From Acidobacteriota bacterium (GTDB lineage Bacteria; Acidobacteriota; Terriglobia; Bryobacterales; Bryobacteraceae): a DNA stretch of 64,000 nucleotides. Each line of letters begins with the position of its first letter. Position 1 is the first letter of the stretch. Below the pieces are notes generated by a model, which ran no database searches, was not told the origin of the DNA, and worked only from the letters and a program-made list of their open reading frames with translations. Positions 1 through 64,000 of the stretch are shown piece by piece. A program made the position numbers and the translations under genes. The stretch spans positions 987,632-1,051,631 of the forward strand of contig JAFDVZ010000002.1 of assembly GCA_018268715.1 (NCBI GenBank), read 5' to 3'.

Positions 1-2
1 GG

Positions 3-359
3 CTCTTGAGCGAGCCGACTTCCCGGCCGTGGGCGCCGGCGGTGGACATCCTCGAAACGGAAAATGAGCTGCTGCTGAAGGCCGACCTTCCGGGCGTCGA
101 AATGAAGGACATCGACATCCAGATGGAGAACGGCACGCTGACCCTGCGTGGCGAGCGGAAGTACGAAAACCAGAAGACCGAGGGCGGGTATCACCGCATC
201 GAACGTAGCTACGGCAGCTTCGCCCGCTACTTCACCCTGCCCGAAACGGTCAATGTCGAGGCTGTGAAGGCCGAGTTCAAGAATGGGGTCCTGACCGTGA
301 CGCTCCCCAAGAAGGAGCTCGCCAAACCCCGTCAGATCAAAGTGGAAGTGAAGGAATAA
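3..359 (+). CDS. Small heat shock protein, Hsp20/alpha-crystallin family (5' end cut by window)
   Basis: ATP-independent holdase chaperone that binds unfolding proteins in the cytoplasm. Almost the whole visible protein is an alpha-crystallin domain: a 'DLPGV' segment near residue 28 of the TTG-initiated reading, a beta-rich core with 'GTLTLRGER', and a C-terminal 'NGVLTVTLPKK', the hallmark near the end of Hsp20 proteins. The reading frame is open to the window edge and the usual N-terminal arm of about 30 residues is missing, so the gene almost certainly begins upstream. The TTG at position 6 is only the first start-like codon visible. It ends just before a strong hairpin terminator shared with the convergent gene. 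Family is secure; the start is unknown. Confidence 0.93.
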   Translation, partial: LLSEPTSRPWAPAVDILETENELLLKADLPGVEMKDIDIQMENGTLTLRGERKYENQKTEGGYHRIERSYGSFARYFTLPETVNVEAVKAEFKNGVLTVTLPKKELAKPRQIKVEVKE

Positions 360-372
360 CCGGCGGTTTGAG

Positions 373-406
373 GGGCGGCCCGCGCGAACGGGCCGCCCGC
401 ATCTTT
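373..406. terminator. Intrinsic terminator between convergent genes
   Basis: A perfect 10-bp GC-rich stem (gggcggcccg at 373-382 with cgggccgccc at 389-398) and a 6-nt loop is followed by a short T run at 403-406. It lies 13 nt after the hsp20 stop, and its 3' edge touches the stop codon of the convergent gene. It is the clearest hairpin terminator seen in this window. Confidence 0.8.
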
Positions 407-1191
407 TACGGAATTGGGTTCGTTTCGACGGTTGAACCGCCCAGTCCCGCGTAGCTCTCTTTGACTTTGACGACCTTGCCGCCCTGAAAGGTCACGAACG
501 TAATCCTGCCCGGCGCCTGCCCGTACACCCAGTCTTCGAAGTCCAACCCATCCTTCGATTCCCGCGATTTCCGGACAGGGCGGCCCATCGCGAGCAGCAC
601 CTGCTCCCGATCCATGCCTTCGATGGCCTTCTTGGCGGCGATGGCCTGTTTGATCGGCTCAGGCACGGTTTCAATGTATTGCTCGGTGGCGCTGTGCTTT
701 TCGAAATCCAGCACGGGAGCCAGCAACTTCTTGATTTCAGAGGACTTAACCAGCGGAATCTTCTCATCGAAGACCACCGCGATGTAGGTGCCGCCGGGCG
801 CCGCGGTCGCGCTCTGGTTGACCGGGGTCATGCCGCCGCCGCCCATGCCCACCTGGATGTGGTCCTTCCAGTTGCGCTTGCCCTTCAGGCCGTTGTTGAT
901 TTCGAGCACGATGCGGTCGTCATGGATGGTGACTTTGGTGATCTGCACCAGGTCGCCGATGCGCGCCGCCGGACCCAACTCCTTGCCCGCCTCGGCCCAG
1001 GCCGCCTTGTCGTAGGCGCCTTTGCTTTCAAATTCGAGCGGCTTTCGCGATCGGGGCAGGGAAATCTTGGCGGTGGCGTATTCGGCGGTCAGCCCGCGCA
1101 GCAGTTCGATTCGGTCGGATTCGGTCAGCTTGTCGGCGCCCAGGCCGGCGCCGGCGGTTAGCAGGAACGACAGCAGGAGAGCATACTTCAT
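406..1191 (-). CDS. Secreted hypothetical protein
   Basis: A 261-residue protein of unknown function. It starts with a signal peptide (MKYALLLSFLLTAGAGLGA), implying export. The C-terminal third holds a segment like 'GMDREQVLLAMGRPVRKSRE', which resembles the SmpA/OmlA (BamE-like) helix-turn pattern 'G.t..qV...lG.P', followed by 'DWVYG' and 'ITFVTFQGGKVVKV', also typical of that fold. This is inference from pattern only. The ATG at 1191 is chosen because the signal peptide begins there and because it overlaps the TGA of the upstream CPBP gene (TGATG), indicating translational coupling. A longer in-frame reading upstream is low-complexity shadow sequence. Confidence 0.75.
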   Translation of the reverse strand: MKYALLLSFLLTAGAGLGADKLTESDRIELLRGLTAEYATAKISLPRSRKPLEFESKGAYDKAAWAEAGKELGPAARIGDLVQITKVTIHDDRIVLEINNGLKGKRNWKDHIQVGMGGGGMTPVNQSATAAPGGTYIAVVFDEKIPLVKSSEIKKLLAPVLDFEKHSATEQYIETVPEPIKQAIAAKKAIEGMDREQVLLAMGRPVRKSRESKDGLDFEDWVYGQAPGRITFVTFQGGKVVKVKESYAGLGGSTVETNPIP

Positions 1192-2066
1192 CACCAGGCC
1201 TCCGCGGATCGGACCAACGCGGGAGTTTGGCGATCCACGGGCGCGCGGTGGAGACAATAGGCCAGGGTGAGGATGACGAGCGTAGCGAAAACGCCGCCTT
1301 CCGGTCCATACTCGCCGCCGGTCCACATATCGTTGACGCGTGAGTGGAACGCGATTCCCGTTACCCCCATTGTAAATCCACTCACGTTGCCGCCCAGTAG
1401 CGGCAGCAGGCAGTTCCAGCCGAAATGCAATCCGATGGGGAGCCACAGGTCGCCCGAACGGGTGAAGGCGTAACCCAGCACAAAGCCCCACAGGGCCGTA
1501 TTCACCGGCGCCACAAAGCCGACAATCGGCGAGCCCTGCCCCGGATTGCCCAGGTGCGCCACGGCGAACAGGATTCCGAACGGCAGGATGGTGGCGAAGG
1601 GTCCCATCAGCCCCATCAGCAGTTGGAAGGCGTAGCCGCGGAACAGCATCTCCTCGCCGATCGCCCCAAACAACAGAACCACCGTGACAAACAGTACGGC
1701 GCCCGGCTGGAAACCCTCGCCCTGCGCCTTCTCGATGGTCCCCGCCTGGAGCGCCACGGGAATCAGGATGGATGCGACCGCCGCCCCGGCCCCGCCCAGG
1801 AATCCGATGAGCAGGTTCTTGCGCGACGCCGCCGTCCAGCCCAGGCCGATGTCGGTCAGTTGGCCGTTTTCATACATCCGCAGGCATAGCGCGTTGGCCA
1901 CCGCCGCGGCGGTGAAAACGCCCAGCGCGGAGGCCACCAGGTACATATTCGGCGCCCAGTTGAGCAGCCGGGGGAAGAAAAAGACGCCGGCCACGGCCAG
2001 GAACGCGAACACCACGATGCGCAGCACGATGGCCAGTTTGTCGATTTTGGGCGGTTCGGGGATCAC
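1191..2066 (-). CDS. CPBP-family intramembrane glutamic endopeptidase (CAAX protease-like)
   Basis: Polytopic membrane protease of the CPBP/Abi family (Rce1 relatives), 291 residues. The three family motifs are visible: EE-x3-R at about residues 138-143 ('GEEMLFRG'), a histidine after 'FAVA' at about 161, and H-x3-N at about 204-208 ('HFGWN'). These form the glutamate/histidine active site inside the membrane. Several hydrophobic segments surround them. The start is taken as GTG at 2066, giving the sensible N-terminus VIPEPPKID, 11 nt after the stop of the GHMP kinase gene; the longer in-frame reading would run back into that gene. Its substrate is not evident. Some family members mature peptides or act in self-immunity, but nothing here points to a bacteriocin. 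Confidence 0.87.
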   Translation of the reverse strand: MIPEPPKIDKLAIVLRIVVFAFLAVAGVFFFPRLLNWAPNMYLVASALGVFTAAAVANALCLRMYENGQLTDIGLGWTAASRKNLLIGFLGGAGAAVASILIPVALQAGTIEKAQGEGFQPGAVLFVTVVLLFGAIGEEMLFRGYAFQLLMGLMGPFATILPFGILFAVAHLGNPGQGSPIVGFVAPVNTALWGFVLGYAFTRSGDLWLPIGLHFGWNCLLPLLGGNVSGFTMGVTGIAFHSRVNDMWTGGEYGPEGGVFATLVILTLAYCLHRAPVDRQTPALVRSAEAW

Positions 2067-2077
2067 TCGGGGCCCCG

Positions 2078-3088
2078 CTAATCCTTCTCGACCTTGACCG
2101 AAACGCCCTTGGGCGCCACCTGGACGTCCAGCACCTGGCCGCCTTCCTTCTCGATCAGCGCGGCCACCTTCTGCTTGGCGTCGGGCTCCACCAGGAACGT
2201 CACGCAACCGCCGCCGCCGGCTCCGCACACCTTGGCGCCGGTGGATCCGGCCTTGCGGGTCACCTCAATCAGGCGGTCGATCAACGGAGTCGTGATGCCA
2301 GGGGCGTTCTTCCGGCGATGGGCCCACTCTTCCCGCAGCAGCCGGCCGGCCTCTTTCCAGTCGGAGGCCACCAGGGCGGTGCGCATGCCGTTGGCGATCG
2401 CGGCGATCTTGTCGAAGTTCTTGTGAACCTCTTTATTGCCGTCGATGTGCGCCTTCATGACCTCCCAGTTGTTGATGCCCGAGTTGCGCGGCACGCCCGT
2501 ATAGACGAGCACCACGCGCCGGATCAACTCCTCGTGCGAGATCTTGATTTCCAGGCGTTTCAGCCCCGCCGGCCCCATCTCGATGGCGTTCACGCCGCCG
2601 TACATGGCCGGAAAATAGTCCTGGCAACCGGTGGGAACGTCGATCACCTGCGCTTCCAGGTTCTGGGCGATTTCGCGGAGCTTTTCGAGGCTGTAGCCCG
2701 CCCCGGTCAGCTTGTTGAACGCGACTGTGGAGGAAATAAACAGTGACGACGACCCGGAGATGCCCGCTCCGGCCGGCGCCTCCGAATGAGTGTGCACATC
2801 CAGGCCCGTTTCCGGCGTGAAAAAGCGCAAAATCTGCGCGATAAGTGGCAGTTTATAGCGCTTTTTGGAGCGTAATTCGTCGAGTGAGGCGAAGCTCTCC
2901 GACTGTTTCAGGTCCCCGGAGTGGAGATGGATCTCCCGGTCGTCGCGGGTGGCGATGACGCAGGACGTGTACCGGTCGACGGCGAAGTTCACCGTCACGG
3001 CGTTCGAATGGAACAGGTACAGCGGCCAGATATCGAGCGTTCCGCCCGCCAGATCGACCCTGCAGGGCGCTTTTGAGGTGATTCGCAT
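2078..3088 (-). CDS. GHMP-family sugar kinase (HddA/heptose 7-phosphate kinase-like)
   Basis: Cytoplasmic small-molecule kinase, 336 residues. The N-terminal 'RVDLAGGTLDI' matches the substrate-side motif of the D-glycero-D-manno-heptose 7-phosphate kinase/fucokinase branch (usually 'R..lgGGtD'). The glycine/serine-rich ATP loop 'PAGAGISGSSSLF' lies at about 105-117, and the C-terminal glycine motif 'GAKVCGAGGGGCV' at about 284-296. A heptose kinase would feed ADP-heptose for lipopolysaccharide, but other heptose or GDP-heptose genes are absent here, so a different sugar or isoprenoid substrate is possible. It starts about 60 nt after era ends. Confidence 0.82.
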   Translation of the reverse strand: MRITSKAPCRVDLAGGTLDIWPLYLFHSNAVTVNFAVDRYTSCVIATRDDREIHLHSGDLKQSESFASLDELRSKKRYKLPLIAQILRFFTPETGLDVHTHSEAPAGAGISGSSSLFISSTVAFNKLTGAGYSLEKLREIAQNLEAQVIDVPTGCQDYFPAMYGGVNAIEMGPAGLKRLEIKISHEELIRRVVLVYTGVPRNSGINNWEVMKAHIDGNKEVHKNFDKIAAIANGMRTALVASDWKEAGRLLREEWAHRRKNAPGITTPLIDRLIEVTRKAGSTGAKVCGAGGGGCVTFLVEPDAKQKVAALIEKEGGQVLDVQVAPKGVSVKVEKD

Positions 3089-3113
3089 GGATTTGGGGAA
3101 ACCGGGCTCCGTT

Positions 3114-3123
3114 CAATATATTG
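3114..3123. repeat. AT-rich 10-bp palindrome in era-GHMP kinase gap
   Basis: The perfect palindrome caatatattg sits in the 59-nt gap upstream of the GHMP kinase gene, about 26 nt before its ATG. It stands out in GC-rich surroundings. On the minus strand it offers a -10-like TATATT, but no convincing -35 lies at the right distance. It could be part of a promoter or operator. Confidence 0.3.
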
Positions 3124-3147
3124 TCACGCAGCCCCGGCGCCCGTCCA

Positions 3148-4044
3148 TCAGACTCCGGTCATAGAACGCCAGTCGATCTCGTTGAGAAAGCGCGGGTCCT
3201 CTCGCCAGTTCTCGCGGATCTTCACGAACAGCTCGAGGTAGATCTTGCGGTCGAGCAACTCCTCCGCCTCCTTGCGCGCCGCCGTGCCGATCTTTTTCAG
3301 CATCGCCCCGCCCGCGCCGATGATGATGGCCTTCTGCCCGGGGCGCTCGACGTACACGGTGGCGTGGATACGGGTGATTTTCGGCGTTTCTTCCCATTGA
3401 TCCACCAGGACGGCCACCGCGTGCGGCACCTCCTGTTGCGCCATCCGAAGCACCTTTTCGCGCACCAGTTCCGCCACCAGGAAACGCTCCGGCTGGTCGG
3501 TGAGGTAGTCGGGAGGGAACATCGGCTCACCCTCGGGGAGCCGCGCCACGATGCTCCGCTTCAGGTCCGCCAGCCCATCGCCATTCAGCGCCGACACCGG
3601 GATGTATTCGGCGAACTCATGAATGGCCTGATACTCCCGGATCCGCTCGAGCAGCCAGCGCTTGTCCTGTATACGGTCCACTTTGTTCAGCACCAGGAAC
3701 GCCGGCGCCTCCAGCTTCTTGATGAGCGAGACGGCCTGCTCCTCCTCGGCTTTCGGCTCGACGGTGGCGTCGGCCAGGTAGAGGATCAGATCGCGATCCT
3801 CCGCCGCCGCCCGCACGGTGTCCATCATGCGCCGGTTGAAGGTGCTATCGGACTTATGGATGCCCGGCGTATCGACGAATACGATCTGCGCTTCGGGCAG
3901 GTTCACCACCGCCTGAACGGTGGTGCGGGTGGTCTGCGGCTTGGGCGCCACGATGGCCAGCTTGGTTCCGGCCATCGCGTTCAACAAAGTCGACTTTCCG
4001 GCGTTAGGACGGCCGAGAATCGAAACGAACCCAGTTCGAAACAA
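3148..4044 (-). CDS. era: GTPase Era, 16S rRNA assembly factor
   Basis: Ras-like GTPase with a C-terminal KH domain that binds the 3' end of 16S rRNA during 30S assembly. Visible motifs: G1 'GRPNAGKS' at 11-18, G3 'DTPG' at 58-61, G4 'NKVD' at 120-123, and a KH-type 'IIIGAGGAMLKKIG' in the C-terminal part. The length of 298 residues is normal. The start is TTG at 4044; the preceding in-frame codon is the TAG that ends the upstream CBS/CorC gene, so translation cannot begin earlier, and TTG gives the usual distance to G1. The order ybeZ(phoH)-ybeY-CorC/HlyC-era matches a widely conserved bacterial cluster. Confidence 0.97.
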   Translation of the reverse strand: MFRTGFVSILGRPNAGKSTLLNAMAGTKLAIVAPKPQTTRTTVQAVVNLPEAQIVFVDTPGIHKSDSTFNRRMMDTVRAAAEDRDLILYLADATVEPKAEEEQAVSLIKKLEAPAFLVLNKVDRIQDKRWLLERIREYQAIHEFAEYIPVSALNGDGLADLKRSIVARLPEGEPMFPPDYLTDQPERFLVAELVREKVLRMAQQEVPHAVAVLVDQWEETPKITRIHATVYVERPGQKAIIIGAGGAMLKKIGTAARKEAEELLDRKIYLELFVKIRENWREDPRFLNEIDWRSMTGV

Positions 4045-5328
4045 CTATTCCTTCTCCACTTTCTCTTTTTCAGCCGGCTGTTCGACGGGAACCCGCGACA
4101 GGCGCACCTGTTCGACGCGCAGTTCGTTGCAGGCCAGCACTTCGATGCGGACGCCGTCCCGTTCGACGCTCTCGCCCCGGGCGGGTACGCGGCCCAGCCA
4201 TTCGGTGACCAGACCGCCCACCGTGGTGGATTCGGTCTCCTCGTCCAGGCGGATCTTCAGTAATTCGCTCACTCGGTCGACGTCGAAGCTGCCCGACACC
4301 ACATAAGAGCCGCCGGGCTCCTCGGTGACGTCGCGCTCCGGCTCGTGCTCGTCGTGAATTTCGCCGACGATCACCTCCACCATGTCCTCCATGGTGACCA
4401 GGCCCGCGGTGTTGCCGTATTCGTCCACCACCACCGCCATGTGCGCGCGCTCCTGCTGCATTTCGCGGAGCAGGTCGTTGACTGGCTTCGTTTCGGGAAC
4501 CAGGCGCAACGGGCGCATCAGGTCCCGCACGGTGCGCTTGTCGCGCTCCTGCTCGTCGAGCTCGAACATGTCGCGGACGTGGACGAAGCCGATTACCTGG
4601 TCGATGGTTCCCTCGTAGACGGGGATGCGGGAGTACTGTTCGTGGATCACCAGGCGGCGCAGGTCCTCGAGCGGCCGCCCCACGTCGATGCCGACGATGT
4701 TGGGGCGCGACGTCATCACTTCGCGCACGGTCTTGTCGCCGAACGCCACCACGGACTGGATCAGGCGGCGGTCCTGCTCCTCAATGATGCCTTCCTCTTC
4801 GCCGGCGGAGATGAGGGCCTCGATGTGTTCGGCTACGTCGGGTTCCTGCTGGTGTTCGTCTTCCGGTTTGCCGAGATCCACCAGCGAATACAGAAAATTC
4901 AGCAGCCAGGCCGAGGGCGCGGCGGCGAGCACCAAAGCCCGGGTTAAGGGCATGGTCGTCTGTAGCCATTCGAGCGATGTCCGCCGGTACAGCGTCTGCG
5001 GCAACAGGTAGGTGGCGGTGAACATGACGGCCAGGCTCGCGCCGGCGGCGGCGAGCAGGGCCTCCCAGAGCGGCCCGCTGGGGAGCGTCATGCCGAGCCA
5101 CACCACGCCGAGCAGCGCCATGGCGACGTGCTTCAGCAGCGAAAACCGGGTGCCGCCCTCTTCGAGCTTCAGCCCGACCTGATCCTGCAACGTGTTCTTG
5201 AAGAACTCGAGCGACGCGTACTCCCGCGTCCGGATGCGGAGCGATTCGAGATAGAGCAACTGCAGCAGGCTCGCGTAGAACAACAACAGCGCGAGTACGA
5301 CGGCGAAGATGGTCAATACCAGCATCAT
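4045..5328 (-). CDS. CNNM/CorC-HlyC family transporter with CBS pair
   Basis: Membrane protein of 427 residues. Hydrophobic segments at about 3-27, 66-82, 90-108 and 130-150 precede a CBS-domain pair (about 203-325, including 'VREVMTSRP' and 'GLVTMEDMVEVIVGEI') and a CorC_HlyC domain near the C-terminus (about 340-415). Relatives are annotated as hemolysins, but CNNM/CorC proteins are linked to magnesium or cobalt efflux and the CBS pair likely senses adenine nucleotides; haemolysis is doubtful. The start overlaps the ybeY stop by 4 nt (ATGA) and its stop abuts the era TTG start, so these are translationally coupled. Confidence 0.9.
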   Translation of the reverse strand: MMLVLTIFAVVLALLLFYASLLQLLYLESLRIRTREYASLEFFKNTLQDQVGLKLEEGGTRFSLLKHVAMALLGVVWLGMTLPSGPLWEALLAAAGASLAVMFTATYLLPQTLYRRTSLEWLQTTMPLTRALVLAAAPSAWLLNFLYSLVDLGKPEDEHQQEPDVAEHIEALISAGEEEGIIEEQDRRLIQSVVAFGDKTVREVMTSRPNIVGIDVGRPLEDLRRLVIHEQYSRIPVYEGTIDQVIGFVHVRDMFELDEQERDKRTVRDLMRPLRLVPETKPVNDLLREMQQERAHMAVVVDEYGNTAGLVTMEDMVEVIVGEIHDEHEPERDVTEEPGGSYVVSGSFDVDRVSELLKIRLDEETESTTVGGLVTEWLGRVPARGESVERDGVRIEVLACNELRVEQVRLSRVPVEQPAEKEKVEKE

Positions 5329-5771
5329 GCGCGTGCTCTCTCAATCAGGCCGGCGGGAAGGCCGAACGTCTTGCGCCAGCGGGTTTCGACGCGGCGCATC
5401 CGGCCGCCATCGCCCACATGATCCATGCCGGTGAGATGCAGCACACCGTGCAGCATCAGGATCCGGATCTCGTCGTCGACGCCATGGCCGTGCTCTTCGG
5501 CCTGGGCGGCGGCGCGATCCACCGAGATCGCCATCTCACCCAGCGCGCCGTCCCGCGCGCCGGTGGGAAACGACAGCACGTCGGTCGGGTAATCATGGCC
5601 CAGGAACTGGAGGTTGAGCCGGCGCAGTTCGGCGTCGCGCGTAACCAGGCAGGTGAAGGCGCGGCCGTTGGCGACCTCGTCGCGCAGACGGGTGGCGAAC
5701 TGGCGAAGCTCGGAGCGGTTGAGCGGAACACGTCCGCAAGAGAATAGGAGGCTGCTCGATGAAGGGGGCAT
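5325..5771 (-). CDS. ybeY: Endoribonuclease YbeY (rRNA maturation factor)
   Basis: Zinc metalloendoribonuclease acting in 16S rRNA 3' end maturation and ribosome quality control. The diagnostic motif H-x3-H-x5-H is seen as 'HGVLHLTGMDH' with zinc ligands H108, H112 and H118. The upstream 'PTDVLSFP' is also conserved. 148 residues is a normal length. It lies 10 nt downstream of the phoH-like gene and overlaps the next gene by 4 nt, the usual ybeZ-ybeY arrangement. Confidence 0.96.
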   Translation of the reverse strand: MPPSSSSLLFSCGRVPLNRSELRQFATRLRDEVANGRAFTCLVTRDAELRRLNLQFLGHDYPTDVLSFPTGARDGALGEMAISVDRAAAQAEEHGHGVDDEIRILMLHGVLHLTGMDHVGDGGRMRRVETRWRKTFGLPAGLIERARA

Positions 5772-5781
5772 GCGGACCGGG

Positions 5782-6837
5782 TCAGGCGATCGGAAGAGTC
5801 CCTGCCTCGGAGCCGGTTTCGGGGCGGGATTCAGTGGGCGGCGGATTTTCGGCGGCCTCGTCGGTCAGCTTCAACGTAAGCTGGCGTCCGGTGGTCGCCT
5901 CGGTGTAACGCTCGTAAGCTCGCACGATGCGGGCCACCAGCGAGTGCCGCACGACATCTTTGTCGTCGAACGTAATGAAACTAATGCCTTCGACGCCACG
6001 GAGGATTTCGATGGCGTCGATCAGGCCGCTGCGCTTACCCGTGGGCAGGTCCACCTGCGTGGCGTCGCCGGTGACCACCATCTTCGAGTTGAAGCCCATG
6101 CGGGTGAGGATCATCTTCATCTGCTCGGGCGTGCTGTTCTGGGCCTCGTCGAGGATGATGAAGGCGTCGTTGAGCGTGCGCCCGCGCATGAACGCGATGG
6201 GGGCGACTTCGATGACGTTGCGCTCGATCAATTTCTCCACGCGTTCGTTGTCGAGCATGTCAAACAGGGCGTCGTACAACGGGCGAAGATACGGGTCAAC
6301 CTTTTCCTGCAGCGTGCCCGGCAGGAACCCGAGCCGCTCGCCGGCTTCGACGGCCGGCCGCGTCAGGACGATGCGCGTCACCTTCTTGGCGAGCAGCGCC
6401 GAAATCGCCATGAAGACGGCCAGGTAGGTCTTGCCGGTGCCGGCCGGGCCGATGCCGAACACCATGTCGTTGCGTTCGATGGCTTCCACGTACCGGCGCT
6501 GATTCACCGTCTTCGGCGCCAGCGCCTTTTTGCCGAAACTGCGCTGCCGGCCGCTTTCGACCAGCCGCCGAAGGGTGGTTTCCGAGTCTCCGGTGACCAC
6601 ACGCAGGTAGCTGTTCAGGTCCCCGTTGTTGAACGAGTGACCCTCCTTGATGAGGGCGAAATAGTCCTCCAGGATTTGCGCGGCGCGCGCAACGTTATCG
6701 TTGTCTCCCTCGATTTCGAGCGAATCATTGAGCAGCCGCGTTTTCAGGCGGAGCGTTTCTTCGAGGACGCGGATGTTTTCGTCTCTAGTCCCAAACAGGG
6801 ACTCAATGCCGCGGCTGATCGGTACGCTAACTTTCAT
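5782..6837 (-). CDS. phoH: PhoH-family ATPase (YbeZ-like)
   Basis: Cytoplasmic ATPase of the PhoH/YbeZ group, a putative RNA helicase partner of YbeY. The N-terminal part looks like a KH-type segment ('[20 protein letters not shown]'), then Walker A 'GPAGTGKT' at 130-137 and Walker B 'FIILDEAQN' at about 226-234; 'GDATQVDLP' is the family's sensor-like motif. 351 residues is the normal length. It is the first gene of the minus-strand run ending at 406. No clear promoter was recognised in the about 110-170 nt that separate it from the divergent transporter gene. Confidence 0.95.
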
Positions 6838-7005
6838 TCGTCTGATTGGGCAAGAAAGGAGAGCGGGGGCTGACCGGTAGACGTTCCGCGAGCGCGGAGC
6901 AAGTCAACATCTGCTCCAAGTATACCATTCCGGCGGGCGGGCGCCATGAATATCCTGTTAGAACGCGGCCGGACGGGCGAGTTCGATATGCTGGTGCTTC
7001 CTACC

Positions 7006-8274
7006 ATGGCGTTGCTGCGACGGTCGCTGTTCCGGTCCCTGTACTTCTGGGTGCTTGTGGCGATTGGGGCGGGCGTTTGGCTGGGCGTGGCCAGCCCCCA
7101 GACGGCCGCCGCCATGAAGCCGCTGGGCGATGGATTCATCAAGCTGATCAAGATGATCATCGCGCCGATCATCTTCTGTACGGTGGTGCTGGGAATCGCC
7201 GGCACCGAGGATCTGAAGCGCGTGGGGCGGACGGGTGGACTGGCGCTCGTGTACTTCGAGGCCGTCAGTACGGTGGCGCTGCTGGTGGGGTTGCTCATTG
7301 TGAACACCGTGCGGCCGGGCGACGGCATGAACGTGGACGTCCGCACGCTGGACGCGAGCGCGGTGACCGCCTACGCTGGTCCGGGCAAGATGCAAACCAC
7401 CAAGGACTTCCTGCTGAACGTCATCCCCATGACGGTGGTGGACGCCTTCGCCAAGGGTGAGATTCTGCAGGTGTTGCTGATTTCGGTGCTGTTCGGCATC
7501 GCGCTGCAGCGGTTGGGGGCGCGCAGCAACCTGATCTTCTCCATCATCGAGAAGCTTTCCGAACTGCTGTTCGCCGTGGTCGGGATGATCATGCGGGCCG
7601 CTCCCATCGGCGCGTTCGGGGCGATGGCGTTCACCGTCGGCTCGTATGGATTGAAGAGCCTGCTCGCGCTGGCGCGGCTGATGGGGACGTTCTACCTGAC
7701 CTGTCTGGCGTTCATCTTCGTCGTGCTGGGGGCCATCGCCTGGGCCCATGGGTTCAGCATCCTCCGTTACCTTCGATACATCAGCGAGGAGCTGTTGATT
7801 GTCCTGGGCACTTCTTCGTCCGAGGCCGCGCTTCCCCGCATGATGACCAAGATGGAGCGGTTGGGAGCGGGCCGGTCGACGGTGGGGCTGGTGATTCCAA
7901 CCGGCTACTCCTTCAATCTGGATGGCACGTCGATTTACCTGACCATGGCCACTGTCTTCATCGCGCAGGCCACCAATTCGCACCTGACGCTGACCCAGCA
8001 GTTGACGCTGCTGGCCGTGCTGATGCTGACTTCCAAGGGCGCGGCCGGGGTGACGGGCAGCGGGTTCGTGGTGCTGGCCGCCACCATGTCCGCCCTGGGG
8101 ACCGTGCCGATCGGCGGGTTGGCGCTGATTCTGGGAATCGACCGCTTCATGTCGGAGGCGCGGGCCATTACGAACGTCATCGGCAATGGCGTCGCGTCGC
8201 TGGTGGTTGCGCGATGGACGGGCGACCTGGATGTCGAAACGCTGCACCGGCAACTGCGGGCCGGCCCGAAGTAA
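7006..8274 (+). CDS. dctA: Dicarboxylate/cation symporter, DctA family (DAACS)
   Basis: Inner-membrane secondary carrier that imports C4-dicarboxylates (or acidic amino acids) with cations. The N-terminus '[19 protein letters not shown]' and '[19 protein letters not shown]' align directly with E. coli DctA, and the later '[12 protein letters not shown]' and '[14 protein letters not shown]' are the substrate/cation motifs of the family. The ATG at 7006 matches the start of known DctA proteins; in-frame ATGs at 6988 and 6946 would add up to 20 residues, and none of the three has a convincing ribosome binding site. It ends 4 nt from the convergent xerC stop. Confidence 0.93.
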
Positions 8275-8278
8275 CGGG

Positions 8279-9175
8279 TTACGCTTTCGGGTGGGTGCGG
8301 TCGTACACCGCCATGAGATCCGTCAACGAGACCTGGGTGTACTTCTGCGTGGTGGACAGGCGCGAGTGGCCGAGCAGTTCCTGAATGGCGCGGAGGTCGG
8401 CGCCATCCGATAGCAGATGAGTCGCGAAGGCGTGCCGGAGGCCATGCGGGTGCTCATGAACGTCGAGCAGCATGCGGGCGTACCAGCGCACCATCACATT
8501 GATATAGGTGGTGGTGAGGCGGCGTCCGGAACGGTTCAGGATGAGCGCGCGGTCGGCGGGGTCGGAAGGCTGGCGAACCGCGAGATAGCGTTCCAGGGCG
8601 GCGGAGGCGCGGGTTCCGAAGGGGACCTGGCGCTCCTTCTTTCCTTTGCCCCGCACGCGCAGCCAGCGCTCGGCGCGGTCGATGTCGTCCAGGTTCAGGC
8701 CCGCCAGCTCGCTGACGCGGAGGCCGCAGCCGTATAGCAGTTCGAAGACGAGCAGGTCGCGCTCCGGGTAGGGCTTGTCGAAACGGTCCTCCGCCACGCC
8801 GTCCACCAGCACGTTCGTCTTCTCGGGCGTCAACACGCGCGGGATGGTTTTCGGGATCTTCGGCGTGCGCACCAGTTTGGCCGGGTTGATGTCGACCAGT
8901 TGGCGCTTCACCAGGAATTTGAAGAACGACCGGACGGCCGCCATCTTGCGGCGGATGGTCACAGGGGAGAGATTCTGACGGTGGAGGTCGCCCAGCCATT
9001 CGCGGATGGCGAGCGCGTCGAACTCCCGCGGCGCGGGCGGCTCGGCGTCCTTCAGCGTGAAGTATTCGTGGAACGCCTCGAGGTCGATGCGGTAGTTGCG
9101 CAAGGTGTGTTCGCTCGAGTTACGCAGGGCTAACTCGCCCATCCATTCTTCGATTCGCTCGAGTAACTCGGTCAT
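8279..9175 (-). CDS. xerC: Tyrosine recombinase XerC
   Basis: Site-specific recombinase that resolves chromosome dimers at dif. The N-terminal SAM-like core-binding domain (about 1-95) is followed by the catalytic domain with R153 ('CGLRVSELAGL'), a lysine in 'RGKGKKERQV', H244-x2-R247 ('HGLRHAFATH'), H270 ('LGHSRLST') and Y279 ('TQKYTQV'). 298 residues is standard. The ATG at 9175 overlaps the trmFO stop (ATGA); an in-frame extension beyond it is shadow of trmFO. trmFO-xerC pairing is common. XerC versus XerD cannot be settled from this window, but the trmFO neighbour favours XerC. Confidence 0.94.
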   Translation of the reverse strand: MTELLERIEEWMGELALRNSSEHTLRNYRIDLEAFHEYFTLKDAEPPAPREFDALAIREWLGDLHRQNLSPVTIRRKMAAVRSFFKFLVKRQLVDINPAKLVRTPKIPKTIPRVLTPEKTNVLVDGVAEDRFDKPYPERDLLVFELLYGCGLRVSELAGLNLDDIDRAERWLRVRGKGKKERQVPFGTRASAALERYLAVRQPSDPADRALILNRSGRRLTTTYINVMVRWYARMLLDVHEHPHGLRHAFATHLLSDGADLRAIQELLGHSRLSTTQKYTQVSLTDLMAVYDRTHPKA

Positions 9176-10500
9176 TGGAGATAGGCGTCCAGGGCCTGTA
9201 GGGCGCGACGGCAGACGCGGGCGTGACGGGCCTTCTTGTCGTTTCGCAGGGCGCGGCGCAACTCCTCGTCGAGCGGGGGCAACAGGTCGAAGGTGATGTT
9301 GGCCGGCTGGTAGCCGGTTGGGTCGGCGCCGGAGATGTAGGCGCACAGGGAGCCCAGGGCGGTCTCTCGGGGAAGGGGCCGGAGCGGCTGATCGAGGACG
9401 GCCGCGGCGGCGAAGCGGCCCGCCATCAGGCCGGTGGCGATGGATTCGACGTAGCCTTCGACACCGGAAATCTGGCCCGCGAAGTAGACGTTAGGGCGGG
9501 CGCGGAGCCGTAGCGTGGGGTCGAGCAGGGCCGGCGCGTTGATGTAGGTGTTGCGGTGGATCTGGCCGTAGCGGAGGAAGTCGGCGCGTTCGAGTCCTGG
9601 AATCATGCGGAACACCCGTTGCTGTTCGGGAAAGCGCATGTGGTTCTGAAAGCCGACCAGGTTGTAACTGGCGGCGCGCGCGTTTTCCTGACGGAGTTGG
9701 ACCACGGCGTAGGGACGGCGGCCGGTGCGCGGATCCTCGAGCCCCATCGGCTTCATGGGCCCGAAGCGCAAGGTGTCGGGGCCGCGGCGCGCGATCTCTT
9801 CGACGGGCAGGCAGGCTTCGAAGTAACAGGGGCGGTCGGCGTCGATGTGAAAGGGCACGGATTCGGCCGTCATCACTGCTTGAACGAAACGCTCGTACTC
9901 GTCGCGGTTCATCGGACAGTTGAGGTAGTCGTCGGAGCCGTCCATAGACTTGCCGTAGCGCGAGGCGCGGAAGGCGATCGACAGGTCGACGGTGTGGGCG
10001 TCGACAATGGGGCTGATGGCGTCGTAGAAGTAGAGCCGGTCGGAACCGGTGACTCGCGCGATGTCTTCGGCCAGGGCATCGCTGGTCAACGGGCCCGAGG
10101 CGACGATGGTGACGGCGTCGTCGGGTATCCGGGTTACCTCTTCGCGGCGCAGTTCGATGAGCGGCGAGGATTCGATGGCGTCCGAGATCGCTTCGGCGAA
10201 GATGGCGCGGTCCACTGTGAGGGCTTGTCCTCCGGGGACGCGGGCGCGGGCGGCGGCCGACAGAAGGAGCGAGTCGAACTGGCGAAGCTCCTGCTTGAGC
10301 AACCAGGGCGCGGTGTCCGCGGTCTCGGTTTTAAACGAGTTCGAACAGACGAGTTCGGCCAGTTGATCGGTCTTATGCGCCGGAGTTACGCGGATGGGGC
10401 GCATTTCAAAAAGGACGACGGGCAGGCCGGCGCGGGCGCATTGCCAGGCCGCTTCGCAGCCGGCGAGTCCGCCTCCAATGATTTGAATGGGAGTGCTCAG
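9172..10500 (-). CDS. trmFO: Methylenetetrahydrofolate-tRNA-(uracil-5-)-methyltransferase TrmFO, apparent CTG start
   Basis: Folate- and FAD-dependent enzyme making m5U54 in the T-loop of tRNA. Conserved blocks include 'MRPIRVTPAHKTD', 'ELVCSNSFK' (family cysteine), 'GPLTSDALA', 'LYFYDAISPI' and a C-terminal 'GYVESIATGLMAG'. The first ATG/GTG/TTG in frame is at 10404 and would remove the FAD-binding region. Reading further upstream gives 'IQIIGGGLAGCEAAWQ', the expected GxGxxG fold, so the gene must begin earlier. In-frame TAA lies 12 nt upstream of CTG at 10500-10498, leaving CTG (STPIQII...) or ATT at 10488 as starts, about 442 residues. A one-base deletion is the alternative: an out-of-frame ATG AAG GTC TGA lies just upstream. 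Confidence 0.93.
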   Translation of the reverse strand: MSTPIQIIGGGLAGCEAAWQCARAGLPVVLFEMRPIRVTPAHKTDQLAELVCSNSFKTETADTAPWLLKQELRQFDSLLLSAAARARVPGGQALTVDRAIFAEAISDAIESSPLIELRREEVTRIPDDAVTIVASGPLTSDALAEDIARVTGSDRLYFYDAISPIVDAHTVDLSIAFRASRYGKSMDGSDDYLNCPMNRDEYERFVQAVMTAESVPFHIDADRPCYFEACLPVEEIARRGPDTLRFGPMKPMGLEDPRTGRRPYAVVQLRQENARAASYNLVGFQNHMRFPEQQRVFRMIPGLERADFLRYGQIHRNTYINAPALLDPTLRLRARPNVYFAGQISGVEGYVESIATGLMAGRFAAAAVLDQPLRPLPRETALGSLCAYISGADPTGYQPANITFDLLPPLDEELRRALRNDKKARHARVCRRALQALDAYLQ

Positions 10501-10520
10501 ACCTTCATTTTACCGGCCGT

Positions 10521-13007
10521 TCAGCGGATGGCGAGGGTCACGCCGTCCTGGCTCGATCGCGCGCCGATTTTCACATGGACGGGGACGGCGTTGCCCGCTG
10601 CTACGCTGTCGGGGATCCGGGCGTTGATCTGGAACAGGCCGGGGATGGCGCCGGGCGCGGCGCCGGCGTACTCCACTTTCGCGGCGACGCCTCCGATGTC
10701 CACCGACACCGCGGCGACAGGCTTCGGGAGAATGCCGGCGGCCGGCCTTCCGTCGACTCCCGGCGGATCCGTGACGCCTTCGCCGGTTCCCCACAATACG
10801 ACGATGGAGCCCGCGCGCGCCGGGTTCGATGTCGAGTTCTTGGTGGCGCCGTCCTCATTCAGGATCGCGCCTTGGCCCTTGCCGGAAAAGTCGGCCGTGA
10901 ACAGGCCGGGCGCGGTGGGCGTCACGGGGACTTCGACGGGATCGGATCGGACGCCCTGATATTCCACTTGGACGTGGGTGGTGGACTTGGTCGCGCCGAA
11001 GTACGGCACGACCGCCGAGCACTGCGTCGCGGATGAGTAAACCATGGGCGAAGGGACGCCATCGAATAGGACGCGGACGCCGCCTGAGACGGTGGCCACC
11101 AGGCCGTTTGTGTCGACGCCGAGACCGGCGAGTTGAGTGGGGCCCAGCGCCGTTCCCCATACGATCGCCATCTGTCCCGGGGCGATGGTCTGTTCGTAGG
11201 AGGCCGCGTTGGTGACGGCTGCAATCCGCGGCTTCGGCGCCGGATAAGCGGCCGGCGGGATGACCAGGAGCGTGATTGAGTTGGCGGGAAATACGGCTGT
11301 CAGTGAGCCGGAGATGGGGATGTCGGCCTGCTTCACGATGGCGTCCAACCGGTCGCCGCTGTAGCGCCACACGGCGGCCGCGGCGCCGGGGGCGAAGTTG
11401 GCGAACGTCAAGGCGCTTTGCTGGGCGGTGTTGGACTTGTTGATCACCATGGCGGTCAGGTTCAGGTCCGATCGCAGGGCGGCGAAGATCGAGAGCGCGC
11501 TGGGATCGGCGCTGGAGGCCTGTACGCTGGTTTCGCCGAACGCTCCGCCGATCGAGTCGTAGTTGCGATACATGCGGAACGCGAGGGCGGCCGGGTCGGT
11601 GGGCTTCGGCGGGCCCCACAGCGTTGCGGCGTCCACGCCCTCGCGCCCGAATACACCTAATAACTCGGCTTGGGCGAGTCCGCCGTTCAGCGTGTCGAGA
11701 GCGCTGTAGTTGTATTCGGTGATGGCGAGTTTTGTGCCGGGGTAGTTCTGGTCGATGATCTCGCGCAGTCGTGGGATGAGTCGCGGAGCTATGGGCGCGC
11801 CGTTGTTTTCGACGTCCTTGATCCAATAATCGCCGGTGACGATGTAACTCGGGTCCCAGAACTCACGCGTGGCGGCGAGGCGGAGAGACTTGATGGCGTC
11901 GGATTCGGCCTTGGTCGCGCCGTTGGAATCGGTGGCTGCGTCGACGCTGGAAGGCTGAATGTAGGCGTGCAGGTCGAGGTAGTCCAACAGGCGTTCGCCG
12001 TGTTCCTGCTCGTACTGGCGGAACTGCTGAAGATACCAGGGAAGCAGCGCGACTCCGCCGTGGGCGGCGCGGTCGACGGGGTTCGACCAGTAATTCCCGC
12101 GCGCCTGGCCGGATACGATGTCCTTCTTAGAAAACCAGATGGAGGACCAGTTATCGCCCACGGGTCCTGAGACGAGGGCGGTGGGATCGGCCTTCTTGAT
12201 CGCCTGCGCATATTTCATGTCGAGGGCGAGTAACTCGTCGTAGGTGTAGGGGTCGGGGTGGATGTCGCGATGGGTGTTATCCCACCAGATCGGCTCGTTG
12301 TCGAGACTCCAGATCGCCACGCCGCCCTGGTTGGCATTGCCGTAGCGAGTCACCAGGTAGCGAATCCAATCGGCCTGTAGCGTTTCGTCGAACTGGGCGT
12401 AGGCGTCGGTGGGGTCGTTCTTGATGTAGATGGGGCTCTTCGGCGCTTTTCCATCCAGCGTGGACGGATCGCCGCAGGCGGCATCGTAGGCGATTCCGTT
12501 GCCGCAGGTGTAAGGATGATACTTCGCGTAGGGATCCTGCTTGCATTGCTTGCCGTATTTGGCGACGTCGAAGCTGCACATTTCCTGACGCGCCTTGGGC
12601 AACCAGCCGAGGATGGGGATGGTCCCGATGATCTTTCCGCCGGTGGCGCGGGCGTTGTCGGCGAACTTGTTGAACGACGAACCGGCGGGGAGCGCCGACG
12701 CGTTCGTCGCGGCGTCGGGGAGCACTTCGTAGAACCAGTCATTGTCGATGTTCCATACGTCGAATTTCCAATGATAGGTGCTGGTGTTGTTTCCGCCCCA
12801 TCGCCGAAGGGTGGCGCGGATGTCCGAGGCCGCGGCGGATGTCGCCGTGTTCGGCGAGCTGCCGACGTTCCAATAAGAGTTAATGCCGTAGATGTCCGGC
12901 GAGATTGTGCGGCGGCCGGCGTTGGCGTCGATGAACAGGGCGGGCCCGGCCTGCTGGGCCGTGGCGGACAGGCAAAGAGCAGCGGCGAGGACAAGGCGCG
13001 GCGGCAT
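10521..13007 (-). CDS. Secreted glycoside hydrolase family 44 with Solibacter-type C-terminal domain
   Basis: Exported 828-residue enzyme, likely an endoglucanase or xyloglucanase. A signal peptide (MPPRLVLAAALCLSATAQQA) is followed by a GH44 domain: 'ISPDIYGINSYWN' and 'LRRWGGNNTSTYHWK' near 35-80, the acid/base glutamate in 'SLDNEPIWWD', and the nucleophile glutamate in 'AITEYNYSA'. The last about 215 residues ('RIAAVTNAASYE...IVWGTALGP', later 'NGAGEGVTDP'-like repeats such as 'LWGTGEGVTDPPG') match the TIGR03437 Solibacter uncharacterised C-terminal domain, probably involved in surface attachment or export. ATG at 13007 is preceded by a GGTGGGT stretch and starts the signal peptide; an in-frame extension upstream is rejected. 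Confidence 0.9.
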   Translation of the reverse strand: MPPRLVLAAALCLSATAQQAGPALFIDANAGRRTISPDIYGINSYWNVGSSPNTATSAAASDIRATLRRWGGNNTSTYHWKFDVWNIDNDWFYEVLPDAATNASALPAGSSFNKFADNARATGGKIIGTIPILGWLPKARQEMCSFDVAKYGKQCKQDPYAKYHPYTCGNGIAYDAACGDPSTLDGKAPKSPIYIKNDPTDAYAQFDETLQADWIRYLVTRYGNANQGGVAIWSLDNEPIWWDNTHRDIHPDPYTYDELLALDMKYAQAIKKADPTALVSGPVGDNWSSIWFSKKDIVSGQARGNYWSNPVDRAAHGGVALLPWYLQQFRQYEQEHGERLLDYLDLHAYIQPSSVDAATDSNGATKAESDAIKSLRLAATREFWDPSYIVTGDYWIKDVENNGAPIAPRLIPRLREIIDQNYPGTKLAITEYNYSALDTLNGGLAQAELLGVFGREGVDAATLWGPPKPTDPAALAFRMYRNYDSIGGAFGETSVQASSADPSALSIFAALRSDLNLTAMVINKSNTAQQSALTFANFAPGAAAAVWRYSGDRLDAIVKQADIPISGSLTAVFPANSITLLVIPPAAYPAPKPRIAAVTNAASYEQTIAPGQMAIVWGTALGPTQLAGLGVDTNGLVATVSGGVRVLFDGVPSPMVYSSATQCSAVVPYFGATKSTTHVQVEYQGVRSDPVEVPVTPTAPGLFTADFSGKGQGAILNEDGATKNSTSNPARAGSIVVLWGTGEGVTDPPGVDGRPAAGILPKPVAAVSVDIGGVAAKVEYAGAAPGAIPGLFQINARIPDSVAAGNAVPVHVKIGARSSQDGVTLAIR

Positions 13008-13041
13008 AGACCCACCATTGTCTCCTACATACTGGAATGAG

Positions 13042-13584
13042 ATGATCAACCAAGTCCGCAGAATCGCCTCGCGGGAGATCCACCAGGGCCGCCTGGTTCG
13101 CCTTCGCGAGGACACGGTGATCCTGCCGCAGGGCACCGAGACCACCTACGAGTACGTCGAAATCAAACATGGCTCGAGTACGCTGGCGATGGAGTCCAAC
13201 GGCGACGTCTATTTGGTCCGCGAGTTCAAGTATGCCGTGGATCGGCTGTCGCTCGAGGTGGTGAGCGGCGGCATCGAGCTTGGCGAGGAGCCGATCGACG
13301 CGGCGCGACGCGAGTTGCGGGAGGAGGCGGGGCTGGTCGCCACGGATTGGCTGCCGCTGGGATACGTCGATCCGTTTACGACGATGCTGCGGTGTCCGAA
13401 CCACCTGTTCATTGCGCGCGGGCTGACTGCGGTGGAGCGCGAACTCGAGGAGGCCGAGCTGGCGATGGAGATCGTGCGGGTTCCGCTGGATGAGGCGGTG
13501 CGGATGGTCATGTCGGGGGCGATGACTCACGCCACGAGTTGTGTGCTGGTGATGCGGGCAGCGGAGCTTCTTCGGCGAAGCTAA
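13042..13584 (+). CDS. Nudix hydrolase, ADP-ribose pyrophosphatase-like
   Basis: Cytoplasmic pyrophosphohydrolase of 180 residues. A complete Nudix box is visible at about 76-98 (G-x5-E-x7-REL-x-EE-x-GL, within 'GGIELGEEPIDAARRELR' and the following residues). The preceding 'VREFKYAVDRLSLEVVSGG' fits the ADP-ribose/ADP-sugar pyrophosphatase branch ('REYR...LELPAG'). ATG at 13042 has a GGAATGAG ribosome binding site directly upstream; a longer in-frame reading would overlap the divergent GH44 gene. The intergenic space to that gene is only 34 nt. Confidence 0.92.
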   Translation: MINQVRRIASREIHQGRLVRLREDTVILPQGTETTYEYVEIKHGSSTLAMESNGDVYLVREFKYAVDRLSLEVVSGGIELGEEPIDAARRELREEAGLVATDWLPLGYVDPFTTMLRCPNHLFIARGLTAVERELEEAELAMEIVRVPLDEAVRMVMSGAMTHATSCVLVMRAAELLRRS

Positions 13585-13651
13585 CCCCCAGTGGCGCGCG
13601 CGGCGTAACCGAGCTAGGATTCGGAGAGCAGCGTGAAAGGCAGGTCCGGCG

Positions 13652-15313
13652 ATGGCGGATTCCGGCTTTGACTTTGACTACATCGTGATTGGCTCCGGGT
13701 TCGGCGGCAGCGTCACGGCGCATCGTTTGACGGAGAAGGGGTACCGCGTCGGGATCATGGAGATGGGCCGGCGTTGGACTCCCGACAACCTCCCCTCCAC
13801 GAATTGGATCATCTGGAAGTGGATCTGGCGGCCGCGGCTGGCGCTGCGTGGGTTCTTCAATATCGAGCCGTTCAAGCACGTTGTGATTATGCACGGTTGC
13901 GCGGTCGGCGGCGGGTCGATCACGTGGGCGAACACCGCGCTTGTGCCGCCAGATTCGGTGTGGGACAGCGGATCGTGGGCCGGGCTTTCCGCGTGGAAGA
14001 GCGAAATGCCCGCCCATTACGCGACTGCCAAGCGCATGTTGGGGGTGGTGGAGAATCGGATCCTGGGGCCCGCTGACCGGTTGCTGAAACGCGCCGCAGA
14101 GGTGGCTGGAGTCGGGGAGACTTTCTACGGAACCAGTGTGGCGGTGTTCGAAGGTCCCGAGGGAACTCCGGCCGGCACAGTGTTGCCGGATCCGTACTTT
14201 GGGGGCGATGGGCCGGAGCGCGCTACGTGCCGGGCCTGCGGCGGCTGCATGATGGGCTGCCGTTACAACGCGAAGAACACACTGGACAAGAACTATTTGT
14301 ACCTGGCCGAGAAACACGGCGCGAAGCTGTTTGACGAGAGACGCGTGGTGGACGTGGTCCCGATGAACGGCAGGGCGGACGGTTCGGACGGCTATGAGGT
14401 GACGACGATCCAGTCGACGGCGTGGCTTTTCCGGCGGCGGCGGACATTTCGCACCAGAGGCGTTGTGTTTTCGGCCTCCGCCCTTGGTTCCATGGACCTG
14501 CTGTTCCGTTTGAAACAGAAGGGATCGCTGCCGTTGCTCAGTGACGAGTTGGGTAAGCGGGTGCGGACGAACGCGGAGTCGCTGATCGGTGTGCGAGTGC
14601 CTGGATCGCGCGACGATCTGTCAGCGGGCATCGCTATCGGATCGGGCGTATACATCGATGAACACACGCATATCGAGGCCACGCGGTATCAGGCGGGATG
14701 CGACGCCATGGGGTTCATGAGCACCCTGCTCACCGGCGGACGTCCAGGGCGCACGCGCATCTTCACGTGGCTGGGAACGCTATGCAAGGGATTGCTGCTG
14801 CACCCAATTCGGACCATTCGTTGCCTGCACCCCTTTGGATGGGCGAAGGAGTCGGTCATCCTGCTATGCATGCAGACGCTTGAAGGGCATATCGACATGC
14901 GTCTTGGGAGGCCGTGGTTCTGGCCGTTCAGCAAGATGTTGATGAGTTTCGGGACCGGAGTCCCCACGTACATTCCGCAGGCGAACGAATTCGCAGAGAA
15001 GATGGCCGCTGTAATGGGCGGCACTCCCATGAGCATGCTGACGGAAGTGCTGTTTAACGTTCCGGGCACCGCACACGTGTTGGGCGGATGCCGGATCGCC
15101 GGATCGCGACAGGCCGGCGTGGTGGATGCGCGGAACCGGGTGTTTGGGTATCGGAATATGTATGTCTGCGACGGGTCGGTGATCGCCGCGAACCTTGGCG
15201 TGAACCCTAGCTTGACCATCACGGCCCTGACGGAACGCGCGATGAGCTACATTCCTCCGGCGGGCGAGGCGTCCTGGTCCGATGCTGCGGTGGAGACCGG
15301 CGTAACCGGCTGA
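13652..15313 (+). CDS. GMC-family FAD oxidoreductase, cholesterol oxidase (ChoD)-like
   Basis: Flavoprotein of 553 residues. The N-terminal 'YIVIGSGFGGSVTAHRL' (about 10-26) is the Rossmann FAD-binding motif and 'VGGGSITWANTAL' the GMC segment; C-terminal 'AHVLGGCRIAG' and 'VCDGSVIAANLGVNPSLTI' complete it. A cysteine cluster CX2CX2CX3C in 'CRACGGCMMGCRYNAKNTL' (around 193-211) matches the ChoD-type subgroup; its role is unclear and could be a metal site. There is no signal peptide. The substrate is probably an alcohol or sterol-like compound, but this cannot be read from sequence. Confidence 0.87.
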   Translation: MADSGFDFDYIVIGSGFGGSVTAHRLTEKGYRVGIMEMGRRWTPDNLPSTNWIIWKWIWRPRLALRGFFNIEPFKHVVIMHGCAVGGGSITWANTALVPPDSVWDSGSWAGLSAWKSEMPAHYATAKRMLGVVENRILGPADRLLKRAAEVAGVGETFYGTSVAVFEGPEGTPAGTVLPDPYFGGDGPERATCRACGGCMMGCRYNAKNTLDKNYLYLAEKHGAKLFDERRVVDVVPMNGRADGSDGYEVTTIQSTAWLFRRRRTFRTRGVVFSASALGSMDLLFRLKQKGSLPLLSDELGKRVRTNAESLIGVRVPGSRDDLSAGIAIGSGVYIDEHTHIEATRYQAGCDAMGFMSTLLTGGRPGRTRIFTWLGTLCKGLLLHPIRTIRCLHPFGWAKESVILLCMQTLEGHIDMRLGRPWFWPFSKMLMSFGTGVPTYIPQANEFAEKMAAVMGGTPMSMLTEVLFNVPGTAHVLGGCRIAGSRQAGVVDARNRVFGYRNMYVCDGSVIAANLGVNPSLTITALTERAMSYIPPAGEASWSDAAVETGVTG

Positions 15314-15351
15314 CGAGCCAGCGCATCGATTGAACCGTGAGCTTCCATCCG

Positions 15352-16278
15352 ATGACGCGACGCCGTTGGATCCAATTGGCGGGCGGCGTCCCACTGCTGT
15401 GCCGCGCACAGGATGCGGTCTTCAAGACGGACGTGAAGGTGGTGAACGTGCTGGCCGCGGTGCGTACGCGCAAGGGGGAGTTTGTTCGCGACCTGGACCG
15501 CGACGACTTCACGATCGCCGAGGACGGGCGGGCGCAACAGGTCCGTTACTTTGCGCGCCAGTCCGATCTGCCGCTGACGATTGGACTGTTGATCGACACG
15601 AGCATGAGCCAGCAGAAGGTGCTGGGCGCCGAGCGTGGCGCGTCGTTTCGCTTCATCGACCGGGTGTTGCGTGAAGCCACCGACAAGGTGTTCCTCATGC
15701 AATTCGACATGGTGGCGCAGGTGAAGCAGGAACTCACATCGTCGCGAAGGCTGCTGGACGATGCATTGGCGTATGTCGATACTCCGGCCATGCGCGACCT
15801 GCAATTGCAGCGCGGCGGCGGAACATTGCTTTATGACGCGGTTGTCGAGGCGTCGCGCGACGTGATGGCGAAGCGCACGGGACGAAAGGCGCTGATCGTG
15901 ATGACAGACGGCGTCGATACCGGAAGCGAATCGTCGTTGTCGAACGCGGTGGACGCGGCCGCGCGCGCAGATACGCTGATTTACTCCATCTACTTCACCG
16001 ACGCCGGGTATTATGGCGGTTTCGGCGAGGGCGTGAACGGGCGGAAGGTGTTGACACGGATGTCTCAGGATACCGGCGGGGCATTCTTCGAAGTCACCAG
16101 GAAGTTGGGTATCGACCAGGTCTTCGAAGTCATCCAGGACGAACTGCGCAGCCAGTACAGTATTGGCTATGTGTCGGACAAGCCGGTGTTGATTTCGGAG
16201 TTCCGGAGGATTCAACTGTCGGTTCGGCGTAAGGGCCTGACGGTGCAGGCCCGGGAACGCTACTGGGCGCGGCGTTGA
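15352..16278 (+). CDS. VWFA-related acidobacterial secreted protein
   Basis: 308 residues. A short N-terminus with 'TRRRWIQLAGG' then 'CRAQD' looks like a Tat-type or lipoprotein-like export signal. The segment 'FKTDVKVVNVLAAVRTRKGE' followed by 'LDRDDFTIAEDGRAQQV' and the von Willebrand A fold with MIDAS 'DTSMS' at 82-86 is the architecture of TIGR03436 (VWFA-related acidobacterial domain). 'MTDGVDTGSESS' is the later metal-site strand. Function is unknown, probably protein or metal binding outside the cytoplasm. ATG at 15352 is preferred over GTG at 15337; neither has a clear ribosome binding site. Its 3' end overlaps the convergent gene by 19 bp. Confidence 0.87.
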   Translation: MTRRRWIQLAGGVPLLCRAQDAVFKTDVKVVNVLAAVRTRKGEFVRDLDRDDFTIAEDGRAQQVRYFARQSDLPLTIGLLIDTSMSQQKVLGAERGASFRFIDRVLREATDKVFLMQFDMVAQVKQELTSSRRLLDDALAYVDTPAMRDLQLQRGGGTLLYDAVVEASRDVMAKRTGRKALIVMTDGVDTGSESSLSNAVDAAARADTLIYSIYFTDAGYYGGFGEGVNGRKVLTRMSQDTGGAFFEVTRKLGIDQVFEVIQDELRSQYSIGYVSDKPVLISEFRRIQLSVRRKGLTVQARERYWARR

Positions 16279-18197
16279 GCTTCAAGGATGATCGCCTGGT
16301 TCTCAATATGAGCGGGTGAAGCGGTCTCGACATCGTAGGCGTAGCTGCGCACGCCCGCGGGTATGCGGACGCGTTTTTCCCTCGATGCGCCGTTTTCGGT
16401 CCACTGGTGGACGATGTCGACACCGGTGGACGACGGGCCCTTCGCTTCGTACGAGATGCGGAACTGATCGATCGCGAGACCGCGAATTCGGTAGCGAATG
16501 TAGAAGCTATTGCCGTTCCGGACCGGGACCGATCGATCGACTTCGGGCCAGTGGAGCACGCGGCCGTCGGCCGCCGGCGTCGCCGGCGTGTATTCCCATA
16601 TCGTGGCGTACGGGCCTTCGAGAGACCGGCTCCAGGCTATGGACGCCGCGGCGCTCCGGGCAGGTACCGGGCGAATCTTCCGGACCTCGGCAGTGTATTT
16701 GTCAGGGGCGAGCCCGGCGCTTAGGTCGAGGAATCGTCCGCCGGCGCGAAGCGACTCCAACTCGTGTCCTGAAACATGAAAGATCAGTTCGCCATCTTCG
16801 CGATCGGACGCGCGCCAGTACCCCTGCGAGCCGTCGGACTCGAAAACGACGCTCTCGCACTTCGCGGCCTGTGCGCACGCCTTCGACGGCTCAAGTGGGA
16901 GGTCGACGCGGAGGCGCTCCGGCCCGGACGTGTAGAGGATCCGGTTGCGCCCTGCGGTGAGCGCCGGCAATGTGCGGGGATTCAACTGCACAACGGTCGA
17001 CAAACGCAGACTCCGGATGCTCGATCCGCCCGTGCGGGTGACTCGCAGAAGATAGCCGTATGAGCCGCTAACCGCTGTCCTCTTGCCATGCTCGGACCTG
17101 GTGAGAGTGCCCGAATCGGCTCGCCAAGCGCCGCGATAGGGGCCCGGTCGCCTGCCCGCGACGACATAAGTCAGACCGCCGTCGGCCGAGGTCTCCAGTT
17201 GTACGGACTCCTCGGCGGAGGTCAACTCCAACTCGAGCGAGAACCCGGCGTCGATGATGACATAAGGGCTGCGCACGGGGATTACCTGGACCCGATCCGA
17301 GGTTATCGGGGGCTCGTATTCCAGGCGGCCGGTCGCCCAGCTTCGGTTATCCTTTTGACTCCGAGGGCCATCGCCGGTGCGAATCTGATACTGAGCGATC
17401 TCCCGAGGAAATTCGGACCACGAGTCTCCCGTACGTTTGTAGGGTAGGTAATACAAGCCTTCATGTTCTGGTGCGAAATAGCGAATCAGCCGCTCGCCGG
17501 GTCGCAGGACGAAATCCATCGAGTGACCCTGGGGTGCGCGTTCCGACGGGAACAACCAGTTGTCCTTTGTCGTCGTGAACAGTTCGGCGAGGTCGCCGAT
17601 GGCGTCCGCGCGGACGTCGGCTGGATACCAGGGGCGACTGGCGGAGCGCTCGTCCACTTCACGCTTCCCGCGCAACTTGCCGATGATAATCGAGCCGTCC
17701 TTTTCGATCTGTTCTACGGAGGCTGCGGAGCCGGTCGCAAGCCGGTTATAGCCCATCATGTCGGAGTCAAAATAGTGATAACCACCGTCATAGTAGACTT
17801 CGGCAACAGTGTGCCCGGTCAGAAACCACACTCGGGCGTCGCGAAAGCCCCCAGCCTTCCACACGCTTTCGAGTAATGGGGCAATCTGATAGCACAATCC
17901 AAAGCCGTAACTATTCAGCAGTTTCAGAGGATCCAAGACCTCGCCCGCGGGTTCCTCGTAAGCCCAACCCGCGATGTGATACCAAAAGCCTGGCTCCACG
18001 AAGCGGCCGTCGGTGAGAAAGAACCGCCAGATCGCCTCCGCACGCTCACGCTCCGAGTGCGCTGAGTACTTCGCGAAGATGCCGTCCGCCAAGCGTGACA
18101 GGCTCGACGAGTCAGGCTGCCCTTCCAGTCGGACCGTCGGCGTGTATACTTGCGCCTGCAGGCCGACGGCGAGCGTCAATCCCAGCAGCGCTCGCAT
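16260..18197 (-). CDS. Secreted transglutaminase-like (papain-like fold) protein
   Basis: 645 residues with signal peptide MRALLGLTLAVGLQAQ. A transglutaminase-core domain occupies about 35-150: cysteine C102 in 'YGFGLCYQIAPLLE', histidine H129 in 'FLTGHTVAEVYY' and aspartate D144 in 'GYHYFDSDMMGY' form the Cys-His-Asp triad. Such exported domains act as cysteine peptidases, amidases or cross-linkers. The remaining about 450 residues look beta-rich and carry no recognised motif. The ATG at 18197 overlaps the stop of the M20 peptidase gene (TGATG), so it is the last gene of a coupled four-gene operon (23118 to 16260). The operon suggests processing of a peptide- or amide-bearing substrate, which is inference. 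Confidence 0.78.
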   Translation of the reverse strand: MRALLGLTLAVGLQAQVYTPTVRLEGQPDSSSLSRLADGIFAKYSAHSERERAEAIWRFFLTDGRFVEPGFWYHIAGWAYEEPAGEVLDPLKLLNSYGFGLCYQIAPLLESVWKAGGFRDARVWFLTGHTVAEVYYDGGYHYFDSDMMGYNRLATGSAASVEQIEKDGSIIIGKLRGKREVDERSASRPWYPADVRADAIGDLAELFTTTKDNWLFPSERAPQGHSMDFVLRPGERLIRYFAPEHEGLYYLPYKRTGDSWSEFPREIAQYQIRTGDGPRSQKDNRSWATGRLEYEPPITSDRVQVIPVRSPYVIIDAGFSLELELTSAEESVQLETSADGGLTYVVAGRRPGPYRGAWRADSGTLTRSEHGKRTAVSGSYGYLLRVTRTGGSSIRSLRLSTVVQLNPRTLPALTAGRNRILYTSGPERLRVDLPLEPSKACAQAAKCESVVFESDGSQGYWRASDREDGELIFHVSGHELESLRAGGRFLDLSAGLAPDKYTAEVRKIRPVPARSAAASIAWSRSLEGPYATIWEYTPATPAADGRVLHWPEVDRSVPVRNGNSFYIRYRIRGLAIDQFRISYEAKGPSSTGVDIVHQWTENGASREKRVRIPAGVRSYAYDVETASPAHIENQAIILEAQRRAQ

Positions 18198-19483
18198 CAA
18201 TCGGCAACCCCGCACCAATGACACACGAAGTCGAGCAGCGTCTGGGTTGCGGCGACAACCGAGTCCAAGTCGACGTATTCGTCGGCGGCGTGGGTGTTGC
18301 CGCCGCATGGGCCCCATAGGACTGCGGGCACCCCAAATTCATGGAAGGCGAACATGTCGCAGGGGCCCTCAATGCCGGCCACTGCCGGATCGCGGCCCAG
18401 CACGGAACGTGCGCACAGCAATAACTCGTGAACTAAGGGGGCGGAAATCTCAGTGGCCGATCCAGGCAGCCAGCGGATCGGAAATTCGACCTGTGGCTTC
18501 GCCGGGAATAGCTCGGGCGCCCGACCTACGGTTGCGTCGAACCACGACGTGAACTCGCGATCCACTTCGTCCTGCGTTTCGCCGGGCATCAACTGCCAGT
18601 ACAGTTCTACACGGCACTCTTCGGGTGTTGTGATCGGCTCGCGAGTCCCCCATGGAGCCGTGATGATCTTTGTCACCGCCACCGGCACAGGGTCGGACGC
18701 GTTGGCGTAAAGCGGATGCGGCCGGCAGTTTGCACGCCGTTGAGCGCGGAACTCGCGGACTGCGTTCAGGAAGTGGGTCACCTGGTCGACGACTCCGGCA
18801 GGGAATTGACCCTCAGTCAACACACCGCCCGCCGCCCGGAACGTGATGTGCACGGTTCGGCCGCCGCGTTGGGCGGCGCAGATGCGCAGGAATGAGGGCT
18901 CAGTCAGCACCGCGCCATCGGCCAGATAGCCTCGAACCCGGCCCGCAACCGTACCGTTCACGCCACCGAACTCTTCGTCCACGACGGTTTCGAAGATCAG
19001 GTCGCCCGCCAACTGGACGCCCAACCGAGACAGTGCTTCGAAGACGAACAACGAGGCGGCGACACCCGCCTTCATGTCGTTAGATCCTCGGCCGTACAGC
19101 CGTCCGGCCTCGATGTGACCGCTGAAGGGATCCCGTGTCCATGGCTGAGTGCCTCGCGGGACCGTGTCGACGTGCCCGGAGAGGATGAGCGACCGCCCGC
19201 CTCCCGAGCCCTTGCGGCGGGCGGCGACGTTCGGCCTACCCCTGTAATCGCGGCCTGGATGGAACAGACGATGTTGAGTGAGTCCTGACACTTCCGACAA
19301 TTCGTATACGTCGGGTTCGGAGCCCGCCGCCCTGAGTCGGGTCGCGATCAGTTGCTGGACATCGGATTCCGCTCCGATGGGCGGAGTGTTTTCAGACGAA
19401 CAACGGACCAACTTCTGGACCAGCGAAAACAACTCGTCGCGATTCGCCGCGACATATCCGGACACCTGCGAGATAGTAGGCAT
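18197..19483 (-). CDS. M20-family metallopeptidase (ArgE/DapE/ACY1-type)
   Basis: Dinuclear zinc amidohydrolase of 428 residues, cutting N-acyl amino acids or small peptides. Metal ligands fit the family: 'LSGHVDTVPRG' (His and Asp), 'YGRGSNDMKAGVAA' (bridging Asp), 'VVDEEFGGVNG' (catalytic/metal Glu pair) and a C-terminal 'GNTHAADEYVDLDS' (His). The dimerisation-type insertion lies between. No signal peptide, so cytoplasmic. ATG at 19483 follows the permease stop by 1 nt (TAAcATG); a GTG at 19495 would overlap the permease gene. It lies directly after an APC permease, suggesting that the permease imports its substrate. Confidence 0.9.
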   Translation of the reverse strand: MPTISQVSGYVAANRDELFSLVQKLVRCSSENTPPIGAESDVQQLIATRLRAAGSEPDVYELSEVSGLTQHRLFHPGRDYRGRPNVAARRKGSGGGRSLILSGHVDTVPRGTQPWTRDPFSGHIEAGRLYGRGSNDMKAGVAASLFVFEALSRLGVQLAGDLIFETVVDEEFGGVNGTVAGRVRGYLADGAVLTEPSFLRICAAQRGGRTVHITFRAAGGVLTEGQFPAGVVDQVTHFLNAVREFRAQRRANCRPHPLYANASDPVPVAVTKIITAPWGTREPITTPEECRVELYWQLMPGETQDEVDREFTSWFDATVGRAPELFPAKPQVEFPIRWLPGSATEISAPLVHELLLCARSVLGRDPAVAGIEGPCDMFAFHEFGVPAVLWGPCGGNTHAADEYVDLDSVVAATQTLLDFVCHWCGVAD

Positions 19484-19484
19484 G

Positions 19485-20837
19485 TTAGTCAACACTTTTG
19501 AGACTGCTTAGCTCACGCGGCGCGACGCGAAAGCCACGAGTGAGAAATGCAAGATACAACGTTCCGATGGCTAGCCATACGAAGCCCACCAGTTGCGCCT
19601 TGGCGCTGAGGCTGAGCCACACGTAGCCGCAGACGGCCGCGCCAGCAAGCGGGAACACGAGATTTGTCAGGAATTGGACGCCCTGGCGCTCTCGCCGGCG
19701 GATATAGAAGTGACGGATGACGCTGAGATTGACCAGTATGAAGCCAACGAAGGCTCCGAAATTCAACAGTTCGACGGCAAGCTGGAAGCGCAGAACAAGC
19801 GATCCCACCAACGAGAACGCGCCCATGAGATACACGCTGCGGGAGGGCGTCGAATATCGGGGATCGACATACGCGAAGATTCTGGGGGAAATAACTCCAT
19901 CCCGGCCCATTCCGAGCAGGAGCCGGGATGCGCCCGCCTGCCCAGTAAGCGCGCTGGCGAGTCCCGCCACCAGCAGAATAAACGTAATGAACCCCATCAT
20001 CCACGCTCCACCTGCCTTGCGGCCTATGTCCAGGATCACAGTCTCGGATTCCGGATATGTGCGCCAATCGGGCCAAACCAGCGCCGCGACGTAGACAATC
20101 GCTACGCAAAACAGCGTCTGTAGGATGCATACCGTGACTGTCGCCATCGATATATCGCGCTCAGGGTGGACGGTATCCTCGGCTAGCGTCGAGATCGCGT
20201 CGAAACCGATGTAAGACAGGCTGGCGATTCCAGCCCCTAACATCAAAGGGCGCAATTGGAACGTTCCCGCATCATAGAGAGCGCTGGCGTCGAGCAGGCC
20301 AGAGAGGCCGGTCCGCGCCGTCAGCCAGCGAACTCCCACGATGACGAACAGGGCCGCACACGCTGTCATGAGCGCCATCATCACGTTCCCGGCTCGTGCG
20401 GTGACTCGAATTCCGCGGATATTCGTCGCAGTGATCGCCACCGTGAAGAGTACCGCCCAGACCGAGTACGGTACGGCGGGCGCGAGCCGGTTCGCTGTCA
20501 AGGCCGCATAGATGACGCTCAGAAGCGGAATCAGGAAATAGTCGAGAATCATCGCCCAACCGGCTAAGAAACCGATGTGCGGATCCAGGGCGCGTTGAGC
20601 GTAGGTGTAGGTGGACCCGGCGGATGGGAAGGCCGACGACATCTTGCCATAACTGGCGGCGGTGAATAACATCGCAACCATCGCAACCATGTAGCTTAGG
20701 GCGGCGTGGCCGAATGACGTCTGCTGTACGATGCCGTAAACCGGAAACGGAGCGGTCGGCGTCAGAATCACCAGTCCGTAGAGAATCAGGTCGCGGCGAG
20801 TCAGGATGCGACGTAGTGTGGGTGAGGGAGTCGCCAT
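19485..20837 (-). CDS. APC-superfamily amino acid permease
   Basis: Inner-membrane amino-acid/polyamine/organocation transporter of 450 residues with about 12 hydrophobic segments. 'LILYGLVILTPTAPFPVYGI' is the first helix, 'SAGSTYTYAQRALDPHIGFLAGW' the APC consensus between helices 2 and 3, and 'YIGFDAISTLAEDTVHPERDI' the helix 6 substrate region with the conserved 'GFD..st.aEE' type motif. ATG at 20837 lies 1 nt after the stop of the upstream glycosidase gene (TAAcATG), the same junction seen before the M20 gene. The substrate is unknown; the M20 peptidase downstream suggests an amino acid derivative. Confidence 0.92.
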   Translation of the reverse strand: MATPSPTLRRILTRRDLILYGLVILTPTAPFPVYGIVQQTSFGHAALSYMVAMVAMLFTAASYGKMSSAFPSAGSTYTYAQRALDPHIGFLAGWAMILDYFLIPLLSVIYAALTANRLAPAVPYSVWAVLFTVAITATNIRGIRVTARAGNVMMALMTACAALFVIVGVRWLTARTGLSGLLDASALYDAGTFQLRPLMLGAGIASLSYIGFDAISTLAEDTVHPERDISMATVTVCILQTLFCVAIVYVAALVWPDWRTYPESETVILDIGRKAGGAWMMGFITFILLVAGLASALTGQAGASRLLLGMGRDGVISPRIFAYVDPRYSTPSRSVYLMGAFSLVGSLVLRFQLAVELLNFGAFVGFILVNLSVIRHFYIRRRERQGVQFLTNLVFPLAGAAVCGYVWLSLSAKAQLVGFVWLAIGTLYLAFLTRGFRVAPRELSSLKSVD

Positions 20838-20838
20838 G

Positions 20839-23118
20839 TTACTCACCGGGTATCCCACCGACTACGGGATGATCGCCCATGTCAAGCCAGTTGAAGGTGC
20901 GATCGTCTGTCGCAACGTGGTGTTGGGTCGCCAATAGGTTTCGTTGTGCGCGAACGGTCTCCACCCATGCGCCGAATGGGAGTTGCAGCTCCCGCTCGAT
21001 CATGTAGCTGAGATCGATGGTGCGGTCGCCCACATGATCTTTCACGTCGTCGAGGTCATGTAGGAATCGTCGGCCGCCGGCTTCGGCGACGCGGGGGAAC
21101 CAACTCTTCTCATATGTCGCTACGGCGTCGCGATACGCCGTATTCCGCTGTTGACGAATCTGGCGGGCCAGTTCCAGCGCTCTGTCCAACTGACCGATGG
21201 CCTCCTTGGGTTCGCGCGCTTCATGCTCGAGCAGCGAGCAGATGCGGCCGATGTCAAGCAGCATTTCGAGGTTCTGACGGTAGATTCGTGCGACCGCCAA
21301 ATAGACTTCCAGGTTGTAGCGATTTCGGTCGGTGCGGCGGATGTTCTCCTCAAGCAAGCCTAGCAACTCGTCGTTCTCCGCCAGAAATTCCGCAGCCAGT
21401 TGCAGGCGGCGTTCGTTCGATTTCAGCCATTCAGCGGCGCCTCCGGCCTGGGGCAGGTTCAGCGTCTGGTCCTGCACCGCCTTGCGCGGAACGAAGACGC
21501 CGGCCGAGTTTCCGAAGAGCGGTTTTCGAGGGGATGGTCCCCATTCCCAGCTGTCGAGCCAGAAATGAGACTGTTGGCTCATGAGTTGATAGAGCCGGTC
21601 CATCCGCGTGACCGAGTCACCATAGAAGACGCGATAAAACGCGGCGGCCGCTTCGTCGATTGAAACGGACCCTGGCGACCATCCGGCCGCGGCGATGGTC
21701 GCGTAACCCAGCCAGAAGGTTTCCGGGTGGAGCCCCATATCTCCCCATCCCGCGACCACGGACCCAATGAGGTCCGCATGCGCGCGGGAGGGGCTATACG
21801 AAATGGTCCGATAGGCATCTCGCAGGCGGTCCACCTGCGATGCGACCGGGTGGAGGCGGCGTGAGTTTGGCAGAGTGAAGTAATCCGGGAAGAAGCGGGC
21901 TTCACCCCCTTGCGTGGATGTATAGATCATTTGACGAATCCCGTGCTTGCGATAGAGCGGGTCGTAGTCGGGTCCGTAGATCTCTCCGTTCACCAGGTGG
22001 CGAGGCAACAGGGCAATGTCAGCGGGTTTGAGGGGATACTCGCCCCAGAAGACGACGGTTCTTCCGGCGTCGTGTAGAGGGTTTGCGATTTCGCCGATGA
22101 ACTTGGCGAGTAATTGCCCTGGGCTGTAAGCGGTCTCTCTGCACTGCGGGTTGTCGGCTAATCCTATGTAATAGGGCTCGTCGGTCGACAGATAGATGAA
22201 CCTTCCACCGCGATTCGCGTCGATCAGTTCTCGAAACATTCCGCCCAGGAATCGAACCGCCTCGGGATTTGTCGCGCACAATTCATAGTTACTGTCTGGA
22301 AACGATCGATACTTGGCGTATTCGGGGTGTTTGAGGATGAACGCGATATGCGCCGGACCGTCCAGGTAAGGAATCACCTGGACGTGATAACGCCTGCCGT
22401 AGTCAGTCAGTTCTTGGAATTCCGCCGGAGTTAGGGCGTGGGGCTCGACGAGGGCCGGCGCGCTAGCGAATTGGAAGTGCCCTTCCAACTTGATCGCGAA
22501 TCCGCTGATCTTGAAGCGTGCGGCCTGACGCACGGCGCGCTTCAGTTCAGGCAGGCGCTCCAGGTGGTGAGCGTCGTCCCAGTAAATGTGCCGTTCGGGC
22601 AGGTCGGGCCAGTCGGTGATGCGGCCGCGTGGAGCGAGCCAAGTTCCATTATTAGGGCGAAGTAGCTGGATCAACGTCTCCGCGGCGTAGTGTAACGCCA
22701 GGCTCGAGTTCGCGATCAACGAGATTCGTCCCTGCGCGATTTCGATCCGGTAGCATTGCGCTGAGACAGCCGCGGCGTCGCGGGAAGTCGCCTTGCCTGG
22801 GACTACCGCGCCGGGTCGAATCGTCAATTCGATACGCGAGTCAGCCTCGGAGGACGGCGGTCCCAGACGGTCGGTCAGAGTTTCGACAGCGACGTCGATA
22901 CCTTCGACGCTCGGCGACGCAACTAGAGACCAGCGCGGTCCGAACCGCACATCCGCCCCTTCAAGATCGACGATTCGTGGATTCGGAACAACGCCGTATC
23001 CGTGCGCTCCAAGGATCGACAACGTGTCTGCCCGTGCGGCGAGACTCAGCAAAATCATGATGCCGAGTCCAGCCGTCCGAAGGTATCCTGTTTCAGGAAT
23101 GAATCTGCTTATTCGCAT
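20839..23118 (-). CDS. Secreted GH20-like beta-N-acetylhexosaminidase family protein
   Basis: About 759 residues. A signal peptide (h-region 'GLGIMILLSLAARA') is followed by a GH20b-like alpha/beta domain ('LIANSSLALHYAAETLIQLL') and a TIM barrel: 'PDLPERHIYWDDAHH', 'VQVIPYLDGPAHIAFIL', and the catalytic Asp-Glu pair in 'YLSTDEPYYIG'. GH20 enzymes use substrate-assisted catalysis on N-acetylhexosamines. The C-terminal part is helical and specific to this protein. Start is uncertain: ATG at 23118 gives a complete signal peptide but overlaps the divergent gene's start by 20 nt; ATG at 23058 avoids the overlap but leaves a short signal. First gene of the operon running to 16260. Confidence 0.8.
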   Translation of the reverse strand: MRISRFIPETGYLRTAGLGIMILLSLAARADTLSILGAHGYGVVPNPRIVDLEGADVRFGPRWSLVASPSVEGIDVAVETLTDRLGPPSSEADSRIELTIRPGAVVPGKATSRDAAAVSAQCYRIEIAQGRISLIANSSLALHYAAETLIQLLRPNNGTWLAPRGRITDWPDLPERHIYWDDAHHLERLPELKRAVRQAARFKISGFAIKLEGHFQFASAPALVEPHALTPAEFQELTDYGRRYHVQVIPYLDGPAHIAFILKHPEYAKYRSFPDSNYELCATNPEAVRFLGGMFRELIDANRGGRFIYLSTDEPYYIGLADNPQCRETAYSPGQLLAKFIGEIANPLHDAGRTVVFWGEYPLKPADIALLPRHLVNGEIYGPDYDPLYRKHGIRQMIYTSTQGGEARFFPDYFTLPNSRRLHPVASQVDRLRDAYRTISYSPSRAHADLIGSVVAGWGDMGLHPETFWLGYATIAAAGWSPGSVSIDEAAAAFYRVFYGDSVTRMDRLYQLMSQQSHFWLDSWEWGPSPRKPLFGNSAGVFVPRKAVQDQTLNLPQAGGAAEWLKSNERRLQLAAEFLAENDELLGLLEENIRRTDRNRYNLEVYLAVARIYRQNLEMLLDIGRICSLLEHEAREPKEAIGQLDRALELARQIRQQRNTAYRDAVATYEKSWFPRVAEAGGRRFLHDLDDVKDHVGDRTIDLSYMIERELQLPFGAWVETVRAQRNLLATQHHVATDDRTFNWLDMGDHPVVGGIPGE

Positions 23119-25606
23119 CGCGGTCATCGCATTACTAACTAACCTCGTCACGGCGGCGGAGTTGATCCTGCCGGCGGTCGTCGAACGCGAGGGGCCTGTC
23201 ATCGCCACGTTCCGGACCGGGCCGCAGGCGATTGGAACGGGTGCGTTGGAGATCAGATGGACGGACATACTCGGACGCGTTGTGGAGGAACGGCGGATTC
23301 CCGTGCGCATGACCGATGAAAGCGAGATTCGGTTCACGTTGGACATGCGTCGTGCGGTCGCCATGGTCAACACTGTAACCGCCCATCTCACCCTGGAGGA
23401 ACTGCCGCGCAAGGGAGCGCCGGCGCATCGCGATGAAACCGCCTCCGTTGGCTTCATCGCAAAGCCGGCCGATCGAAAGTGGCTCGACTACGCCATCATC
23501 ATGTGGCAGTCGCACAGTGCGGAACGCATGGCCACGCTTCGTACGCTCGGCGTCACAGGGGGGCAGCACCTGGGCAGGTCCATCGAGCCCCCCGCGTCCC
23601 TGCTGAAGAACAACATGCGCTGGTACGCCGAGAACATCGCCACTGACTTCTACGCCGAGTATCATCGCTACCGGCCGGACCGCATACAGGAATGGTCGTT
23701 CCTGCAAGCGAAGGCCGCTCATCGGAAGGACCCGCAAAGCAAAGAGCCTTTCAAGCGCCGGCCCAGTCTGTCGAACCCGGAGTGGCTGCGCGCCGTGCAC
23801 GATCGTCTTGTCGCTTCGGCCAGGCGATTTTCCCCCTATCGGCCGTTGTTCTACGATCTTGCCGACGAGTCCGGCATTGCGAATCTCGCGGCGTTCTGGG
23901 ACTTCGACTTTTCCGATGAATCGTTGGCTGAGATGAGATCGTGGCTCAAGGACCGCTATGGCTCGCTGGCGTCTTTGAACACTCAGTGGGGCAGTGCATT
24001 CGCTTCTTGGGACGATGTTACTCCGGACTCGACCGATGAGGCGATGAAGCGCTCCGACGGGAATTACTCGTCGTGGTCCGACCACAAGGAATGGATGGAT
24101 GTATCGTTTTCGCGAGCGCTCCGGATGGGTGTGGAGGCGGTTCAGTCCGTGGATCCCGGTGCTTATGTCGCCATCGCCGGCGGCCAGATGCCGGGCTGGG
24201 GCGGCTACGACTACTGGCGGCTCAGCCAGACGCTCACCGCCATTGAACCCTACGACATAGGAAACAACATTGAGATGCTGCGATCCTTCGCGCCGCGGCT
24301 GCCGTTCGTCACCACCGCCTTCGCGCGTGGACCGTGGGAGGAGCACCGCATCTGGTATGAACTGTTGCATGGAGCGCGCGGCAACATCATCTGGGATGAG
24401 AACTTCGAGATGGCGCCCGAAGGCGGCAAGCCAGGTCCGAGAGGATTGGAGACTGCTCCGTATTATCGTGAAATCCGGTCCGGGCTGGGGGCTTTGCTGA
24501 TACAATCCACACGCCTCTCCGACGCCGTGGCGATTCACTATTCGCAGCCCAGTATGCGAGTGGAGTGGATGCTCGCGCAGCGTCCGAAAGGCGTTCTCTG
24601 GGAGAACCGCAATTCCGCCACTGAGCGCATGGACAGCGAGTTTCTCCGCTTGCGCGAATCCTACTGCAAGCTGGTGGAAGATCTCGGGCTGCAGTATCGG
24701 TTCGTTTCGTACGCGCAGGTGGAGGACGGCGAACTGGCGCGACGCGGGTATCGGGTTCTGATTCTGCCGCGTTCGACTGCACTGTCCGAGGCGGAGGCTC
24801 GCGAAATGCGCCGATTTGTCGAGCAGGGCGGTGTGATCATCACCGATGGCGAGCCTGGGGTGTTCGATGAACATGGACGGCGGCTCGACGCTTCTCGTCT
24901 GGCGGGCGTTCCGATGACCCGCTGGAGTGTGCTCCCTTACTATCAGGACCGATTGCGCGGCGCCGAATCCGCCAGGCGCGATGAAGCGGTGAGGCTGTTT
25001 GATCAGTCCGGCGTGCGTCCGCCGTTCATGGTGCTGGACGAGGTCGGGCGACGGGCGGCCGGCGTGGAGACGCATACGTTTCGCAATGGCGCGTCGTGGA
25101 TCGTCGCCCTTCTTGGGAATCCGGAGATGCGCGTGGACGAACTCGGTCCGCCCGATTTCAAATCGAACGCCAGGTTCGAGAAACCGCGAAAGCTCCGTCT
25201 TGTGCTTCCCTCCGAACTCCACGTGCACAACATCCGTTCGGGAAATGCGATGGGCCGGTTGAAGGAGATCGGCGTGACCCTTGAACCGTATGCTCCGGCG
25301 ATGTTCGCCCTGACAGCGGAGCCGCCCGCCGAGGCTCACATGCGCGCGCCGCGCGCCGCTGCTCGTGGTGAGTTGGTGCGCGTCGCGGCCGACTATGGCG
25401 GGTCTGCCGGCGGCATCGCTCATTTCGAAGTGACCGATCCGAACGGCGCGGTCCACCTGGACTACACCGGGAGCGCGCCGATCAGTGACGGCGTCGCGGA
25501 GCGCCTGATCCCGTTCGCCGTAAACGATCCCGCAGGTGCGTGGACCGTTCGTGTCCGCGACGTGCTGACCGGGCGTCGATTGCAGGCGGTTGTTGAACTT
25601 CGCTGA
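23099..25606 (+). CDS. Secreted GH42-like beta-galactosidase family glycosidase
   Basis: 835 residues with signal peptide (MNLLIRIAVIALLTNLVTAA). After a beta domain, a barrel contains 'YRPLFYDLADESGIANLA' (candidate acid/base glutamate in the GH42 context), 'LKDRYGSLASLNTQWGSAF', very typical of GH42, and 'RGNIIWDENFEM' (candidate nucleophile region). A later trimerisation-like domain has 'RVLILPRSTALSEAEAREM' and 'FVEQGGVIITDGEPG'. ATG at 23099 is preceded by AGGA with short spacing; the longer in-frame reading is antisense to the neighbour. It is divergent from the GH20-like operon, with practically no intergenic space. Confidence 0.85.
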   Translation: MNLLIRIAVIALLTNLVTAAELILPAVVEREGPVIATFRTGPQAIGTGALEIRWTDILGRVVEERRIPVRMTDESEIRFTLDMRRAVAMVNTVTAHLTLEELPRKGAPAHRDETASVGFIAKPADRKWLDYAIIMWQSHSAERMATLRTLGVTGGQHLGRSIEPPASLLKNNMRWYAENIATDFYAEYHRYRPDRIQEWSFLQAKAAHRKDPQSKEPFKRRPSLSNPEWLRAVHDRLVASARRFSPYRPLFYDLADESGIANLAAFWDFDFSDESLAEMRSWLKDRYGSLASLNTQWGSAFASWDDVTPDSTDEAMKRSDGNYSSWSDHKEWMDVSFSRALRMGVEAVQSVDPGAYVAIAGGQMPGWGGYDYWRLSQTLTAIEPYDIGNNIEMLRSFAPRLPFVTTAFARGPWEEHRIWYELLHGARGNIIWDENFEMAPEGGKPGPRGLETAPYYREIRSGLGALLIQSTRLSDAVAIHYSQPSMRVEWMLAQRPKGVLWENRNSATERMDSEFLRLRESYCKLVEDLGLQYRFVSYAQVEDGELARRGYRVLILPRSTALSEAEAREMRRFVEQGGVIITDGEPGVFDEHGRRLDASRLAGVPMTRWSVLPYYQDRLRGAESARRDEAVRLFDQSGVRPPFMVLDEVGRRAAGVETHTFRNGASWIVALLGNPEMRVDELGPPDFKSNARFEKPRKLRLVLPSELHVHNIRSGNAMGRLKEIGVTLEPYAPAMFALTAEPPAEAHMRAPRAAARGELVRVAADYGGSAGGIAHFEVTDPNGAVHLDYTGSAPISDGVAERLIPFAVNDPAGAWTVRVRDVLTGRRLQAVVELR

Positions 25607-25666
25607 GATCACGTCGTCTCGAATTTGGGCCTTGGGAGCATGTCGACAGTACGGCATGCGCCCCGA

Positions 25667-26893
25667 TCAGGCAAATTGGGCCGCCGGCCTTCCTCGGACG
25701 CCCGCGGTGCGCTCCCGGCCGTTGAACAGTTTCGCGATGCGCTCGTAGGCGAGCGCTCGCGCTGCCGAGAGCGTTCCTAGCAGCACGGCGTCCGCGGATA
25801 TCTTCGACACCTCGATTCGCGTTTGCCATGGAACCGCTCTGGCGACAACATCGCGCACCTCAGCGACGACCTGCGCCAGTAGTTCGCCCTGCAGGACGAC
25901 GATCGATGGATCATACACGCAGATCAGGTTGCCGATGGCCGCGCCGACATGTAGGACGACCTTGTCGAACAGCTTGCGGCTTGCGTCATGCGATTGCCGC
26001 GCGAGATCCATGAATTCGACGGCCGACGCCTGTCCCTCCGGGGCCTCGGCCAGAATCCGGTCCGCCGCCACCATGGATTCCAGATATCCGCGGACGCTCC
26101 ACTCCTCGGACACGCGAGCGAGGTCGAGGTTCATGTGGGCAATCTCGCCCGCTGCCCAATGACGTCCATGAATCAACCGGCCGCGCACCACCACGCCCGA
26201 GCCGATACCAGAATCGAGCCGTACGACAATAGCGTCGGTCATGCCTTTGGCGACTCCGAAGTAGAGTTCGCCCAGCGTCGCCATCTTCACGTTGTTGTCG
26301 ACCAACACGGGTATGTTGAACTGGACCTCTAGCCGTTCACGGATGGCAACCTGACTCCAGTTGAAGAGATTTCCTGCGTCGATGGTGATGCCGCGCCGAA
26401 CATCCACTCGTCCGGGACTGGCGACACTGATTACTTTCTGGGCGCCGGTGAATCGCTCGCGCTCGATCAACTCGCCCAGGTCTCTACACACCCGGTCGAG
26501 AATCGAGTCCGCTCTGCGATCGCCTTCGGTCGGCCGGATCTGTTTGTCCAGGATCTTGCCTTCGAGGTCCGCGACCGCGATCCGGATCTCCTCCGAGTCG
26601 ATCTCGACGGCGAACAGTCGACCCGCATCGGCGTTGAAGCGGATCATGGTCGGCTTCTTGCCGCCCTTTGCGCCCGATTCACCCTGGCCGAGTTCAACGA
26701 CCCAGCCCTGTTGGACCAGCGTCTCCACCTGGCTTGAGACGGTCGGCTTGCTCAGCCGGCTGAGTTTCGCGAGTCCAGCCCGCGAAACGGGCCCGTGTTC
26801 GGCGATCAGGTTCAGCAATTCGATGCCGTTCAGGCTCCGCATGAGCGGCGCTTTCATCCGCTGGCCGATCAAGTGGTCATGTGGGAGTCGCAT
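25667..26893 (-). CDS. ROK-family transcriptional repressor
   Basis: 408 residues: an N-terminal winged helix-turn-helix (about 18-80, 'GPVSRAGLAKLSRLSKPTVS') fused to a sugar-kinase-like ROK domain, the NagC/Mlc/XylR plan. 'VLVDNNVKMATLGELYFG' and 'IGSGVVVRGRLIHG' are ROK motifs. The usual zinc-binding CxCGxxGCxE motif is absent: the sequence after 'GEIAHMNLD' runs 'LARVSEEWSVRGYLES' without cysteines. It lies 81 nt downstream of the TonB receptor gene and likely controls the neighbouring sugar-uptake genes; a candidate operator is described at 32570-32586. Confidence 0.88.
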   Translation of the reverse strand: MRLPHDHLIGQRMKAPLMRSLNGIELLNLIAEHGPVSRAGLAKLSRLSKPTVSSQVETLVQQGWVVELGQGESGAKGGKKPTMIRFNADAGRLFAVEIDSEEIRIAVADLEGKILDKQIRPTEGDRRADSILDRVCRDLGELIERERFTGAQKVISVASPGRVDVRRGITIDAGNLFNWSQVAIRERLEVQFNIPVLVDNNVKMATLGELYFGVAKGMTDAIVVRLDSGIGSGVVVRGRLIHGRHWAAGEIAHMNLDLARVSEEWSVRGYLESMVAADRILAEAPEGQASAVEFMDLARQSHDASRKLFDKVVLHVGAAIGNLICVYDPSIVVLQGELLAQVVAEVRDVVARAVPWQTRIEVSKISADAVLLGTLSAARALAYERIAKLFNGRERTAGVRGRPAAQFA

Positions 26894-26974
26894 GGGATGC
26901 TCGCTTCCTCACATCACGAAACAACCGCCGGGGGCGTGGGGCCCGCATGAGCGAGCCCCTATCGCGGCCGACGA

Positions 26975-29900
26975 TTAGAACTCCAGCCTGCCCTGGAACT
27001 GGACCACGCGAGGCGTGCCGACGCCGGCGTTGATGACGCCGGAGTTGTTGGGCTGTCCAAAGTTCTTGTGGTTGAGAAGGTTGAAGATCTGCGCTTCCAG
27101 CCGCAGTTTCAGCCGTTCGGTGATGGCGGTGTTCTTGAAGAACGATGCATCAATATTATAGAACCCCGGCCCGGTCATGTAATTGCGCGGGACGTTGTTC
27201 AGATAGTCGTTCTCCAGGGAGTTGGCGCGACGGATGTACGTCTCGCCGGCGTACGTGGCGCCCAGGTCGGCCCGGCTGATGCTCGCGTCAAACCACCGAG
27301 CGGCCTGCCGCTGGTCGGCGGGCAGGATTCCGTTCTTGCCGGGAGCGAGGATCAGGTTCGAACCTCGCGTGCTGTAGTTCGGGGCGAAGTACAGACCGCT
27401 CCGCCAATAGTAGAATCCCGATGCGTTCCAGCCGCCGATGAGGACGTTGGTCAGCCGGTTGGCCGAGGACCCATACTTCTTGCCGCGCCCGAAGGGTAAT
27501 TCATAAGTGGTGTTGAAGCTGATGTTATGAGTTGGAAGTCCGCTATCATTGGCGTAGATCGCACGAAGGCGGACATCGTCCGACGCGTTTCGAGTCAGGC
27601 CGCCGGGCAACATCTCGAGGTTGCCGAACGAGTTATTGGCGCCCTCGGATGTGGCAAGCGTCTTCTGGTACGTGTAGAAGCCCTGTAGGACGAAGCCGTT
27701 CGCGTAGTTGCGCTTCACCTCTGTCTGGAGCTGGTTTGAGTTCGAGTAACCGATCCAGCGTAGAAGGTCCATACTGCTGGTGGTCGACGTCGCGAAGTCG
27801 GCATAGGCGCGACGCTGCGCTGCGGTTGCTCCCGAGGCCGCCCACAGGCGTGGAACCGGGACATTGATCGGATCATAGTTCGGCAGATTCGATCCGTGAG
27901 TTCCGACATAGGAGACACGGGCGCCCAGTTTCCAAGGCAGCTCGTGCTCCACTGTGAAGTTCCACTCCTGGGCGGTCTGGGTCTTGAAGTTCGGATCCCA
28001 GGGCAGAATGTTCCAACCGCCGCCCTTGGAAATGGACAAGGCGTCCGGCGTGATGAAGTTCTTGCCCAGCGTCCGGGCATTCGGTGACTGGTTGGCGTAA
28101 TCCGATCCACCCACCGGGAAGACCAGTTCCGCCGCAAACCCATCGTTATCGTCCACGTTGCTTACAAAGCTGTAGCTGAACGGCGGGTTCTTACGAGTGT
28201 TCTGATGGTAGGAGACGAGCGGCATCACCCAGTAGTAGATTCCATAGCCGCCCCGGAGCACCGTCTTCGGCGCGATTTGATAGGCGGCGCCGATTCTCGG
28301 AGCCCAGTTGTTCTTCGGCATCGCCCACAGCGAATCCGGGAAGCCCGCCTGCGCGGCGGACTCGAACTTCAATCCGGAAGATGTGTACGCGCTCACAACC
28401 GCCTGCGGGAAACCCTGGCTGGTGATGGAGCCCGAACCCGGGTAAACCACGACAGGTCCGCCGGCCGCCTTGAAGTCCAATGTGGTGGTCTGATTCCGCT
28501 TGTCCCGGAATGGCGTCCAGTATTCGTAGCGAATGCCCAGGTTCAGGGTCAGACGCCGGCCCACTTTCCAGTTATCCTGCACGAACCCCGACCAGTCGCT
28601 CTGGCGGGTGTAGAACCTTGGGTACTGATTCAATCCGACGAAGTCGACGTAACCGAGCAGCATGTCGGCCAGGCCCGCGCCCGTATTTGTCAGTTGCTGA
28701 TTGTAAGTCCCGGTCTTTGCCGCCGCGGGATCCATCAAGGCGGTGAACCCGCCGGAGAAGTTATAGTCTCCGCCCGGCTGGCCTGTTTCGAAGGTGTTGA
28801 TGTTGTTGCGCTGGTAGAAAAATCCGAACTTGACTTCGTGCCGGCCGTGGTTCCAGGAAAGCGTATCGGCGGCGGTCATGGTAAGTCCGGGGGCGTCCTG
28901 CGGATTATCGCGATCGATACCGTCGAAGTAGCCGGAGGGTGTCCAGCCGTCGCCGAAATAGACCCCCGGCCAAGCCACGGTGCCCGGGTAGGTCGGGATG
29001 CCGAGGGTGTCGGTGATGGCGGGGGTAATCTGGTGCGGCCCGCGATAGGCGTGGAAGCGCTGTACTCCGCCGCGCACCTCGTTGAATAGCGTGGGGCGGA
29101 TGAGTTGCGTGTACGATATAGCCGCGTTGTGCCCTCCGTACAGGCGATCGTTCGGATTCAGGAAATACCGCGGGGCGAATTGGACCTGATCGGTGTAGGT
29201 GTAGCGGCCAGATAGGCGATTTGCTCCCAGTAACTGGTCAACCTTGGCGGTCACCAACGTGCGGTCATCCATCAAACGAGCCGCGGGGTTCTGGTAGTTC
29301 TGCCCATCGTAATAGGCGGTGTTCAGGTTCGGGTCGGGCAGGTAGCTGGCGATCTTCTTGCCGGCCGCGTTGATCCGATCGGTAGGCAGCTTGTTGCCGG
29401 CAAACTGAGTGCGCACGTAGGACTTGGTGGTGGGGTCGTACCGTGTCGACAGCGGATCGTAGACCTTGATCAGGTTGCCCGAATCGTCGGTGTACGTCGA
29501 GAAGTCACCCGATTTCCAGGCCGGCAACGGCACAATGTAGCTTTCTGACGCCGCCGACCGCTGGCGAATGCCCTCCGCGTCCACGAAGAAGAAGGTCTTG
29601 TTCGTTCCCTTGTAGATCTTCGGGATCCAAACCGGTCCGGAGAAGTTGCCTCCAAACTCGTTCCGCGTCAGAAAATTCACCGTCTGCTGGTGGAACGACT
29701 TAGCCGAGTAGGCGGAGTTCTGGTTCAACTCGAATAGCTGACCGTGAAACTCATTGGATCCGCCCTTGGTTACCACTTCCACCATTCCCGGCCGGCTGTA
29801 CTCGGCGTTGGCGTTCGCCGTGCTCACCTTGAGTTCCTGAATGGTGGGCAGCGCCTGCGGCAGCCGCTGCAGTTCGTTGGTGTAGCGTTCGGAGGCGGTC

Positions 29901-30475
29901 ATGCCATCCACCAGGTAGTCGATGGAGCCACCCGGGATTCCATTAACTCGCGTGAAACCCTGGCCCTGACCGGCAAAACTGTTGGCGACCACGCCCGGCG
30001 TGAAATTCAGGATGCTGAGGAAGTTTCGAGTCTGCATGGGCAGGCTCTCGATTCGCGCCACTTCCTTTATGTCCGCGAGCGCTGACGTCTCGGGGTTAAT
30101 GACCGGGGTCACATCCGAGATCACCTGGACCGCGGTTTTGACGCTTGCCGGCGTCATCGTGATATCGATAACCGCTTCCTGCGCGACGCGAAGCGTCAGC
30201 TTCGCGGCCCAGTCGGTGAATCCGGCCGACGTCGCCGCGACGTCATATTCCCCAGGAGGCAGGGCCGGGAACGCGTAAGTCCCCTGCTGCGCAGTCGTGA
30301 TTTCGCGACGCTCGCCCGTGCCTGCGTTGGTGACGACTATTTTGGCCTGAGTCAGCACACCGCCGCTTGAGTCGGTTACGGTTCCCTTAATCGTGGAGTT
30401 TGATAGCTGGCCGTATGCGGGGGCCAGCAGAAGAGCGAATACAGTCAAAGCGAGCAATATTCGAACGGTTTTCAT
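26975..30475 (-). CDS. TonB-dependent receptor, Oar-like, with carboxypeptidase-regulatory domain
   Basis: Outer-membrane beta-barrel of 1166 residues. A signal peptide (MKTVRILLALTVFALLLAPA) is followed by a carboxypeptidase-regulatory-like domain (about 25-112, 'IKGTVTDSSGGVLTQAKIVV' and 'GTYAFPALPPGEYDVAA'), a plug domain (about 125-235) with 'GGSIDYLVDGMTASERYTN', and a large barrel ending in 'VVQFQGRLEF' with the terminal phenylalanine expected for Bam-dependent insertion. This architecture is abundant in Acidobacteriota, where such receptors probably take up oligosaccharides. AGGGGAA precedes the ATG. It lies 9 nt after the esterase gene, in one operon. Confidence 0.93.
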   Translation of the reverse strand: MKTVRILLALTVFALLLAPAYGQLSNSTIKGTVTDSSGGVLTQAKIVVTNAGTGERREITTAQQGTYAFPALPPGEYDVAATSAGFTDWAAKLTLRVAQEAVIDITMTPASVKTAVQVISDVTPVINPETSALADIKEVARIESLPMQTRNFLSILNFTPGVVANSFAGQGQGFTRVNGIPGGSIDYLVDGMTASERYTNELQRLPQALPTIQELKVSTANANAEYSRPGMVEVVTKGGSNEFHGQLFELNQNSAYSAKSFHQQTVNFLTRNEFGGNFSGPVWIPKIYKGTNKTFFFVDAEGIRQRSAASESYIVPLPAWKSGDFSTYTDDSGNLIKVYDPLSTRYDPTTKSYVRTQFAGNKLPTDRINAAGKKIASYLPDPNLNTAYYDGQNYQNPAARLMDDRTLVTAKVDQLLGANRLSGRYTYTDQVQFAPRYFLNPNDRLYGGHNAAISYTQLIRPTLFNEVRGGVQRFHAYRGPHQITPAITDTLGIPTYPGTVAWPGVYFGDGWTPSGYFDGIDRDNPQDAPGLTMTAADTLSWNHGRHEVKFGFFYQRNNINTFETGQPGGDYNFSGGFTALMDPAAAKTGTYNQQLTNTGAGLADMLLGYVDFVGLNQYPRFYTRQSDWSGFVQDNWKVGRRLTLNLGIRYEYWTPFRDKRNQTTTLDFKAAGGPVVVYPGSGSITSQGFPQAVVSAYTSSGLKFESAAQAGFPDSLWAMPKNNWAPRIGAAYQIAPKTVLRGGYGIYYWVMPLVSYHQNTRKNPPFSYSFVSNVDDNDGFAAELVFPVGGSDYANQSPNARTLGKNFITPDALSISKGGGWNILPWDPNFKTQTAQEWNFTVEHELPWKLGARVSYVGTHGSNLPNYDPINVPVPRLWAASGATAAQRRAYADFATSTTSSMDLLRWIGYSNSNQLQTEVKRNYANGFVLQGFYTYQKTLATSEGANNSFGNLEMLPGGLTRNASDDVRLRAIYANDSGLPTHNISFNTTYELPFGRGKKYGSSANRLTNVLIGGWNASGFYYWRSGLYFAPNYSTRGSNLILAPGKNGILPADQRQAARWFDASISRADLGATYAGETYIRRANSLENDYLNNVPRNYMTGPGFYNIDASFFKNTAITERLKLRLEAQIFNLLNHKNFGQPNNSGVINAGVGTPRVVQFQGRLEF

Positions 30476-30484
30476 GAGTTCCCC

Positions 30485-32473
30485 TCATTCGCTGGAACTG
30501 TGATGCCGGGCCTTCCAGGTCCACGCATACAGATGATGTTTGTGGAATTGAAAAGCCTGGTACAGCGACTCCCTCCCGTAACGGACATCCGGGGTGAAAT
30601 GGAAACTCCACGACTCACAGTCGAGAACGACCGGGATCTCGGCTGAGTCGGGAACTTTCTGAGAAAGCGCGATGAGACTCGTGCGATTCTGAGCGCCGGT
30701 CCATTCGCGTTGTTTCTCCTCCTGTATGTCGGCGATTTCTTCAAGCCAGGGCGAGTCGGCGTACACCTTCGCCCGGCGCCAATTGTTCTTGTCGAAAGGA
30801 TCGAGCCCCTGGGGAACCCGCACCCACACGGTGGCGTGTTCGCCGGGCTCCAGCATTCCATTGCCGTTCCCTTCGCCTTCCTTGACCGTCTGCGTCACCG
30901 CCGCCCCGCCGCCCTGGTTGCCCTTCTGGCGGAACACCGAAAACGTCCGCGAGCGTCCGTCGAGGACCGCCACTTCGGTTGGCGCGGGCAGCGGATCAGG
31001 CGCGATCAGAACATCGATGACTTCATTTCGCTCCAGGTACCCGTCATAGATCAGCTTCAGATTGATGCGCGCATGGGCCCAGTCGCCGGCCGTCGCCGTG
31101 AAGCGCGCCTGAATCGGCGTCGGCGGCGTAACCTGGGCGCCGGGGCCGATGTCGCGCCACTCCGCCTTTGCCTGGAGGATCTCCACGGTCGGATACTCGC
31201 TGGAGGCTTCCGCCCGCACGCTTTGCGGAACCCCGCGCGGATTGTAGACACGAATCGGGAGGGCAGCCGTCAGTCCGGGACGGACGCGCAGGACATCCCG
31301 CGTCGTGGTCGGCAGCAGAACGGGTTGCTGGGCTCCCGTTCCGGGCCCAAGGAAACTGAGTTCGTGACCCGAGCAGTCCACCGCCACGGCGATGCGTCCA
31401 TCCGCGCCCGCCGTCACCCTGGACGGGGCGCCGTTGTCGATCAGCCTGTACTCGGCGCCGGGATGATACAGGGCCGCCGTCGTCAGGCGAATGGCTGAGC
31501 ACTGGGCGGGCGGGCCGTCCGGGGCCCAACGTCGCGTCGAGATCCGCAGCCCGCCCTGCGTTACGCGATTCAACGAAACGAACCCAGCGTCCCGAAGGTC
31601 GGTCTGGACGCTGACGCCGTGAACCTCAAAGTGGCGATGCGCGCTTGAATAGCTCCATTCGGCGGGTGTCGTGTCGAGCGCCGGATTCGCGAACGCGCGC
31701 AGGTGGAAGTCGAAGGTTTCCTCGATCGAAGTGGCCCAGTGGCGGTGGTATTCGTCCTGCCGAAATTCGAACTCCACCGCGGCGTCACGCGCATACGCCT
31801 CGCGCGTTTCCTCGTGATATTGGCTGATGTAATCGCCGCTTGCGCGGACCAGCCGAACGCTGGACTGGCGATGGTTCGCCACGTGATCCTTCGCCCTCCA
31901 CAGCGAGCGGCGGCCCTTCTCGCCGACGTAGAATTCGGGGCCGGGATTGAAAGCGGAGGCGCTCGCGATCAGGTCGGGGTATCGCGCGCTCAGGTACAGG
32001 CTCATGAAACCGCCCATGCTGAGGCCGGAGGTTGCGCGATAGCGGCGCGTGGAGAGCGTCCGGTAGGTTGAATCGATGTGGCGCGCCAGTTCGAGGAAAT
32101 ACTCGCCGTAGTCGTAATCGCCGCCGTCACGGCGAACATCGTAGGGAGTCCCGCCGTAAAAGCCGGTATAGTCGCGTGCGACATAGCCGTCGGCGGCCAC
32201 GACGATCACCTCGGCGCGTTTCACGAACCGGGCGATCTTCGGAACCGTGTCCAGGCCGTTGTCGTACTTCTCGAGCGTGTAGCGGTCGCTATGGCCGTGG
32301 AAGTAGTAGATCACCGGGTAACGGCGGGAACCCTGTTCGTAGCCGGCGGGCAGGAACACGCGGTAGGATCGCTTCTCCCCGAACACGCGGGAGTCGTGGG
32401 AACCGTCGAGGTACGGGGTCTGCGCGACCGACGCTCCAGCCGCCGCCAGTATGCAAATCCACCGACAAACCAT
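30485..32473 (-). CDS. Secreted CE1-like esterase (esterase D/feruloyl esterase type) with extra C-terminal domain
   Basis: 662 residues with signal peptide (MVCRWICILAAAGASVAQ). The first about 280 residues form an alpha/beta hydrolase: 'RYPVIYYFHGHSD' and the nucleophile elbow 'SGLSMGGFMSLYLS' with S152; 'YHRHWATSIEETFDF' probably carries the catalytic histidine. About 380 C-terminal residues look beta-sheet rich and are not assigned. Likely removes acyl or feruloyl groups from plant polysaccharides before uptake by the adjacent receptor. A consensus promoter with an overlapping inverted repeat lies about 115 nt upstream. Confidence 0.86.
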   Translation of the reverse strand: MVCRWICILAAAGASVAQTPYLDGSHDSRVFGEKRSYRVFLPAGYEQGSRRYPVIYYFHGHSDRYTLEKYDNGLDTVPKIARFVKRAEVIVVAADGYVARDYTGFYGGTPYDVRRDGGDYDYGEYFLELARHIDSTYRTLSTRRYRATSGLSMGGFMSLYLSARYPDLIASASAFNPGPEFYVGEKGRRSLWRAKDHVANHRQSSVRLVRASGDYISQYHEETREAYARDAAVEFEFRQDEYHRHWATSIEETFDFHLRAFANPALDTTPAEWSYSSAHRHFEVHGVSVQTDLRDAGFVSLNRVTQGGLRISTRRWAPDGPPAQCSAIRLTTAALYHPGAEYRLIDNGAPSRVTAGADGRIAVAVDCSGHELSFLGPGTGAQQPVLLPTTTRDVLRVRPGLTAALPIRVYNPRGVPQSVRAEASSEYPTVEILQAKAEWRDIGPGAQVTPPTPIQARFTATAGDWAHARINLKLIYDGYLERNEVIDVLIAPDPLPAPTEVAVLDGRSRTFSVFRQKGNQGGGAAVTQTVKEGEGNGNGMLEPGEHATVWVRVPQGLDPFDKNNWRRAKVYADSPWLEEIADIQEEKQREWTGAQNRTSLIALSQKVPDSAEIPVVLDCESWSFHFTPDVRYGRESLYQAFQFHKHHLYAWTWKARHHSSSE

Positions 32474-32569
32474 CGCCGATAGGCCTCCGCCGCACCAAAG
32501 GAAGAAAGTTGTTGAATAGACCCTGAAGAGCCGTCCGGCGGCGCCACGGAGGCCGCCGGAGAAGTAGTT

Positions 32570-32586
32570 AGTTAACTTTCTTAACT
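32570..32586. promoter_or_regulatory. Candidate ROK operator overlapping transcription start
   Basis: Perfect inverted repeat AGTTAA-CTTTC-TTAACT (6-bp arms, 5-bp spacer) directly downstream of the -10 box of the esterase promoter, covering the predicted +1. AT-rich inverted repeats of this kind are typical binding sites of ROK repressors, and a ROK regulator is encoded at the end of the same gene run. Assignment to that protein is inference. Confidence 0.5.
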
Positions 32587-32615
32587 TTTATACGACAGCT
32601 TCATTTGGCTGTCAA
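32587..32615 (-). promoter_or_regulatory. Consensus sigma70 promoter for esterase-TonB receptor operon
   Basis: On the minus strand, TTGACA (32615-32610) and TATAAA (32592-32587) are separated by exactly 17 bp, a near-perfect vegetative promoter. It begins 17 nt after the stop of the DUF5107/TPR gene, so it can fire the esterase, the receptor and perhaps the ROK gene independently of the upstream genes. The leader to the esterase ATG is about 105 nt. Confidence 0.75.
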
Positions 32616-32632
32616 CGGATTTTAAAAAGGCC

Positions 32633-35600
32633 TTACCGGGCGGGGGTGTCGCCCCTCTGTTCGAGCCACGCGGGGAGGAAGTCCGGCTCGGCTTCCAGCG
32701 CGCGCTTCAGTAGTTCGACGGTTTCCGACTTGCGGCCATCTCCAGCCCGCACCAGGGCCAGCAGGTATCGCGCCCGCGCCCGGTAGCCGGCGTTACGCGC
32801 GTCGAGTTCGCTCAACGCGAACGACTCGAAGCGCTTCTTCAGCGCCCCGGCGCGATCCGATTGTCCCAAGCGTTCGAACGCCCGGACCGCGAAGTAGTTC
32901 TCGGCGCTCCAACTGTCTCGATCGCCGGACAACCGCTCGACGCCGGAGACGGCGCTCTCGAAAGCGCGTCGGGCCTCATCGCGGCGGCCCATCGCGTCCA
33001 GGACGACGCCCCGATAGTAGTCCTGGCGCGGCGTTGTCTGGCCCGCGAAGTCGTCGACCCCCAGAGACTCCGGAGGTTTCGTCGAACTCTCGATCAGCCG
33101 CAGCGCCTCGGCGTTGTCGCCCCGACGAAACGCCACACCCGCCAGGCCGTACTGCATCAGGCGGTACTTGTCGCGCAGACCGTAGCTACGATGTCTGGGC
33201 GCGAAACGGTGATCGCGGATGATGGCGCCGGCCTTGTCGTACTCGCCCTGAATCAGGTCGACGGTCAGCACCGCTTCCGTAAGATCGTCGTCGCCGGGCG
33301 AAGCGGCCAGCGCCTTTTCGATCACGGTGCGTTGCTTGTCGAAGAACCCGGCGCGAGCGTACAGACGGCTCAGATCGTCCCGCGTTCGCACATGCGACGG
33401 CTTCAACTCCACGGCGCGCTCGAGTTGCGCCGCAGCCTGCTCCACCGGCCTGCCCTGTTCGGCGTACGCAAGGCCGAGGGCGCGGCGGACGGAGAAATTG
33501 TCGGGCGCAAGCGCGAGCGCACGCTCCCAATCCGCTATCGCCTCCGCGGGACGATTGTGGAAATACCGCAGGCAGCCCCGAGCGTAACGCGCCACGGCGT
33601 CGTTGGGATCGACCTCCAGAGCCTGGTCGAGCGGCGCGAAACTCTCTTCGCGATAAGGGAAGCGGTCAATGTGCGCGGCCGCCTCTCGAGCCTTCGCGCG
33701 CGACCCTGCACCGCCATCCGGGGCTCCGGCCTGGCGTTCGCAGAAGGCGAGCGTATACCAGAACTCGGGGGGCGTTCCATATGGGTCGGCGTTGTTCGCT
33801 TGCGTCAGCTTGAGAATGCGAACCGCATCGTTCCACCGCCCGAAGTTGCGATACGCGATCGTCGCCGCCATCGCCTCCTGGCTCTGCCCTCCCAACAAGC
33901 GGACCAGGCTGCCCTGCGCCGCGGCGTCTCCGCCGAGCAACCATCGCTCCGCGCGCGCCGGCCGGCTGGTGGGGTCGACGGCCTCCCAAGCTTCGATGGC
34001 TCGCAAGGCCGAGGGCCGGTCCCCGAGTTCGCGCAACGCGATCGCCAGACCGTGCCGCGCCAGCAGATCGCCCGAGTTTGCGCCCAGCGCCGATTCGAAG
34101 TGCGCGGCCGCTTCGCGGTACTGATGACGCAGCATCGTCAGCCGGCCCAGATGATACTCGCGATCGGCGAAGTGGGCGCTGTCGCGTCCAATGAAGTACA
34201 GGTTCCGTTCCCCCTCTTCCTCGCGCCCGGCCGCAAACTGTGCGACCGCCAGGTGATAGTAGGCGTCGGCGGAATAGGGATCGCGATCGAGGACCTTTTC
34301 GAATCGGGGGATTGCGTCCTTCGGCCTGCCGGCTCGCAGATCGTCGATGCCGAGCAGCAGATGCGCGCGCGAGTAGCCAGGGTCGACGCGAAGCGCGTTC
34401 TCAAGTAGCTTTCGCGCACCTCCGGGATCGAGCTCCTTGAACTTGAACTCGGCCGCCACGGCCAGTTCTTCAACGGTCATCTCGCTCGTCGGCTTGGCCG
34501 GCTTCTCCAGCGGACGGGTAAACGGCGTGTATTCCTTACGCCCTGGGTTGCCCTCCGGCGTACGATAGCTCAACAGGACCAGGCCGTCCTTGCCGGTCAC
34601 AGTGACGGAGACGCCCTTGGCGGCCTCCGCCGGAAGTTCCGAAGTGAACGGAACACCGGCCTGCAGGTCCACGGTTCGCTGCAGGCGCACAGAACCGAAG
34701 CTGATGGCCAGCCGCGCCGACGGGATTGTGCGGGTCGCCATCAAAATCGCGCGCCCGGACTCGATGTTCAGCGCGAGGTCGCGCGTCATCGTCGTCAGGC
34801 CGTTGGTTCCAGCCACGGGAATCCACCACTCGGTCCAGCGCTCGGTCTTATGCGGCGCCACCCACTCGTAATGCCCGTCCCAAACGTAGCGGCCGCTTTG
34901 CAGTTCGACGTACGGGCCTGCGTTGTCGGTGTAGCCGCGTTCGTGGTTCTTCGCGCCTTCGCCGTAGCCGAATGTCCACATTTTCATGCCCTGCACGATG
35001 CGGCGGTCGCCGTAGCGGAACACGCCGTAATCGTGGTCGAACTGATATGCGCCCTGGAAGTTGTCGTAGATATCGATGCCAAACACGCCCAGCATGTGCT
35101 GATTGTTGCGGTCCCAACTCAGATCGACTCCGTTGTAGACCGGCCAATCGGCGATGTCGGCGGTGGTGTGCCCCACCGTTCGCGTCATCGGATAGATGAA
35201 GCGCGTCTTCGGCGTCGCGGGAACCGCGGTGTTGATCCACAGCATCTGCGGCATGCGGACGTCGCGAGCGTTGTAACACGACACGCCGATTTCGAGCGCG
35301 GCCAACCCCGGATGCAGCGTCGCCGTCAGGTTCACCTTCATTCCGTACACCGGATCGATCTCGCCGAGCGCCAGCGTTACGGAGCCGTCGGTGTTTCGCA
35401 CCATCTGATTCGCCCAGAACGGCTCTCCGTAAAGCGTCAGCATGTGCATGTCGTGCGGACCGGTGAGCTCCAGCCCGGATTGCGGCCAACTCGAGCGCGG
35501 ATTGTAGGGCGCGGGTTTGATCACATCGTTGCGATACAGCATCTCGCGCCGCCGCAGTTTGTCGTAGACCGAAAACACGCGCCCGCCGAATTCGGGAATG

Positions 35601-35857
35601 TAGGTAAGCTTGAGATATTCGTTCTCTACAAAGAGGGCGCGATACGTTCTCGCTTTGGGTCCCCCGGCCTTGAACGGCATGACGAAGGTGGTGAACGGGT
35701 ACTGCCCGCTCACGGTGGAGGCGCCGAACAGCGGCGGCTCCGTCTCTCTCGCGCTGTGCTCGTAAGTCGGTATGGAGATGGTTCCTTCCGACGTCCGAAC
35801 GGGCTCAGCCGCGTACAATGCAACCGCGAGCGCCAGGCCCGCCAATAACTTCCTCAT
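32633..35857 (-). CDS. Secreted DUF5107 domain protein with TPR repeats
   Basis: 1074 residues with signal peptide (MRKLLAGLALAVALYA). The first half matches the DUF5107 family, a galactose-mutarotase-like beta-sandwich ('YIPEFGGRVFSVYDKLRRRE', 'GLELTGPHDMHML', 'HYEWVAPHKTERWTEWW'). The second half, from about residue 450, is a series of tetratricopeptide repeats ('YSRAHLLLGIDDLRAGRPKD', 'YSADAYYHLAVAQFAAGREE', 'SVRRALGLAYAEQGRPVEQA'). The mutarotase-like domain suggests carbohydrate binding or hydrolysis; the TPR part suggests assembly with partners. The start overlaps the upstream gene's stop by 4 nt (ATGA). Confidence 0.85.
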   Translation of the reverse strand: MRKLLAGLALAVALYAAEPVRTSEGTISIPTYEHSARETEPPLFGASTVSGQYPFTTFVMPFKAGGPKARTYRALFVENEYLKLTYIPEFGGRVFSVYDKLRRREMLYRNDVIKPAPYNPRSSWPQSGLELTGPHDMHMLTLYGEPFWANQMVRNTDGSVTLALGEIDPVYGMKVNLTATLHPGLAALEIGVSCYNARDVRMPQMLWINTAVPATPKTRFIYPMTRTVGHTTADIADWPVYNGVDLSWDRNNQHMLGVFGIDIYDNFQGAYQFDHDYGVFRYGDRRIVQGMKMWTFGYGEGAKNHERGYTDNAGPYVELQSGRYVWDGHYEWVAPHKTERWTEWWIPVAGTNGLTTMTRDLALNIESGRAILMATRTIPSARLAISFGSVRLQRTVDLQAGVPFTSELPAEAAKGVSVTVTGKDGLVLLSYRTPEGNPGRKEYTPFTRPLEKPAKPTSEMTVEELAVAAEFKFKELDPGGARKLLENALRVDPGYSRAHLLLGIDDLRAGRPKDAIPRFEKVLDRDPYSADAYYHLAVAQFAAGREEEGERNLYFIGRDSAHFADREYHLGRLTMLRHQYREAAAHFESALGANSGDLLARHGLAIALRELGDRPSALRAIEAWEAVDPTSRPARAERWLLGGDAAAQGSLVRLLGGQSQEAMAATIAYRNFGRWNDAVRILKLTQANNADPYGTPPEFWYTLAFCERQAGAPDGGAGSRAKAREAAAHIDRFPYREESFAPLDQALEVDPNDAVARYARGCLRYFHNRPAEAIADWERALALAPDNFSVRRALGLAYAEQGRPVEQAAAQLERAVELKPSHVRTRDDLSRLYARAGFFDKQRTVIEKALAASPGDDDLTEAVLTVDLIQGEYDKAGAIIRDHRFAPRHRSYGLRDKYRLMQYGLAGVAFRRGDNAEALRLIESSTKPPESLGVDDFAGQTTPRQDYYRGVVLDAMGRRDEARRAFESAVSGVERLSGDRDSWSAENYFAVRAFERLGQSDRAGALKKRFESFALSELDARNAGYRARARYLLALVRAGDGRKSETVELLKRALEAEPDFLPAWLEQRGDTPAR

Positions 35858-36405
35858 TTCACGTTCTCCCGCGGATCCGGCTTCGTCTGGCTGACCACCT
35901 CCACCAATCCGACAATATCTCCCAGGCTGTCGTAAACCGGCGCGAGCACGGAGATCATCCCCGGCTTCTTCCGTACGGTCATGCGTTGACCGTTCGTGAG
36001 CACCGCCTTCATCTCGGGGGGCATTTCCTGATTCAACGCGCCCCAGGGCCAGAACTGGCTCATCTCATGCACGTTCCGGATCACCACTTGTATCCGTCCC
36101 GGATCGCTGGCGAGCGGCATCCACAGGTTCACGTCGCAAGCCGAATCGCACAGCTTCGCCAACCGCATCAGCGTCTTCTTTGTGCGAATGAACGCCTCGT
36201 CGTCGACGTCGTAGTTGTCGGCGTTGCGCCACGGATCGCGCGGATCTTTCATGGTGGCGAAGCTCTTTGAGCGAGCCGTCTCAATGCGCAGGCACACGTC
36301 GCCATCCACCATTACCGACGCTGTTCGCGCCGTCTGTTCCAGCGGCCCAGGGCCTTGCGCCGCGGCGAGCCACGAAGTTAACGCGAGAATCCAACGCGCG
36401 GACAT
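35854..36405 (-). CDS. Small secreted Cache/PAS-like sensory-domain protein
   Basis: 183 residues with an N-terminal signal (MSARWILALTSWLAAAQG). No family is securely recognised. The end, 'KKPGMISVLAPVYDSLGDIV' followed by 'GLVEVVSQ', has the strand-turn-strand pattern of the C-terminal half of Cache or PAS-like ligand-binding domains, but no membrane anchor or signalling domain follows. The gene is coupled on both sides: start overlaps the DUF4091 gene stop (TGATG), and stop overlaps the DUF5107 gene start (ATGA). A stand-alone periplasmic binding module is the best guess. Confidence 0.65.
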   Translation of the reverse strand: MSARWILALTSWLAAAQGPGPLEQTARTASVMVDGDVCLRIETARSKSFATMKDPRDPWRNADNYDVDDEAFIRTKKTLMRLAKLCDSACDVNLWMPLASDPGRIQVVIRNVHEMSQFWPWGALNQEMPPEMKAVLTNGQRMTVRKKPGMISVLAPVYDSLGDIVGLVEVVSQTKPDPRENVK

Positions 36406-38177
36406 CAGTGTGCCTCCCCCGCCAGACGCATTGCGTACTCGCGCACCCGCTTCCAGGCATCGGCATCAATGTTGGCGAACTTCGGTGAGCGGACCTCGGC
36501 GTCGTCGATGGTCGCATTCGACCAGTCGTCCGGATCCGTGTCGGCGATCGCGGGACGCGCCGTCCACCACTCATCCGGAATCGTGCCATTGAACCGGCGC
36601 GCCGCCTCTTCGCGGGATCCGAGCGCCTTTAAGACCGCGAGGTCCTGTAGCGCGTTCCGCTCGGCTTTCAGACGAATGGAGGCCAGCGGGCCACGTACGC
36701 CGAAGCGGTCGCCCGGATATACCAGCGTCTCGCCGCCGCCATTCGATTGGAACCACGGGTCCGGCCCGGGATCCACCGTTTGCCAGCGCACGAACCCGTC
36801 GACGCCCATCTGCCAGGTTCGCAGCGGATCGGTGGCCATGTGCGACAGCGGTTCGCTGACAGGCGGCGTCCCGCCATAGATCCAGACGATGTCGCCGCGC
36901 TGCTTCAGAGCGGGCAGAGCCTCGCGATACCAGGAGAACATTCCGCCGCCACACACCCAAAAATTCACTACGCCGGCCAGTTCGCGGAACTGGCGCTCCA
37001 TGGTCCAACTGACGTCGGCGCGGAACACGAACTTCACCGGCGATCCGGCGGGCACGGCCGCGCGCATCAAGCGGGCGTATTCCTTCATGTAGGCGTAATC
37101 GCGGGCAAAGCGCGCCTCGTCGCCGTCCCACGGGAATCCCTTGTATCGCTTCTTGTGATTGAAAAACAATTCGAGCCGCGTTTGTGTCCAGCCCTTCTCC
37201 CGGAAATGGCCCTCCATGGCGGACATCACGTTCACGAACTCGCGCTCGTACCCCGCCTCGCCCCACCACAGGAACGACGCCGGCCATTCCGGATTCACCG
37301 GTAGGTACGCGAACGGGACGGGGCGCGGTCCCCGACGGGTTCGCGCGAACGCCGACCCGTCAAACAGCGGACCATAATGGCGGTCGTAGGCAGTCCAGTC
37401 GGCGATGCGCCTCGTTTTTCCGCTGCCCTCAAGGCGCGGCGCGAACTCCGGTCCTACCTTGCCGCCGTGGCCATAGCCGAGTTGATGGAACACTCCCCGA
37501 TGTTCATAAAACAGCCGGTGATAAGCGTGAATCAACTCGTAGAACTGTTCCGAATCGTAGAATCCCGGCGCCAACGCGAGCTTCGGATACTGCGAGGAAA
37601 ACCATGAGGTCCCATAGGAGTTGTGATCGATCGCCACCGCATCGTCGGCCGGGATAGCGCCGGGCAACACCCGAACGCGCAGAGGCATCGACGATTCCGT
37701 TCCGTCGCCATTCAGCCGGACCGTGACAGCGTACGCGCCGGGCCGCGCCCGTTCCGGAATCCACACGTCGATCCAGAACGCTTGCGCCGTCTGGCCGGCC
37801 ACTCGATTGTCGGGATCGGGCAGCGTCCCCGAGTACGGGGTACGCACCGGAATCAAGGCGTCTGGATAGTGCCGTTTCGCCGCCGGGACCCAGTGGAGCC
37901 ACTCGCGGTAGACATCGGTTTCAAGACCGCTGGCGACGGGAAAGGCGTCCACCGACAGCCGGTACCCGCCGGGCCGCGCGAGCTTTACGGCGACCTGGCA
38001 CGACACGTATCCGCCGCGCGCTCCTTCGAGTTCGATCGACCGCGACGGCGGAGAGGCGCCGGCTTCGATGACCATGCCTGACGCGTCGAAACGCATCGAA
38101 TCGGCGAGCGCGGTCAACTCGCCCGCGGCGGCGATCGTCCATAGGCCGCAGAGCGCGGCGCATAACGAGAGCTTCAC
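36405..38177 (-). CDS. Secreted DUF4091 glycoside hydrolase-like protein
   Basis: 590 residues with signal peptide (MKLSLCAALCGLWTIAAAG). A beta-sandwich N-terminal domain ('QAFWIDVWIPERARPGAYAV') precedes a barrel-like region and a C-terminal 'PLRTWQMGVDGFVRWQTVDP' and 'NGGGETLVYPG', which are hallmarks of the DUF4091/GH123-related family. GH123 enzymes cleave beta-N-acetylgalactosaminides, but the substrate here is unproven. The start is GTG at 38177. It is the first gene of a three-gene coupled set (38177 to 32633). Confidence 0.8.
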   Translation of the reverse strand: MKLSLCAALCGLWTIAAAGELTALADSMRFDASGMVIEAGASPPSRSIELEGARGGYVSCQVAVKLARPGGYRLSVDAFPVASGLETDVYREWLHWVPAAKRHYPDALIPVRTPYSGTLPDPDNRVAGQTAQAFWIDVWIPERARPGAYAVTVRLNGDGTESSMPLRVRVLPGAIPADDAVAIDHNSYGTSWFSSQYPKLALAPGFYDSEQFYELIHAYHRLFYEHRGVFHQLGYGHGGKVGPEFAPRLEGSGKTRRIADWTAYDRHYGPLFDGSAFARTRRGPRPVPFAYLPVNPEWPASFLWWGEAGYEREFVNVMSAMEGHFREKGWTQTRLELFFNHKKRYKGFPWDGDEARFARDYAYMKEYARLMRAAVPAGSPVKFVFRADVSWTMERQFRELAGVVNFWVCGGGMFSWYREALPALKQRGDIVWIYGGTPPVSEPLSHMATDPLRTWQMGVDGFVRWQTVDPGPDPWFQSNGGGETLVYPGDRFGVRGPLASIRLKAERNALQDLAVLKALGSREEAARRFNGTIPDEWWTARPAIADTDPDDWSNATIDDAEVRSPKFANIDADAWKRVREYAMRLAGEAH

Positions 38178-38281
38178 GCAGCCGAATATAGCTCAACGGC
38201 GCGAAGGCAGGTTTGTTAAGTGCCGCCCGGTCGCCTACGAGGGATATCGCGCCAGGGGTCCGCTTGATGTAGTGTGGACAT

Positions 38282-38566
38282 GTGGACGAACGCAATTTCT
38301 ACCGCGAGAGCCAGACCACCAAACCGGTGACCCTGAATTGTCCGTTCTGCAAGACCGCCGATACGTATGATCTGCGTTGGCTGGTGCGGAAGAAGATCGA
38401 TCGCCTGCCGCCGCACGCCGACGAACGCGCCCGGGCCATATTCAAGAAGGCGCAAAGCTACATGGTGCTGATGGACGACAAGGTGGCGTGCAAGAACATG
38501 CGCTGCCGCAAACGTTTTGACGTCTCCGGCATCCGCACGACGGCGTTTCTGGTGGAAGGCGCATGA
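38282..38566 (+). CDS. Zinc-ribbon hypothetical protein
   Basis: Small cytoplasmic protein of 94 residues. Two cysteine pairs, 'NCPFCKTAD' and 'ACKNMRCRKRF', separated by a charged helix, suggest a single zinc ribbon. No function is recognised. GTG at 38282 is the start with the fullest N-terminus; there is no strong ribosome binding site. The stop overlaps the start of the thioesterase gene by 4 nt (ATGA), so the two are probably co-translated. Confidence 0.72.
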   Translation: MDERNFYRESQTTKPVTLNCPFCKTADTYDLRWLVRKKIDRLPPHADERARAIFKKAQSYMVLMDDKVACKNMRCRKRFDVSGIRTTAFLVEGA

Positions 38567-38967
38567 GCGAGGCAGGGGAAGCCTATGAGCTTCCCATAGT
38601 GGTGGAGGCGTCGGATATCGACGAACTCGGCCATGTGAACAACGTCGTCTACGTGCGATGGGTGCAGGATGCCGCCGTGGCGCACTGGCGGGCCGAGGCG
38701 CCCCAGCAGGATCAGGAGCAACTGGTCTGGATCGTGTTGCGCCATGAGATCGACTACCGATTGCCAGCGGTGTTGGGCGATTCGGTCGTCGCACGCACCT
38801 GGGTCGGTTCAGCCAGTCGCGTGCGGTTCGAACGGCTTACCGAACTGCTACGGGCCTCGGACCGGAAGTTGCTGGCCGGCGCGCGAACGGTTTGGTGTCC
38901 GCTCGACCGCGAAACCGGCCGACCCGCAGCCGTCAGCGCCGAGGTCCGTGCTCGCTTTTCCCGCTGA
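38563..38967 (+). CDS. Hotdog-fold acyl-CoA thioesterase (4HBT/YbgC-like)
   Basis: 134 residues. 'ASDIDELGHVNNVVYVRWVQDAA' contains the family active-site pattern D-x3-x-GHVNN-x2-Y, with the aspartate/histidine region of YbgC/FadM-type thioesterases; 'RHEIDYRLPAVLGDSVVART' matches the next conserved strand-loop. Hydrolyses acyl-CoA or a similar thioester in the cytoplasm; chain-length preference cannot be told. Coupled to the preceding zinc-ribbon gene. Confidence 0.9.
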   Translation: MSEAGEAYELPIVVEASDIDELGHVNNVVYVRWVQDAAVAHWRAEAPQQDQEQLVWIVLRHEIDYRLPAVLGDSVVARTWVGSASRVRFERLTELLRASDRKLLAGARTVWCPLDRETGRPAAVSAEVRARFSR

Positions 38968-39046
38968 GCCGAGGCCGGATCGCGGGGGGAGTCGTCCCTG
39001 ATAATCTGGTGACGACAAGCACACCCTAATCTCCGGTGCACCGCAA

Positions 39047-40138
39047 ATGAAATACACTCTTCCGGCCGTGGCTGCGTTAGCCCTTTCGACGGCGCTGTTG
39101 GCTCAAGCGCCCGCCCGTAATCACTCCTGGTGGCGCGATCCCGCCCCTGGCGCTGGTCGCCCGTTCACAACCGGCGCCAAGACCCTGCCGCTGATATCGG
39201 TGAAAGGCGCCCGCTTCGTCGATCCCGACGGAAAGCCGGTTCTGTTCCGCGGCGTCTCCATCTCCGATCCCGACAAGCTCGTGATGCAAGGGCATTGGAA
39301 CAAGGAACACTTCGCCAAGGCCAGGGAACTCGGCACGACGGTGCTGCGAATTCCCGTGCACCCGGTGGCGTGGCGCGAAGTGGGCGGCATCCAGTACGTC
39401 AAACTCCTCGACCAGGCGGTGGAATGGTGCACCGACCTTGGCATGTACGTGATAATCGACTGGCATTCGATCGGAAATCTCACTACCGGCGTCTATCAGG
39501 ATCCCATGTACGACACCACCCGCGAAGAGACATTCGCCTTCTGGCGCGCGATGTCGCGACACTACAACGGCCACAACACCGTCGCCTTCTTCGAACTGTT
39601 TAATGAGCCCGCCGCGTTCGGCCGGGTATCGTGGGAAGACTGGAAGCGGACGGTGGAGGACGAGATCGCCATCATTCGCGCCAATAACCGGCAGGCGATC
39701 CCCCTGGTGGCCGGCTTCGACTGGGCCTACGACCTGACTCCGCTGCGTCTGAATCCCATCGCCGCCGAAGGCATCGGCTACACCACTCATCCGTACATGT
39801 TCAAACGCCAGGAGCCCTGGGAGCCCAGGTGGGAGGAGGATTTTGGCTTTGCGGCCGCGAAATACCCCATGATCGCCACTGAGTTCGGCGGATTCGCAGC
39901 GCCCGCCGGAAGCGCCTCGACCGCGCCCGCTCCGGCGGCCGGGCGCAGCATGCCGCGCCTGATGGCGAACCCAAACTACGGTCCGGCGATCATCAAGTAT
40001 CTCGAAGGCAAGGGCATCAGTTGGGTGACGTGGTGCTTCGATCCGGAATGGGGTCCGTCGCTGCTCGCCGACTGGAGTTATAAGCTAAGTCCTTCAGGAG
40101 AATTCACGCGCGCGGCGATGAAAGGAGAGTTGAAATAG
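39047..40138 (+). CDS. Secreted GH5 glycoside hydrolase (cellulase/mannanase family)
   Basis: 363 residues with signal peptide (MKYTLPAVAALALSTALLAQ). TIM-barrel GH5 motifs: 'GKPVLFRGVSISDP', 'VLRIPVHPVAW', 'LGMYVIIDWHS', the acid/base E187 in 'FFELFNEPAAF', and the nucleophile E279 in 'MIATEFGGFA'. Acts on beta-1,4-glucan or mannan. It lies 3 nt upstream of a GH26 gene, so the pair probably works together on mannan-type hemicellulose. The subfamily cannot be fixed by eye. Confidence 0.92.
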   Translation: MKYTLPAVAALALSTALLAQAPARNHSWWRDPAPGAGRPFTTGAKTLPLISVKGARFVDPDGKPVLFRGVSISDPDKLVMQGHWNKEHFAKARELGTTVLRIPVHPVAWREVGGIQYVKLLDQAVEWCTDLGMYVIIDWHSIGNLTTGVYQDPMYDTTREETFAFWRAMSRHYNGHNTVAFFELFNEPAAFGRVSWEDWKRTVEDEIAIIRANNRQAIPLVAGFDWAYDLTPLRLNPIAAEGIGYTTHPYMFKRQEPWEPRWEEDFGFAAAKYPMIATEFGGFAAPAGSASTAPAPAAGRSMPRLMANPNYGPAIIKYLEGKGISWVTWCFDPEWGPSLLADWSYKLSPSGEFTRAAMKGELK

Positions 40139-40141
40139 ACT

Positions 40142-41248
40142 ATGTCCCGGTCAGCCATTCCGCTCATCGCGTTGGCCGTCGCCTCGGCGGTGGTTGCGCA
40201 GACCCCGCCTCCGGCCGCTCTGGAAACGCAGCAGATCCGTCCGCCGTCTCCGCCCCCGTACGCCTGCGACCCCGTCAACGCGAACGCCAGCGCTGAAGCC
40301 CGGGCGTTGCTCAAGAACCTGTGTGCTATCTCGGGTAAGTCGATCCTGTCCGGGCAGCATAACTTCCCCGCCCATCTCTCGCAACACAGCGAAAAATTGG
40401 CGCAAGCGGCCGGGAAATATCCGGCCGTCTGGGGATCCGATTTCGGCTTCACCGGCGGCGACGACAAAGACTCCGTGGCCCACCGTCAGGAAATGATAGA
40501 TGAGGCTAAGAAGCAGGCCGCGCAAGGGTCGATCATCACGCTGTGTTGGCACATGCTCCGCCCCACGGAGGATGAGCCTGGCTCTCCGATGACGGCCTGG
40601 CGGGGCAGCGTGCAGGCTCGTCTCACCGATGAACAGTGGGCCGAACTGATAACGCCCGACACGCCCCTGCACAAGCGCTGGGAGCAGTACATGGACACGG
40701 CCGCCGGCTATCTGAAGCAGTTGCGCGACGCGCACGTTCCGGTCCTGTTCCGGCCCATGCATGAAAACAACGGGTCGTTCTTCTGGTGGGGTGGACGTCC
40801 CGGCATGGGAGGCACGGCCGAGTTATTCCGGCAAGTGTACGCCCGCATGGTGTACGTCCATCATCTCGACAACCTGCTGTGGGTCTGGAACCAGAACGGC
40901 CCCGCGCCGACCGGCGAGTTCATTAACTTCTTCCCGGGTCAGAAATACGTCGACATCGTGAGTTACGACAATTACCGTCCGCTCGCGGATCGGTTCTACT
41001 ATGAGTTAATGGACCTGGCCGAAGGCAAGCCGGTCGCGTTGGGCGAAATCGGACAGCCGTTCGCTCCCGAACTGCTGAACACGCAGACTCGATGGGTCTA
41101 TTTCATGGGCTGGTCCGACATTTTCGAACGTAGCGGGGATTGCCGCCCGAACGAGGCCGCCGAGCAATGTCAGGGCCGGCAAGCCCGTCTGAAAGCGTTG
41201 TTCGCCGACCCGCGAGTCCTCGGCCGCGGCGAATTTCCGCCGAAATAG
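40142..41248 (+). CDS. Secreted GH26 beta-mannanase family protein
   Basis: 368 residues with signal peptide (MSRSAIPLIALAVASAVVAQ). GH26 barrel: 'ILSGQHNFP', 'AVWGSDFGF', the acid/base E208 in 'FRPMHENNGSFFWWG' (with the conserved preceding H207), and the nucleophile E302 in 'VALGEIGQPF'. Most GH26 enzymes are endo-beta-1,4-mannanases. It follows the GH5 gene by 3 nt, and its TAG directly abuts the stop of the convergent carboxylase gene. Confidence 0.93.
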   Translation: MSRSAIPLIALAVASAVVAQTPPPAALETQQIRPPSPPPYACDPVNANASAEARALLKNLCAISGKSILSGQHNFPAHLSQHSEKLAQAAGKYPAVWGSDFGFTGGDDKDSVAHRQEMIDEAKKQAAQGSIITLCWHMLRPTEDEPGSPMTAWRGSVQARLTDEQWAELITPDTPLHKRWEQYMDTAAGYLKQLRDAHVPVLFRPMHENNGSFFWWGGRPGMGGTAELFRQVYARMVYVHHLDNLLWVWNQNGPAPTGEFINFFPGQKYVDIVSYDNYRPLADRFYYELMDLAEGKPVALGEIGQPFAPELLNTQTRWVYFMGWSDIFERSGDCRPNEAAEQCQGRQARLKALFADPRVLGRGEFPPK

Positions 41249-42796
41249 CTACAGCGGAATATTGCCGTGCTTCTTGGGTGGATTCGTATCCACCTTCGTT
41301 TCCAGCATGCGTAACGCCCGAATCACGCGCGGCCGCGTCTCGTGCGGCTCGATGACGTCGTCGATATAGCCCTGCTCGGCCGCGACGAACGGACTGGCGA
41401 AGCGTTCACGGAACTCGGCGATCTTCTGCGCCCGCGCCGCCGTCGGATCGCTGGCCGCCGCGATCTCCCGCCGGTATACGACGTTCACCGCGCCTTCCGC
41501 GCCCATGACGGCGATTTCAGCGGTGGGATACGCCAGATTCACGTCGGCCCGAATATGTTTCGAGCCCATCACGCAATACGCCCCGCCATAGGCTTTGCGG
41601 GTAATAATGGTGATCTTCGGAACGGTCGCTTCAGCGTACGCGTACAGCAGTTTCGCGCCGTGACGAATGATGCCGCCAAACTCCTGATCGGTCCCTGGCA
41701 GGAAGCCCGGAACGTCCTCAAAGGTGACCAGCGGGATGTTAAACGCATCGCAGAACCGTACGAACCGGGCGCCCTTGGTGGATGAGTTGATGTCCAGGCA
41801 TCCGGCCAGAAAAGCGGGCTGGTTTGCGACGATGCCGATCGTGCGTCCGTCCATGCGGGCAAAGCCCACCACCATGTTCTTCGCGTAGTGCTCCATCACT
41901 TCGAAGAACACCGCGTCGTCCACTACGCGAGTGATGATGTCCTTGATGTCGTAAGGTTGATTCGACTCCTCTGGCACGATCGAATCGAGCTTGGCGTCCT
42001 GCCGCTCCGTCGGATCCTGGGTGGGCTTGCGCGGCGGATCCTCGCGGTTGTTCTGCGGCAGATAGGTGAGCAGCTCTCGGATCGACCGCAGGCAGTCGGC
42101 GTCCTCCGGCGCCAGGAAGTGCGCCACCCCGCTCACCGTGTTATGCGTCAGCCCGCCGCCCAATCGTTCCTTCGTAACATCCTCATGCGTCACCGTCTTG
42201 ATCACGTCCGGACCGGTGACGAACATGTGGCTGGTCTTATCCACCATGAAAATGAAGTCGGTCAGCGCGGGCGAGTACACGGCGCCCCCGGCGCAGGGGC
42301 CCATGATGGCGGAAATCTGCGGCACCACGCCGCTCGAAATAGTGTTGCGCAGGAAGATGTCGGCGTATCCCGCCAGCGACATCACTCCTTCCTGGATCCT
42401 CGCGCCGCCTGAATCGTTCAGTCCGATCACGGGCGCTCCGGTCTTTAACGCAAGGTCCATGATCTTGCAGATCTTGCGCGCGTTCATCTCAGACAGCGAC
42501 CCGCCGAAGACCGTGAAATCCTGCGCAAACACATACGCCGGACGTCCGTGAATCAACCCATAGCCCGTGACGAAGCCGTCGCCGTCCACCGTCTCCTTGT
42601 CCATGCCGAAGTCGCGGCAACGATGGCGGACAAGTTTGTCCACCTCCTCGAACGTTCCCTCGTCCAGCAGGAGTTCGATTCGCTCGCGCGCCGACAACTT
42701 GCCCTCGCGATGCTGTCGCTCCTTGCGCTCCGCTCCGCCGCCGGCCTCCGCGCTTGCATGGCGCCGCCGGACTTCGTCCAGCCTGTCTGTGGGCAT
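41249..42796 (-). CDS. pccB: Acyl-CoA carboxylase carboxyltransferase (propionyl-CoA carboxylase beta) subunit
   Basis: 515 residues, carboxyltransferase subunit that moves CO2 from carboxybiotin to an acyl-CoA. Crotonase-fold repeats: '[20 protein letters not shown]', '[19 protein letters not shown]', '[19 protein letters not shown]' and the C-terminal '[20 protein letters not shown]', '[14 protein letters not shown]'. This matches PccB/MmdA-type proteins. The biotin-carrying alpha subunit is not in the window. ATG at 42796 (MPTDRL) is preferred; ATG at 42817 would nearly touch the divergent gene. Confidence 0.93.
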
Positions 42797-42821
42797 ACGA
42801 ACCACAGTATCATCCAAAAAG

Positions 42822-44534
42822 GTGGAGTTAGAACCCAGCCCGGATTTCTCACGCTGGCTTGAGGCTTACCGCCCGCTTTATGGGGACGCCGCGACGCCCG
42901 AGTTGTTCGCCGCTCAGCAGGGATTCGTGGCGATGCCCGGCGTTTCCGCAGAAGCCGACGCGGAGTTGTATCGCAAGACCATTGCGCGGCCCGCCCGCCA
43001 TGCCCTCGGCGAATACTTCACGCCCGCCTGGCTCGCGGACTTCGTGCTCGATCGTCTGGACTACCGCGGCGACGGCGCCCTGCTCGACCCATCGGCCGGC
43101 CTGGGCGTGTTTGTCGAACGGGCCATCGCTCGCGGAGGCTCCGACGTGGCCGGCTTCGAAGTGAATCCGCTAACCGCCCGCCGTGCTCACTCGCGTGGCC
43201 TTCCGGTCGAACTCCGCGACACGCTTCGCAATCCGGGAACACGCCGGTTCGCCTTCATCGCAGGCAATCCGCCATGGGTCAACTGGCGATACCTGAACGC
43301 CGCCTACCGGGACCGCATCGCGCCTCTTTGGAGCGAATACGGCCTGCTTCCCCGATCGGGTCTGTCTGCGCGTTTGGGGGCCGGAATGGATGATGTCAGC
43401 ATCCTGTTCACGTACCTTTGCGCCGACCGCCTGCTCGACCACGGCGGCCGTATGGGCCTGCTGTTGCCGCGGACTCTGTTCCAATCGGCGGGAGGCGGCC
43501 GCGGCTTTCGGCGCTTCGAACTTCCCGCCGGCCGCTTTCTCAGAGTATGCGCCGTGCACGAAGCGCCGGATCCGTCGCCGTTTCCCGGAGCGATGAACCA
43601 GACGGTGGCGGCGATTTTCGAAGTCAGCGGATCGCCGCCGGTCTATCCCGCCGCGTGGTTTCGCGGCGGCGAGCAATGGAACGCGCGGCCGGTCGGCCGG
43701 GATGTTCTCTCGCCTTGGATGGTGACGCGGGCGGGGTCGCAACTGGAGAGGCTCGGCGGCCCCGCCGCGTATCGCGCGCGCGTCGGCGCTCACACGGGCG
43801 GGGCGACCGGCGTCTTCTGGGTGGACGTGTTGGATCGACAACCCGGCGTCGCCGTCATCCGGAATCGCGGGGCAGCGGGGCGCTCGGAGTGGCCCACCGT
43901 TACGGCCGAAATCGAGCCCGACTTCATTCGGACGCTCGCCCGCGGCCGGGACACGTACCGCTGGACTGTTCAGCCCTCCGCTTCCATCCTGCTGCCGCAC
44001 GGCGACGACGGCGCACCGGTTCCCACAGAGGAGATGCGCCTCCACTACCCGCGGACTTTCGCCTACTTCGAACAATTTCGCGACCGCATGTTCGATCGGC
44101 CGCACTATCGCGCGCACTTCGCCCGAAGCAACGCGCCCTACTGGAGCATGTACAACGTTGGGGGTTACACCTTCGCCAAGTTCCGCGTGGTGTGGCGCGA
44201 GCAAAGCACGCGTTTTGAATCCGCCGTCATTGAGGACCCACGCGTCGTGGCCGATGCGAAGCTCGTGGTGGTGGCCTGCGAATCCTCCGATGAGGCCCAC
44301 TATCTCGCGGGCATGCTGAATTCGGCGGCGGCCGGCGAATTCGTTCAGTCTTACTCATTACGTGTTCAGATGAGCACGCACGTGCTGCGACACCTGCGGG
44401 TTCCTCGCTTCGACCCCGCGGATGCGCTCTGCCTTGAGTTGGCGGGCCTATCGCGGCGGGCGCACGCCGGCGTGAGCGTCGCCACGGAGATCGACCACAC
44501 CGCCGAGGCTGTCTTCGATCATGACGGCGCGTAG
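42822..44534 (+). CDS. N6-adenine DNA methyltransferase (Eco57I/type IIG-like), orphan
   Basis: 570 residues. SAM-binding motif I '[16 protein letters not shown]' and catalytic motif IV 'GNPPWVNW' (NPPW) identify an adenine-N6 methylase. The C-terminal part with '[19 protein letters not shown]' and '[18 protein letters not shown]' is the usual target-recognition region. No restriction endonuclease motif or neighbour is present, so it may be a solitary regulatory methylase or a type IIG remnant. Start is the GTG at 42822 with AAAAAG before it; the longer in-frame reading is antisense to the carboxylase gene. The 3' end overlaps the Kir gene by 16 bp. Confidence 0.85.
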
Positions 44535-45433
44535 TCGGAGATGCGGTCCACGTATACGTCGATACCTCCGGCCGGGTCGATCTCGAACGCCGGCGTAAAG
44601 CGGCCAAACTCGATTTCGTCGAAACGATAGGAGTACCGGGCGTGAACAGTCTGGCTGAACGTGTCGTCGTAACCCTTCACCAGGATCATTAACTCCGCCT
44701 GTTGGCGTTCCAGGTCTTCCGCCGTCTTGCCGGACAAAGGACTGTCCGGCCCGATCGGATGCACCACGGTCCACGTCAGGGGAAAGAAGAAGATCGACGG
44801 CCGCTCCAGTTTCAGCACCGCGAAATTCCGTTTCAAGACGCCGTCCACGCGGTTGACGGTCATCAGCATCACGCGCGCCTCCACCTCGATCAGCAGGTTC
44901 GATCTGCGGTTCACGACGCGGAACTGCAAGCTCTGGCCGCCCTGATATGGCGTTATCAGGGCCTTCTCGCTGAAGGCGATGCGCGCCGACGGCTTGGAAA
45001 ATCTCCCGAATAGCAGCCCGGTTCCCAGTGCGAATCCGAACACTCCGAACATGGCCTCGATCGCCGCCACGATGTTGGCCGCCAGACCCTTCGGCGCGAT
45101 GCCTCCGTATCCCACCGTCGTCAGCGTCTGAGCGCTGAAGAAGAACACGTTCATGAAACGATGGCCCGGCGTGGCGCCGTCGGCTCCCGATAACTGTTCG
45201 GGTCCTACGATCCAGTACAAACCCGCGAACAGTGTGTTAATCGCCAGGTACGCGCCGACGGCGACCGCGATGAACGCTGGCCAACTCATATTGATGAGTT
45301 GCATGTACGGATGAAAGTCGCGCCAGGACACTCCGCGCCGGCGGATGTTGAACGATCCGTCGCGATTAATGGCGCGACTCAGCGCTCCGGCAACCTGGTT
45401 CGTCAACCCGGGATCGAAAGCCGCGTTTTGCAT
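44519..45433 (-). CDS. Inward-rectifier potassium channel (KirBac-type)
   Basis: 304 residues. Two transmembrane helices (about 50-75 and 110-140) flank a pore loop with the selectivity filter 'TLTTVGYGG'; the slide-helix region before the first helix ('SWRDFHPYMQLINMSWPAF') and a cytoplasmic immunoglobulin-like domain ('LQFRVVNRRSNLLIEVEARV', 'LTWTVVHPIGPDSPL') are classical Kir features. ATG at 45433 is chosen; a TTG/GTG-type start at 45517 would add 28 residues and overlap the divergent gene. The space to that gene is only 11 nt. Confidence 0.9.
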   Translation of the reverse strand: MQNAAFDPGLTNQVAGALSRAINRDGSFNIRRRGVSWRDFHPYMQLINMSWPAFIAVAVGAYLAINTLFAGLYWIVGPEQLSGADGATPGHRFMNVFFFSAQTLTTVGYGGIAPKGLAANIVAAIEAMFGVFGFALGTGLLFGRFSKPSARIAFSEKALITPYQGGQSLQFRVVNRRSNLLIEVEARVMLMTVNRVDGVLKRNFAVLKLERPSIFFFPLTWTVVHPIGPDSPLSGKTAEDLERQQAELMILVKGYDDTFSQTVHARYSYRFDEIEFGRFTPAFEIDPAGGIDVYVDRISDYAPS

Positions 45434-45444
45434 AAAGTATAAGG

Positions 45445-46710
45445 ATGGCAAAACATGGGCGAACGATTCTGGCGCTCTGTCTGGTTCTGGGCGACGCGAC
45501 TGTGCGGGCTGCGTCAACGCCCGATTTCGACCGGTTGATGACGCTTGTGCGAACAGGTTCGGCCGACCTGGCGCCCGCGCTGACCGAAGCGCTTGGCGCC
45601 GGAGCCATCGCGAAGGGAACCGCCTCCCTCAGTCGCGGTCCGGATTTTCTGTTCGCCGTCGAATCGGCCTCAACGCCAACGCTGTTCATCGACGACGCGC
45701 CAGCCGTTGTCATGCGCGGCGCCGCCGGGTCTCACATCTGGTGCGCCATCGCGCGCCTTCGCACGGCGACCACTCACGCCTTCCACTACGAAATTGACGG
45801 GAAACGTTTCGGAGGCAGGACCGACGTCATCGCCTACGGTCCCGACTCATACGAAAGGCCCGGTGTTCCCCGCGGCCAGTTACACGGCAAGTTCGTCCAC
45901 TCAAGCCGGATCTATCCCGGCATGAAGAGCGATTACTGGGTCTATGTGCCCGCTCAGTACGACGCGTCGAAGCCCGCCGCCGTCATGATCTGGCAGGATG
46001 GCGAGGTGCTCGTCCCGCGCGAGGAACCGTCGCGCGCGCAGATCGTCTTCGACAATCTGACGTACGACAAAAAGATCCCCGTCATCATCCACGTGCTCGT
46101 CTCGCCCGGTCTCACCGACGGCAAGCGCATGCGCAGCGTCGAATATGACACCGTGGACGGCGCCTACGCGCACTTCCTGCGCGACGAGATTCTCCCGGAA
46201 GTCGCCGCCAAATGGAGCCTTCGTAAGGACGCCTACAGCCGGGCCATCGCGGGCGACTCTTCCGGCGGCATCTGCTCCTTCAACGCCGCCTGGTTCGAGC
46301 CCGGTGAGTTCAGTCGCGTGCTCTCCCGCATCGGAAGCTTCACTAGCATCCAGTGTCGCCCCGGTCAGATCGACGGCGGCAACGTGTATCCGTTCAAAAT
46401 TCGAAAGGAAGCCAAGCGTAACCTCCGTGTCTGGCTCCAGGACGGCGCCAACGACCTGGAAAACGACCACGGAAGTTGGCCGCTGCAGAATATTCAAATG
46501 GCCAATTCGCTCAAGATGAAGGGCTATGACTTCCATCTCAGTTGGGGCGCCGGGACTCACAGCCGCAACGGCGGCCACGCCGAACTCGCTGAGGAATTGA
46601 TGTGGCTTTGGCGCGACTACGATCCGACGCGGACCGAGCAGTCCTATGAGATGGACCCAGCCGAAAAAGACAGACCTTATTATCGAGTAAAAGCCCTGAA
46701 CCGCGATTAA
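45445..46710 (+). CDS. Secreted esterase, enterochelin-esterase-like (CE1 clan)
   Basis: 421 residues with an N-terminal signal ('RTILALCLVLGDATVRAA'). An N-terminal beta-sandwich like that of enterochelin esterases ('TPTLFIDDAPAVVMRGAAG', 'THAFHYEIDGKRFGG') precedes an alpha/beta hydrolase: 'SDYWVYVPAQYDASKPAAVM', nucleophile serine in 'AIAGDSSGGICSFNAAW', and a late histidine in 'WGAGTHSRNGGHAEL'. In this environment a polysaccharide acyl-esterase is more likely than siderophore hydrolysis. ATG at 45445 follows AAGG at very short spacing. Confidence 0.85.
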   Translation: MAKHGRTILALCLVLGDATVRAASTPDFDRLMTLVRTGSADLAPALTEALGAGAIAKGTASLSRGPDFLFAVESASTPTLFIDDAPAVVMRGAAGSHIWCAIARLRTATTHAFHYEIDGKRFGGRTDVIAYGPDSYERPGVPRGQLHGKFVHSSRIYPGMKSDYWVYVPAQYDASKPAAVMIWQDGEVLVPREEPSRAQIVFDNLTYDKKIPVIIHVLVSPGLTDGKRMRSVEYDTVDGAYAHFLRDEILPEVAAKWSLRKDAYSRAIAGDSSGGICSFNAAWFEPGEFSRVLSRIGSFTSIQCRPGQIDGGNVYPFKIRKEAKRNLRVWLQDGANDLENDHGSWPLQNIQMANSLKMKGYDFHLSWGAGTHSRNGGHAELAEELMWLWRDYDPTRTEQSYEMDPAEKDRPYYRVKALNRD

Positions 46711-46773
46711 CGAATGAAATTGGGTTCGATTCGTCCGCGGGATCGATTACACTACAGACAACGGAAATCGGAG

Positions 46774-48561
46774 ATGCGGATTGACCCGCGAATGGCGAGC
46801 GCCTCGGCCGGGGGCTATGATCTGAAGGCGCGCCGGATTGTCCTGATTTATGTTGTGGCGGGCCTGGTCTGGATTCTCGGCAGCGATTACGTCGCCGAAG
46901 CGCTGGTGCGAGTCCCCTATCTGCCCTCGCTGAAGGGATCCCTGTTCGTCCTGACCACGGCCGCCCTGCTCCACGTGTTGCTGTCGCGCCACGCCGCCTT
47001 CATCCGCCGTTCGCAAGCCGAACTCGTCGCCACGGAGGAGCGCTTTCGCAGCGTCGTGGAACACGCTCCCACCGGCATCTTCATTCAGACGCACGAGAAG
47101 TTCCGCTATCTGAACCCGGCCGCTCTCCGGTTGTTCGGCGCCGATGTTCAGGAGGATCTGCTTGGGCGGCCGATTCTGGATCGCGTCGCCCCGGCCTTTC
47201 ACGACGTGGTTCGCCGCCGCATCGAAAGCCTGAAGACCGAACCCTTTGCGCCTCCCATGGCGCAGAAGTGGATTCGCCTGGATGGCTCCTTCGTGGACGC
47301 GGAATTAACCTCGGTCCCCTTCGACTTCGACGGCGTCGCCGGATCGATGGTGTTCTTCACCGACATCACCGACCGCCTGCGCGGCGAAGAGGAGCGGCGC
47401 GCTCTGGAGCAACAGGTGCGCCAGGCGCAACGCATGGAGAGCGTGGGGCGTCTGGCGGGCGGAGTCGCGCACGACTTCAACAACCTGCTGACGATCATCA
47501 ACGGCTATTCCGACATGCTGCTGCGCCGCACCCCTCACGACAACCCCAATTACGAAGCGATTCTGGAAGTGCACAACGCCGGCGACCGGGCCGTCGGCAT
47601 CACCCGTCAACTGCTCGCCTTCAGCCGTAAGGAGCCCCTTGCGCCGAAGATTCTCGATCCCAACCACGTGATCCGGGAAACCGAGCGCATGATGCGTCGC
47701 CTTGTCGGCGAGAACGTTTCTCTGAAGTTGCTGCTGGACCCCGCCTGCGGAACGGTGCTGGCGGATGCCGGCTCTCTCACGCAGGTGCTGTTGAATCTAG
47801 CGGCGAACGCCCGCGACGCGATGCATTCAGGCGGTGAGTTCAGCATAGAGACCGCGCCGGAAACGGTCGGCCCGGAGCGCAGCCGAAAGGTCGCCGATGC
47901 GCGCGCGGGCGACATGGTTCGCATCACGGCTCGCGACACCGGGTGCGGTATGGACGAACAGACTCGCCAGCGCATGTTTGACCCATTCTTCACCACCAAG
48001 CCGGTGGGAGAAGGCGTCGGCCTCGGGCTATCCATCGTGTACGGGATTGTGAAGAGTTCGCTTGGCTGGCTGGAGGTAGCCAGCGAGCCCGGCCGAGGCT
48101 CCTCGGTGTCGATTTATCTGCCCGCCTGCGGCGAGAGGCCGGCCGCAAATAGCGCCGCCACGCAGTCGGTCGCCCACGGCGGCCACGAAACGATCTTGCT
48201 CGTCGAGGACGAACCCGGCGTCCGGGGCTATGCGGAGATGGTGCTGACCGGCGCCGGCTATCGCGTCATCGCCTGCGCCAACGCCGACCAGGCGCTCGCC
48301 GAAAGCAGCCAGCCCATCGACCTGTTGCTCACCGACGTCATCATGCCGGGAGCATCGGGAACAGAACTGGCGCGACGCCTGGGCGACCGATCGCCCAACG
48401 TCCGCGTCATCCTGATGTCCGGCTACTCGAAGGAAAACCTGACGCCCTCGGCCACCAGCAGCCACCGGGTATTCCTACCCAAACCCTTCAGCGCCTCGGC
48501 GTTGCTGGCCGCCGTCAGAAGGGTGCTGGACGAGCCGCAACCCGCGCGGCCCGCCCCGTAG
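46774..48561 (+). CDS. PAS-domain hybrid histidine kinase with C-terminal receiver
   Basis: 595 residues. Two transmembrane helices near 20-40 and 55-70, a PAS domain (about 85-205, 'ERFRSVVEHAPTGIFIQ'), a HisKA domain with phospho-acceptor H233 in 'GGVAHDFNNLLTIINGYSDM', an ATPase domain ('NLAANARDAM', 'DTGCGMDEQT', 'VGEGVGLGLSIVYGIVK'), and a receiver with 'LLLTDVIMPG' as phospho-acceptor site. This is the NtrB-like 'HDFNN' hybrid class. No response regulator sits next to it. ATG at 46774 has a GGAG ribosome binding site; ATG at 46714 would add 20 charged residues with no ribosome binding site. Confidence 0.92.
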   Translation: MRIDPRMASASAGGYDLKARRIVLIYVVAGLVWILGSDYVAEALVRVPYLPSLKGSLFVLTTAALLHVLLSRHAAFIRRSQAELVATEERFRSVVEHAPTGIFIQTHEKFRYLNPAALRLFGADVQEDLLGRPILDRVAPAFHDVVRRRIESLKTEPFAPPMAQKWIRLDGSFVDAELTSVPFDFDGVAGSMVFFTDITDRLRGEEERRALEQQVRQAQRMESVGRLAGGVAHDFNNLLTIINGYSDMLLRRTPHDNPNYEAILEVHNAGDRAVGITRQLLAFSRKEPLAPKILDPNHVIRETERMMRRLVGENVSLKLLLDPACGTVLADAGSLTQVLLNLAANARDAMHSGGEFSIETAPETVGPERSRKVADARAGDMVRITARDTGCGMDEQTRQRMFDPFFTTKPVGEGVGLGLSIVYGIVKSSLGWLEVASEPGRGSSVSIYLPACGERPAANSAATQSVAHGGHETILLVEDEPGVRGYAEMVLTGAGYRVIACANADQALAESSQPIDLLLTDVIMPGASGTELARRLGDRSPNVRVILMSGYSKENLTPSATSSHRVFLPKPFSASALLAAVRRVLDEPQPARPAP

Positions 48562-48563
48562 CA

Positions 48564-48980
48564 TCACTTCGCGCCGAGCAGTTTCGCGGCCTTCTTCACG
48601 TCCTCGGCGCCCACCGTGATGACGCCGCCGAACTTCCCTTCGCCTCCGCACACGGCCTGTGCGGCGATCACATTGATGCCGCCCTCAGCCAGTTTGCCGA
48701 GCAGTCCGGCCAGCGCTCCGGTCTGGTCGTCGCCTTCCAGCAGGAAGGCCGTCTGTTTGGGCCCCAGAACGATGCCCGCCTTCTTGGCGGCTTTCGTCAA
48801 CGCCGCCTTGTCGGCCGCCACCAGATCGATGCGGCCTTTCTTGCCCTTGGTCGGATAGCCCCAGACGGCTACCAGGCCGACGCCGGCGTCGCGGAACACA
48901 CCCAGGGCTTTGGCGCCTTCTCCCGTCTTATGCGCGATTTCGATGGAAAATAGATCGACTTTGCGAATGGATTCTGCCAT
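48564..48980 (-). CDS. ACT-domain-like small protein
   Basis: 138 residues. The pattern 'EIAHKTGEGAKALGVFRDAG' and 'DDQTGALAGLLGKLAEGGIN' repeats the beta-alpha-beta start of ACT domains ('d.pG.la.ll..l...gin'), so it probably contains two ACT-like modules and binds a small ligand such as an amino acid. No catalytic domain is attached. A TTGACT-17-TATCGT promoter ends so near the ATG at 48980 that the mRNA should be leaderless or almost so. The convergent kinase gene ends 2 nt away. Confidence 0.75.
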   Translation of the reverse strand: MAESIRKVDLFSIEIAHKTGEGAKALGVFRDAGVGLVAVWGYPTKGKKGRIDLVAADKAALTKAAKKAGIVLGPKQTAFLLEGDDQTGALAGLLGKLAEGGINVIAAQAVCGGEGKFGGVITVGAEDVKKAAKLLGAK

Positions 48981-48989
48981 TTGAGCGCC

Positions 48990-49018
48990 ACGATAGCGTA
49001 TGCGCCGCGGCGAGTCAA
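48990..49018 (-). promoter_or_regulatory. Promoter of ACT-like gene, leaderless type
   Basis: Minus-strand TTGACT (49018-49013) and TATCGT (48995-48990) with 17-bp spacing. With the usual 6-7 nt from -10 to +1, transcription begins at about 48983, only about 2-3 nt before the ATG at 48980, leaving no room for a Shine-Dalgarno sequence. Confidence 0.6.
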
Positions 49019-49028
49019 GACAATTCAC

Positions 49029-49043
49029 GCTGTCTTCGACAGC
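49029..49043. repeat. Short inverted repeat downstream of tRNA-Glu
   Basis: Perfect 6-bp arms gctgtc/gacagc with a 3-nt loop, about 55 nt past the tRNA 3' end and 10 nt upstream of the -35 of the ACT-like gene. No T run follows, so it may be a weak processing or termination hairpin or an operator. Confidence 0.3.
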
Positions 49044-49098
49044 CAGAAGCATCGGAAGAGGGATTATGCGTCCGCACTGTCGCGGAGAAGGAGAGGAT

Positions 49099-49173
49099 TG
49101 GTAGCGCTAACGGGAATCGAACCCGTATTTAAGCCTTGAGAGGGCTCCGTCCTAACCGTTAGACGATAGCGCC
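49099..49173 (-). tRNA. tRNA-Glu (anticodon CUC), CCA encoded
   Basis: Read on the minus strand, the 75-nt sequence folds into a full cloverleaf: acceptor stem GGCGCTA with TAGCGCT (first pair G-U), D-arm, anticodon stem GAGCC/GGCTT with loop CTCTCAA giving anticodon CTC, and T-arm ACGGG-TTCGAAT-CCCGT. The 3' CCA is encoded at 49101-49099. It decodes GAG. A promoter lies just upstream. Confidence 0.97.
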
Positions 49174-49187
49174 ACAGGTCAGTATCC

Positions 49188-49217
49188 ATCATACCTCGCA
49201 CGGCGCACCCTTGACAA
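49188..49217 (-). promoter_or_regulatory. Promoter of tRNA-Glu
   Basis: Minus-strand TTGTCA (49217-49212) and TATGAT (49193-49188) with 18-bp spacing, ending about 15 nt before the tRNA 5' end. The resulting 5' leader would be about 8 nt and removed by RNase P. Confidence 0.65.
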
Positions 49218-49284
49218 AGGCGCTATTCGGGCCAAAGTCCGCGACCGTTCCGCCGATAAGCACTAACAGCGAGCGAACCCCAAC

Positions 49285-50319
49285 GTGTCCACCGACGCCG
49301 CACCCGCTGTCCCGCGAAAGCTCTACGCCATCCCCGCGTTCCCTCCCATCGCCGCGCGGCTGATGGCCACCTTCGCACGCAGCGACATCGAACTGCGGTC
49401 CGTCGCCGACCTCATCGCCAGCGAACCGACCTTCGGCAGCCGCGTGCTCCAGTTCGCCAACTCCGCCCGCTTCAGCTTCAACTCAAAAATCACCAGCGTC
49501 CGCCACGCCGTCTCGATGCTCGGCATCGAAGAAGTCCGCAACGCCACCACCACGCTCGCCATGGCCTCCTATTACCGGTCCTCGGCGGTCGAACTGGTGC
49601 GATGCTGGCGGCACACGATCGCCTGCGCGCTGCTCGCCGAGGAGATCGCTAAAGCCACCGGGCAGTTCCGCGACCAGGCCTACACGGCGGGCGTGCTGCA
49701 CGACATCGGCCGGCTGGGCCTGCTCGCCGCCTACCCCAGCGAATACCAGCAGACGGTGCGCGACGCCGCCGAGCACGCGCTCGATCTGCTCGACTACGAG
49801 CGCGAAAAATTCGGGCTCGACCACTGCGAGGCCGGGCGTTGGCTGGCTGAGCGCTGGGCCCTGCCGGAGGACTTCCGCGTAATCGCCGGCCGCCACCACG
49901 ATCCGCCGGACGGATCGCCCTTCGACCTGTGCACGCTGGTCCACGTCGCCTGCCGCCTGGCCGACCACCTGGATTACGACGTCACCCGTCCGCTGCGCCC
50001 GGTCGAACTCGACGAACTGCTCGCCCCACTGCCCGAACCCGCGCGAAGGCGGCTGACCGAGGAGATGGACCGCATCCGCAAGGCGATCGAACTGCACATC
50101 GCCGAATACGGCGCGTTTCTGCCGGAAACCGCCAAGGCGGCGCGCGAGGAAAGCCCCGAACAGGCGATCGCCGAACTCCAGTTGTCCAACGAGTTCACGG
50201 TGTGTCTGCCGGATGCCGCGCCGTCCAGCGACTCGGGCGGCGGAGCCTGGAAGAACGCGGCGCTGCTCGCGATCGCGGCGGCGCTCGGCGGATGGGCCTG
50301 GTTCACCTGGATGCGTTGA
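49285..50319 (+). CDS. HDOD-domain protein with C-terminal membrane anchor
   Basis: 344 residues. HDOD signature parts: 'AIPAFPPIAARLMATF' near the start, 'IASEPTFGSRVLQFANSARF', 'ITSVRHAVSMLGIEEVRN', and an HD-like 'AGVLHDIGRLGLLA' followed by 'DHCEAGRWLAERWALPEDF' and 'IAGRHHDPP'. Such proteins act in signalling and stress regulation and are often linked to cyclic dinucleotides. Because both the HD pair and later histidines are kept, phosphohydrolase activity is possible. A single hydrophobic segment at 324-341 is the likely anchor. Start is GTG at 49285; the ribosome binding site is poor. Confidence 0.87.
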   Translation: MSTDAAPAVPRKLYAIPAFPPIAARLMATFARSDIELRSVADLIASEPTFGSRVLQFANSARFSFNSKITSVRHAVSMLGIEEVRNATTTLAMASYYRSSAVELVRCWRHTIACALLAEEIAKATGQFRDQAYTAGVLHDIGRLGLLAAYPSEYQQTVRDAAEHALDLLDYEREKFGLDHCEAGRWLAERWALPEDFRVIAGRHHDPPDGSPFDLCTLVHVACRLADHLDYDVTRPLRPVELDELLAPLPEPARRRLTEEMDRIRKAIELHIAEYGAFLPETAKAAREESPEQAIAELQLSNEFTVCLPDAAPSSDSGGGAWKNAALLAIAAALGGWAWFTWMR

Positions 50320-50322
50320 ACG

Positions 50323-51387
50323 TCAGCGGCTGGAGCGCAGCTCGCGGAACAACTCGCGGAAACACTGCACCGATTCGGACGCCTCCACGCCGGGTGGCGG
50401 ACCTTCCTTAAAGTAGGCCTGCACGAAGGGCGCGAATCCCACCCAGGTGGTGTGCAGCATGCCCAGCATACGGTCGCGATTCTTCGCCGTCGAATGGGCG
50501 CGCACATCGCGAATCTGCGCCAACTGCGCGAGCGCCACCGACGTCTTGCGCCACGGTGAACTCACCACGCGGAAGCCCGACAGAGCGAAGTGCGCCGCGG
50601 TGGGATGCGCCTGCTCATAGTGCCAGTCCGTGATGACGACGTCCTTGGGGATCAGCCGCAGCGCCGGCTCGGTCTGATTCTCGCTCGCCTCCCACTTGCC
50701 GATGCCGGTCTCGACGCCGTCGATGAAGCGGTCGCCCCACATCCACATCTCCTTGCCGCGCGCGGCCAGGTGATCATGGACGGCCTGCACCTCGCCGGCA
50801 AACAGCTCCGCGCGATTCTTCCCCCGGCAGCGCGGGCAATCCGCCTCGCCCAGCAGGAACACCTCGTCCATGCCCGCATGAAATGCGTCCGCGCCGGCGG
50901 CGTCCACCAGTTCGTCGATCAGATCGAACAGCACGGCGTGCAGGCGCGGATGCAGCGGACAGTAGCTGCGGCAGTAGATGCCCTGGTTATCCGGATACTT
51001 GCCCTCGGTCTCGTCGAACTCCGGGTGCGAGCGCAGCAGCCCGAACGTCGTCTTCGCCCACGACTGGTGGCCCAGCAGGTTGATCATCGGGATCAGCCGC
51101 ACGTTCGCCGCGCGGCAGGCGGCGGCCAGTTCCCGCACCTGGTCAAGCGACAGCGCGTCGGCGTCCACCACCTCCGGATGGCTCGCATACCGCACATGGT
51201 AGTTGAACTCCAGGATCAGCAGATTCGCGCCCTCCTTGGGCAGCGCCTCCTGAATGAAGCGCAGCGCGAGCGGCATATCCTCGGGCTTGGGCGCCGGCAG
51301 ATGGATGCCGCGCACCGGCAACGGCTGAGCGCCGGCAAGCGCGGCGAAGGCGAACCACAGCGGGATGAAGCGGCGTAGCAGGGTCAT
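50323..51387 (-). CDS. Secreted GH20 beta-N-acetylhexosaminidase family protein
   Basis: 354 residues with signal peptide (MTLLRRFIPLWFAFAALAGA). A compact GH20 barrel: 'LLILEFNYHVRYASHPEV', 'NVRLIPMINLLGHQSW', and the catalytic Asp-Glu in 'FHAGMDEVFLLG'. 'WMWGDRFID' and 'ITDWHYEQA' are later barrel strands. The usual N-terminal GH20b domain is absent. 'CPRCRGKNR' is a small cysteine pair within the barrel. ATG at 51387 has GAGAG at good spacing; ATG at 51399 is an alternative. Confidence 0.85.
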   Translation of the reverse strand: MTLLRRFIPLWFAFAALAGAQPLPVRGIHLPAPKPEDMPLALRFIQEALPKEGANLLILEFNYHVRYASHPEVVDADALSLDQVRELAAACRAANVRLIPMINLLGHQSWAKTTFGLLRSHPEFDETEGKYPDNQGIYCRSYCPLHPRLHAVLFDLIDELVDAAGADAFHAGMDEVFLLGEADCPRCRGKNRAELFAGEVQAVHDHLAARGKEMWMWGDRFIDGVETGIGKWEASENQTEPALRLIPKDVVITDWHYEQAHPTAAHFALSGFRVVSSPWRKTSVALAQLAQIRDVRAHSTAKNRDRMLGMLHTTWVGFAPFVQAYFKEGPPPGVEASESVQCFRELFRELRSSR

Positions 51388-51466
51388 GGCCGCTCTCATT
51401 GTATATAGCGCCGAGCCCGTCAGCGTGGCCCGCCACGCCGTTTGATACCATGACTGACACCGCACG

Positions 51467-52342
51467 ATGAACGACCTCGCCACCATCCACGGCCTGTGCA
51501 CGAATCTCTTCGAAAAGCCCGCCACGCCCGCCGCCTGGGACCGTTTCCGTCTCACCGGCGAGCAGGTGGCCCAGTTCCACCGCGACGGCTACCTGGGCGG
51601 CGTCCGCGTGCTCGACGACGCGCAGGTGGACGCCCTCCGCGAGCAGTTAACGCGCCTGATGGACCCGGCCCATCCGCGCCACTCGCTGTTCTACGAGTTC
51701 CACAGCAACGAAAGCCCGAACGCCGACACGGTGCTGTTTCACGCCCTCGGCGCCTGGCGCATCGAGACGGCGTTCCACGACGTGCTGTGGAATCCCGCCT
51801 TCCTGATGCCCGCGTCGCAACTGCTCGGCGGCGCGGTCCGCTTCTGGCACGATCAGCTATTCTGCAAGCCCGCCCATCACGGCGGAGTCGTCGCCTGGCA
51901 CCAGGACTACTCCTATTGGACCCGCACCATTCCGCTCGCGCACCTCACCTGCTGGATGGCGCTCGACGACAGCACCACGGAAAACGGCTGTCTCTACTAC
52001 GTGCCCGGCAGCCACACGTGGTCCCTGCTGCCCATCACGGGCTTGGCCGGCGACATGCGCGCCGTCGAGTCGGTGCTGACGCCCCAGCAGCGGGACGCCT
52101 TCCGGCCCGTGCCCGTCGAACTCCGCAAGGGCGAATGCTCATTCCACCACGCGCTCACCATGCACGGCTCTTATGAAAACCGCAGCGCCCGCCCGCGCCG
52201 GGCCACGCTCGTGAACGTGTTCCGCGACGGCGTCCAGTCCGCCTCCGACGAGGAGCTGTTAACCGGCGTCCCGCCCGTGCCCACCGGCCAGCCCATGCGC
52301 GGCCCGTTCTTCCCCTTGCTCTACGACCCTCTTCATCCGTGA
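51467..52342 (+). CDS. Phytanoyl-CoA dioxygenase (PhyH) family protein
   Basis: 291 residues, non-haem Fe(II)/2-oxoglutarate oxygenase. The iron triad is seen as H-x-D in '[11 protein letters not shown]' and a distal histidine in '[14 protein letters not shown]', whose following arginine binds 2-oxoglutarate. The N-terminal '[17 protein letters not shown]' is a PhyH-family opening. Substrate unknown; bacterial members hydroxylate lipids, amino acids or natural products. The divergent GH20 gene starts 79 nt upstream. Confidence 0.9.
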
Positions 52343-52354
52343 GCTCGCCGCCCG

Positions 52355-54829
52355 TCACCGCCCCAGTTCGACGGTAAGCGCCGTCCGCTCGAACTCGCTC
52401 CAGGGAATGAAACGCTTCCGCGGCGCCCCATCGGCCCTGCGGATCGTCAGGCTAACGTTCGCCCGCCGTATGCGCAGGTTGCTGATCTCGACATCTCCCA
52501 ACGCCTCGGGAACATGCGGCTCAAACGTCACGCCCTGGCGCGAAGGCTCGATGCCCGCAACCCCGGAAAACAGCATGCGCAGATAAGCCGATGCGGCCCA
52601 ACTCTGCCGCGGTTGGGACTCCCACAACCCGATCCCGCGCCCTCCCCGCTCCTGCAATCCGCCATAAACCGCGCCCGTCAACGGATGATAGATTTCGGCG
52701 AACTGCCGGTCCCGCACCGCATGCGCGGCCAACTGCGACAGCTCATGCCACAGCATCGCCACGTCGCCCCGCCGGGCCGCCGCATCCGCCCACATACCCT
52801 GTATCTGCGGCCACACGGTCCCAGCGTGCCGGCTGAAATCGGCCGAGCCCTCCTTGCGATACCGCGGATAGTCCGGCCACACCGCGGGGACGCCCGCGGG
52901 CATGACGGTCTGCGCGCCGAGTACGGCCCGGCCGCGCGTCTCATCGGCCACGCCGAACAACAGCACGTACGCGTTGCCCAGCGCCTCCTGCCGGTCGCTT
53001 GCGCCGAACGGTCCGGTGAGGAAGCGGTAACGGTCCCCGGTCCACAGCACGGTGTTGATCGCCTGTCGCAGATGCTCCGCCTTGCGCGCCCATTCCGGAT
53101 CGACCATCTCGCCCAACTCCGCCGCCATCTCAATGCGTACACGGTACGCGTTGTAGTACAGGCAATTCGTCGACAACGCCTTCATCGGGATCCCGTACCC
53201 GCGCGGCGCCTTGCGATCGGGATTGTGGCGAGGCCACGTATTGATTCCACTCTCGCCGTTCGCGCCGGCGTACTCATCGGGATAAGCGGCCACCCCGTCG
53301 CTCCAACCGGGCCCGCGAAACAACCCATCGGCGGCGTCGAACTCCGTGTCTTCGTAGTAGGCAAGCGAGTTCGTCACCGCCTCTTTCGCGATGCTCAGAA
53401 ACTCGCGATCCCCGGTCAGCAGGTAGTAACGCCAGGCGCCGGTGGCCCACACGATAGCGTCCCAATACTGATCTCCGCCGATGATGCGGACCCCCTGCGG
53501 CGTCCGTTCGAGCACGGCCAGCAGCGTATTGCGAGCCGCCTCGGGAGCAATCAGCGGCAACCCGTTCCAGGCGTTCACAGCCGCGTCGCGCGTCCACGGC
53601 GTGTTGTATCCTAACCCCGCCAGCAGCACCGGCGCGGGCGCCTCGAGCAGCCCCGAACGGTACATGGCGATGTTGCCCGCCAGGTCGCCGATCGCGATGC
53701 GATAGGCCGTGTCCACGGTGCGATCGCCGGTCCGCACCGCCGGCGTGCGGAACTCGACGGCCGCCGGATTCGCCGTCAGCCATTCGGCGTCGAAGCGAGC
53801 GAATTCGATCCGTTCAATCGAGCTCCGCTCGCCGGCTTCATACAGCACGCCGATGGTCCCGTCGCTCAGTGCGATCACCGTGGAGTAGGCGGCCGGGCCT
53901 TCATGAATCACCCGCGAAACCGGCCATGTGCGAGCGCCATCCCGGCTCATGCGGATGGTCAGCCGTTCGCGTTTCGTCGCGCTGGCGGCGTTGGTGAACA
54001 GCACCGCATCTCCAAAGCGCGTAATGCCGGCGTTGCAGCTCGGATCCACCAGCACGGCGTCGTGCGACATCGCGCCGAACGTCACGCCCCCGTCATGGGA
54101 AATCGCAATCGCGCGCGTCTTGCCGTTGCGCATGTTCTGCATCACCACACCGCCGGCGAGCTCGACGGCATGGCTCTCATCGGTGTCCGATCCGCCCGCC
54201 GAACCCGCGCGCCACGTCTTGCCGTGATCGTCGCTATAGACATTGCGCGATCCCACCACGCCCTGCGCATCGCGCGTCACCAGCGGAACCAGCAGCCGTC
54301 CGCTCGTCAGTTGGTGATTCGTGCCGGAGGTCGCGAACATGCCCTTCCAGGAAGGATCGCGGAACTGCGGCGACACGTCTTCGGGCTCCGACCACGTCTC
54401 GCCGTCATCGTCGGAGTGCATGGCGTGAACCTCCAGCGCGGTCGCCGTTGCTGTTCCAAAACCCACTCCCGGCCCGCCGTACGCATGGAAGCACCACACG
54501 CGCCCATTCGTGCGATCGACCAGCAGCGAAGCGTCGCCCACGCCGCCCGCCTTCACTGCGTACAACGTACGCGTCGGAGTCCACGTGCGGCCCTGATCAA
54601 AACTCCGCCGTATGACCAGCGAGATTCGCGCCGGCAGATCGCCGGTCCCGTCGTGCCGCGCGTCCGCCACGGCGATCAGCGTCCCCTTGCGCGTCTCCGC
54701 CAGGGCCGGGATGCGATACGTGTGTACGCCGCCCTCGCCCTGTCGAAACAGCACCGTCTGTTGAAACAGCGGCCCGGCCGTCAACCCGGCCGCCGCAAGA
54801 AGGGTAAGAAACGCGGTTCGCGATACCAT
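52355..54829 (-). CDS. Sialidase (GH33-like) fused to (alpha/alpha)6-barrel glycosidase
   Basis: 824 residues with signal peptide (MVSRTAFLTLLAAAGLTAG). Residues about 25-395 form a six-blade sialidase: 'HTYRIPALAE' (YRIP arginine R39), Asp-boxes such as 'SFDQGRTW', 'SDDDGETWS', 'SDDHGKTWR' and 'SRDGARTWP'. Residues about 400-790 are an (alpha/alpha)6 domain like GH37/GH63/GH95-type enzymes: 'GYNTPWTRDAAVNAWNGLPL', 'GDQYWDAIVWATGAWRYYL', 'GTVWPQIQGMWADAAARRGD'. The C-terminus is a beta domain. The ATG at 54829 lies directly against the divergent start at 54831; in-frame ATGs at 54832, 54844 and 54877 also exist. Confidence 0.84.
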   Translation of the reverse strand: MVSRTAFLTLLAAAGLTAGPLFQQTVLFRQGEGGVHTYRIPALAETRKGTLIAVADARHDGTGDLPARISLVIRRSFDQGRTWTPTRTLYAVKAGGVGDASLLVDRTNGRVWCFHAYGGPGVGFGTATATALEVHAMHSDDDGETWSEPEDVSPQFRDPSWKGMFATSGTNHQLTSGRLLVPLVTRDAQGVVGSRNVYSDDHGKTWRAGSAGGSDTDESHAVELAGGVVMQNMRNGKTRAIAISHDGGVTFGAMSHDAVLVDPSCNAGITRFGDAVLFTNAASATKRERLTIRMSRDGARTWPVSRVIHEGPAAYSTVIALSDGTIGVLYEAGERSSIERIEFARFDAEWLTANPAAVEFRTPAVRTGDRTVDTAYRIAIGDLAGNIAMYRSGLLEAPAPVLLAGLGYNTPWTRDAAVNAWNGLPLIAPEAARNTLLAVLERTPQGVRIIGGDQYWDAIVWATGAWRYYLLTGDREFLSIAKEAVTNSLAYYEDTEFDAADGLFRGPGWSDGVAAYPDEYAGANGESGINTWPRHNPDRKAPRGYGIPMKALSTNCLYYNAYRVRIEMAAELGEMVDPEWARKAEHLRQAINTVLWTGDRYRFLTGPFGASDRQEALGNAYVLLFGVADETRGRAVLGAQTVMPAGVPAVWPDYPRYRKEGSADFSRHAGTVWPQIQGMWADAAARRGDVAMLWHELSQLAAHAVRDRQFAEIYHPLTGAVYGGLQERGGRGIGLWESQPRQSWAASAYLRMLFSGVAGIEPSRQGVTFEPHVPEALGDVEISNLRIRRANVSLTIRRADGAPRKRFIPWSEFERTALTVELGR

Positions 54830-54830
54830 C

Positions 54831-56159
54831 ATGAAACAGACCATGATATGCCCCGTCCCGCATAGAATTCTGGCCACCGCCGTCGCCGCTCTCGCCGTCG
54901 TCAGCGCCTTCGCCGATCTGAACGGATCCTACATCCTCCCCCAGGACCACGCCGCCATCGCCTACAGCACGGCGCCCGTTACGGACCGCGTCGCCGCTAT
55001 CCAGGCCCAGTTGCGGACCGGCAAACTGAAGTTGAAGTACGACGATCGGCACGGCTACCTGGAGCCCTTGCTGAAGGCCTTGAACATCCCCATCGCCTCG
55101 CAGGTGCTGGTGTTTTCGAAGACCAGTTTTCAAGCGCCGCGCATCAGCCCCCGAACGGCCCGCGCCCTGTACTTCTCAAGCGACGTGTACGTCGGCTGGG
55201 TCCCCGGCGGCGACGTGGTGGAGATCGCGGCCATGGACCCGCGCCAGGGCGTCATCTTCTACACGATGGATCAGGACGCCGCCGCGAAGCCCCGCATCGA
55301 CCGTCGCGACGAATGCCTGCAATGCCACGCCTCGGGCGGAACGTTGGGCGTGCCCGGCCTCATCGTGCGTTCGGTATTCGTCGAACGTTCCGGCATGCCC
55401 TTGTTTAACGCGGGCGGCTTCGTCACGGACCATCGCAGCCCGCTCGCCGAACGTTGGGGCGGTTGGTACGTGACGGGAACGCACGGCGCGGCGCGCCACA
55501 TGGGCAACGTGTTCGCCCAGGACCGCGACCACCCGGACCGTCTCGACCGCGAGAGCGGCGCCAACGCAGCCAGCCTGAAGGACCGCATCGACACGGCCAA
55601 CTATCTGGCCCCATCCAGCGACATCGTGGCGCTGATGGTGCTCGAGCATCAGACGCGCATGTTAAACCTGCTGACGCGCGTGGGATGGGAAACGCGTCTG
55701 GCGCTTGCCGACCAGCAGGCGATCAACCGGGCGTTGGGCGAGCCGGCGGACACGCTGGGCGACAGCACGCGCCGCCGCATCGACAACGCCGTGGAGGAGT
55801 TGGTGAAGTACCTGTTATTCGCCGAGGAAGCGCCTCTGGAGTCCCCCATCGCCGGTGCGGCGGACTTCGCTGCGGCGTTTCAATCCCAAGGCCCGCGCGA
55901 CAGGCAGGGCCGGTCGTTGCGCGATCTCGACATGACCACGCGCATGTTCCGCCACCCGTGCAGCTATCTCATCTACTCGGAAGCGTTCGACAGCCTCCCG
56001 CCCGCGGCCCTCGATCGGATCTACCACCGTCTCCACGAAATCCTGACCGGCGCGGATAGGAGCGCGACCTACAAGCGCCTCACCTCCGCCGATCGCAAAG
56101 CCGTGCTGGAGATCCTGCTCGATACAAAGAGGACGCTCCCCGCCGAGTGGCGGAATTAG
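54831..56159 (+). CDS. Exported CxxCH (c-type haem) hypothetical protein
   Basis: 442 residues with a signal peptide (h-region 'ILATAVAALAVVSAFA'). A single haem-binding motif 'ECLQCHASGG' lies at about residue 162-171, and candidate distal ligands (His or Met) follow in 'HGAARHMGNVFAQD'. The rest is not assigned; the flow 'GVIFYTMDQDAAAKPRIDRR' before the haem motif suggests one folded domain. It could be a redox protein of the periplasm. Start at 54831 overlaps the divergent gene; 54843 is an alternative. The 3' end overlaps the convergent vapC stop by 4 nt. Confidence 0.75.
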   Translation: MKQTMICPVPHRILATAVAALAVVSAFADLNGSYILPQDHAAIAYSTAPVTDRVAAIQAQLRTGKLKLKYDDRHGYLEPLLKALNIPIASQVLVFSKTSFQAPRISPRTARALYFSSDVYVGWVPGGDVVEIAAMDPRQGVIFYTMDQDAAAKPRIDRRDECLQCHASGGTLGVPGLIVRSVFVERSGMPLFNAGGFVTDHRSPLAERWGGWYVTGTHGAARHMGNVFAQDRDHPDRLDRESGANAASLKDRIDTANYLAPSSDIVALMVLEHQTRMLNLLTRVGWETRLALADQQAINRALGEPADTLGDSTRRRIDNAVEELVKYLLFAEEAPLESPIAGAADFAAAFQSQGPRDRQGRSLRDLDMTTRMFRHPCSYLIYSEAFDSLPPAALDRIYHRLHEILTGADRSATYKRLTSADRKAVLEILLDTKRTLPAEWRN

Positions 56160-56566
56160 GATCGGCTCGGGTCCACAATCTGGAGCGTGGGGAACAGGCT
56201 CCGGTAGAAGCCCCGATCACGCGACAGCAGCCGTGTCGCATGCATCTGCGCGTGAGCGCCCACCAGAAAGTCCGCCAAAACGCGCGTGCGCTTGCCGCCC
56301 TTCATGCGGTATTGACGCCAGATGCGGCTCGACAGAAACAGCGCCTCGCGGCTCAACGACTGCAGGCGGATCTGAGCGTCGGCCAGGAAACGTTCGCACT
56401 CATCCTGCCGTTCGAAGTGCATCGCGAGTTCGGCGTAGACGATATCGCAGATCACCAGCGATCCCTCCTGCGCCGACTCTTGCAGCGCCTCGGCGGAGGC
56501 GTCGCAGAAATCCTTGTTCGGCAACAGAATATCCAGCAGAATGTTCGTATCGATGGCGGAGATCAT
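56156..56566 (-). CDS. vapC: VapC-family PIN-domain toxin
   Basis: 136-residue PIN ribonuclease, toxin of a type II toxin-antitoxin module. Acidic active-site residues are visible: D6 in 'SAIDTNILLDILL', the glutamate in 'CDIVYAELAMHF' and the aspartates around 'RVLADFLVGAHA' and 'LLSRDRGFY'. Its ATG overlaps the antitoxin stop by 4 nt (ATGA), the usual antitoxin-first arrangement. Its target RNA is unknown. Confidence 0.92.
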   Translation of the reverse strand: MISAIDTNILLDILLPNKDFCDASAEALQESAQEGSLVICDIVYAELAMHFERQDECERFLADAQIRLQSLSREALFLSSRIWRQYRMKGGKRTRVLADFLVGAHAQMHATRLLSRDRGFYRSLFPTLQIVDPSRS

Positions 56567-56793
56567 CGCCCACGCACGTCTTCAATGAAATCGTCGACGG
56601 AGCGGTAACCGAGCTTTGCGAAGCTTCGGGCGCACCGTCCCTTCCACTGAGCCAGATCTAATTTCTGCCCGGACTTTTTCAGAACCAGTTCGCCTTCGAC
56701 GACGCGGAACTCCACTTCCGTACCCGCCACAAGACCGAATTGCTCTCGAATCTCTTTAGGGATCGTAACTTGGCCTCGATCGCCGACAGTCAT
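56563..56793 (-). CDS. vapB: AbrB/MazE-type antitoxin (VapB)
   Basis: 76 residues. The N-terminal swapped-hairpin DNA-binding domain is clear ('VGDRGQVTIPKEIREQFGL', 'GTEVEFRVVEGELVLKK'), and the C-terminal tail ('GYRSVDDFIEDVRGR') would occupy the toxin groove. ATG at 56793 is preferred; a GTG at 56799 is in frame two codons earlier. The start codon lies inside one of two overlapping inverted repeats, fitting autoregulation. Confidence 0.9.
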   Translation of the reverse strand: MTVGDRGQVTIPKEIREQFGLVAGTEVEFRVVEGELVLKKSGQKLDLAQWKGRCARSFAKLGYRSVDDFIEDVRGR

Positions 56794-56820
56794 ACTCACC
56801 AGTATGAATCCCTATTCATA
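56790..56820. promoter_or_regulatory. Tandem inverted repeats, candidate VapB operator
   Basis: Two perfect 7-bp inverted repeats, each with a 4-bp spacer, overlap: TCATACT-CACC-AGTATGA (56790-56807) and TATGAAT-CCCT-ATTCATA (56803-56820). They give three half-sites in alternating orientation with centres 13 bp apart, at the start of the antitoxin gene. AbrB-type antitoxins bind such palindromes with their toxin. Confidence 0.65.
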
Positions 56821-56837
56821 CCGCAGCAAGCCGAGGG

Positions 56838-57398
56838 CTACACCCAATCGCGGAACAGTTCCTTGCGAGGTGCCGCAATCACCGCCCGGCCCACCAGCAT
56901 CCCCTCTTCCGCCGCCACGCGAGCTCCCACCGCCACCGCGGATTCGACGCTCGACACATCGCCGGTCATCACCACAAAGCCCTTCCCGCCGAGCGCCATC
57001 GCTAGGTGAATCTTCAGCAACACCACGTTGGCCGACTTCACCGCCGCATCGGCGACGTCGATGATCGAGGAAGCGGAAAACGTCTCCACCACTCCCAAGG
57101 CTCGAATCTGTTCGGGCATTACATCGACGGCCTGCGCGACCGCTGGAAACACCGAAGGGTGGATCCGCGTGATGACGCGCTTCTCAATCAGCGCGCCCGT
57201 GCACAGCCGGGCGCCGGCCTCCACCGCCGCCTGCGTGGAAGCCACGTCGCCCCCCACTGCGATGAGATACTTCCCCGAGCAGATCGACCGCGCCAGCAGC
57301 ACGTCCACCGAGGCCGCCTTCAACATCGCGTCCAGCGCCAGATAGCCAATCGCGACGCTCGTCACTTCCAACAACCCAATCGAATTCAGATCCGCCAT
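56838..57398 (-). CDS. pduT: BMC-T shell protein, PduT-like (tandem BMC domains, pore cysteine)
   Basis: 186 residues with two BMC domains (about 5-90 and 98-180: 'SIGLLEVTSVAIGYLALDAM' and 'ALGVVETFSASSIIDVADAA'), forming a trimeric pseudohexamer of a microcompartment shell. C40 in 'RSICSGKYLIAVGGDV' aligns with Cys38 of Salmonella PduT ('ICPGKF'), where three copies hold a [4Fe-4S] cluster in the central pore. Its gene follows pduS by 2 nt, matching the known PduS-PduT partnership, so electrons probably leave the compartment through this shell protein. Similarity to PduT runs to the C-terminal 'PRKELFRDWV'. Confidence 0.93.
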   Translation of the reverse strand: MADLNSIGLLEVTSVAIGYLALDAMLKAASVDVLLARSICSGKYLIAVGGDVASTQAAVEAGARLCTGALIEKRVITRIHPSVFPAVAQAVDVMPEQIRALGVVETFSASSIIDVADAAVKSANVVLLKIHLAMALGGKGFVVMTGDVSSVESAVAVGARVAAEEGMLVGRAVIAAPRKELFRDWV

Positions 57399-57400
57399 GT

Positions 57401-58717
57401 TTAAGCCTCGATCACCACCGAACCATCCACGCTGCGCACCACCCCGTCGATGCTCGAATGTATGCGAGCCCCCAACGCGCCCTGCGCCGGCGCCGCCAGC
57501 AGATCGCCCACTCGCACCCGGTCGCCCGGACTCACCACCGCCGCGGCCGGCGCTCCCGCATGCTGCTTCAACGGCACAACCACTCGCGCCGGCGTGAGCG
57601 CCCGCTCATCGAGCGGACCAACGTCGTTGAACTGATCGAGCCCCAGTTTCAGCTTCAGCCGCCGCGTCGGAATCCGCCGGGCCTCGCCCAGCGGGTGCGG
57701 GGTAATGTCCTCGGGCTTACCCACCCAGAACAGCTTCTTCTCGCGCGCGAGCGGCTTCGCCTGCACGCAGACGTTCTTCGGATCCAGGTCTTCCGGACAG
57801 GCGAACATGCTGCACAGGTTGCACTCGCAGCAGTACAGCGTGCCCGCGAGCATAGCGTCCTTCAGGCCCGTGAACCCCAGCGCCTGCATCGCCCGATGCG
57901 GCTCAATCGGATGACCCAGCAGAAACCGCGGACACATCTCCGTGCAAAACCGGCACTGGTCGCAAGCCGACCGTCCGATCCGCTCAATGTGCTTCCAGGT
58001 TCCTTTGTAGCGAGCCACCAACGGGTGATCGAACGGCAGCACCACAATGCCGCCCGTGGTCTTGGTCACCGGTTCGTCCGTGCGGCCCAACCGTGCCATC
58101 ATGACGCCGCCCAGTAGGATTTCGAACTGCGCTGCCGTCGCGCCGCCCGCCGCGGCGATCACCTCGCCGACGCTCATCCCCACCGGAACCCGCAGCGTCA
58201 CCGGATTCGCCACCGCGCCGGCCACCGTTAGGTACTTGTGCGTCACCGGCCGGTCGTTGCCGATATTGATCAGGGTTTCGACGTTCGCCACCACCGCGCC
58301 GACGTCCTTCGGCAGGCCGCCCGGCGGAATCACCTTCCCCGTGACGTCGTGCACCAGGATGAATTCATCGCCGGCCGGATAGCTGTCGCTCAGCGGGAAC
58401 ACGCGAATACCCGCCGGCGCCTGCGCGCCCAGTTCCGCGATGATGTCCTTGTACTTGTTCTTGACGCCGATGACGCCTTCGGCCGCGCCGGTCAGCTCCA
58501 TCGCCGCGCGCAGACCACTGAGCATGGCCCCGGCGTGGTGATGCATCAGTTCCTTGTCTTTGTGCAACAGCGGTTCGCACTCGGCGCCGTTGACGATCAC
58601 CAGCGGAACGCGGGCGTTCAATTTGACGGCGGTGGGGAAGCCCGCGCCGCCCGCGCCGACGATGCCGAGCTCCGCGATGCGGTCGAGAACGGAGGCAGTC
58701 ACGTCAGAGGTCTCCAT
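57401..58717 (-). CDS. pduS: PduS-like flavin/iron-sulfur electron-transfer protein of BMC
   Basis: 438 residues related to PduS and RnfC. An N-terminal flavin/nucleotide loop 'GIVGAGGAGFPTA' at about 18-30, 'VNGAECEPLLHKDKELM', an SLBB-type domain ('VPVGMSVGEVIAAAGG'), and two [4Fe-4S] motifs: C252, C255, C258, C262 ('CDQCRFCTEMCP') and C296/C297, C299, C302, C307 ('CCECNLCSMFACP'). In Pdu compartments it reduces cobalamin or regenerates cofactors; here no B12 enzyme is visible, so general NADH re-oxidation is the more cautious role. ATG at 58717 is 28 nt after the predicted +1; ATG at 58753 lies inside the promoter and is rejected. Confidence 0.92.
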   Translation of the reverse strand: METSDVTASVLDRIAELGIVGAGGAGFPTAVKLNARVPLVIVNGAECEPLLHKDKELMHHHAGAMLSGLRAAMELTGAAEGVIGVKNKYKDIIAELGAQAPAGIRVFPLSDSYPAGDEFILVHDVTGKVIPPGGLPKDVGAVVANVETLINIGNDRPVTHKYLTVAGAVANPVTLRVPVGMSVGEVIAAAGGATAAQFEILLGGVMMARLGRTDEPVTKTTGGIVVLPFDHPLVARYKGTWKHIERIGRSACDQCRFCTEMCPRFLLGHPIEPHRAMQALGFTGLKDAMLAGTLYCCECNLCSMFACPEDLDPKNVCVQAKPLAREKKLFWVGKPEDITPHPLGEARRIPTRRLKLKLGLDQFNDVGPLDERALTPARVVVPLKQHAGAPAAAVVSPGDRVRVGDLLAAPAQGALGARIHSSIDGVVRSVDGSVVIEA

Positions 58718-58732
58718 AATTTCTGCACGACT

Positions 58733-58765
58733 TTGATTGACTCTGACGGACATTATATGTAAACT
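58733..58765 (+). promoter_or_regulatory. Promoter for plus-strand BMC operon
   Basis: Two overlapping options, each with 17-bp spacing: TTGACT (58737-58742) with TAAACT (58760-58765), or TTGATT (58733-58738) with TATGTA (58756-58761). Both place +1 about 10-15 nt before the kinase ATG at 58782, so the leader is short. It overlaps the opposite promoter, so polymerase occupancy at one side may affect the other. Confidence 0.55.
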
Positions 58766-58780
58766 ATCACTTGCCGTCAA
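58752..58780 (-). promoter_or_regulatory. Consensus promoter for pduS-pduT operon
   Basis: Minus-strand TTGACG (58780-58775) and a perfect TATAAT (58757-58752) spaced by 17 bp. Predicted +1 near 58745, leader about 28 nt to the pduS ATG. It interleaves with the plus-strand promoter within the same 64-bp intergenic region. Confidence 0.75.
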
Positions 58781-58781
58781 T

Positions 58782-59918
58782 ATGAAGGTCCTAGTCGCCA
58801 ATATTGGCAGTACATCGTTCAAGTACCGCGTCTTCGAGATGGACGACGAGCAGGTGCTGGGCGAAGGCCGCGTCGAGCGCATCGGGCAGCCCGGCGGGGA
58901 TTGCCCGGACTATGACACGGCCATCCGCCGGTGCCTGGCCACCATCGACTATCCGCTTGACGTCGTGGGCTTTAAAGCCGTGCATGCGGGCCCGCTGAGC
59001 GGCGCCAACCTGGTCGACGATCGGGTTCTCGCGGCCATGGAAGAGTTCAGCTTCCACGCCCCGGCCCACAACCCTCCCTACATCGCCGCAATTCGCGGAT
59101 TTCAGCACGTTTTGCCCTCAGTACCGCTCGCCGCGCTGCTCGAAACGGCCTTTTTCGACCAGGTTCCGGAAGCCGCAACGACATACGCCGTGCCGTACGC
59201 CTGGAAGGAAGAGCTGGGCGTCCGGCGCTACGGATTCCACGGCGCAAGCCATCGCGCAGCGTCCGAAAACGTGCAAAAACTGCTCGAAAAACGCGATTTA
59301 CGACACATTTCGTGCCACTTAGGAGGCAGTTCGAGCCTTGCCGCGGTGCGCAACGGCGTCGCCATCGACTCCAGTTTTGGCATGTCGCCGCAGTCCGGAT
59401 TGCCCCATAACAACCGTACAGGCGACATCGACAGCTTCGCTATCTTGTTCGTAATGAAGCGCTTAGGGCTGGGCGTCGATGAGATGGCCTCCATCCTGGC
59501 GACGAAATCGGGCCTGGCCGGCATGAGCGGCACATCAGGAGACATGCGCGACCTCGAAGAGGCCGCCCAAGCCGGAAACGCGCGCGCAAAGTGCGCGATT
59601 GACATGTTTACGCGCTCGATTCGGCACTATATCGGCGCGTTTTGGCTCGAATTGGGCGGCCTGGACGTGCTTACGTTCTCCGGCGGCATCGGCGAGAACA
59701 GCCGCGCGCTGAGAGCCTCGGTTTGCGCCGGTTTGGGCGGTTTTGGGCTCGAAATCGACCAAAAACGCAACGAAAGCGTACGAGGACAGGGCGTGATTTC
59801 CACCGATCAATCGAAGGTGAAGGTGATCGTCATCCCGGCCGATGAAGAGCGCATTGTCGCCCGGGCCTCGGCGGCGTTGGTTTCAAAGTCAGTCAAGAAC
59901 GGTCAGACTCAGTCATGA
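58782..59918 (+). CDS. ackA: Acetate/propionate kinase-like protein of BMC locus, altered active site
   Basis: 378 residues of the ASKHA acetokinase family, expected to turn acyl-phosphate plus ADP into acid plus ATP. Family motifs: 'VANIGSTSFKYR' (N7), 'HAPAHNPPYIAAI' (H96, N97), 'VRRYGFHGASHRA' (H153), 'NRTGDID' (R212) and 'FSGGIGENS' with its glutamate. Several catalytic positions differ from Methanosarcina acetate kinase by eye: Arg91 to Lys65 ('GFKAVHAG'), Asp148 to Glu121 ('ETAFFDQ') and Asn211 to Gly182 ('CHLGGSSS'). First gene of the plus-strand BMC operon; its stop overlaps the pduL start (ATGA). Confidence 0.85.
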   Translation: MKVLVANIGSTSFKYRVFEMDDEQVLGEGRVERIGQPGGDCPDYDTAIRRCLATIDYPLDVVGFKAVHAGPLSGANLVDDRVLAAMEEFSFHAPAHNPPYIAAIRGFQHVLPSVPLAALLETAFFDQVPEAATTYAVPYAWKEELGVRRYGFHGASHRAASENVQKLLEKRDLRHISCHLGGSSSLAAVRNGVAIDSSFGMSPQSGLPHNNRTGDIDSFAILFVMKRLGLGVDEMASILATKSGLAGMSGTSGDMRDLEEAAQAGNARAKCAIDMFTRSIRHYIGAFWLELGGLDVLTFSGGIGENSRALRASVCAGLGGFGLEIDQKRNESVRGQGVISTDQSKVKVIVIPADEERIVARASAALVSKSVKNGQTQS

Positions 59919-60577
59919 CGTACGGACCTATATCTCGCGCCGATGTCGAGAAGATCGTGCGCCAGGTGGTGCTCGAACAGCTCGGACAGGCCAAGCAGAA
60001 CCCGGCGCCGGTGCTGACGGTGCACGCTTCGGCGCGCCACATGCACGTCAGCCGCGAGGATCTCGATAAACTCTACGGGCCGGGCCACGAGCTCACGCCG
60101 GACCGCCCGCTGTTCCAGGAAGGCAACTACGCCGCCAAGGAAACGGTGACCCTGGTCGGGCCGCGCGGGCGGGTGATCTCGAACCTGCGGATCCTGGGGC
60201 CGATGCGGAAGCAGTCCCAGATCGAGCTCGCGTTTACGGACGCGATCAGCCTGGGTCTCGACATCCCCATACGCATCTCGGGCGACATCAAGGGGACGCC
60301 GGGCGCCGTTGTGATGGGGCCCAAGGGCGTCGTCGAATTGAAGGAAGGCGTGATCCGCGCCGCCATCCACGTACATATGAACCCGGCCGAGGCGGCGCAC
60401 TTCGGCGTGAAGCAGGGCGACATGATGAAGCTCCGCGTCGGCGGAGCGGCGGGGCTGACGTTTGACCGCGTGGCGGTCCGCATCGACCCGACTTCGCGCC
60501 TGAACGTCCACATGGACACCGATGAAGCGAACGCGTGCGGCCTGCATCTGGCCAAGGAACTCGAATTAGTCAAGTAG
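59915..60577 (+). CDS. pduL: Phosphotransacylase PduL (BMC-associated)
   Basis: 220 residues; converts acyl-CoA plus phosphate to acyl-phosphate plus CoA, regenerating CoA inside the compartment. Zinc-site histidines are visible as H42/H44 in 'SARHMHVS', H152/H154 in 'IHVHMN' and H198 in 'LNVHMDTDE'. An amphipathic N-terminal helix ('ISRADVEKIVRQVVLEQLGQ') followed by a linker looks like an encapsulation peptide. The start overlaps the kinase gene by 4 nt, linking the two steps from acyl-CoA to acid. Confidence 0.96.
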   Translation: MTYGPISRADVEKIVRQVVLEQLGQAKQNPAPVLTVHASARHMHVSREDLDKLYGPGHELTPDRPLFQEGNYAAKETVTLVGPRGRVISNLRILGPMRKQSQIELAFTDAISLGLDIPIRISGDIKGTPGAVVMGPKGVVELKEGVIRAAIHVHMNPAEAAHFGVKQGDMMKLRVGGAAGLTFDRVAVRIDPTSRLNVHMDTDEANACGLHLAKELELVK

Positions 60578-60589
60578 GGAGAATCCGCG

Positions 60590-60877
60590 ATGAAACAAGC
60601 GCTCGGAATGATCGAAACGAAAGGACTCGTGGCCCTGTTCGAAGCGGCTGACGCCATGTTGAAGGCGGCGGACGTGGAGTTTGTGGGCTGGGAGACCGTG
60701 GGCAGCGGGCTGGTGACGGCCTTTGTCCAGGGAGATGTGGCGGCCGTGAAAGCGGCCACGGATGTCGGGGCGGCGGCCGCGGCGAAGATCGGCGAGGTGG
60801 CGAGCGTCCAGGTGATCTCGCGGCCCCACGACGAGCTGCCGTCGTTTGTGCAGAAGACCCCGTCGGCGGCGTCCTAA
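60590..60877 (+). CDS. BMC-H hexameric shell protein (copy 1)
   Basis: 95-residue single BMC domain (Pfam 00936 type): '[20 protein letters not shown]', '[20 protein letters not shown]' and '[16 protein letters not shown]'. The pore loop is 'TVGSGL', the common small-residue pore. Forms hexagonal facets of the shell. AGGGAGA lies upstream of the ATG. It resembles copy 3 more than copy 2 and has a short Ala/Ser tail. Confidence 0.96.
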
Positions 60878-60891
60878 AGAGGAACTGAACC

Positions 60892-61161
60892 ATGAATAAA
60901 GCGATCGGTCTGATTGAAACCCGCGGTCTGGTCGGCCTCATCGAGGCGAGCGACGCGATGGTGAAGGCCGCCAGCGTGGACCTGGTGCGCACCGTGCAGA
61001 TCGGCGGCGGCTTTGTCACCGCCATTGTGACGGGCGACGTCGGCAGCGTGAACGCCGCGGTGGCGGCGGGCGCGGCGGCGGCCAAGAACATCGGCGAACT
61101 GGTGTCGTCGCACGTGATCGCGCGGCCGCACGAAGCGCTGATCAAAGTGATGCTGCCCTAA
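60892..61161 (+). CDS. BMC-H hexameric shell protein (copy 2)
   Basis: 89-residue BMC domain with '[20 protein letters not shown]' and '[16 protein letters not shown]'. The pore loop 'QIGGGF' has three glycines and differs from the two other copies, so metabolite selectivity may differ. AGAGGAA ribosome binding site; 14 nt after copy 1. Confidence 0.96.
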
Positions 61162-61174
61162 AGGAGAACGGACA

Positions 61175-61447
61175 ATGGCGAACCAGGCATTAGGAATGAT
61201 CGAGACCAAGGGCCTTGTCGCGCTGGTGCAGGCCACCGATGCGATGTTGAAGGCCGCCCCGGTTGAATACAAGGGCTGGAAGAAAGTCGGCAGCGGACTG
61301 TGCAGCGTGTTTGTGACCGGCGACGTCGGCGCGGTGCGCGCGGCGGTGGACGCGGGCGCGGCGGCGGCTCGGGCCATCGGCGAAGTGGTCAGCGTGCACG
61401 TGATCGCGCGGCCGCACGACGATCTGTCGCAAGTGCTGCCGAAGTAA
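61175..61447 (+). CDS. BMC-H hexameric shell protein (copy 3)
   Basis: 90-residue BMC domain with '[20 protein letters not shown]' and '[16 protein letters not shown]'. Pore loop 'VGSGLC' carries a cysteine right after it, not present in copies 1 and 2. AAGGAGA ribosome binding site. The closeness to copy 1 suggests tandem duplication. Confidence 0.96.
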
Positions 61448-61459
61448 AGGCGGCGCGCC

Positions 61460-61756
61460 ATGTTCCTTGCGAAAGTCATCGGAAGCGTCGTTTCGACGCA
61501 GAAGGACCCGCGCTTCAGCGGCATGAAACTGCTGCTGATTCAGCCGTACATCAACAAAGAGGGCGTGCTGGTTACCTCCGGCAGTTCGGTGGTGGCGGTG
61601 GACAGCGTGGGCGCGGGCGCCGGCGAATGCGTGCTGTTCACGCAGGGCAGTTCGGCGCGGCTCACCGATACGACCAAGGACAAGCCGGTGGACGCGGTGA
61701 TTGTAGGGATTGTGGATTCCGTTGAAGTGGACGGAAAACGCGTGGAGAAGCCGTAA
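61460..61756 (+). CDS. BMC-P pentameric vertex protein (EutN/CcmL family, copy 1)
   Basis: 98 residues, pentamer that caps shell vertices. 'MFLAKVIGSVVSTQKDP' and 'AVDSVGAGAGECVLFTQGSS' are the EutN/CcmL signatures, and 'VDAVIVGIVDSVEVDG' the last strand. Its TAA is directly followed by the dehydrogenase ATG. Confidence 0.96.
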   Translation: MFLAKVIGSVVSTQKDPRFSGMKLLLIQPYINKEGVLVTSGSSVVAVDSVGAGAGECVLFTQGSSARLTDTTKDKPVDAVIVGIVDSVEVDGKRVEKP

Positions 61757-63190
61757 ATGCAGAATCGCGAACAACTGATTGCCGATATCGCGCGCGAGGT
61801 GATCGCGCGGCTCGCCGTGCAATTGCCCGCGCCGCGGCCGGCCGTTGCGCCGTCGGCGTCGCAGGATGGCGTGTTCGAGACCGTCGACGAAGCGGTGAAG
61901 GCGGCCGGCGAGGCGCAGAAGCGCGTGGCGAAGATGAGCCTGGACGATCGCGGAAAGGCCATCAACATCATCCGGCGCATTTGCGAGGACCGGTCCGCGG
62001 AACTGGCCCGGCGCGAGTTGGACGAGACGGGCCTGGGGCGGCTGGATCACAAGATCGAGAAGCTGAAGCTGATCAAGCGCGTGCTGGGCGTCGAGTTCCT
62101 GCGCAGCGAGGCTCGCACGGATGCTTCCGGGCTGGCGCTGATTGAGTACGCTCCTTTCGGCGTGATCGGCATGGTGCTGCCGGCGACACATTCCGCGCCA
62201 ACGCTTGCGTCGAATGCGATCAACGTGATCGCTTCGGGCAATACGGCGGTGTTCAGTCCGCATCCGGCGGGCGCGAAGGTGGCCGCTTACGCGATGCAGT
62301 TGTTCAATCGCGAAATCGAGCGCGAACTGGGCGTGCCGAACATGCTGACGACGGTTCGCGAGCCGAGCATACAGTCGGCCGAACAGATCTTCCATCATCC
62401 GGGCATCCATCTTCTCTGCGTGACGGGCGGCCCGGCGGTGGTGGCGGCGGCGGCGAAGGCGGGCAAGCGCGTGATTGCCGCGGGACCGGGGAATCCTCCG
62501 GTGGTGATCGACGAGACGGCCGACCTGGACGCGGCGGCTCGGGCGATTATCGATGGAGCGGCGTTCGACAATAACCTGCTGTGCATTGGCGAAAAGGAAG
62601 TGTTCGCGGTGGCGAAGATCTTCGACGCCTATATGACCGCGATGCGCGCGGCGGGCGCGGTTGAGTTGGACAAGCAGGCCATCGAGCGATTGACCGCGGC
62701 GGCTTTCACCTTCGACGGCGGAGGCGTGGGCTGCGGCCGGGCGCATGTGCGCAAGGAACTGGTGGGCAAGGACGTCAGCGTGCTGGCGCAGGCGGCGGGC
62801 GTGCGGGTTCCGGCGAATACTCCGCTGCTGTTCGGCGAGACGACGAAGGACCATCCGTTCGTGGTCGAAGAACAGATGATGCCGTTCCTTCCCGTGGTTC
62901 GCGTGAACTGCGTGGACGCCGCGATTTCGGCGGCGCTCGAGGCGGAACATAACTACCGGCACACCTCCATCATTCATTCGAAGAACCTGGAGAACGTGAC
63001 CAAGTTCGCCCGCGTGATGAATACGACGCTGTGCGTGCATAACGCGCCTTGTTCGGCCGCGCTGGGACTGGGCGGGCCGGGGTATCTGAGCTATAGCATC
63101 GCTACTCCGACGGGCGAGGGCGTGACTACGCCGTTGACGTTTACGCGGCAGCGACAGATTGTGGTCGGCGGTGGGTTGAGGATTGTTTGA
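61757..63190 (+). CDS. pduP: CoA-acylating aldehyde dehydrogenase (PduP/EutE-like) of BMC
   Basis: 477 residues; oxidises a toxic aldehyde with NAD+ and CoA to acyl-CoA, the core reaction of this type of compartment. N-terminal helix 'REQLIADIAREVIARLAVQL' followed by a Pro/Ala linker is a typical encapsulation peptide. Catalytic C276 in 'DNNLLCIGEKEV', and 'PATHSAPTLASNAINVIASG' plus 'VTGGPAVVAAAAKAGK' are conserved in PduP/EutE-type enzymes. The aldehyde cannot be told (acetaldehyde, propionaldehyde or lactaldehyde). Start ATG is adjacent to the preceding stop. Confidence 0.95.
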   Translation: MQNREQLIADIAREVIARLAVQLPAPRPAVAPSASQDGVFETVDEAVKAAGEAQKRVAKMSLDDRGKAINIIRRICEDRSAELARRELDETGLGRLDHKIEKLKLIKRVLGVEFLRSEARTDASGLALIEYAPFGVIGMVLPATHSAPTLASNAINVIASGNTAVFSPHPAGAKVAAYAMQLFNREIERELGVPNMLTTVREPSIQSAEQIFHHPGIHLLCVTGGPAVVAAAAKAGKRVIAAGPGNPPVVIDETADLDAAARAIIDGAAFDNNLLCIGEKEVFAVAKIFDAYMTAMRAAGAVELDKQAIERLTAAAFTFDGGGVGCGRAHVRKELVGKDVSVLAQAAGVRVPANTPLLFGETTKDHPFVVEEQMMPFLPVVRVNCVDAAISAALEAEHNYRHTSIIHSKNLENVTKFARVMNTTLCVHNAPCSAALGLGGPGYLSYSIATPTGEGVTTPLTFTRQRQIVVGGGLRIV

Positions 63191-63234
63191 GCAGTGGTCG
63201 GTGGTCAGTGGCGAGTGGCTCGTGACGGGTGGAC
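63191..63234 (+). repeat. Degenerate GTGG-rich direct repeat between BMC genes
   Basis: The 44-nt gap after the dehydrogenase gene is built of repeated GGTC(A/G)GTGG-like units (cagtggtcggtggtcagtgg). It has no hairpin and codes for nothing evident. Its end supplies GGGTGG close to the next ATG. Confidence 0.5.
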
Positions 63235-63501
63235 ATGTTTTTGGCTCGTATCGATGGTCATCTGATTTCTACGCATAAGCACCCTTCGCTGGCTGGGGCG
63301 CGGTTCCTTATTGGACAGCGCTTGGAGCCGGGTGGGGTTGCTGCCGGTGAGCCGATTGTGATTGTCGATTGGATTGGGGCCGGGCGTGGAGCCACCGTGC
63401 TTGTTTCGACTGATGGCGATCTTTCGCGGGAACGGTTTGGGAATAACTCGCCGAGCCGGTATGTGGTGGCCGGGATTGTCGACAACGGGGCCTCGCTATG
63501 A
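63235..63501 (+). CDS. BMC-P pentameric vertex protein (copy 2)
   Basis: 88 residues of the EutN/CcmL family: 'MFLARIDGHLISTHKHP', 'LIGQRLEPGG', 'VDWIGAGRGATVLVSTDGD' and 'VVAGIVDNGASL'. ATG at 63235 aligns with copy 1 (MFLA); GTG at 63229 would add two residues. Third codon positions look more T-rich than in the genes upstream. Overlaps the next gene by 4 nt. Confidence 0.94.
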   Translation: MFLARIDGHLISTHKHPSLAGARFLIGQRLEPGGVAAGEPIVIVDWIGAGRGATVLVSTDGDLSRERFGNNSPSRYVVAGIVDNGASL

Positions 63502-63815
63502 GGCTTGGCGTCGTGCGTGGACGGGTTGTGCTGAGTTTGTGTGTGCCGCAGTTGAAGGGCTTGCGGTTGGTGATGCTGGAGCCTGTGACTGCTGATAATC
63601 TGGCTGCCCGGAATGGTTCGGGCGGCGGCAAGGCCCTGGTGGCCGTGGATACGCTGGGGGCCGGCGCGGGCCAGATGGTCGGTTTTGTCGAGGGGCGCGA
63701 GGCGGCGAATCCGTTTTGGCCGGGGAAGGCTCCGGTGGATGCCTATTGCGCGCTGGTGGTGGATGATTATACGTTTCGTCCGCCCGATGTTTTAAACGAT
63801 AAGGTGCAGAAATGA
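63498..63815 (+). CDS. BMC-P pentameric vertex protein (copy 3)
   Basis: 105 residues, more divergent EutN/CcmL protein: 'MRLGVVRGRVVLSLCVPQLK', 'VAVDTLGAGAGQMVGFVEGR', and 'VDAYCALVVDDYTF'. Three BMC-P copies in one locus suggest mixed or alternative vertices. Start and stop both overlap neighbours by 4 nt (ATGA), so translation is coupled. Confidence 0.92.
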   Translation: MRLGVVRGRVVLSLCVPQLKGLRLVMLEPVTADNLAARNGSGGGKALVAVDTLGAGAGQMVGFVEGREAANPFWPGKAPVDAYCALVVDDYTFRPPDVLNDKVQK

Positions 63816-64000
63816 AAAGTGTCGATCTTTCCGGACTACGACTGGTTTCGGCGCGGGACGTTGAAACCGCGGGCAAGGACGGCGTCACCGAATTCCTGAT
63901 TTCGACCCGGACCGTCATTACGCCTTCGGCTCGCGATCGCGCCGCGCAGAGCGGCATTGCGTTTCGCGTGAATGGCGACGCGGTGGCGCCGGCTGCTGCG
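63812..64000 (+). CDS. BMC-operon protein, 3' end cut by window
   Basis: 63 residues are visible from ATG at 63812, which overlaps the BMC-P stop (ATGA). The open frame runs through the window end. The segment 'VTEFLISTRTVITPSARDRA' followed by 'AQSGIAFRV' has the 'lTPsArd.a...gi' pattern seen near the N-termini of some BMC-linked proteins such as EutT, but this is weak and the family is not assigned. Coupling marks it as part of the BMC operon. Confidence 0.75.
   Translation, partial: MKSVDLSGLRLVSARDVETAGKDGVTEFLISTRTVITPSARDRAAQSGIAFRVNGDAVAPAAA

Follow-up and report, generated by a model that had tools for sequence, protein, structure and literature searches.

An acidobacterial gene joining a predicted GH33-type sialidase to an (alpha/alpha)6-barrel glycosidase of an uncharacterised family

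In this study, we describe an exported protein of a soil-type acidobacterium in which a predicted GH33-type sialidase propeller is followed on the same chain by an (alpha/alpha)6-barrel glycosidase. The gene lies in the window, that is, the whole stretch of 64,000 nucleotides of acidobacterial DNA that was analysed. We believe, with a probability of about one half, that the product is an exported, probably bifunctional exo-glycosidase that joins two once-separate exported enzymes, a GH33-type propeller and a barrel acting on the same glycan. The fusion looks real and very rare, and it is of a recognisable propeller-plus-barrel kind. The features of the gene are as follows.

52355..54829, minus strand: fusion gene, 824 aa (P0001), single open frame with continuous codon bias
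54773..54829, minus strand: signal peptide, residues 1-19, MVSRTAFLTLLAAAGLTAG, identified by eye
53774..54772, minus strand: predicted GH33-type sialidase propeller, residues 20-352 (Pfam, phmmer, model match to 1EUR/1EUS)
54713..54715, minus strand: R39, first Arg of the carboxylate triad (YRIP), aligned to 1EUT
54638..54640, minus strand: D64, acid/base Asp, aligned to 1EUT, invariant in alignment A5
54176..54178, minus strand: E218, partner of the nucleophile, aligned to 1EUT
54128..54130, minus strand: R234, triad Arg, aligned to 1EUT
53969..53971, minus strand: R287, triad Arg, aligned to 1EUT
53885..53887, minus strand: Y315, nucleophile, aligned to 1EUT
53753..53773, minus strand: junction, residues 353-359, a short linker without a second signal peptide
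52358..53752, minus strand: (alpha/alpha)6-barrel glycosidase with a small C-terminal beta domain, residues 360-824
53297..53299, minus strand: D511, candidate general acid in an inter-helix loop, invariant in 8/8 close members (A3), not in the wider A6
52694..52696, minus strand: E712, candidate general base (EIYHP motif), invariant in 8/8 (A3) and 10/10 (wider A6)

The gene runs from the ATG at 54829 to the stop at 52355-52357 as one unbroken frame. Third-position GC stayed between 0.76 and 0.88 across the junction (15 overlapping segments of 100 codons each), which means that the codon-position bias is unbroken. At the junction, the last sialidase strand is followed by the mature start of the barrel, whose own leader has been precisely lost. 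The presence of the fusion in one genome only could suggest that an assembly artefact or a frame error joined two genes. Because the codon bias is continuous and the junction is clean, we rejected this explanation as extremely improbable; in addition, the frame holds no stop or break, the loss of the barrel signal peptide is exact, and the genome is 99.77% complete in 41 contigs. A hydrophobic leader also begins the standalone sialidase relatives.

The N-terminal half is predicted to be a GH33-type sialidase. The Pfam model BNR_2 matched residues 71-328 above its curated cut-off (9.1e-30). The closest solved relative of residues 20-368 was the GH33 sialidase of Micromonospora viridifaciens (1EUR, 1EUT): among the best 60 matches listed in each search, phmmer gave 2.5e-57 against 1EUT, and the A4 profile of the sialidase half gave 2.5e-71 against 1EUR. 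The full-length model had a pTM of 0.46 and its barrel half was unreliable, and its propeller part resembled 1EUR (Foldseek 2.4e-28, TM 0.81 by target) and also matched 1EUS. This match and the propeller-type strands, rather than a separate count of blades, point to a six-bladed propeller. All six catalytic residues compared with the Micromonospora sialidase were present (R39, D64, E218, R234, R287, and Y315); in 1EUT we take their roles to be those of an Arg triad, an acid/base Asp, a Glu partner, and a Tyr nucleophile. The assignment to GH33 is thus supported both by full-length similarity to solved chains and by the Arg triad, the Asp, and the Tyr/Glu pair. A further active-site Asp of the Micromonospora sialidase corresponds to D99, which is common to the four closest sequences; in the wider sialidase set, drawn from relatives and viral contigs, Asn (GNP) is the usual residue at this position. 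In the longer form of the Micromonospora sialidase, a galactose-recognising carbohydrate-binding module follows (title of entry 2BZD), whereas a second enzyme is predicted here instead.

The C-terminal half was matched by the Pfam model MGH1-like_GH (PF22422) at residues 460-724 (8.2e-18, 65.5 bits against a cut-off of 27). With both BNR_2 and this model above their cut-offs and a signal peptide recognised by eye, the first-pass annotation was right to place a sialidase and a second catalytic-looking domain on one exported chain. Its label "GH37/63/95-like" is correct for the fold superfamily; for the families themselves it did not hold, as neither the Pfam trehalase model nor the GH95 model hit P0001 at E<=1. 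The barrel homologue in the Bryobacteraceae genome G027 reached 0.0027 for trehalase and 0.015 for GH95, each below cut-off. The GH63 mannosylglycerate hydrolase and its relatives (PF22422; 2Z07, 4WVB), for which the Pfam match is above cut-off, are about 18% identical to the barrel, and the NCBIfam glucosylglycerate hydrolase model, whose cut-off is 550 bits, scored 22.8. Bac_rhamnosid6H (Pfam) scored 19.1 bits on P0001, below its cut-off of 24.5, and the G027 homologue passed with 39.7.

In a search of solved chains with the single barrel sequence, the best match was a marginal one to 7VMA (0.0064). A ten-member profile of the wider barrel family matched GH94 chitobiose phosphorylase (1V7V) best, at 4.6e-9, and 7VMA at 6.9e-7. 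The former is a phosphorylase, and the part of PMC7263609 that treats GH94 states that the phosphate site takes the place of the general base. A barrel model built from eight sequences (pLDDT 72, pTM 0.81) aligned with many catalytic glycoside hydrolases of the (alpha/alpha)6 fold at Z 25-30. AoRhaA (GH78, 8HMM; Z 29.9), 7VMA (29.7), and Rha-2 (8IWF; 29.6) were tied at the top, the GH78 alpha-L-rhamnosidases (8HMM, 8IWF, 3CIH) spanned Z 27.9-29.9, and 4WVB gave 25.2 over 333 residues. Because 7VMA ties with the rhamnosidases, the fold does not give the sugar. Judged by sequence, the barrel belongs to an uncharacterised family without a close characterised or solved relative. According to PMC7263609, GH63, GH78, and GH37 have their general base at one common barrel position, and in GH63 and GH37 the acid is located in an insertion that separates helices five and six. 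By sequence position and conservation rather than by superposition, E712 would fit the base place and D511 the acid place, and D511 is put forward as general acid with great caution.

The possibility that one half is non-catalytic, which the first-pass annotation had allowed for, did not materialise, as the conserved acidic and catalytic residues are kept in both halves. In a leave-one-out comparison, the barrel half departed at 8 of the 113 columns invariant in its seven relatives, which themselves depart at 2-8, and the sialidase half departed at 28 of 181 family-invariant columns compared with 22-27 in relatives; a degraded half was rejected on these counts. Loop losses private to the fusion affect both halves: 14 alignment columns are missing from the sialidase and 11 from the barrel. 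The combined alignments A7, A10, and A11 were discarded as misaligned: sialidase rows had partly slid into the barrel, and identity to the first row was 23-34% compared with 33-38% in A8.

The two halves were found as separate proteins elsewhere. Three genomes from the same family carry the sialidase half as a gene of its own (62-63% identity), and the barrel occurs as proteins of approximately 480-525 aa. It is 62% identical in G027, where it has its own leader (matching record CALDSU010000001.1), and 41-51% identical in Bacteroidales, Marinilabiliaceae, Anaerolineaceae, and Candidatus Neomarinimicrobiota; a Pirellulaceae copy is split over two frames. By eye, the standalone homologues carry their own signal or lipoprotein leaders. 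When the whole protein was searched in 61 genomes including its own, both halves were matched in its own genome only. For the barrel, 63 of 237 family genomes matched at E<=0.001, five of them strongly (G027, the fusion's own genome, G486, G554, and G420, with open frames of 510, 857, 568, 572, and 555 aa, respectively); among 297 phylum genomes, 27 matched, and the close match was the fusion's own genome only. A species-level genome scan returned 11 barrel loci, pointing to a scattered, uncharacterised family that may come to be recognised as a glycoside hydrolase family of its own. The sialidase half was not found in the frames picked at 17 loci, some of these frames lying on the antisense strand (at L067 and L073, for example).

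In G027 the barrel gene has no neighbouring sialidase, and in G009, G024, and G010 the sialidase is present and the barrel absent. In the four relatives examined, the halves are therefore not neighbours. Cooperation of long standing thus seems less likely than a fusion that is young or even accidental. The best reading is that the fusion is young and arose from two once-separate exported enzymes. Nor did it prove to be the common, described family that the first-pass annotation had reckoned with: it was found in no other genome searched, and the literature searched held no description of a GH33 fusion of this kind or of its substrate. Six long sialidase frames of relatives were considered as sister fusions and rejected, as no barrel was seen in them; L149 has a long C-terminal extension, and the L151 frame proved to be 402 aa, not 875. 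In two genomes belonging to the same order, single frames hold tandem sialidase-type matches, the upstream one being weak (L147 2254-4611 and L148 2401-4740). The viral scan contained no close sialidase relatives; nine contigs listed as viral in IMG/VR (L114-L122) encode sialidase relatives at 31-35% identity.

The genome with the fusion contains, on another contig, a nan-type operon of the kind used in sialic-acid catabolism (L129 7089-12140; C39:1012088-1017139), which comprises a NanA-like lyase, an MFS transporter, a NanE-ROK kinase (NanE-NanK) fusion, and a sulfatase-like frame named by eye. The NanE domain scored 236.7 bits against a cut-off of 189, and the lyase was below the NanA cut-offs (209 of 281 and 169 of 382). 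The substrate of NanE is N-acetylmannosamine-6-phosphate, which Kdo is not known to yield. The operon favours true sialic acid as one product. Because the genome has it, the target could plausibly be ordinary sialic acid, so that the earlier idea of a non-sialic sugar is not needed; nor was that idea specifically supported, the nearest solved relatives of the propeller being ordinary sialidases. Kdo or a similar keto-sugar is a possible propeller substrate. These observations add evidence that sialic-acid-type sugars are scavenged by free-living acidobacteria. Two further sialidase-type matches were present in the genome, and at L111 6246-9506 (C22) an MFS transporter, a DapA/NanA-family protein, and a divergent sialidase are encoded consecutively.

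Downstream of the fusion come an oppositely oriented PhyH gene and then a GH20-like gene on the fusion's strand. Orthologues of this PhyH gene occur in G001 (72%) and G009 (69%), and the other 14 context queries were all absent beside them. Upstream, from 56838 to 63815 of the window and continuing to L110 3337 (C22 of the genome), there is a PVM-like microcompartment locus with genes for BMC shell proteins, RnfC-like protein, aldehyde dehydrogenase, class II aldolase, DeoR regulator, acetate kinase-like (AckA-like) protein, and PduL-like protein, the names acetate kinase, PduL, EutN, and dehydrogenase having been assigned by eye. By composition, the locus is of the fucose/rhamnose-degrading type. 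PMC4207490 reports that Candidatus Solibacter usitatus has PVM-like loci and that PVM loci degrade fucose and rhamnose.

We speculated that the three arginines of the propeller would hold a terminal sialic-acid-type sugar by its carboxylate, with the Tyr/Glu pair attacking and the Asp serving as acid/base, as expected of a retaining sialidase. The barrel, probably an inverting exo-glycosidase with E712 as the likely base and D511 as the likely acid, would take off the second, neighbouring residue of the same glycan, and the released sialic acid could enter the NanA-like/NanE-NanK pathway. We infer both activities, their substrates, the order of action, and the common glycan; the full GH33 catalytic set, the barrel match above the Pfam cut-off, the lack of erosion in either half, the separate homologues with leaders of their own, and the nan-type operon in the same genome speak for this bifunctional reading. 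Against it stand the separate location of the nearest homologues of the two halves, the private loop losses, a lyase below the NanA cut-offs, and an operon on another contig. Some of these observations would also suit an accidental fusion, in which both domains fold and may be active, though against substrates unrelated to each other, or with one domain idle, and the joining brings no advantage: it was seen in one genome only, its separate halves are not co-located in relatives, both halves have private loop losses, and the gene neighbourhood is not conserved. We regard such an accident as possible if doubtful, as both halves have kept their conserved residues and an unbroken reading frame and neither is clearly more divergent from its family than its relatives are.

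The order of action may also be the reverse. BT1020, a pectin-degrading enzyme of the gut bacterium Bacteroides thetaiotaomicron (GH143/GH142, PDB 5MQR), has the same layout, an N-terminal propeller and a C-terminal barrel on one chain. As described in the BT1020 passage of PMC6811678, this bi-modular enzyme removes Araf first and then Dha from rhamnogalacturonan-II side chain D, the latter by a propeller of five blades in which the Tyr/Glu pair is retained; the enzyme is thus a described case of two activities directed at a single side chain, with sialidase-type chemistry in the propeller. The sequential action on a capped glycan proposed in the first-pass annotation is plausible in the light of this precedent, but the proposed order is opposite to that of BT1020, where the barrel acts first. 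By analogy, the barrel of P0001 would remove a cap, e.g., alpha-L-rhamnose, and the propeller would then release a keto-deoxy acid, e.g., Kdo, as on rhamnogalacturonan-II side chain C. The excerpt of PMC12282258 gives side chain C an end of Rha on Kdo; since it swaps Dha and Kdo between chains C and D, the pairing rests also on PMC12168206, whose relevant lines place Kdo on side chain C. Kdo and Dha are raised as possible GH33 substrates in plants in PMC6852159. Because of the BT1020 precedent, the Rha-Kdo end of side chain C, and these possible plant substrates, we treat the barrel-first order as a serious rival, although an unlikely one. The domain order and the alignment of the barrel model to 5MQR residues 649-1108 (Z 26.3, rmsd 3.5, 392 residues) agree with it, as do the GH78 rhamnosidases among the highest fold matches, the rhaM, GH106, and DUF2961 genes at some barrel-homologue loci, the GH106, rhaM, and Apiosidase-family genes of the genome, and the nearby PVM-like locus with its class II aldolase. 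However, 7VMA ties with the rhamnosidases, the rhaM and GH106 neighbours come from one Bacteroidales genome (L068, L075), and the link of the microcompartment to the fusion is one of proximity. The propeller resembles true sialidases by sequence rather than the five-bladed, Dha-acting GH143 module, and the nan-type operon indicates Neu5Ac. At E<=10, the two barrel profiles gave 25 and 39 chains, and 5MQR was in neither set; for the propeller, the comparison covered the best 60 matches. Quite improbable, in our opinion, is the bolder proposal of an independently assembled BT1020 counterpart, in which the chain would be uncapped by an unclassified barrel, the founder of a glycoside hydrolase family of its own, a GH33-type propeller would release the keto-deoxy acid (e.g., Rha and then Kdo on side chain C), and the deoxy-sugar microcompartment would be fed. 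P0001 offers a ready, probably two-activity protein for testing whether propeller-plus-barrel enzymes have originated repeatedly for the same task.

Elsewhere in the window, adjoining GH5-type and GH26-type genes were observed at 39047-41245, and a PIN-domain protein gene at 56156-56566.
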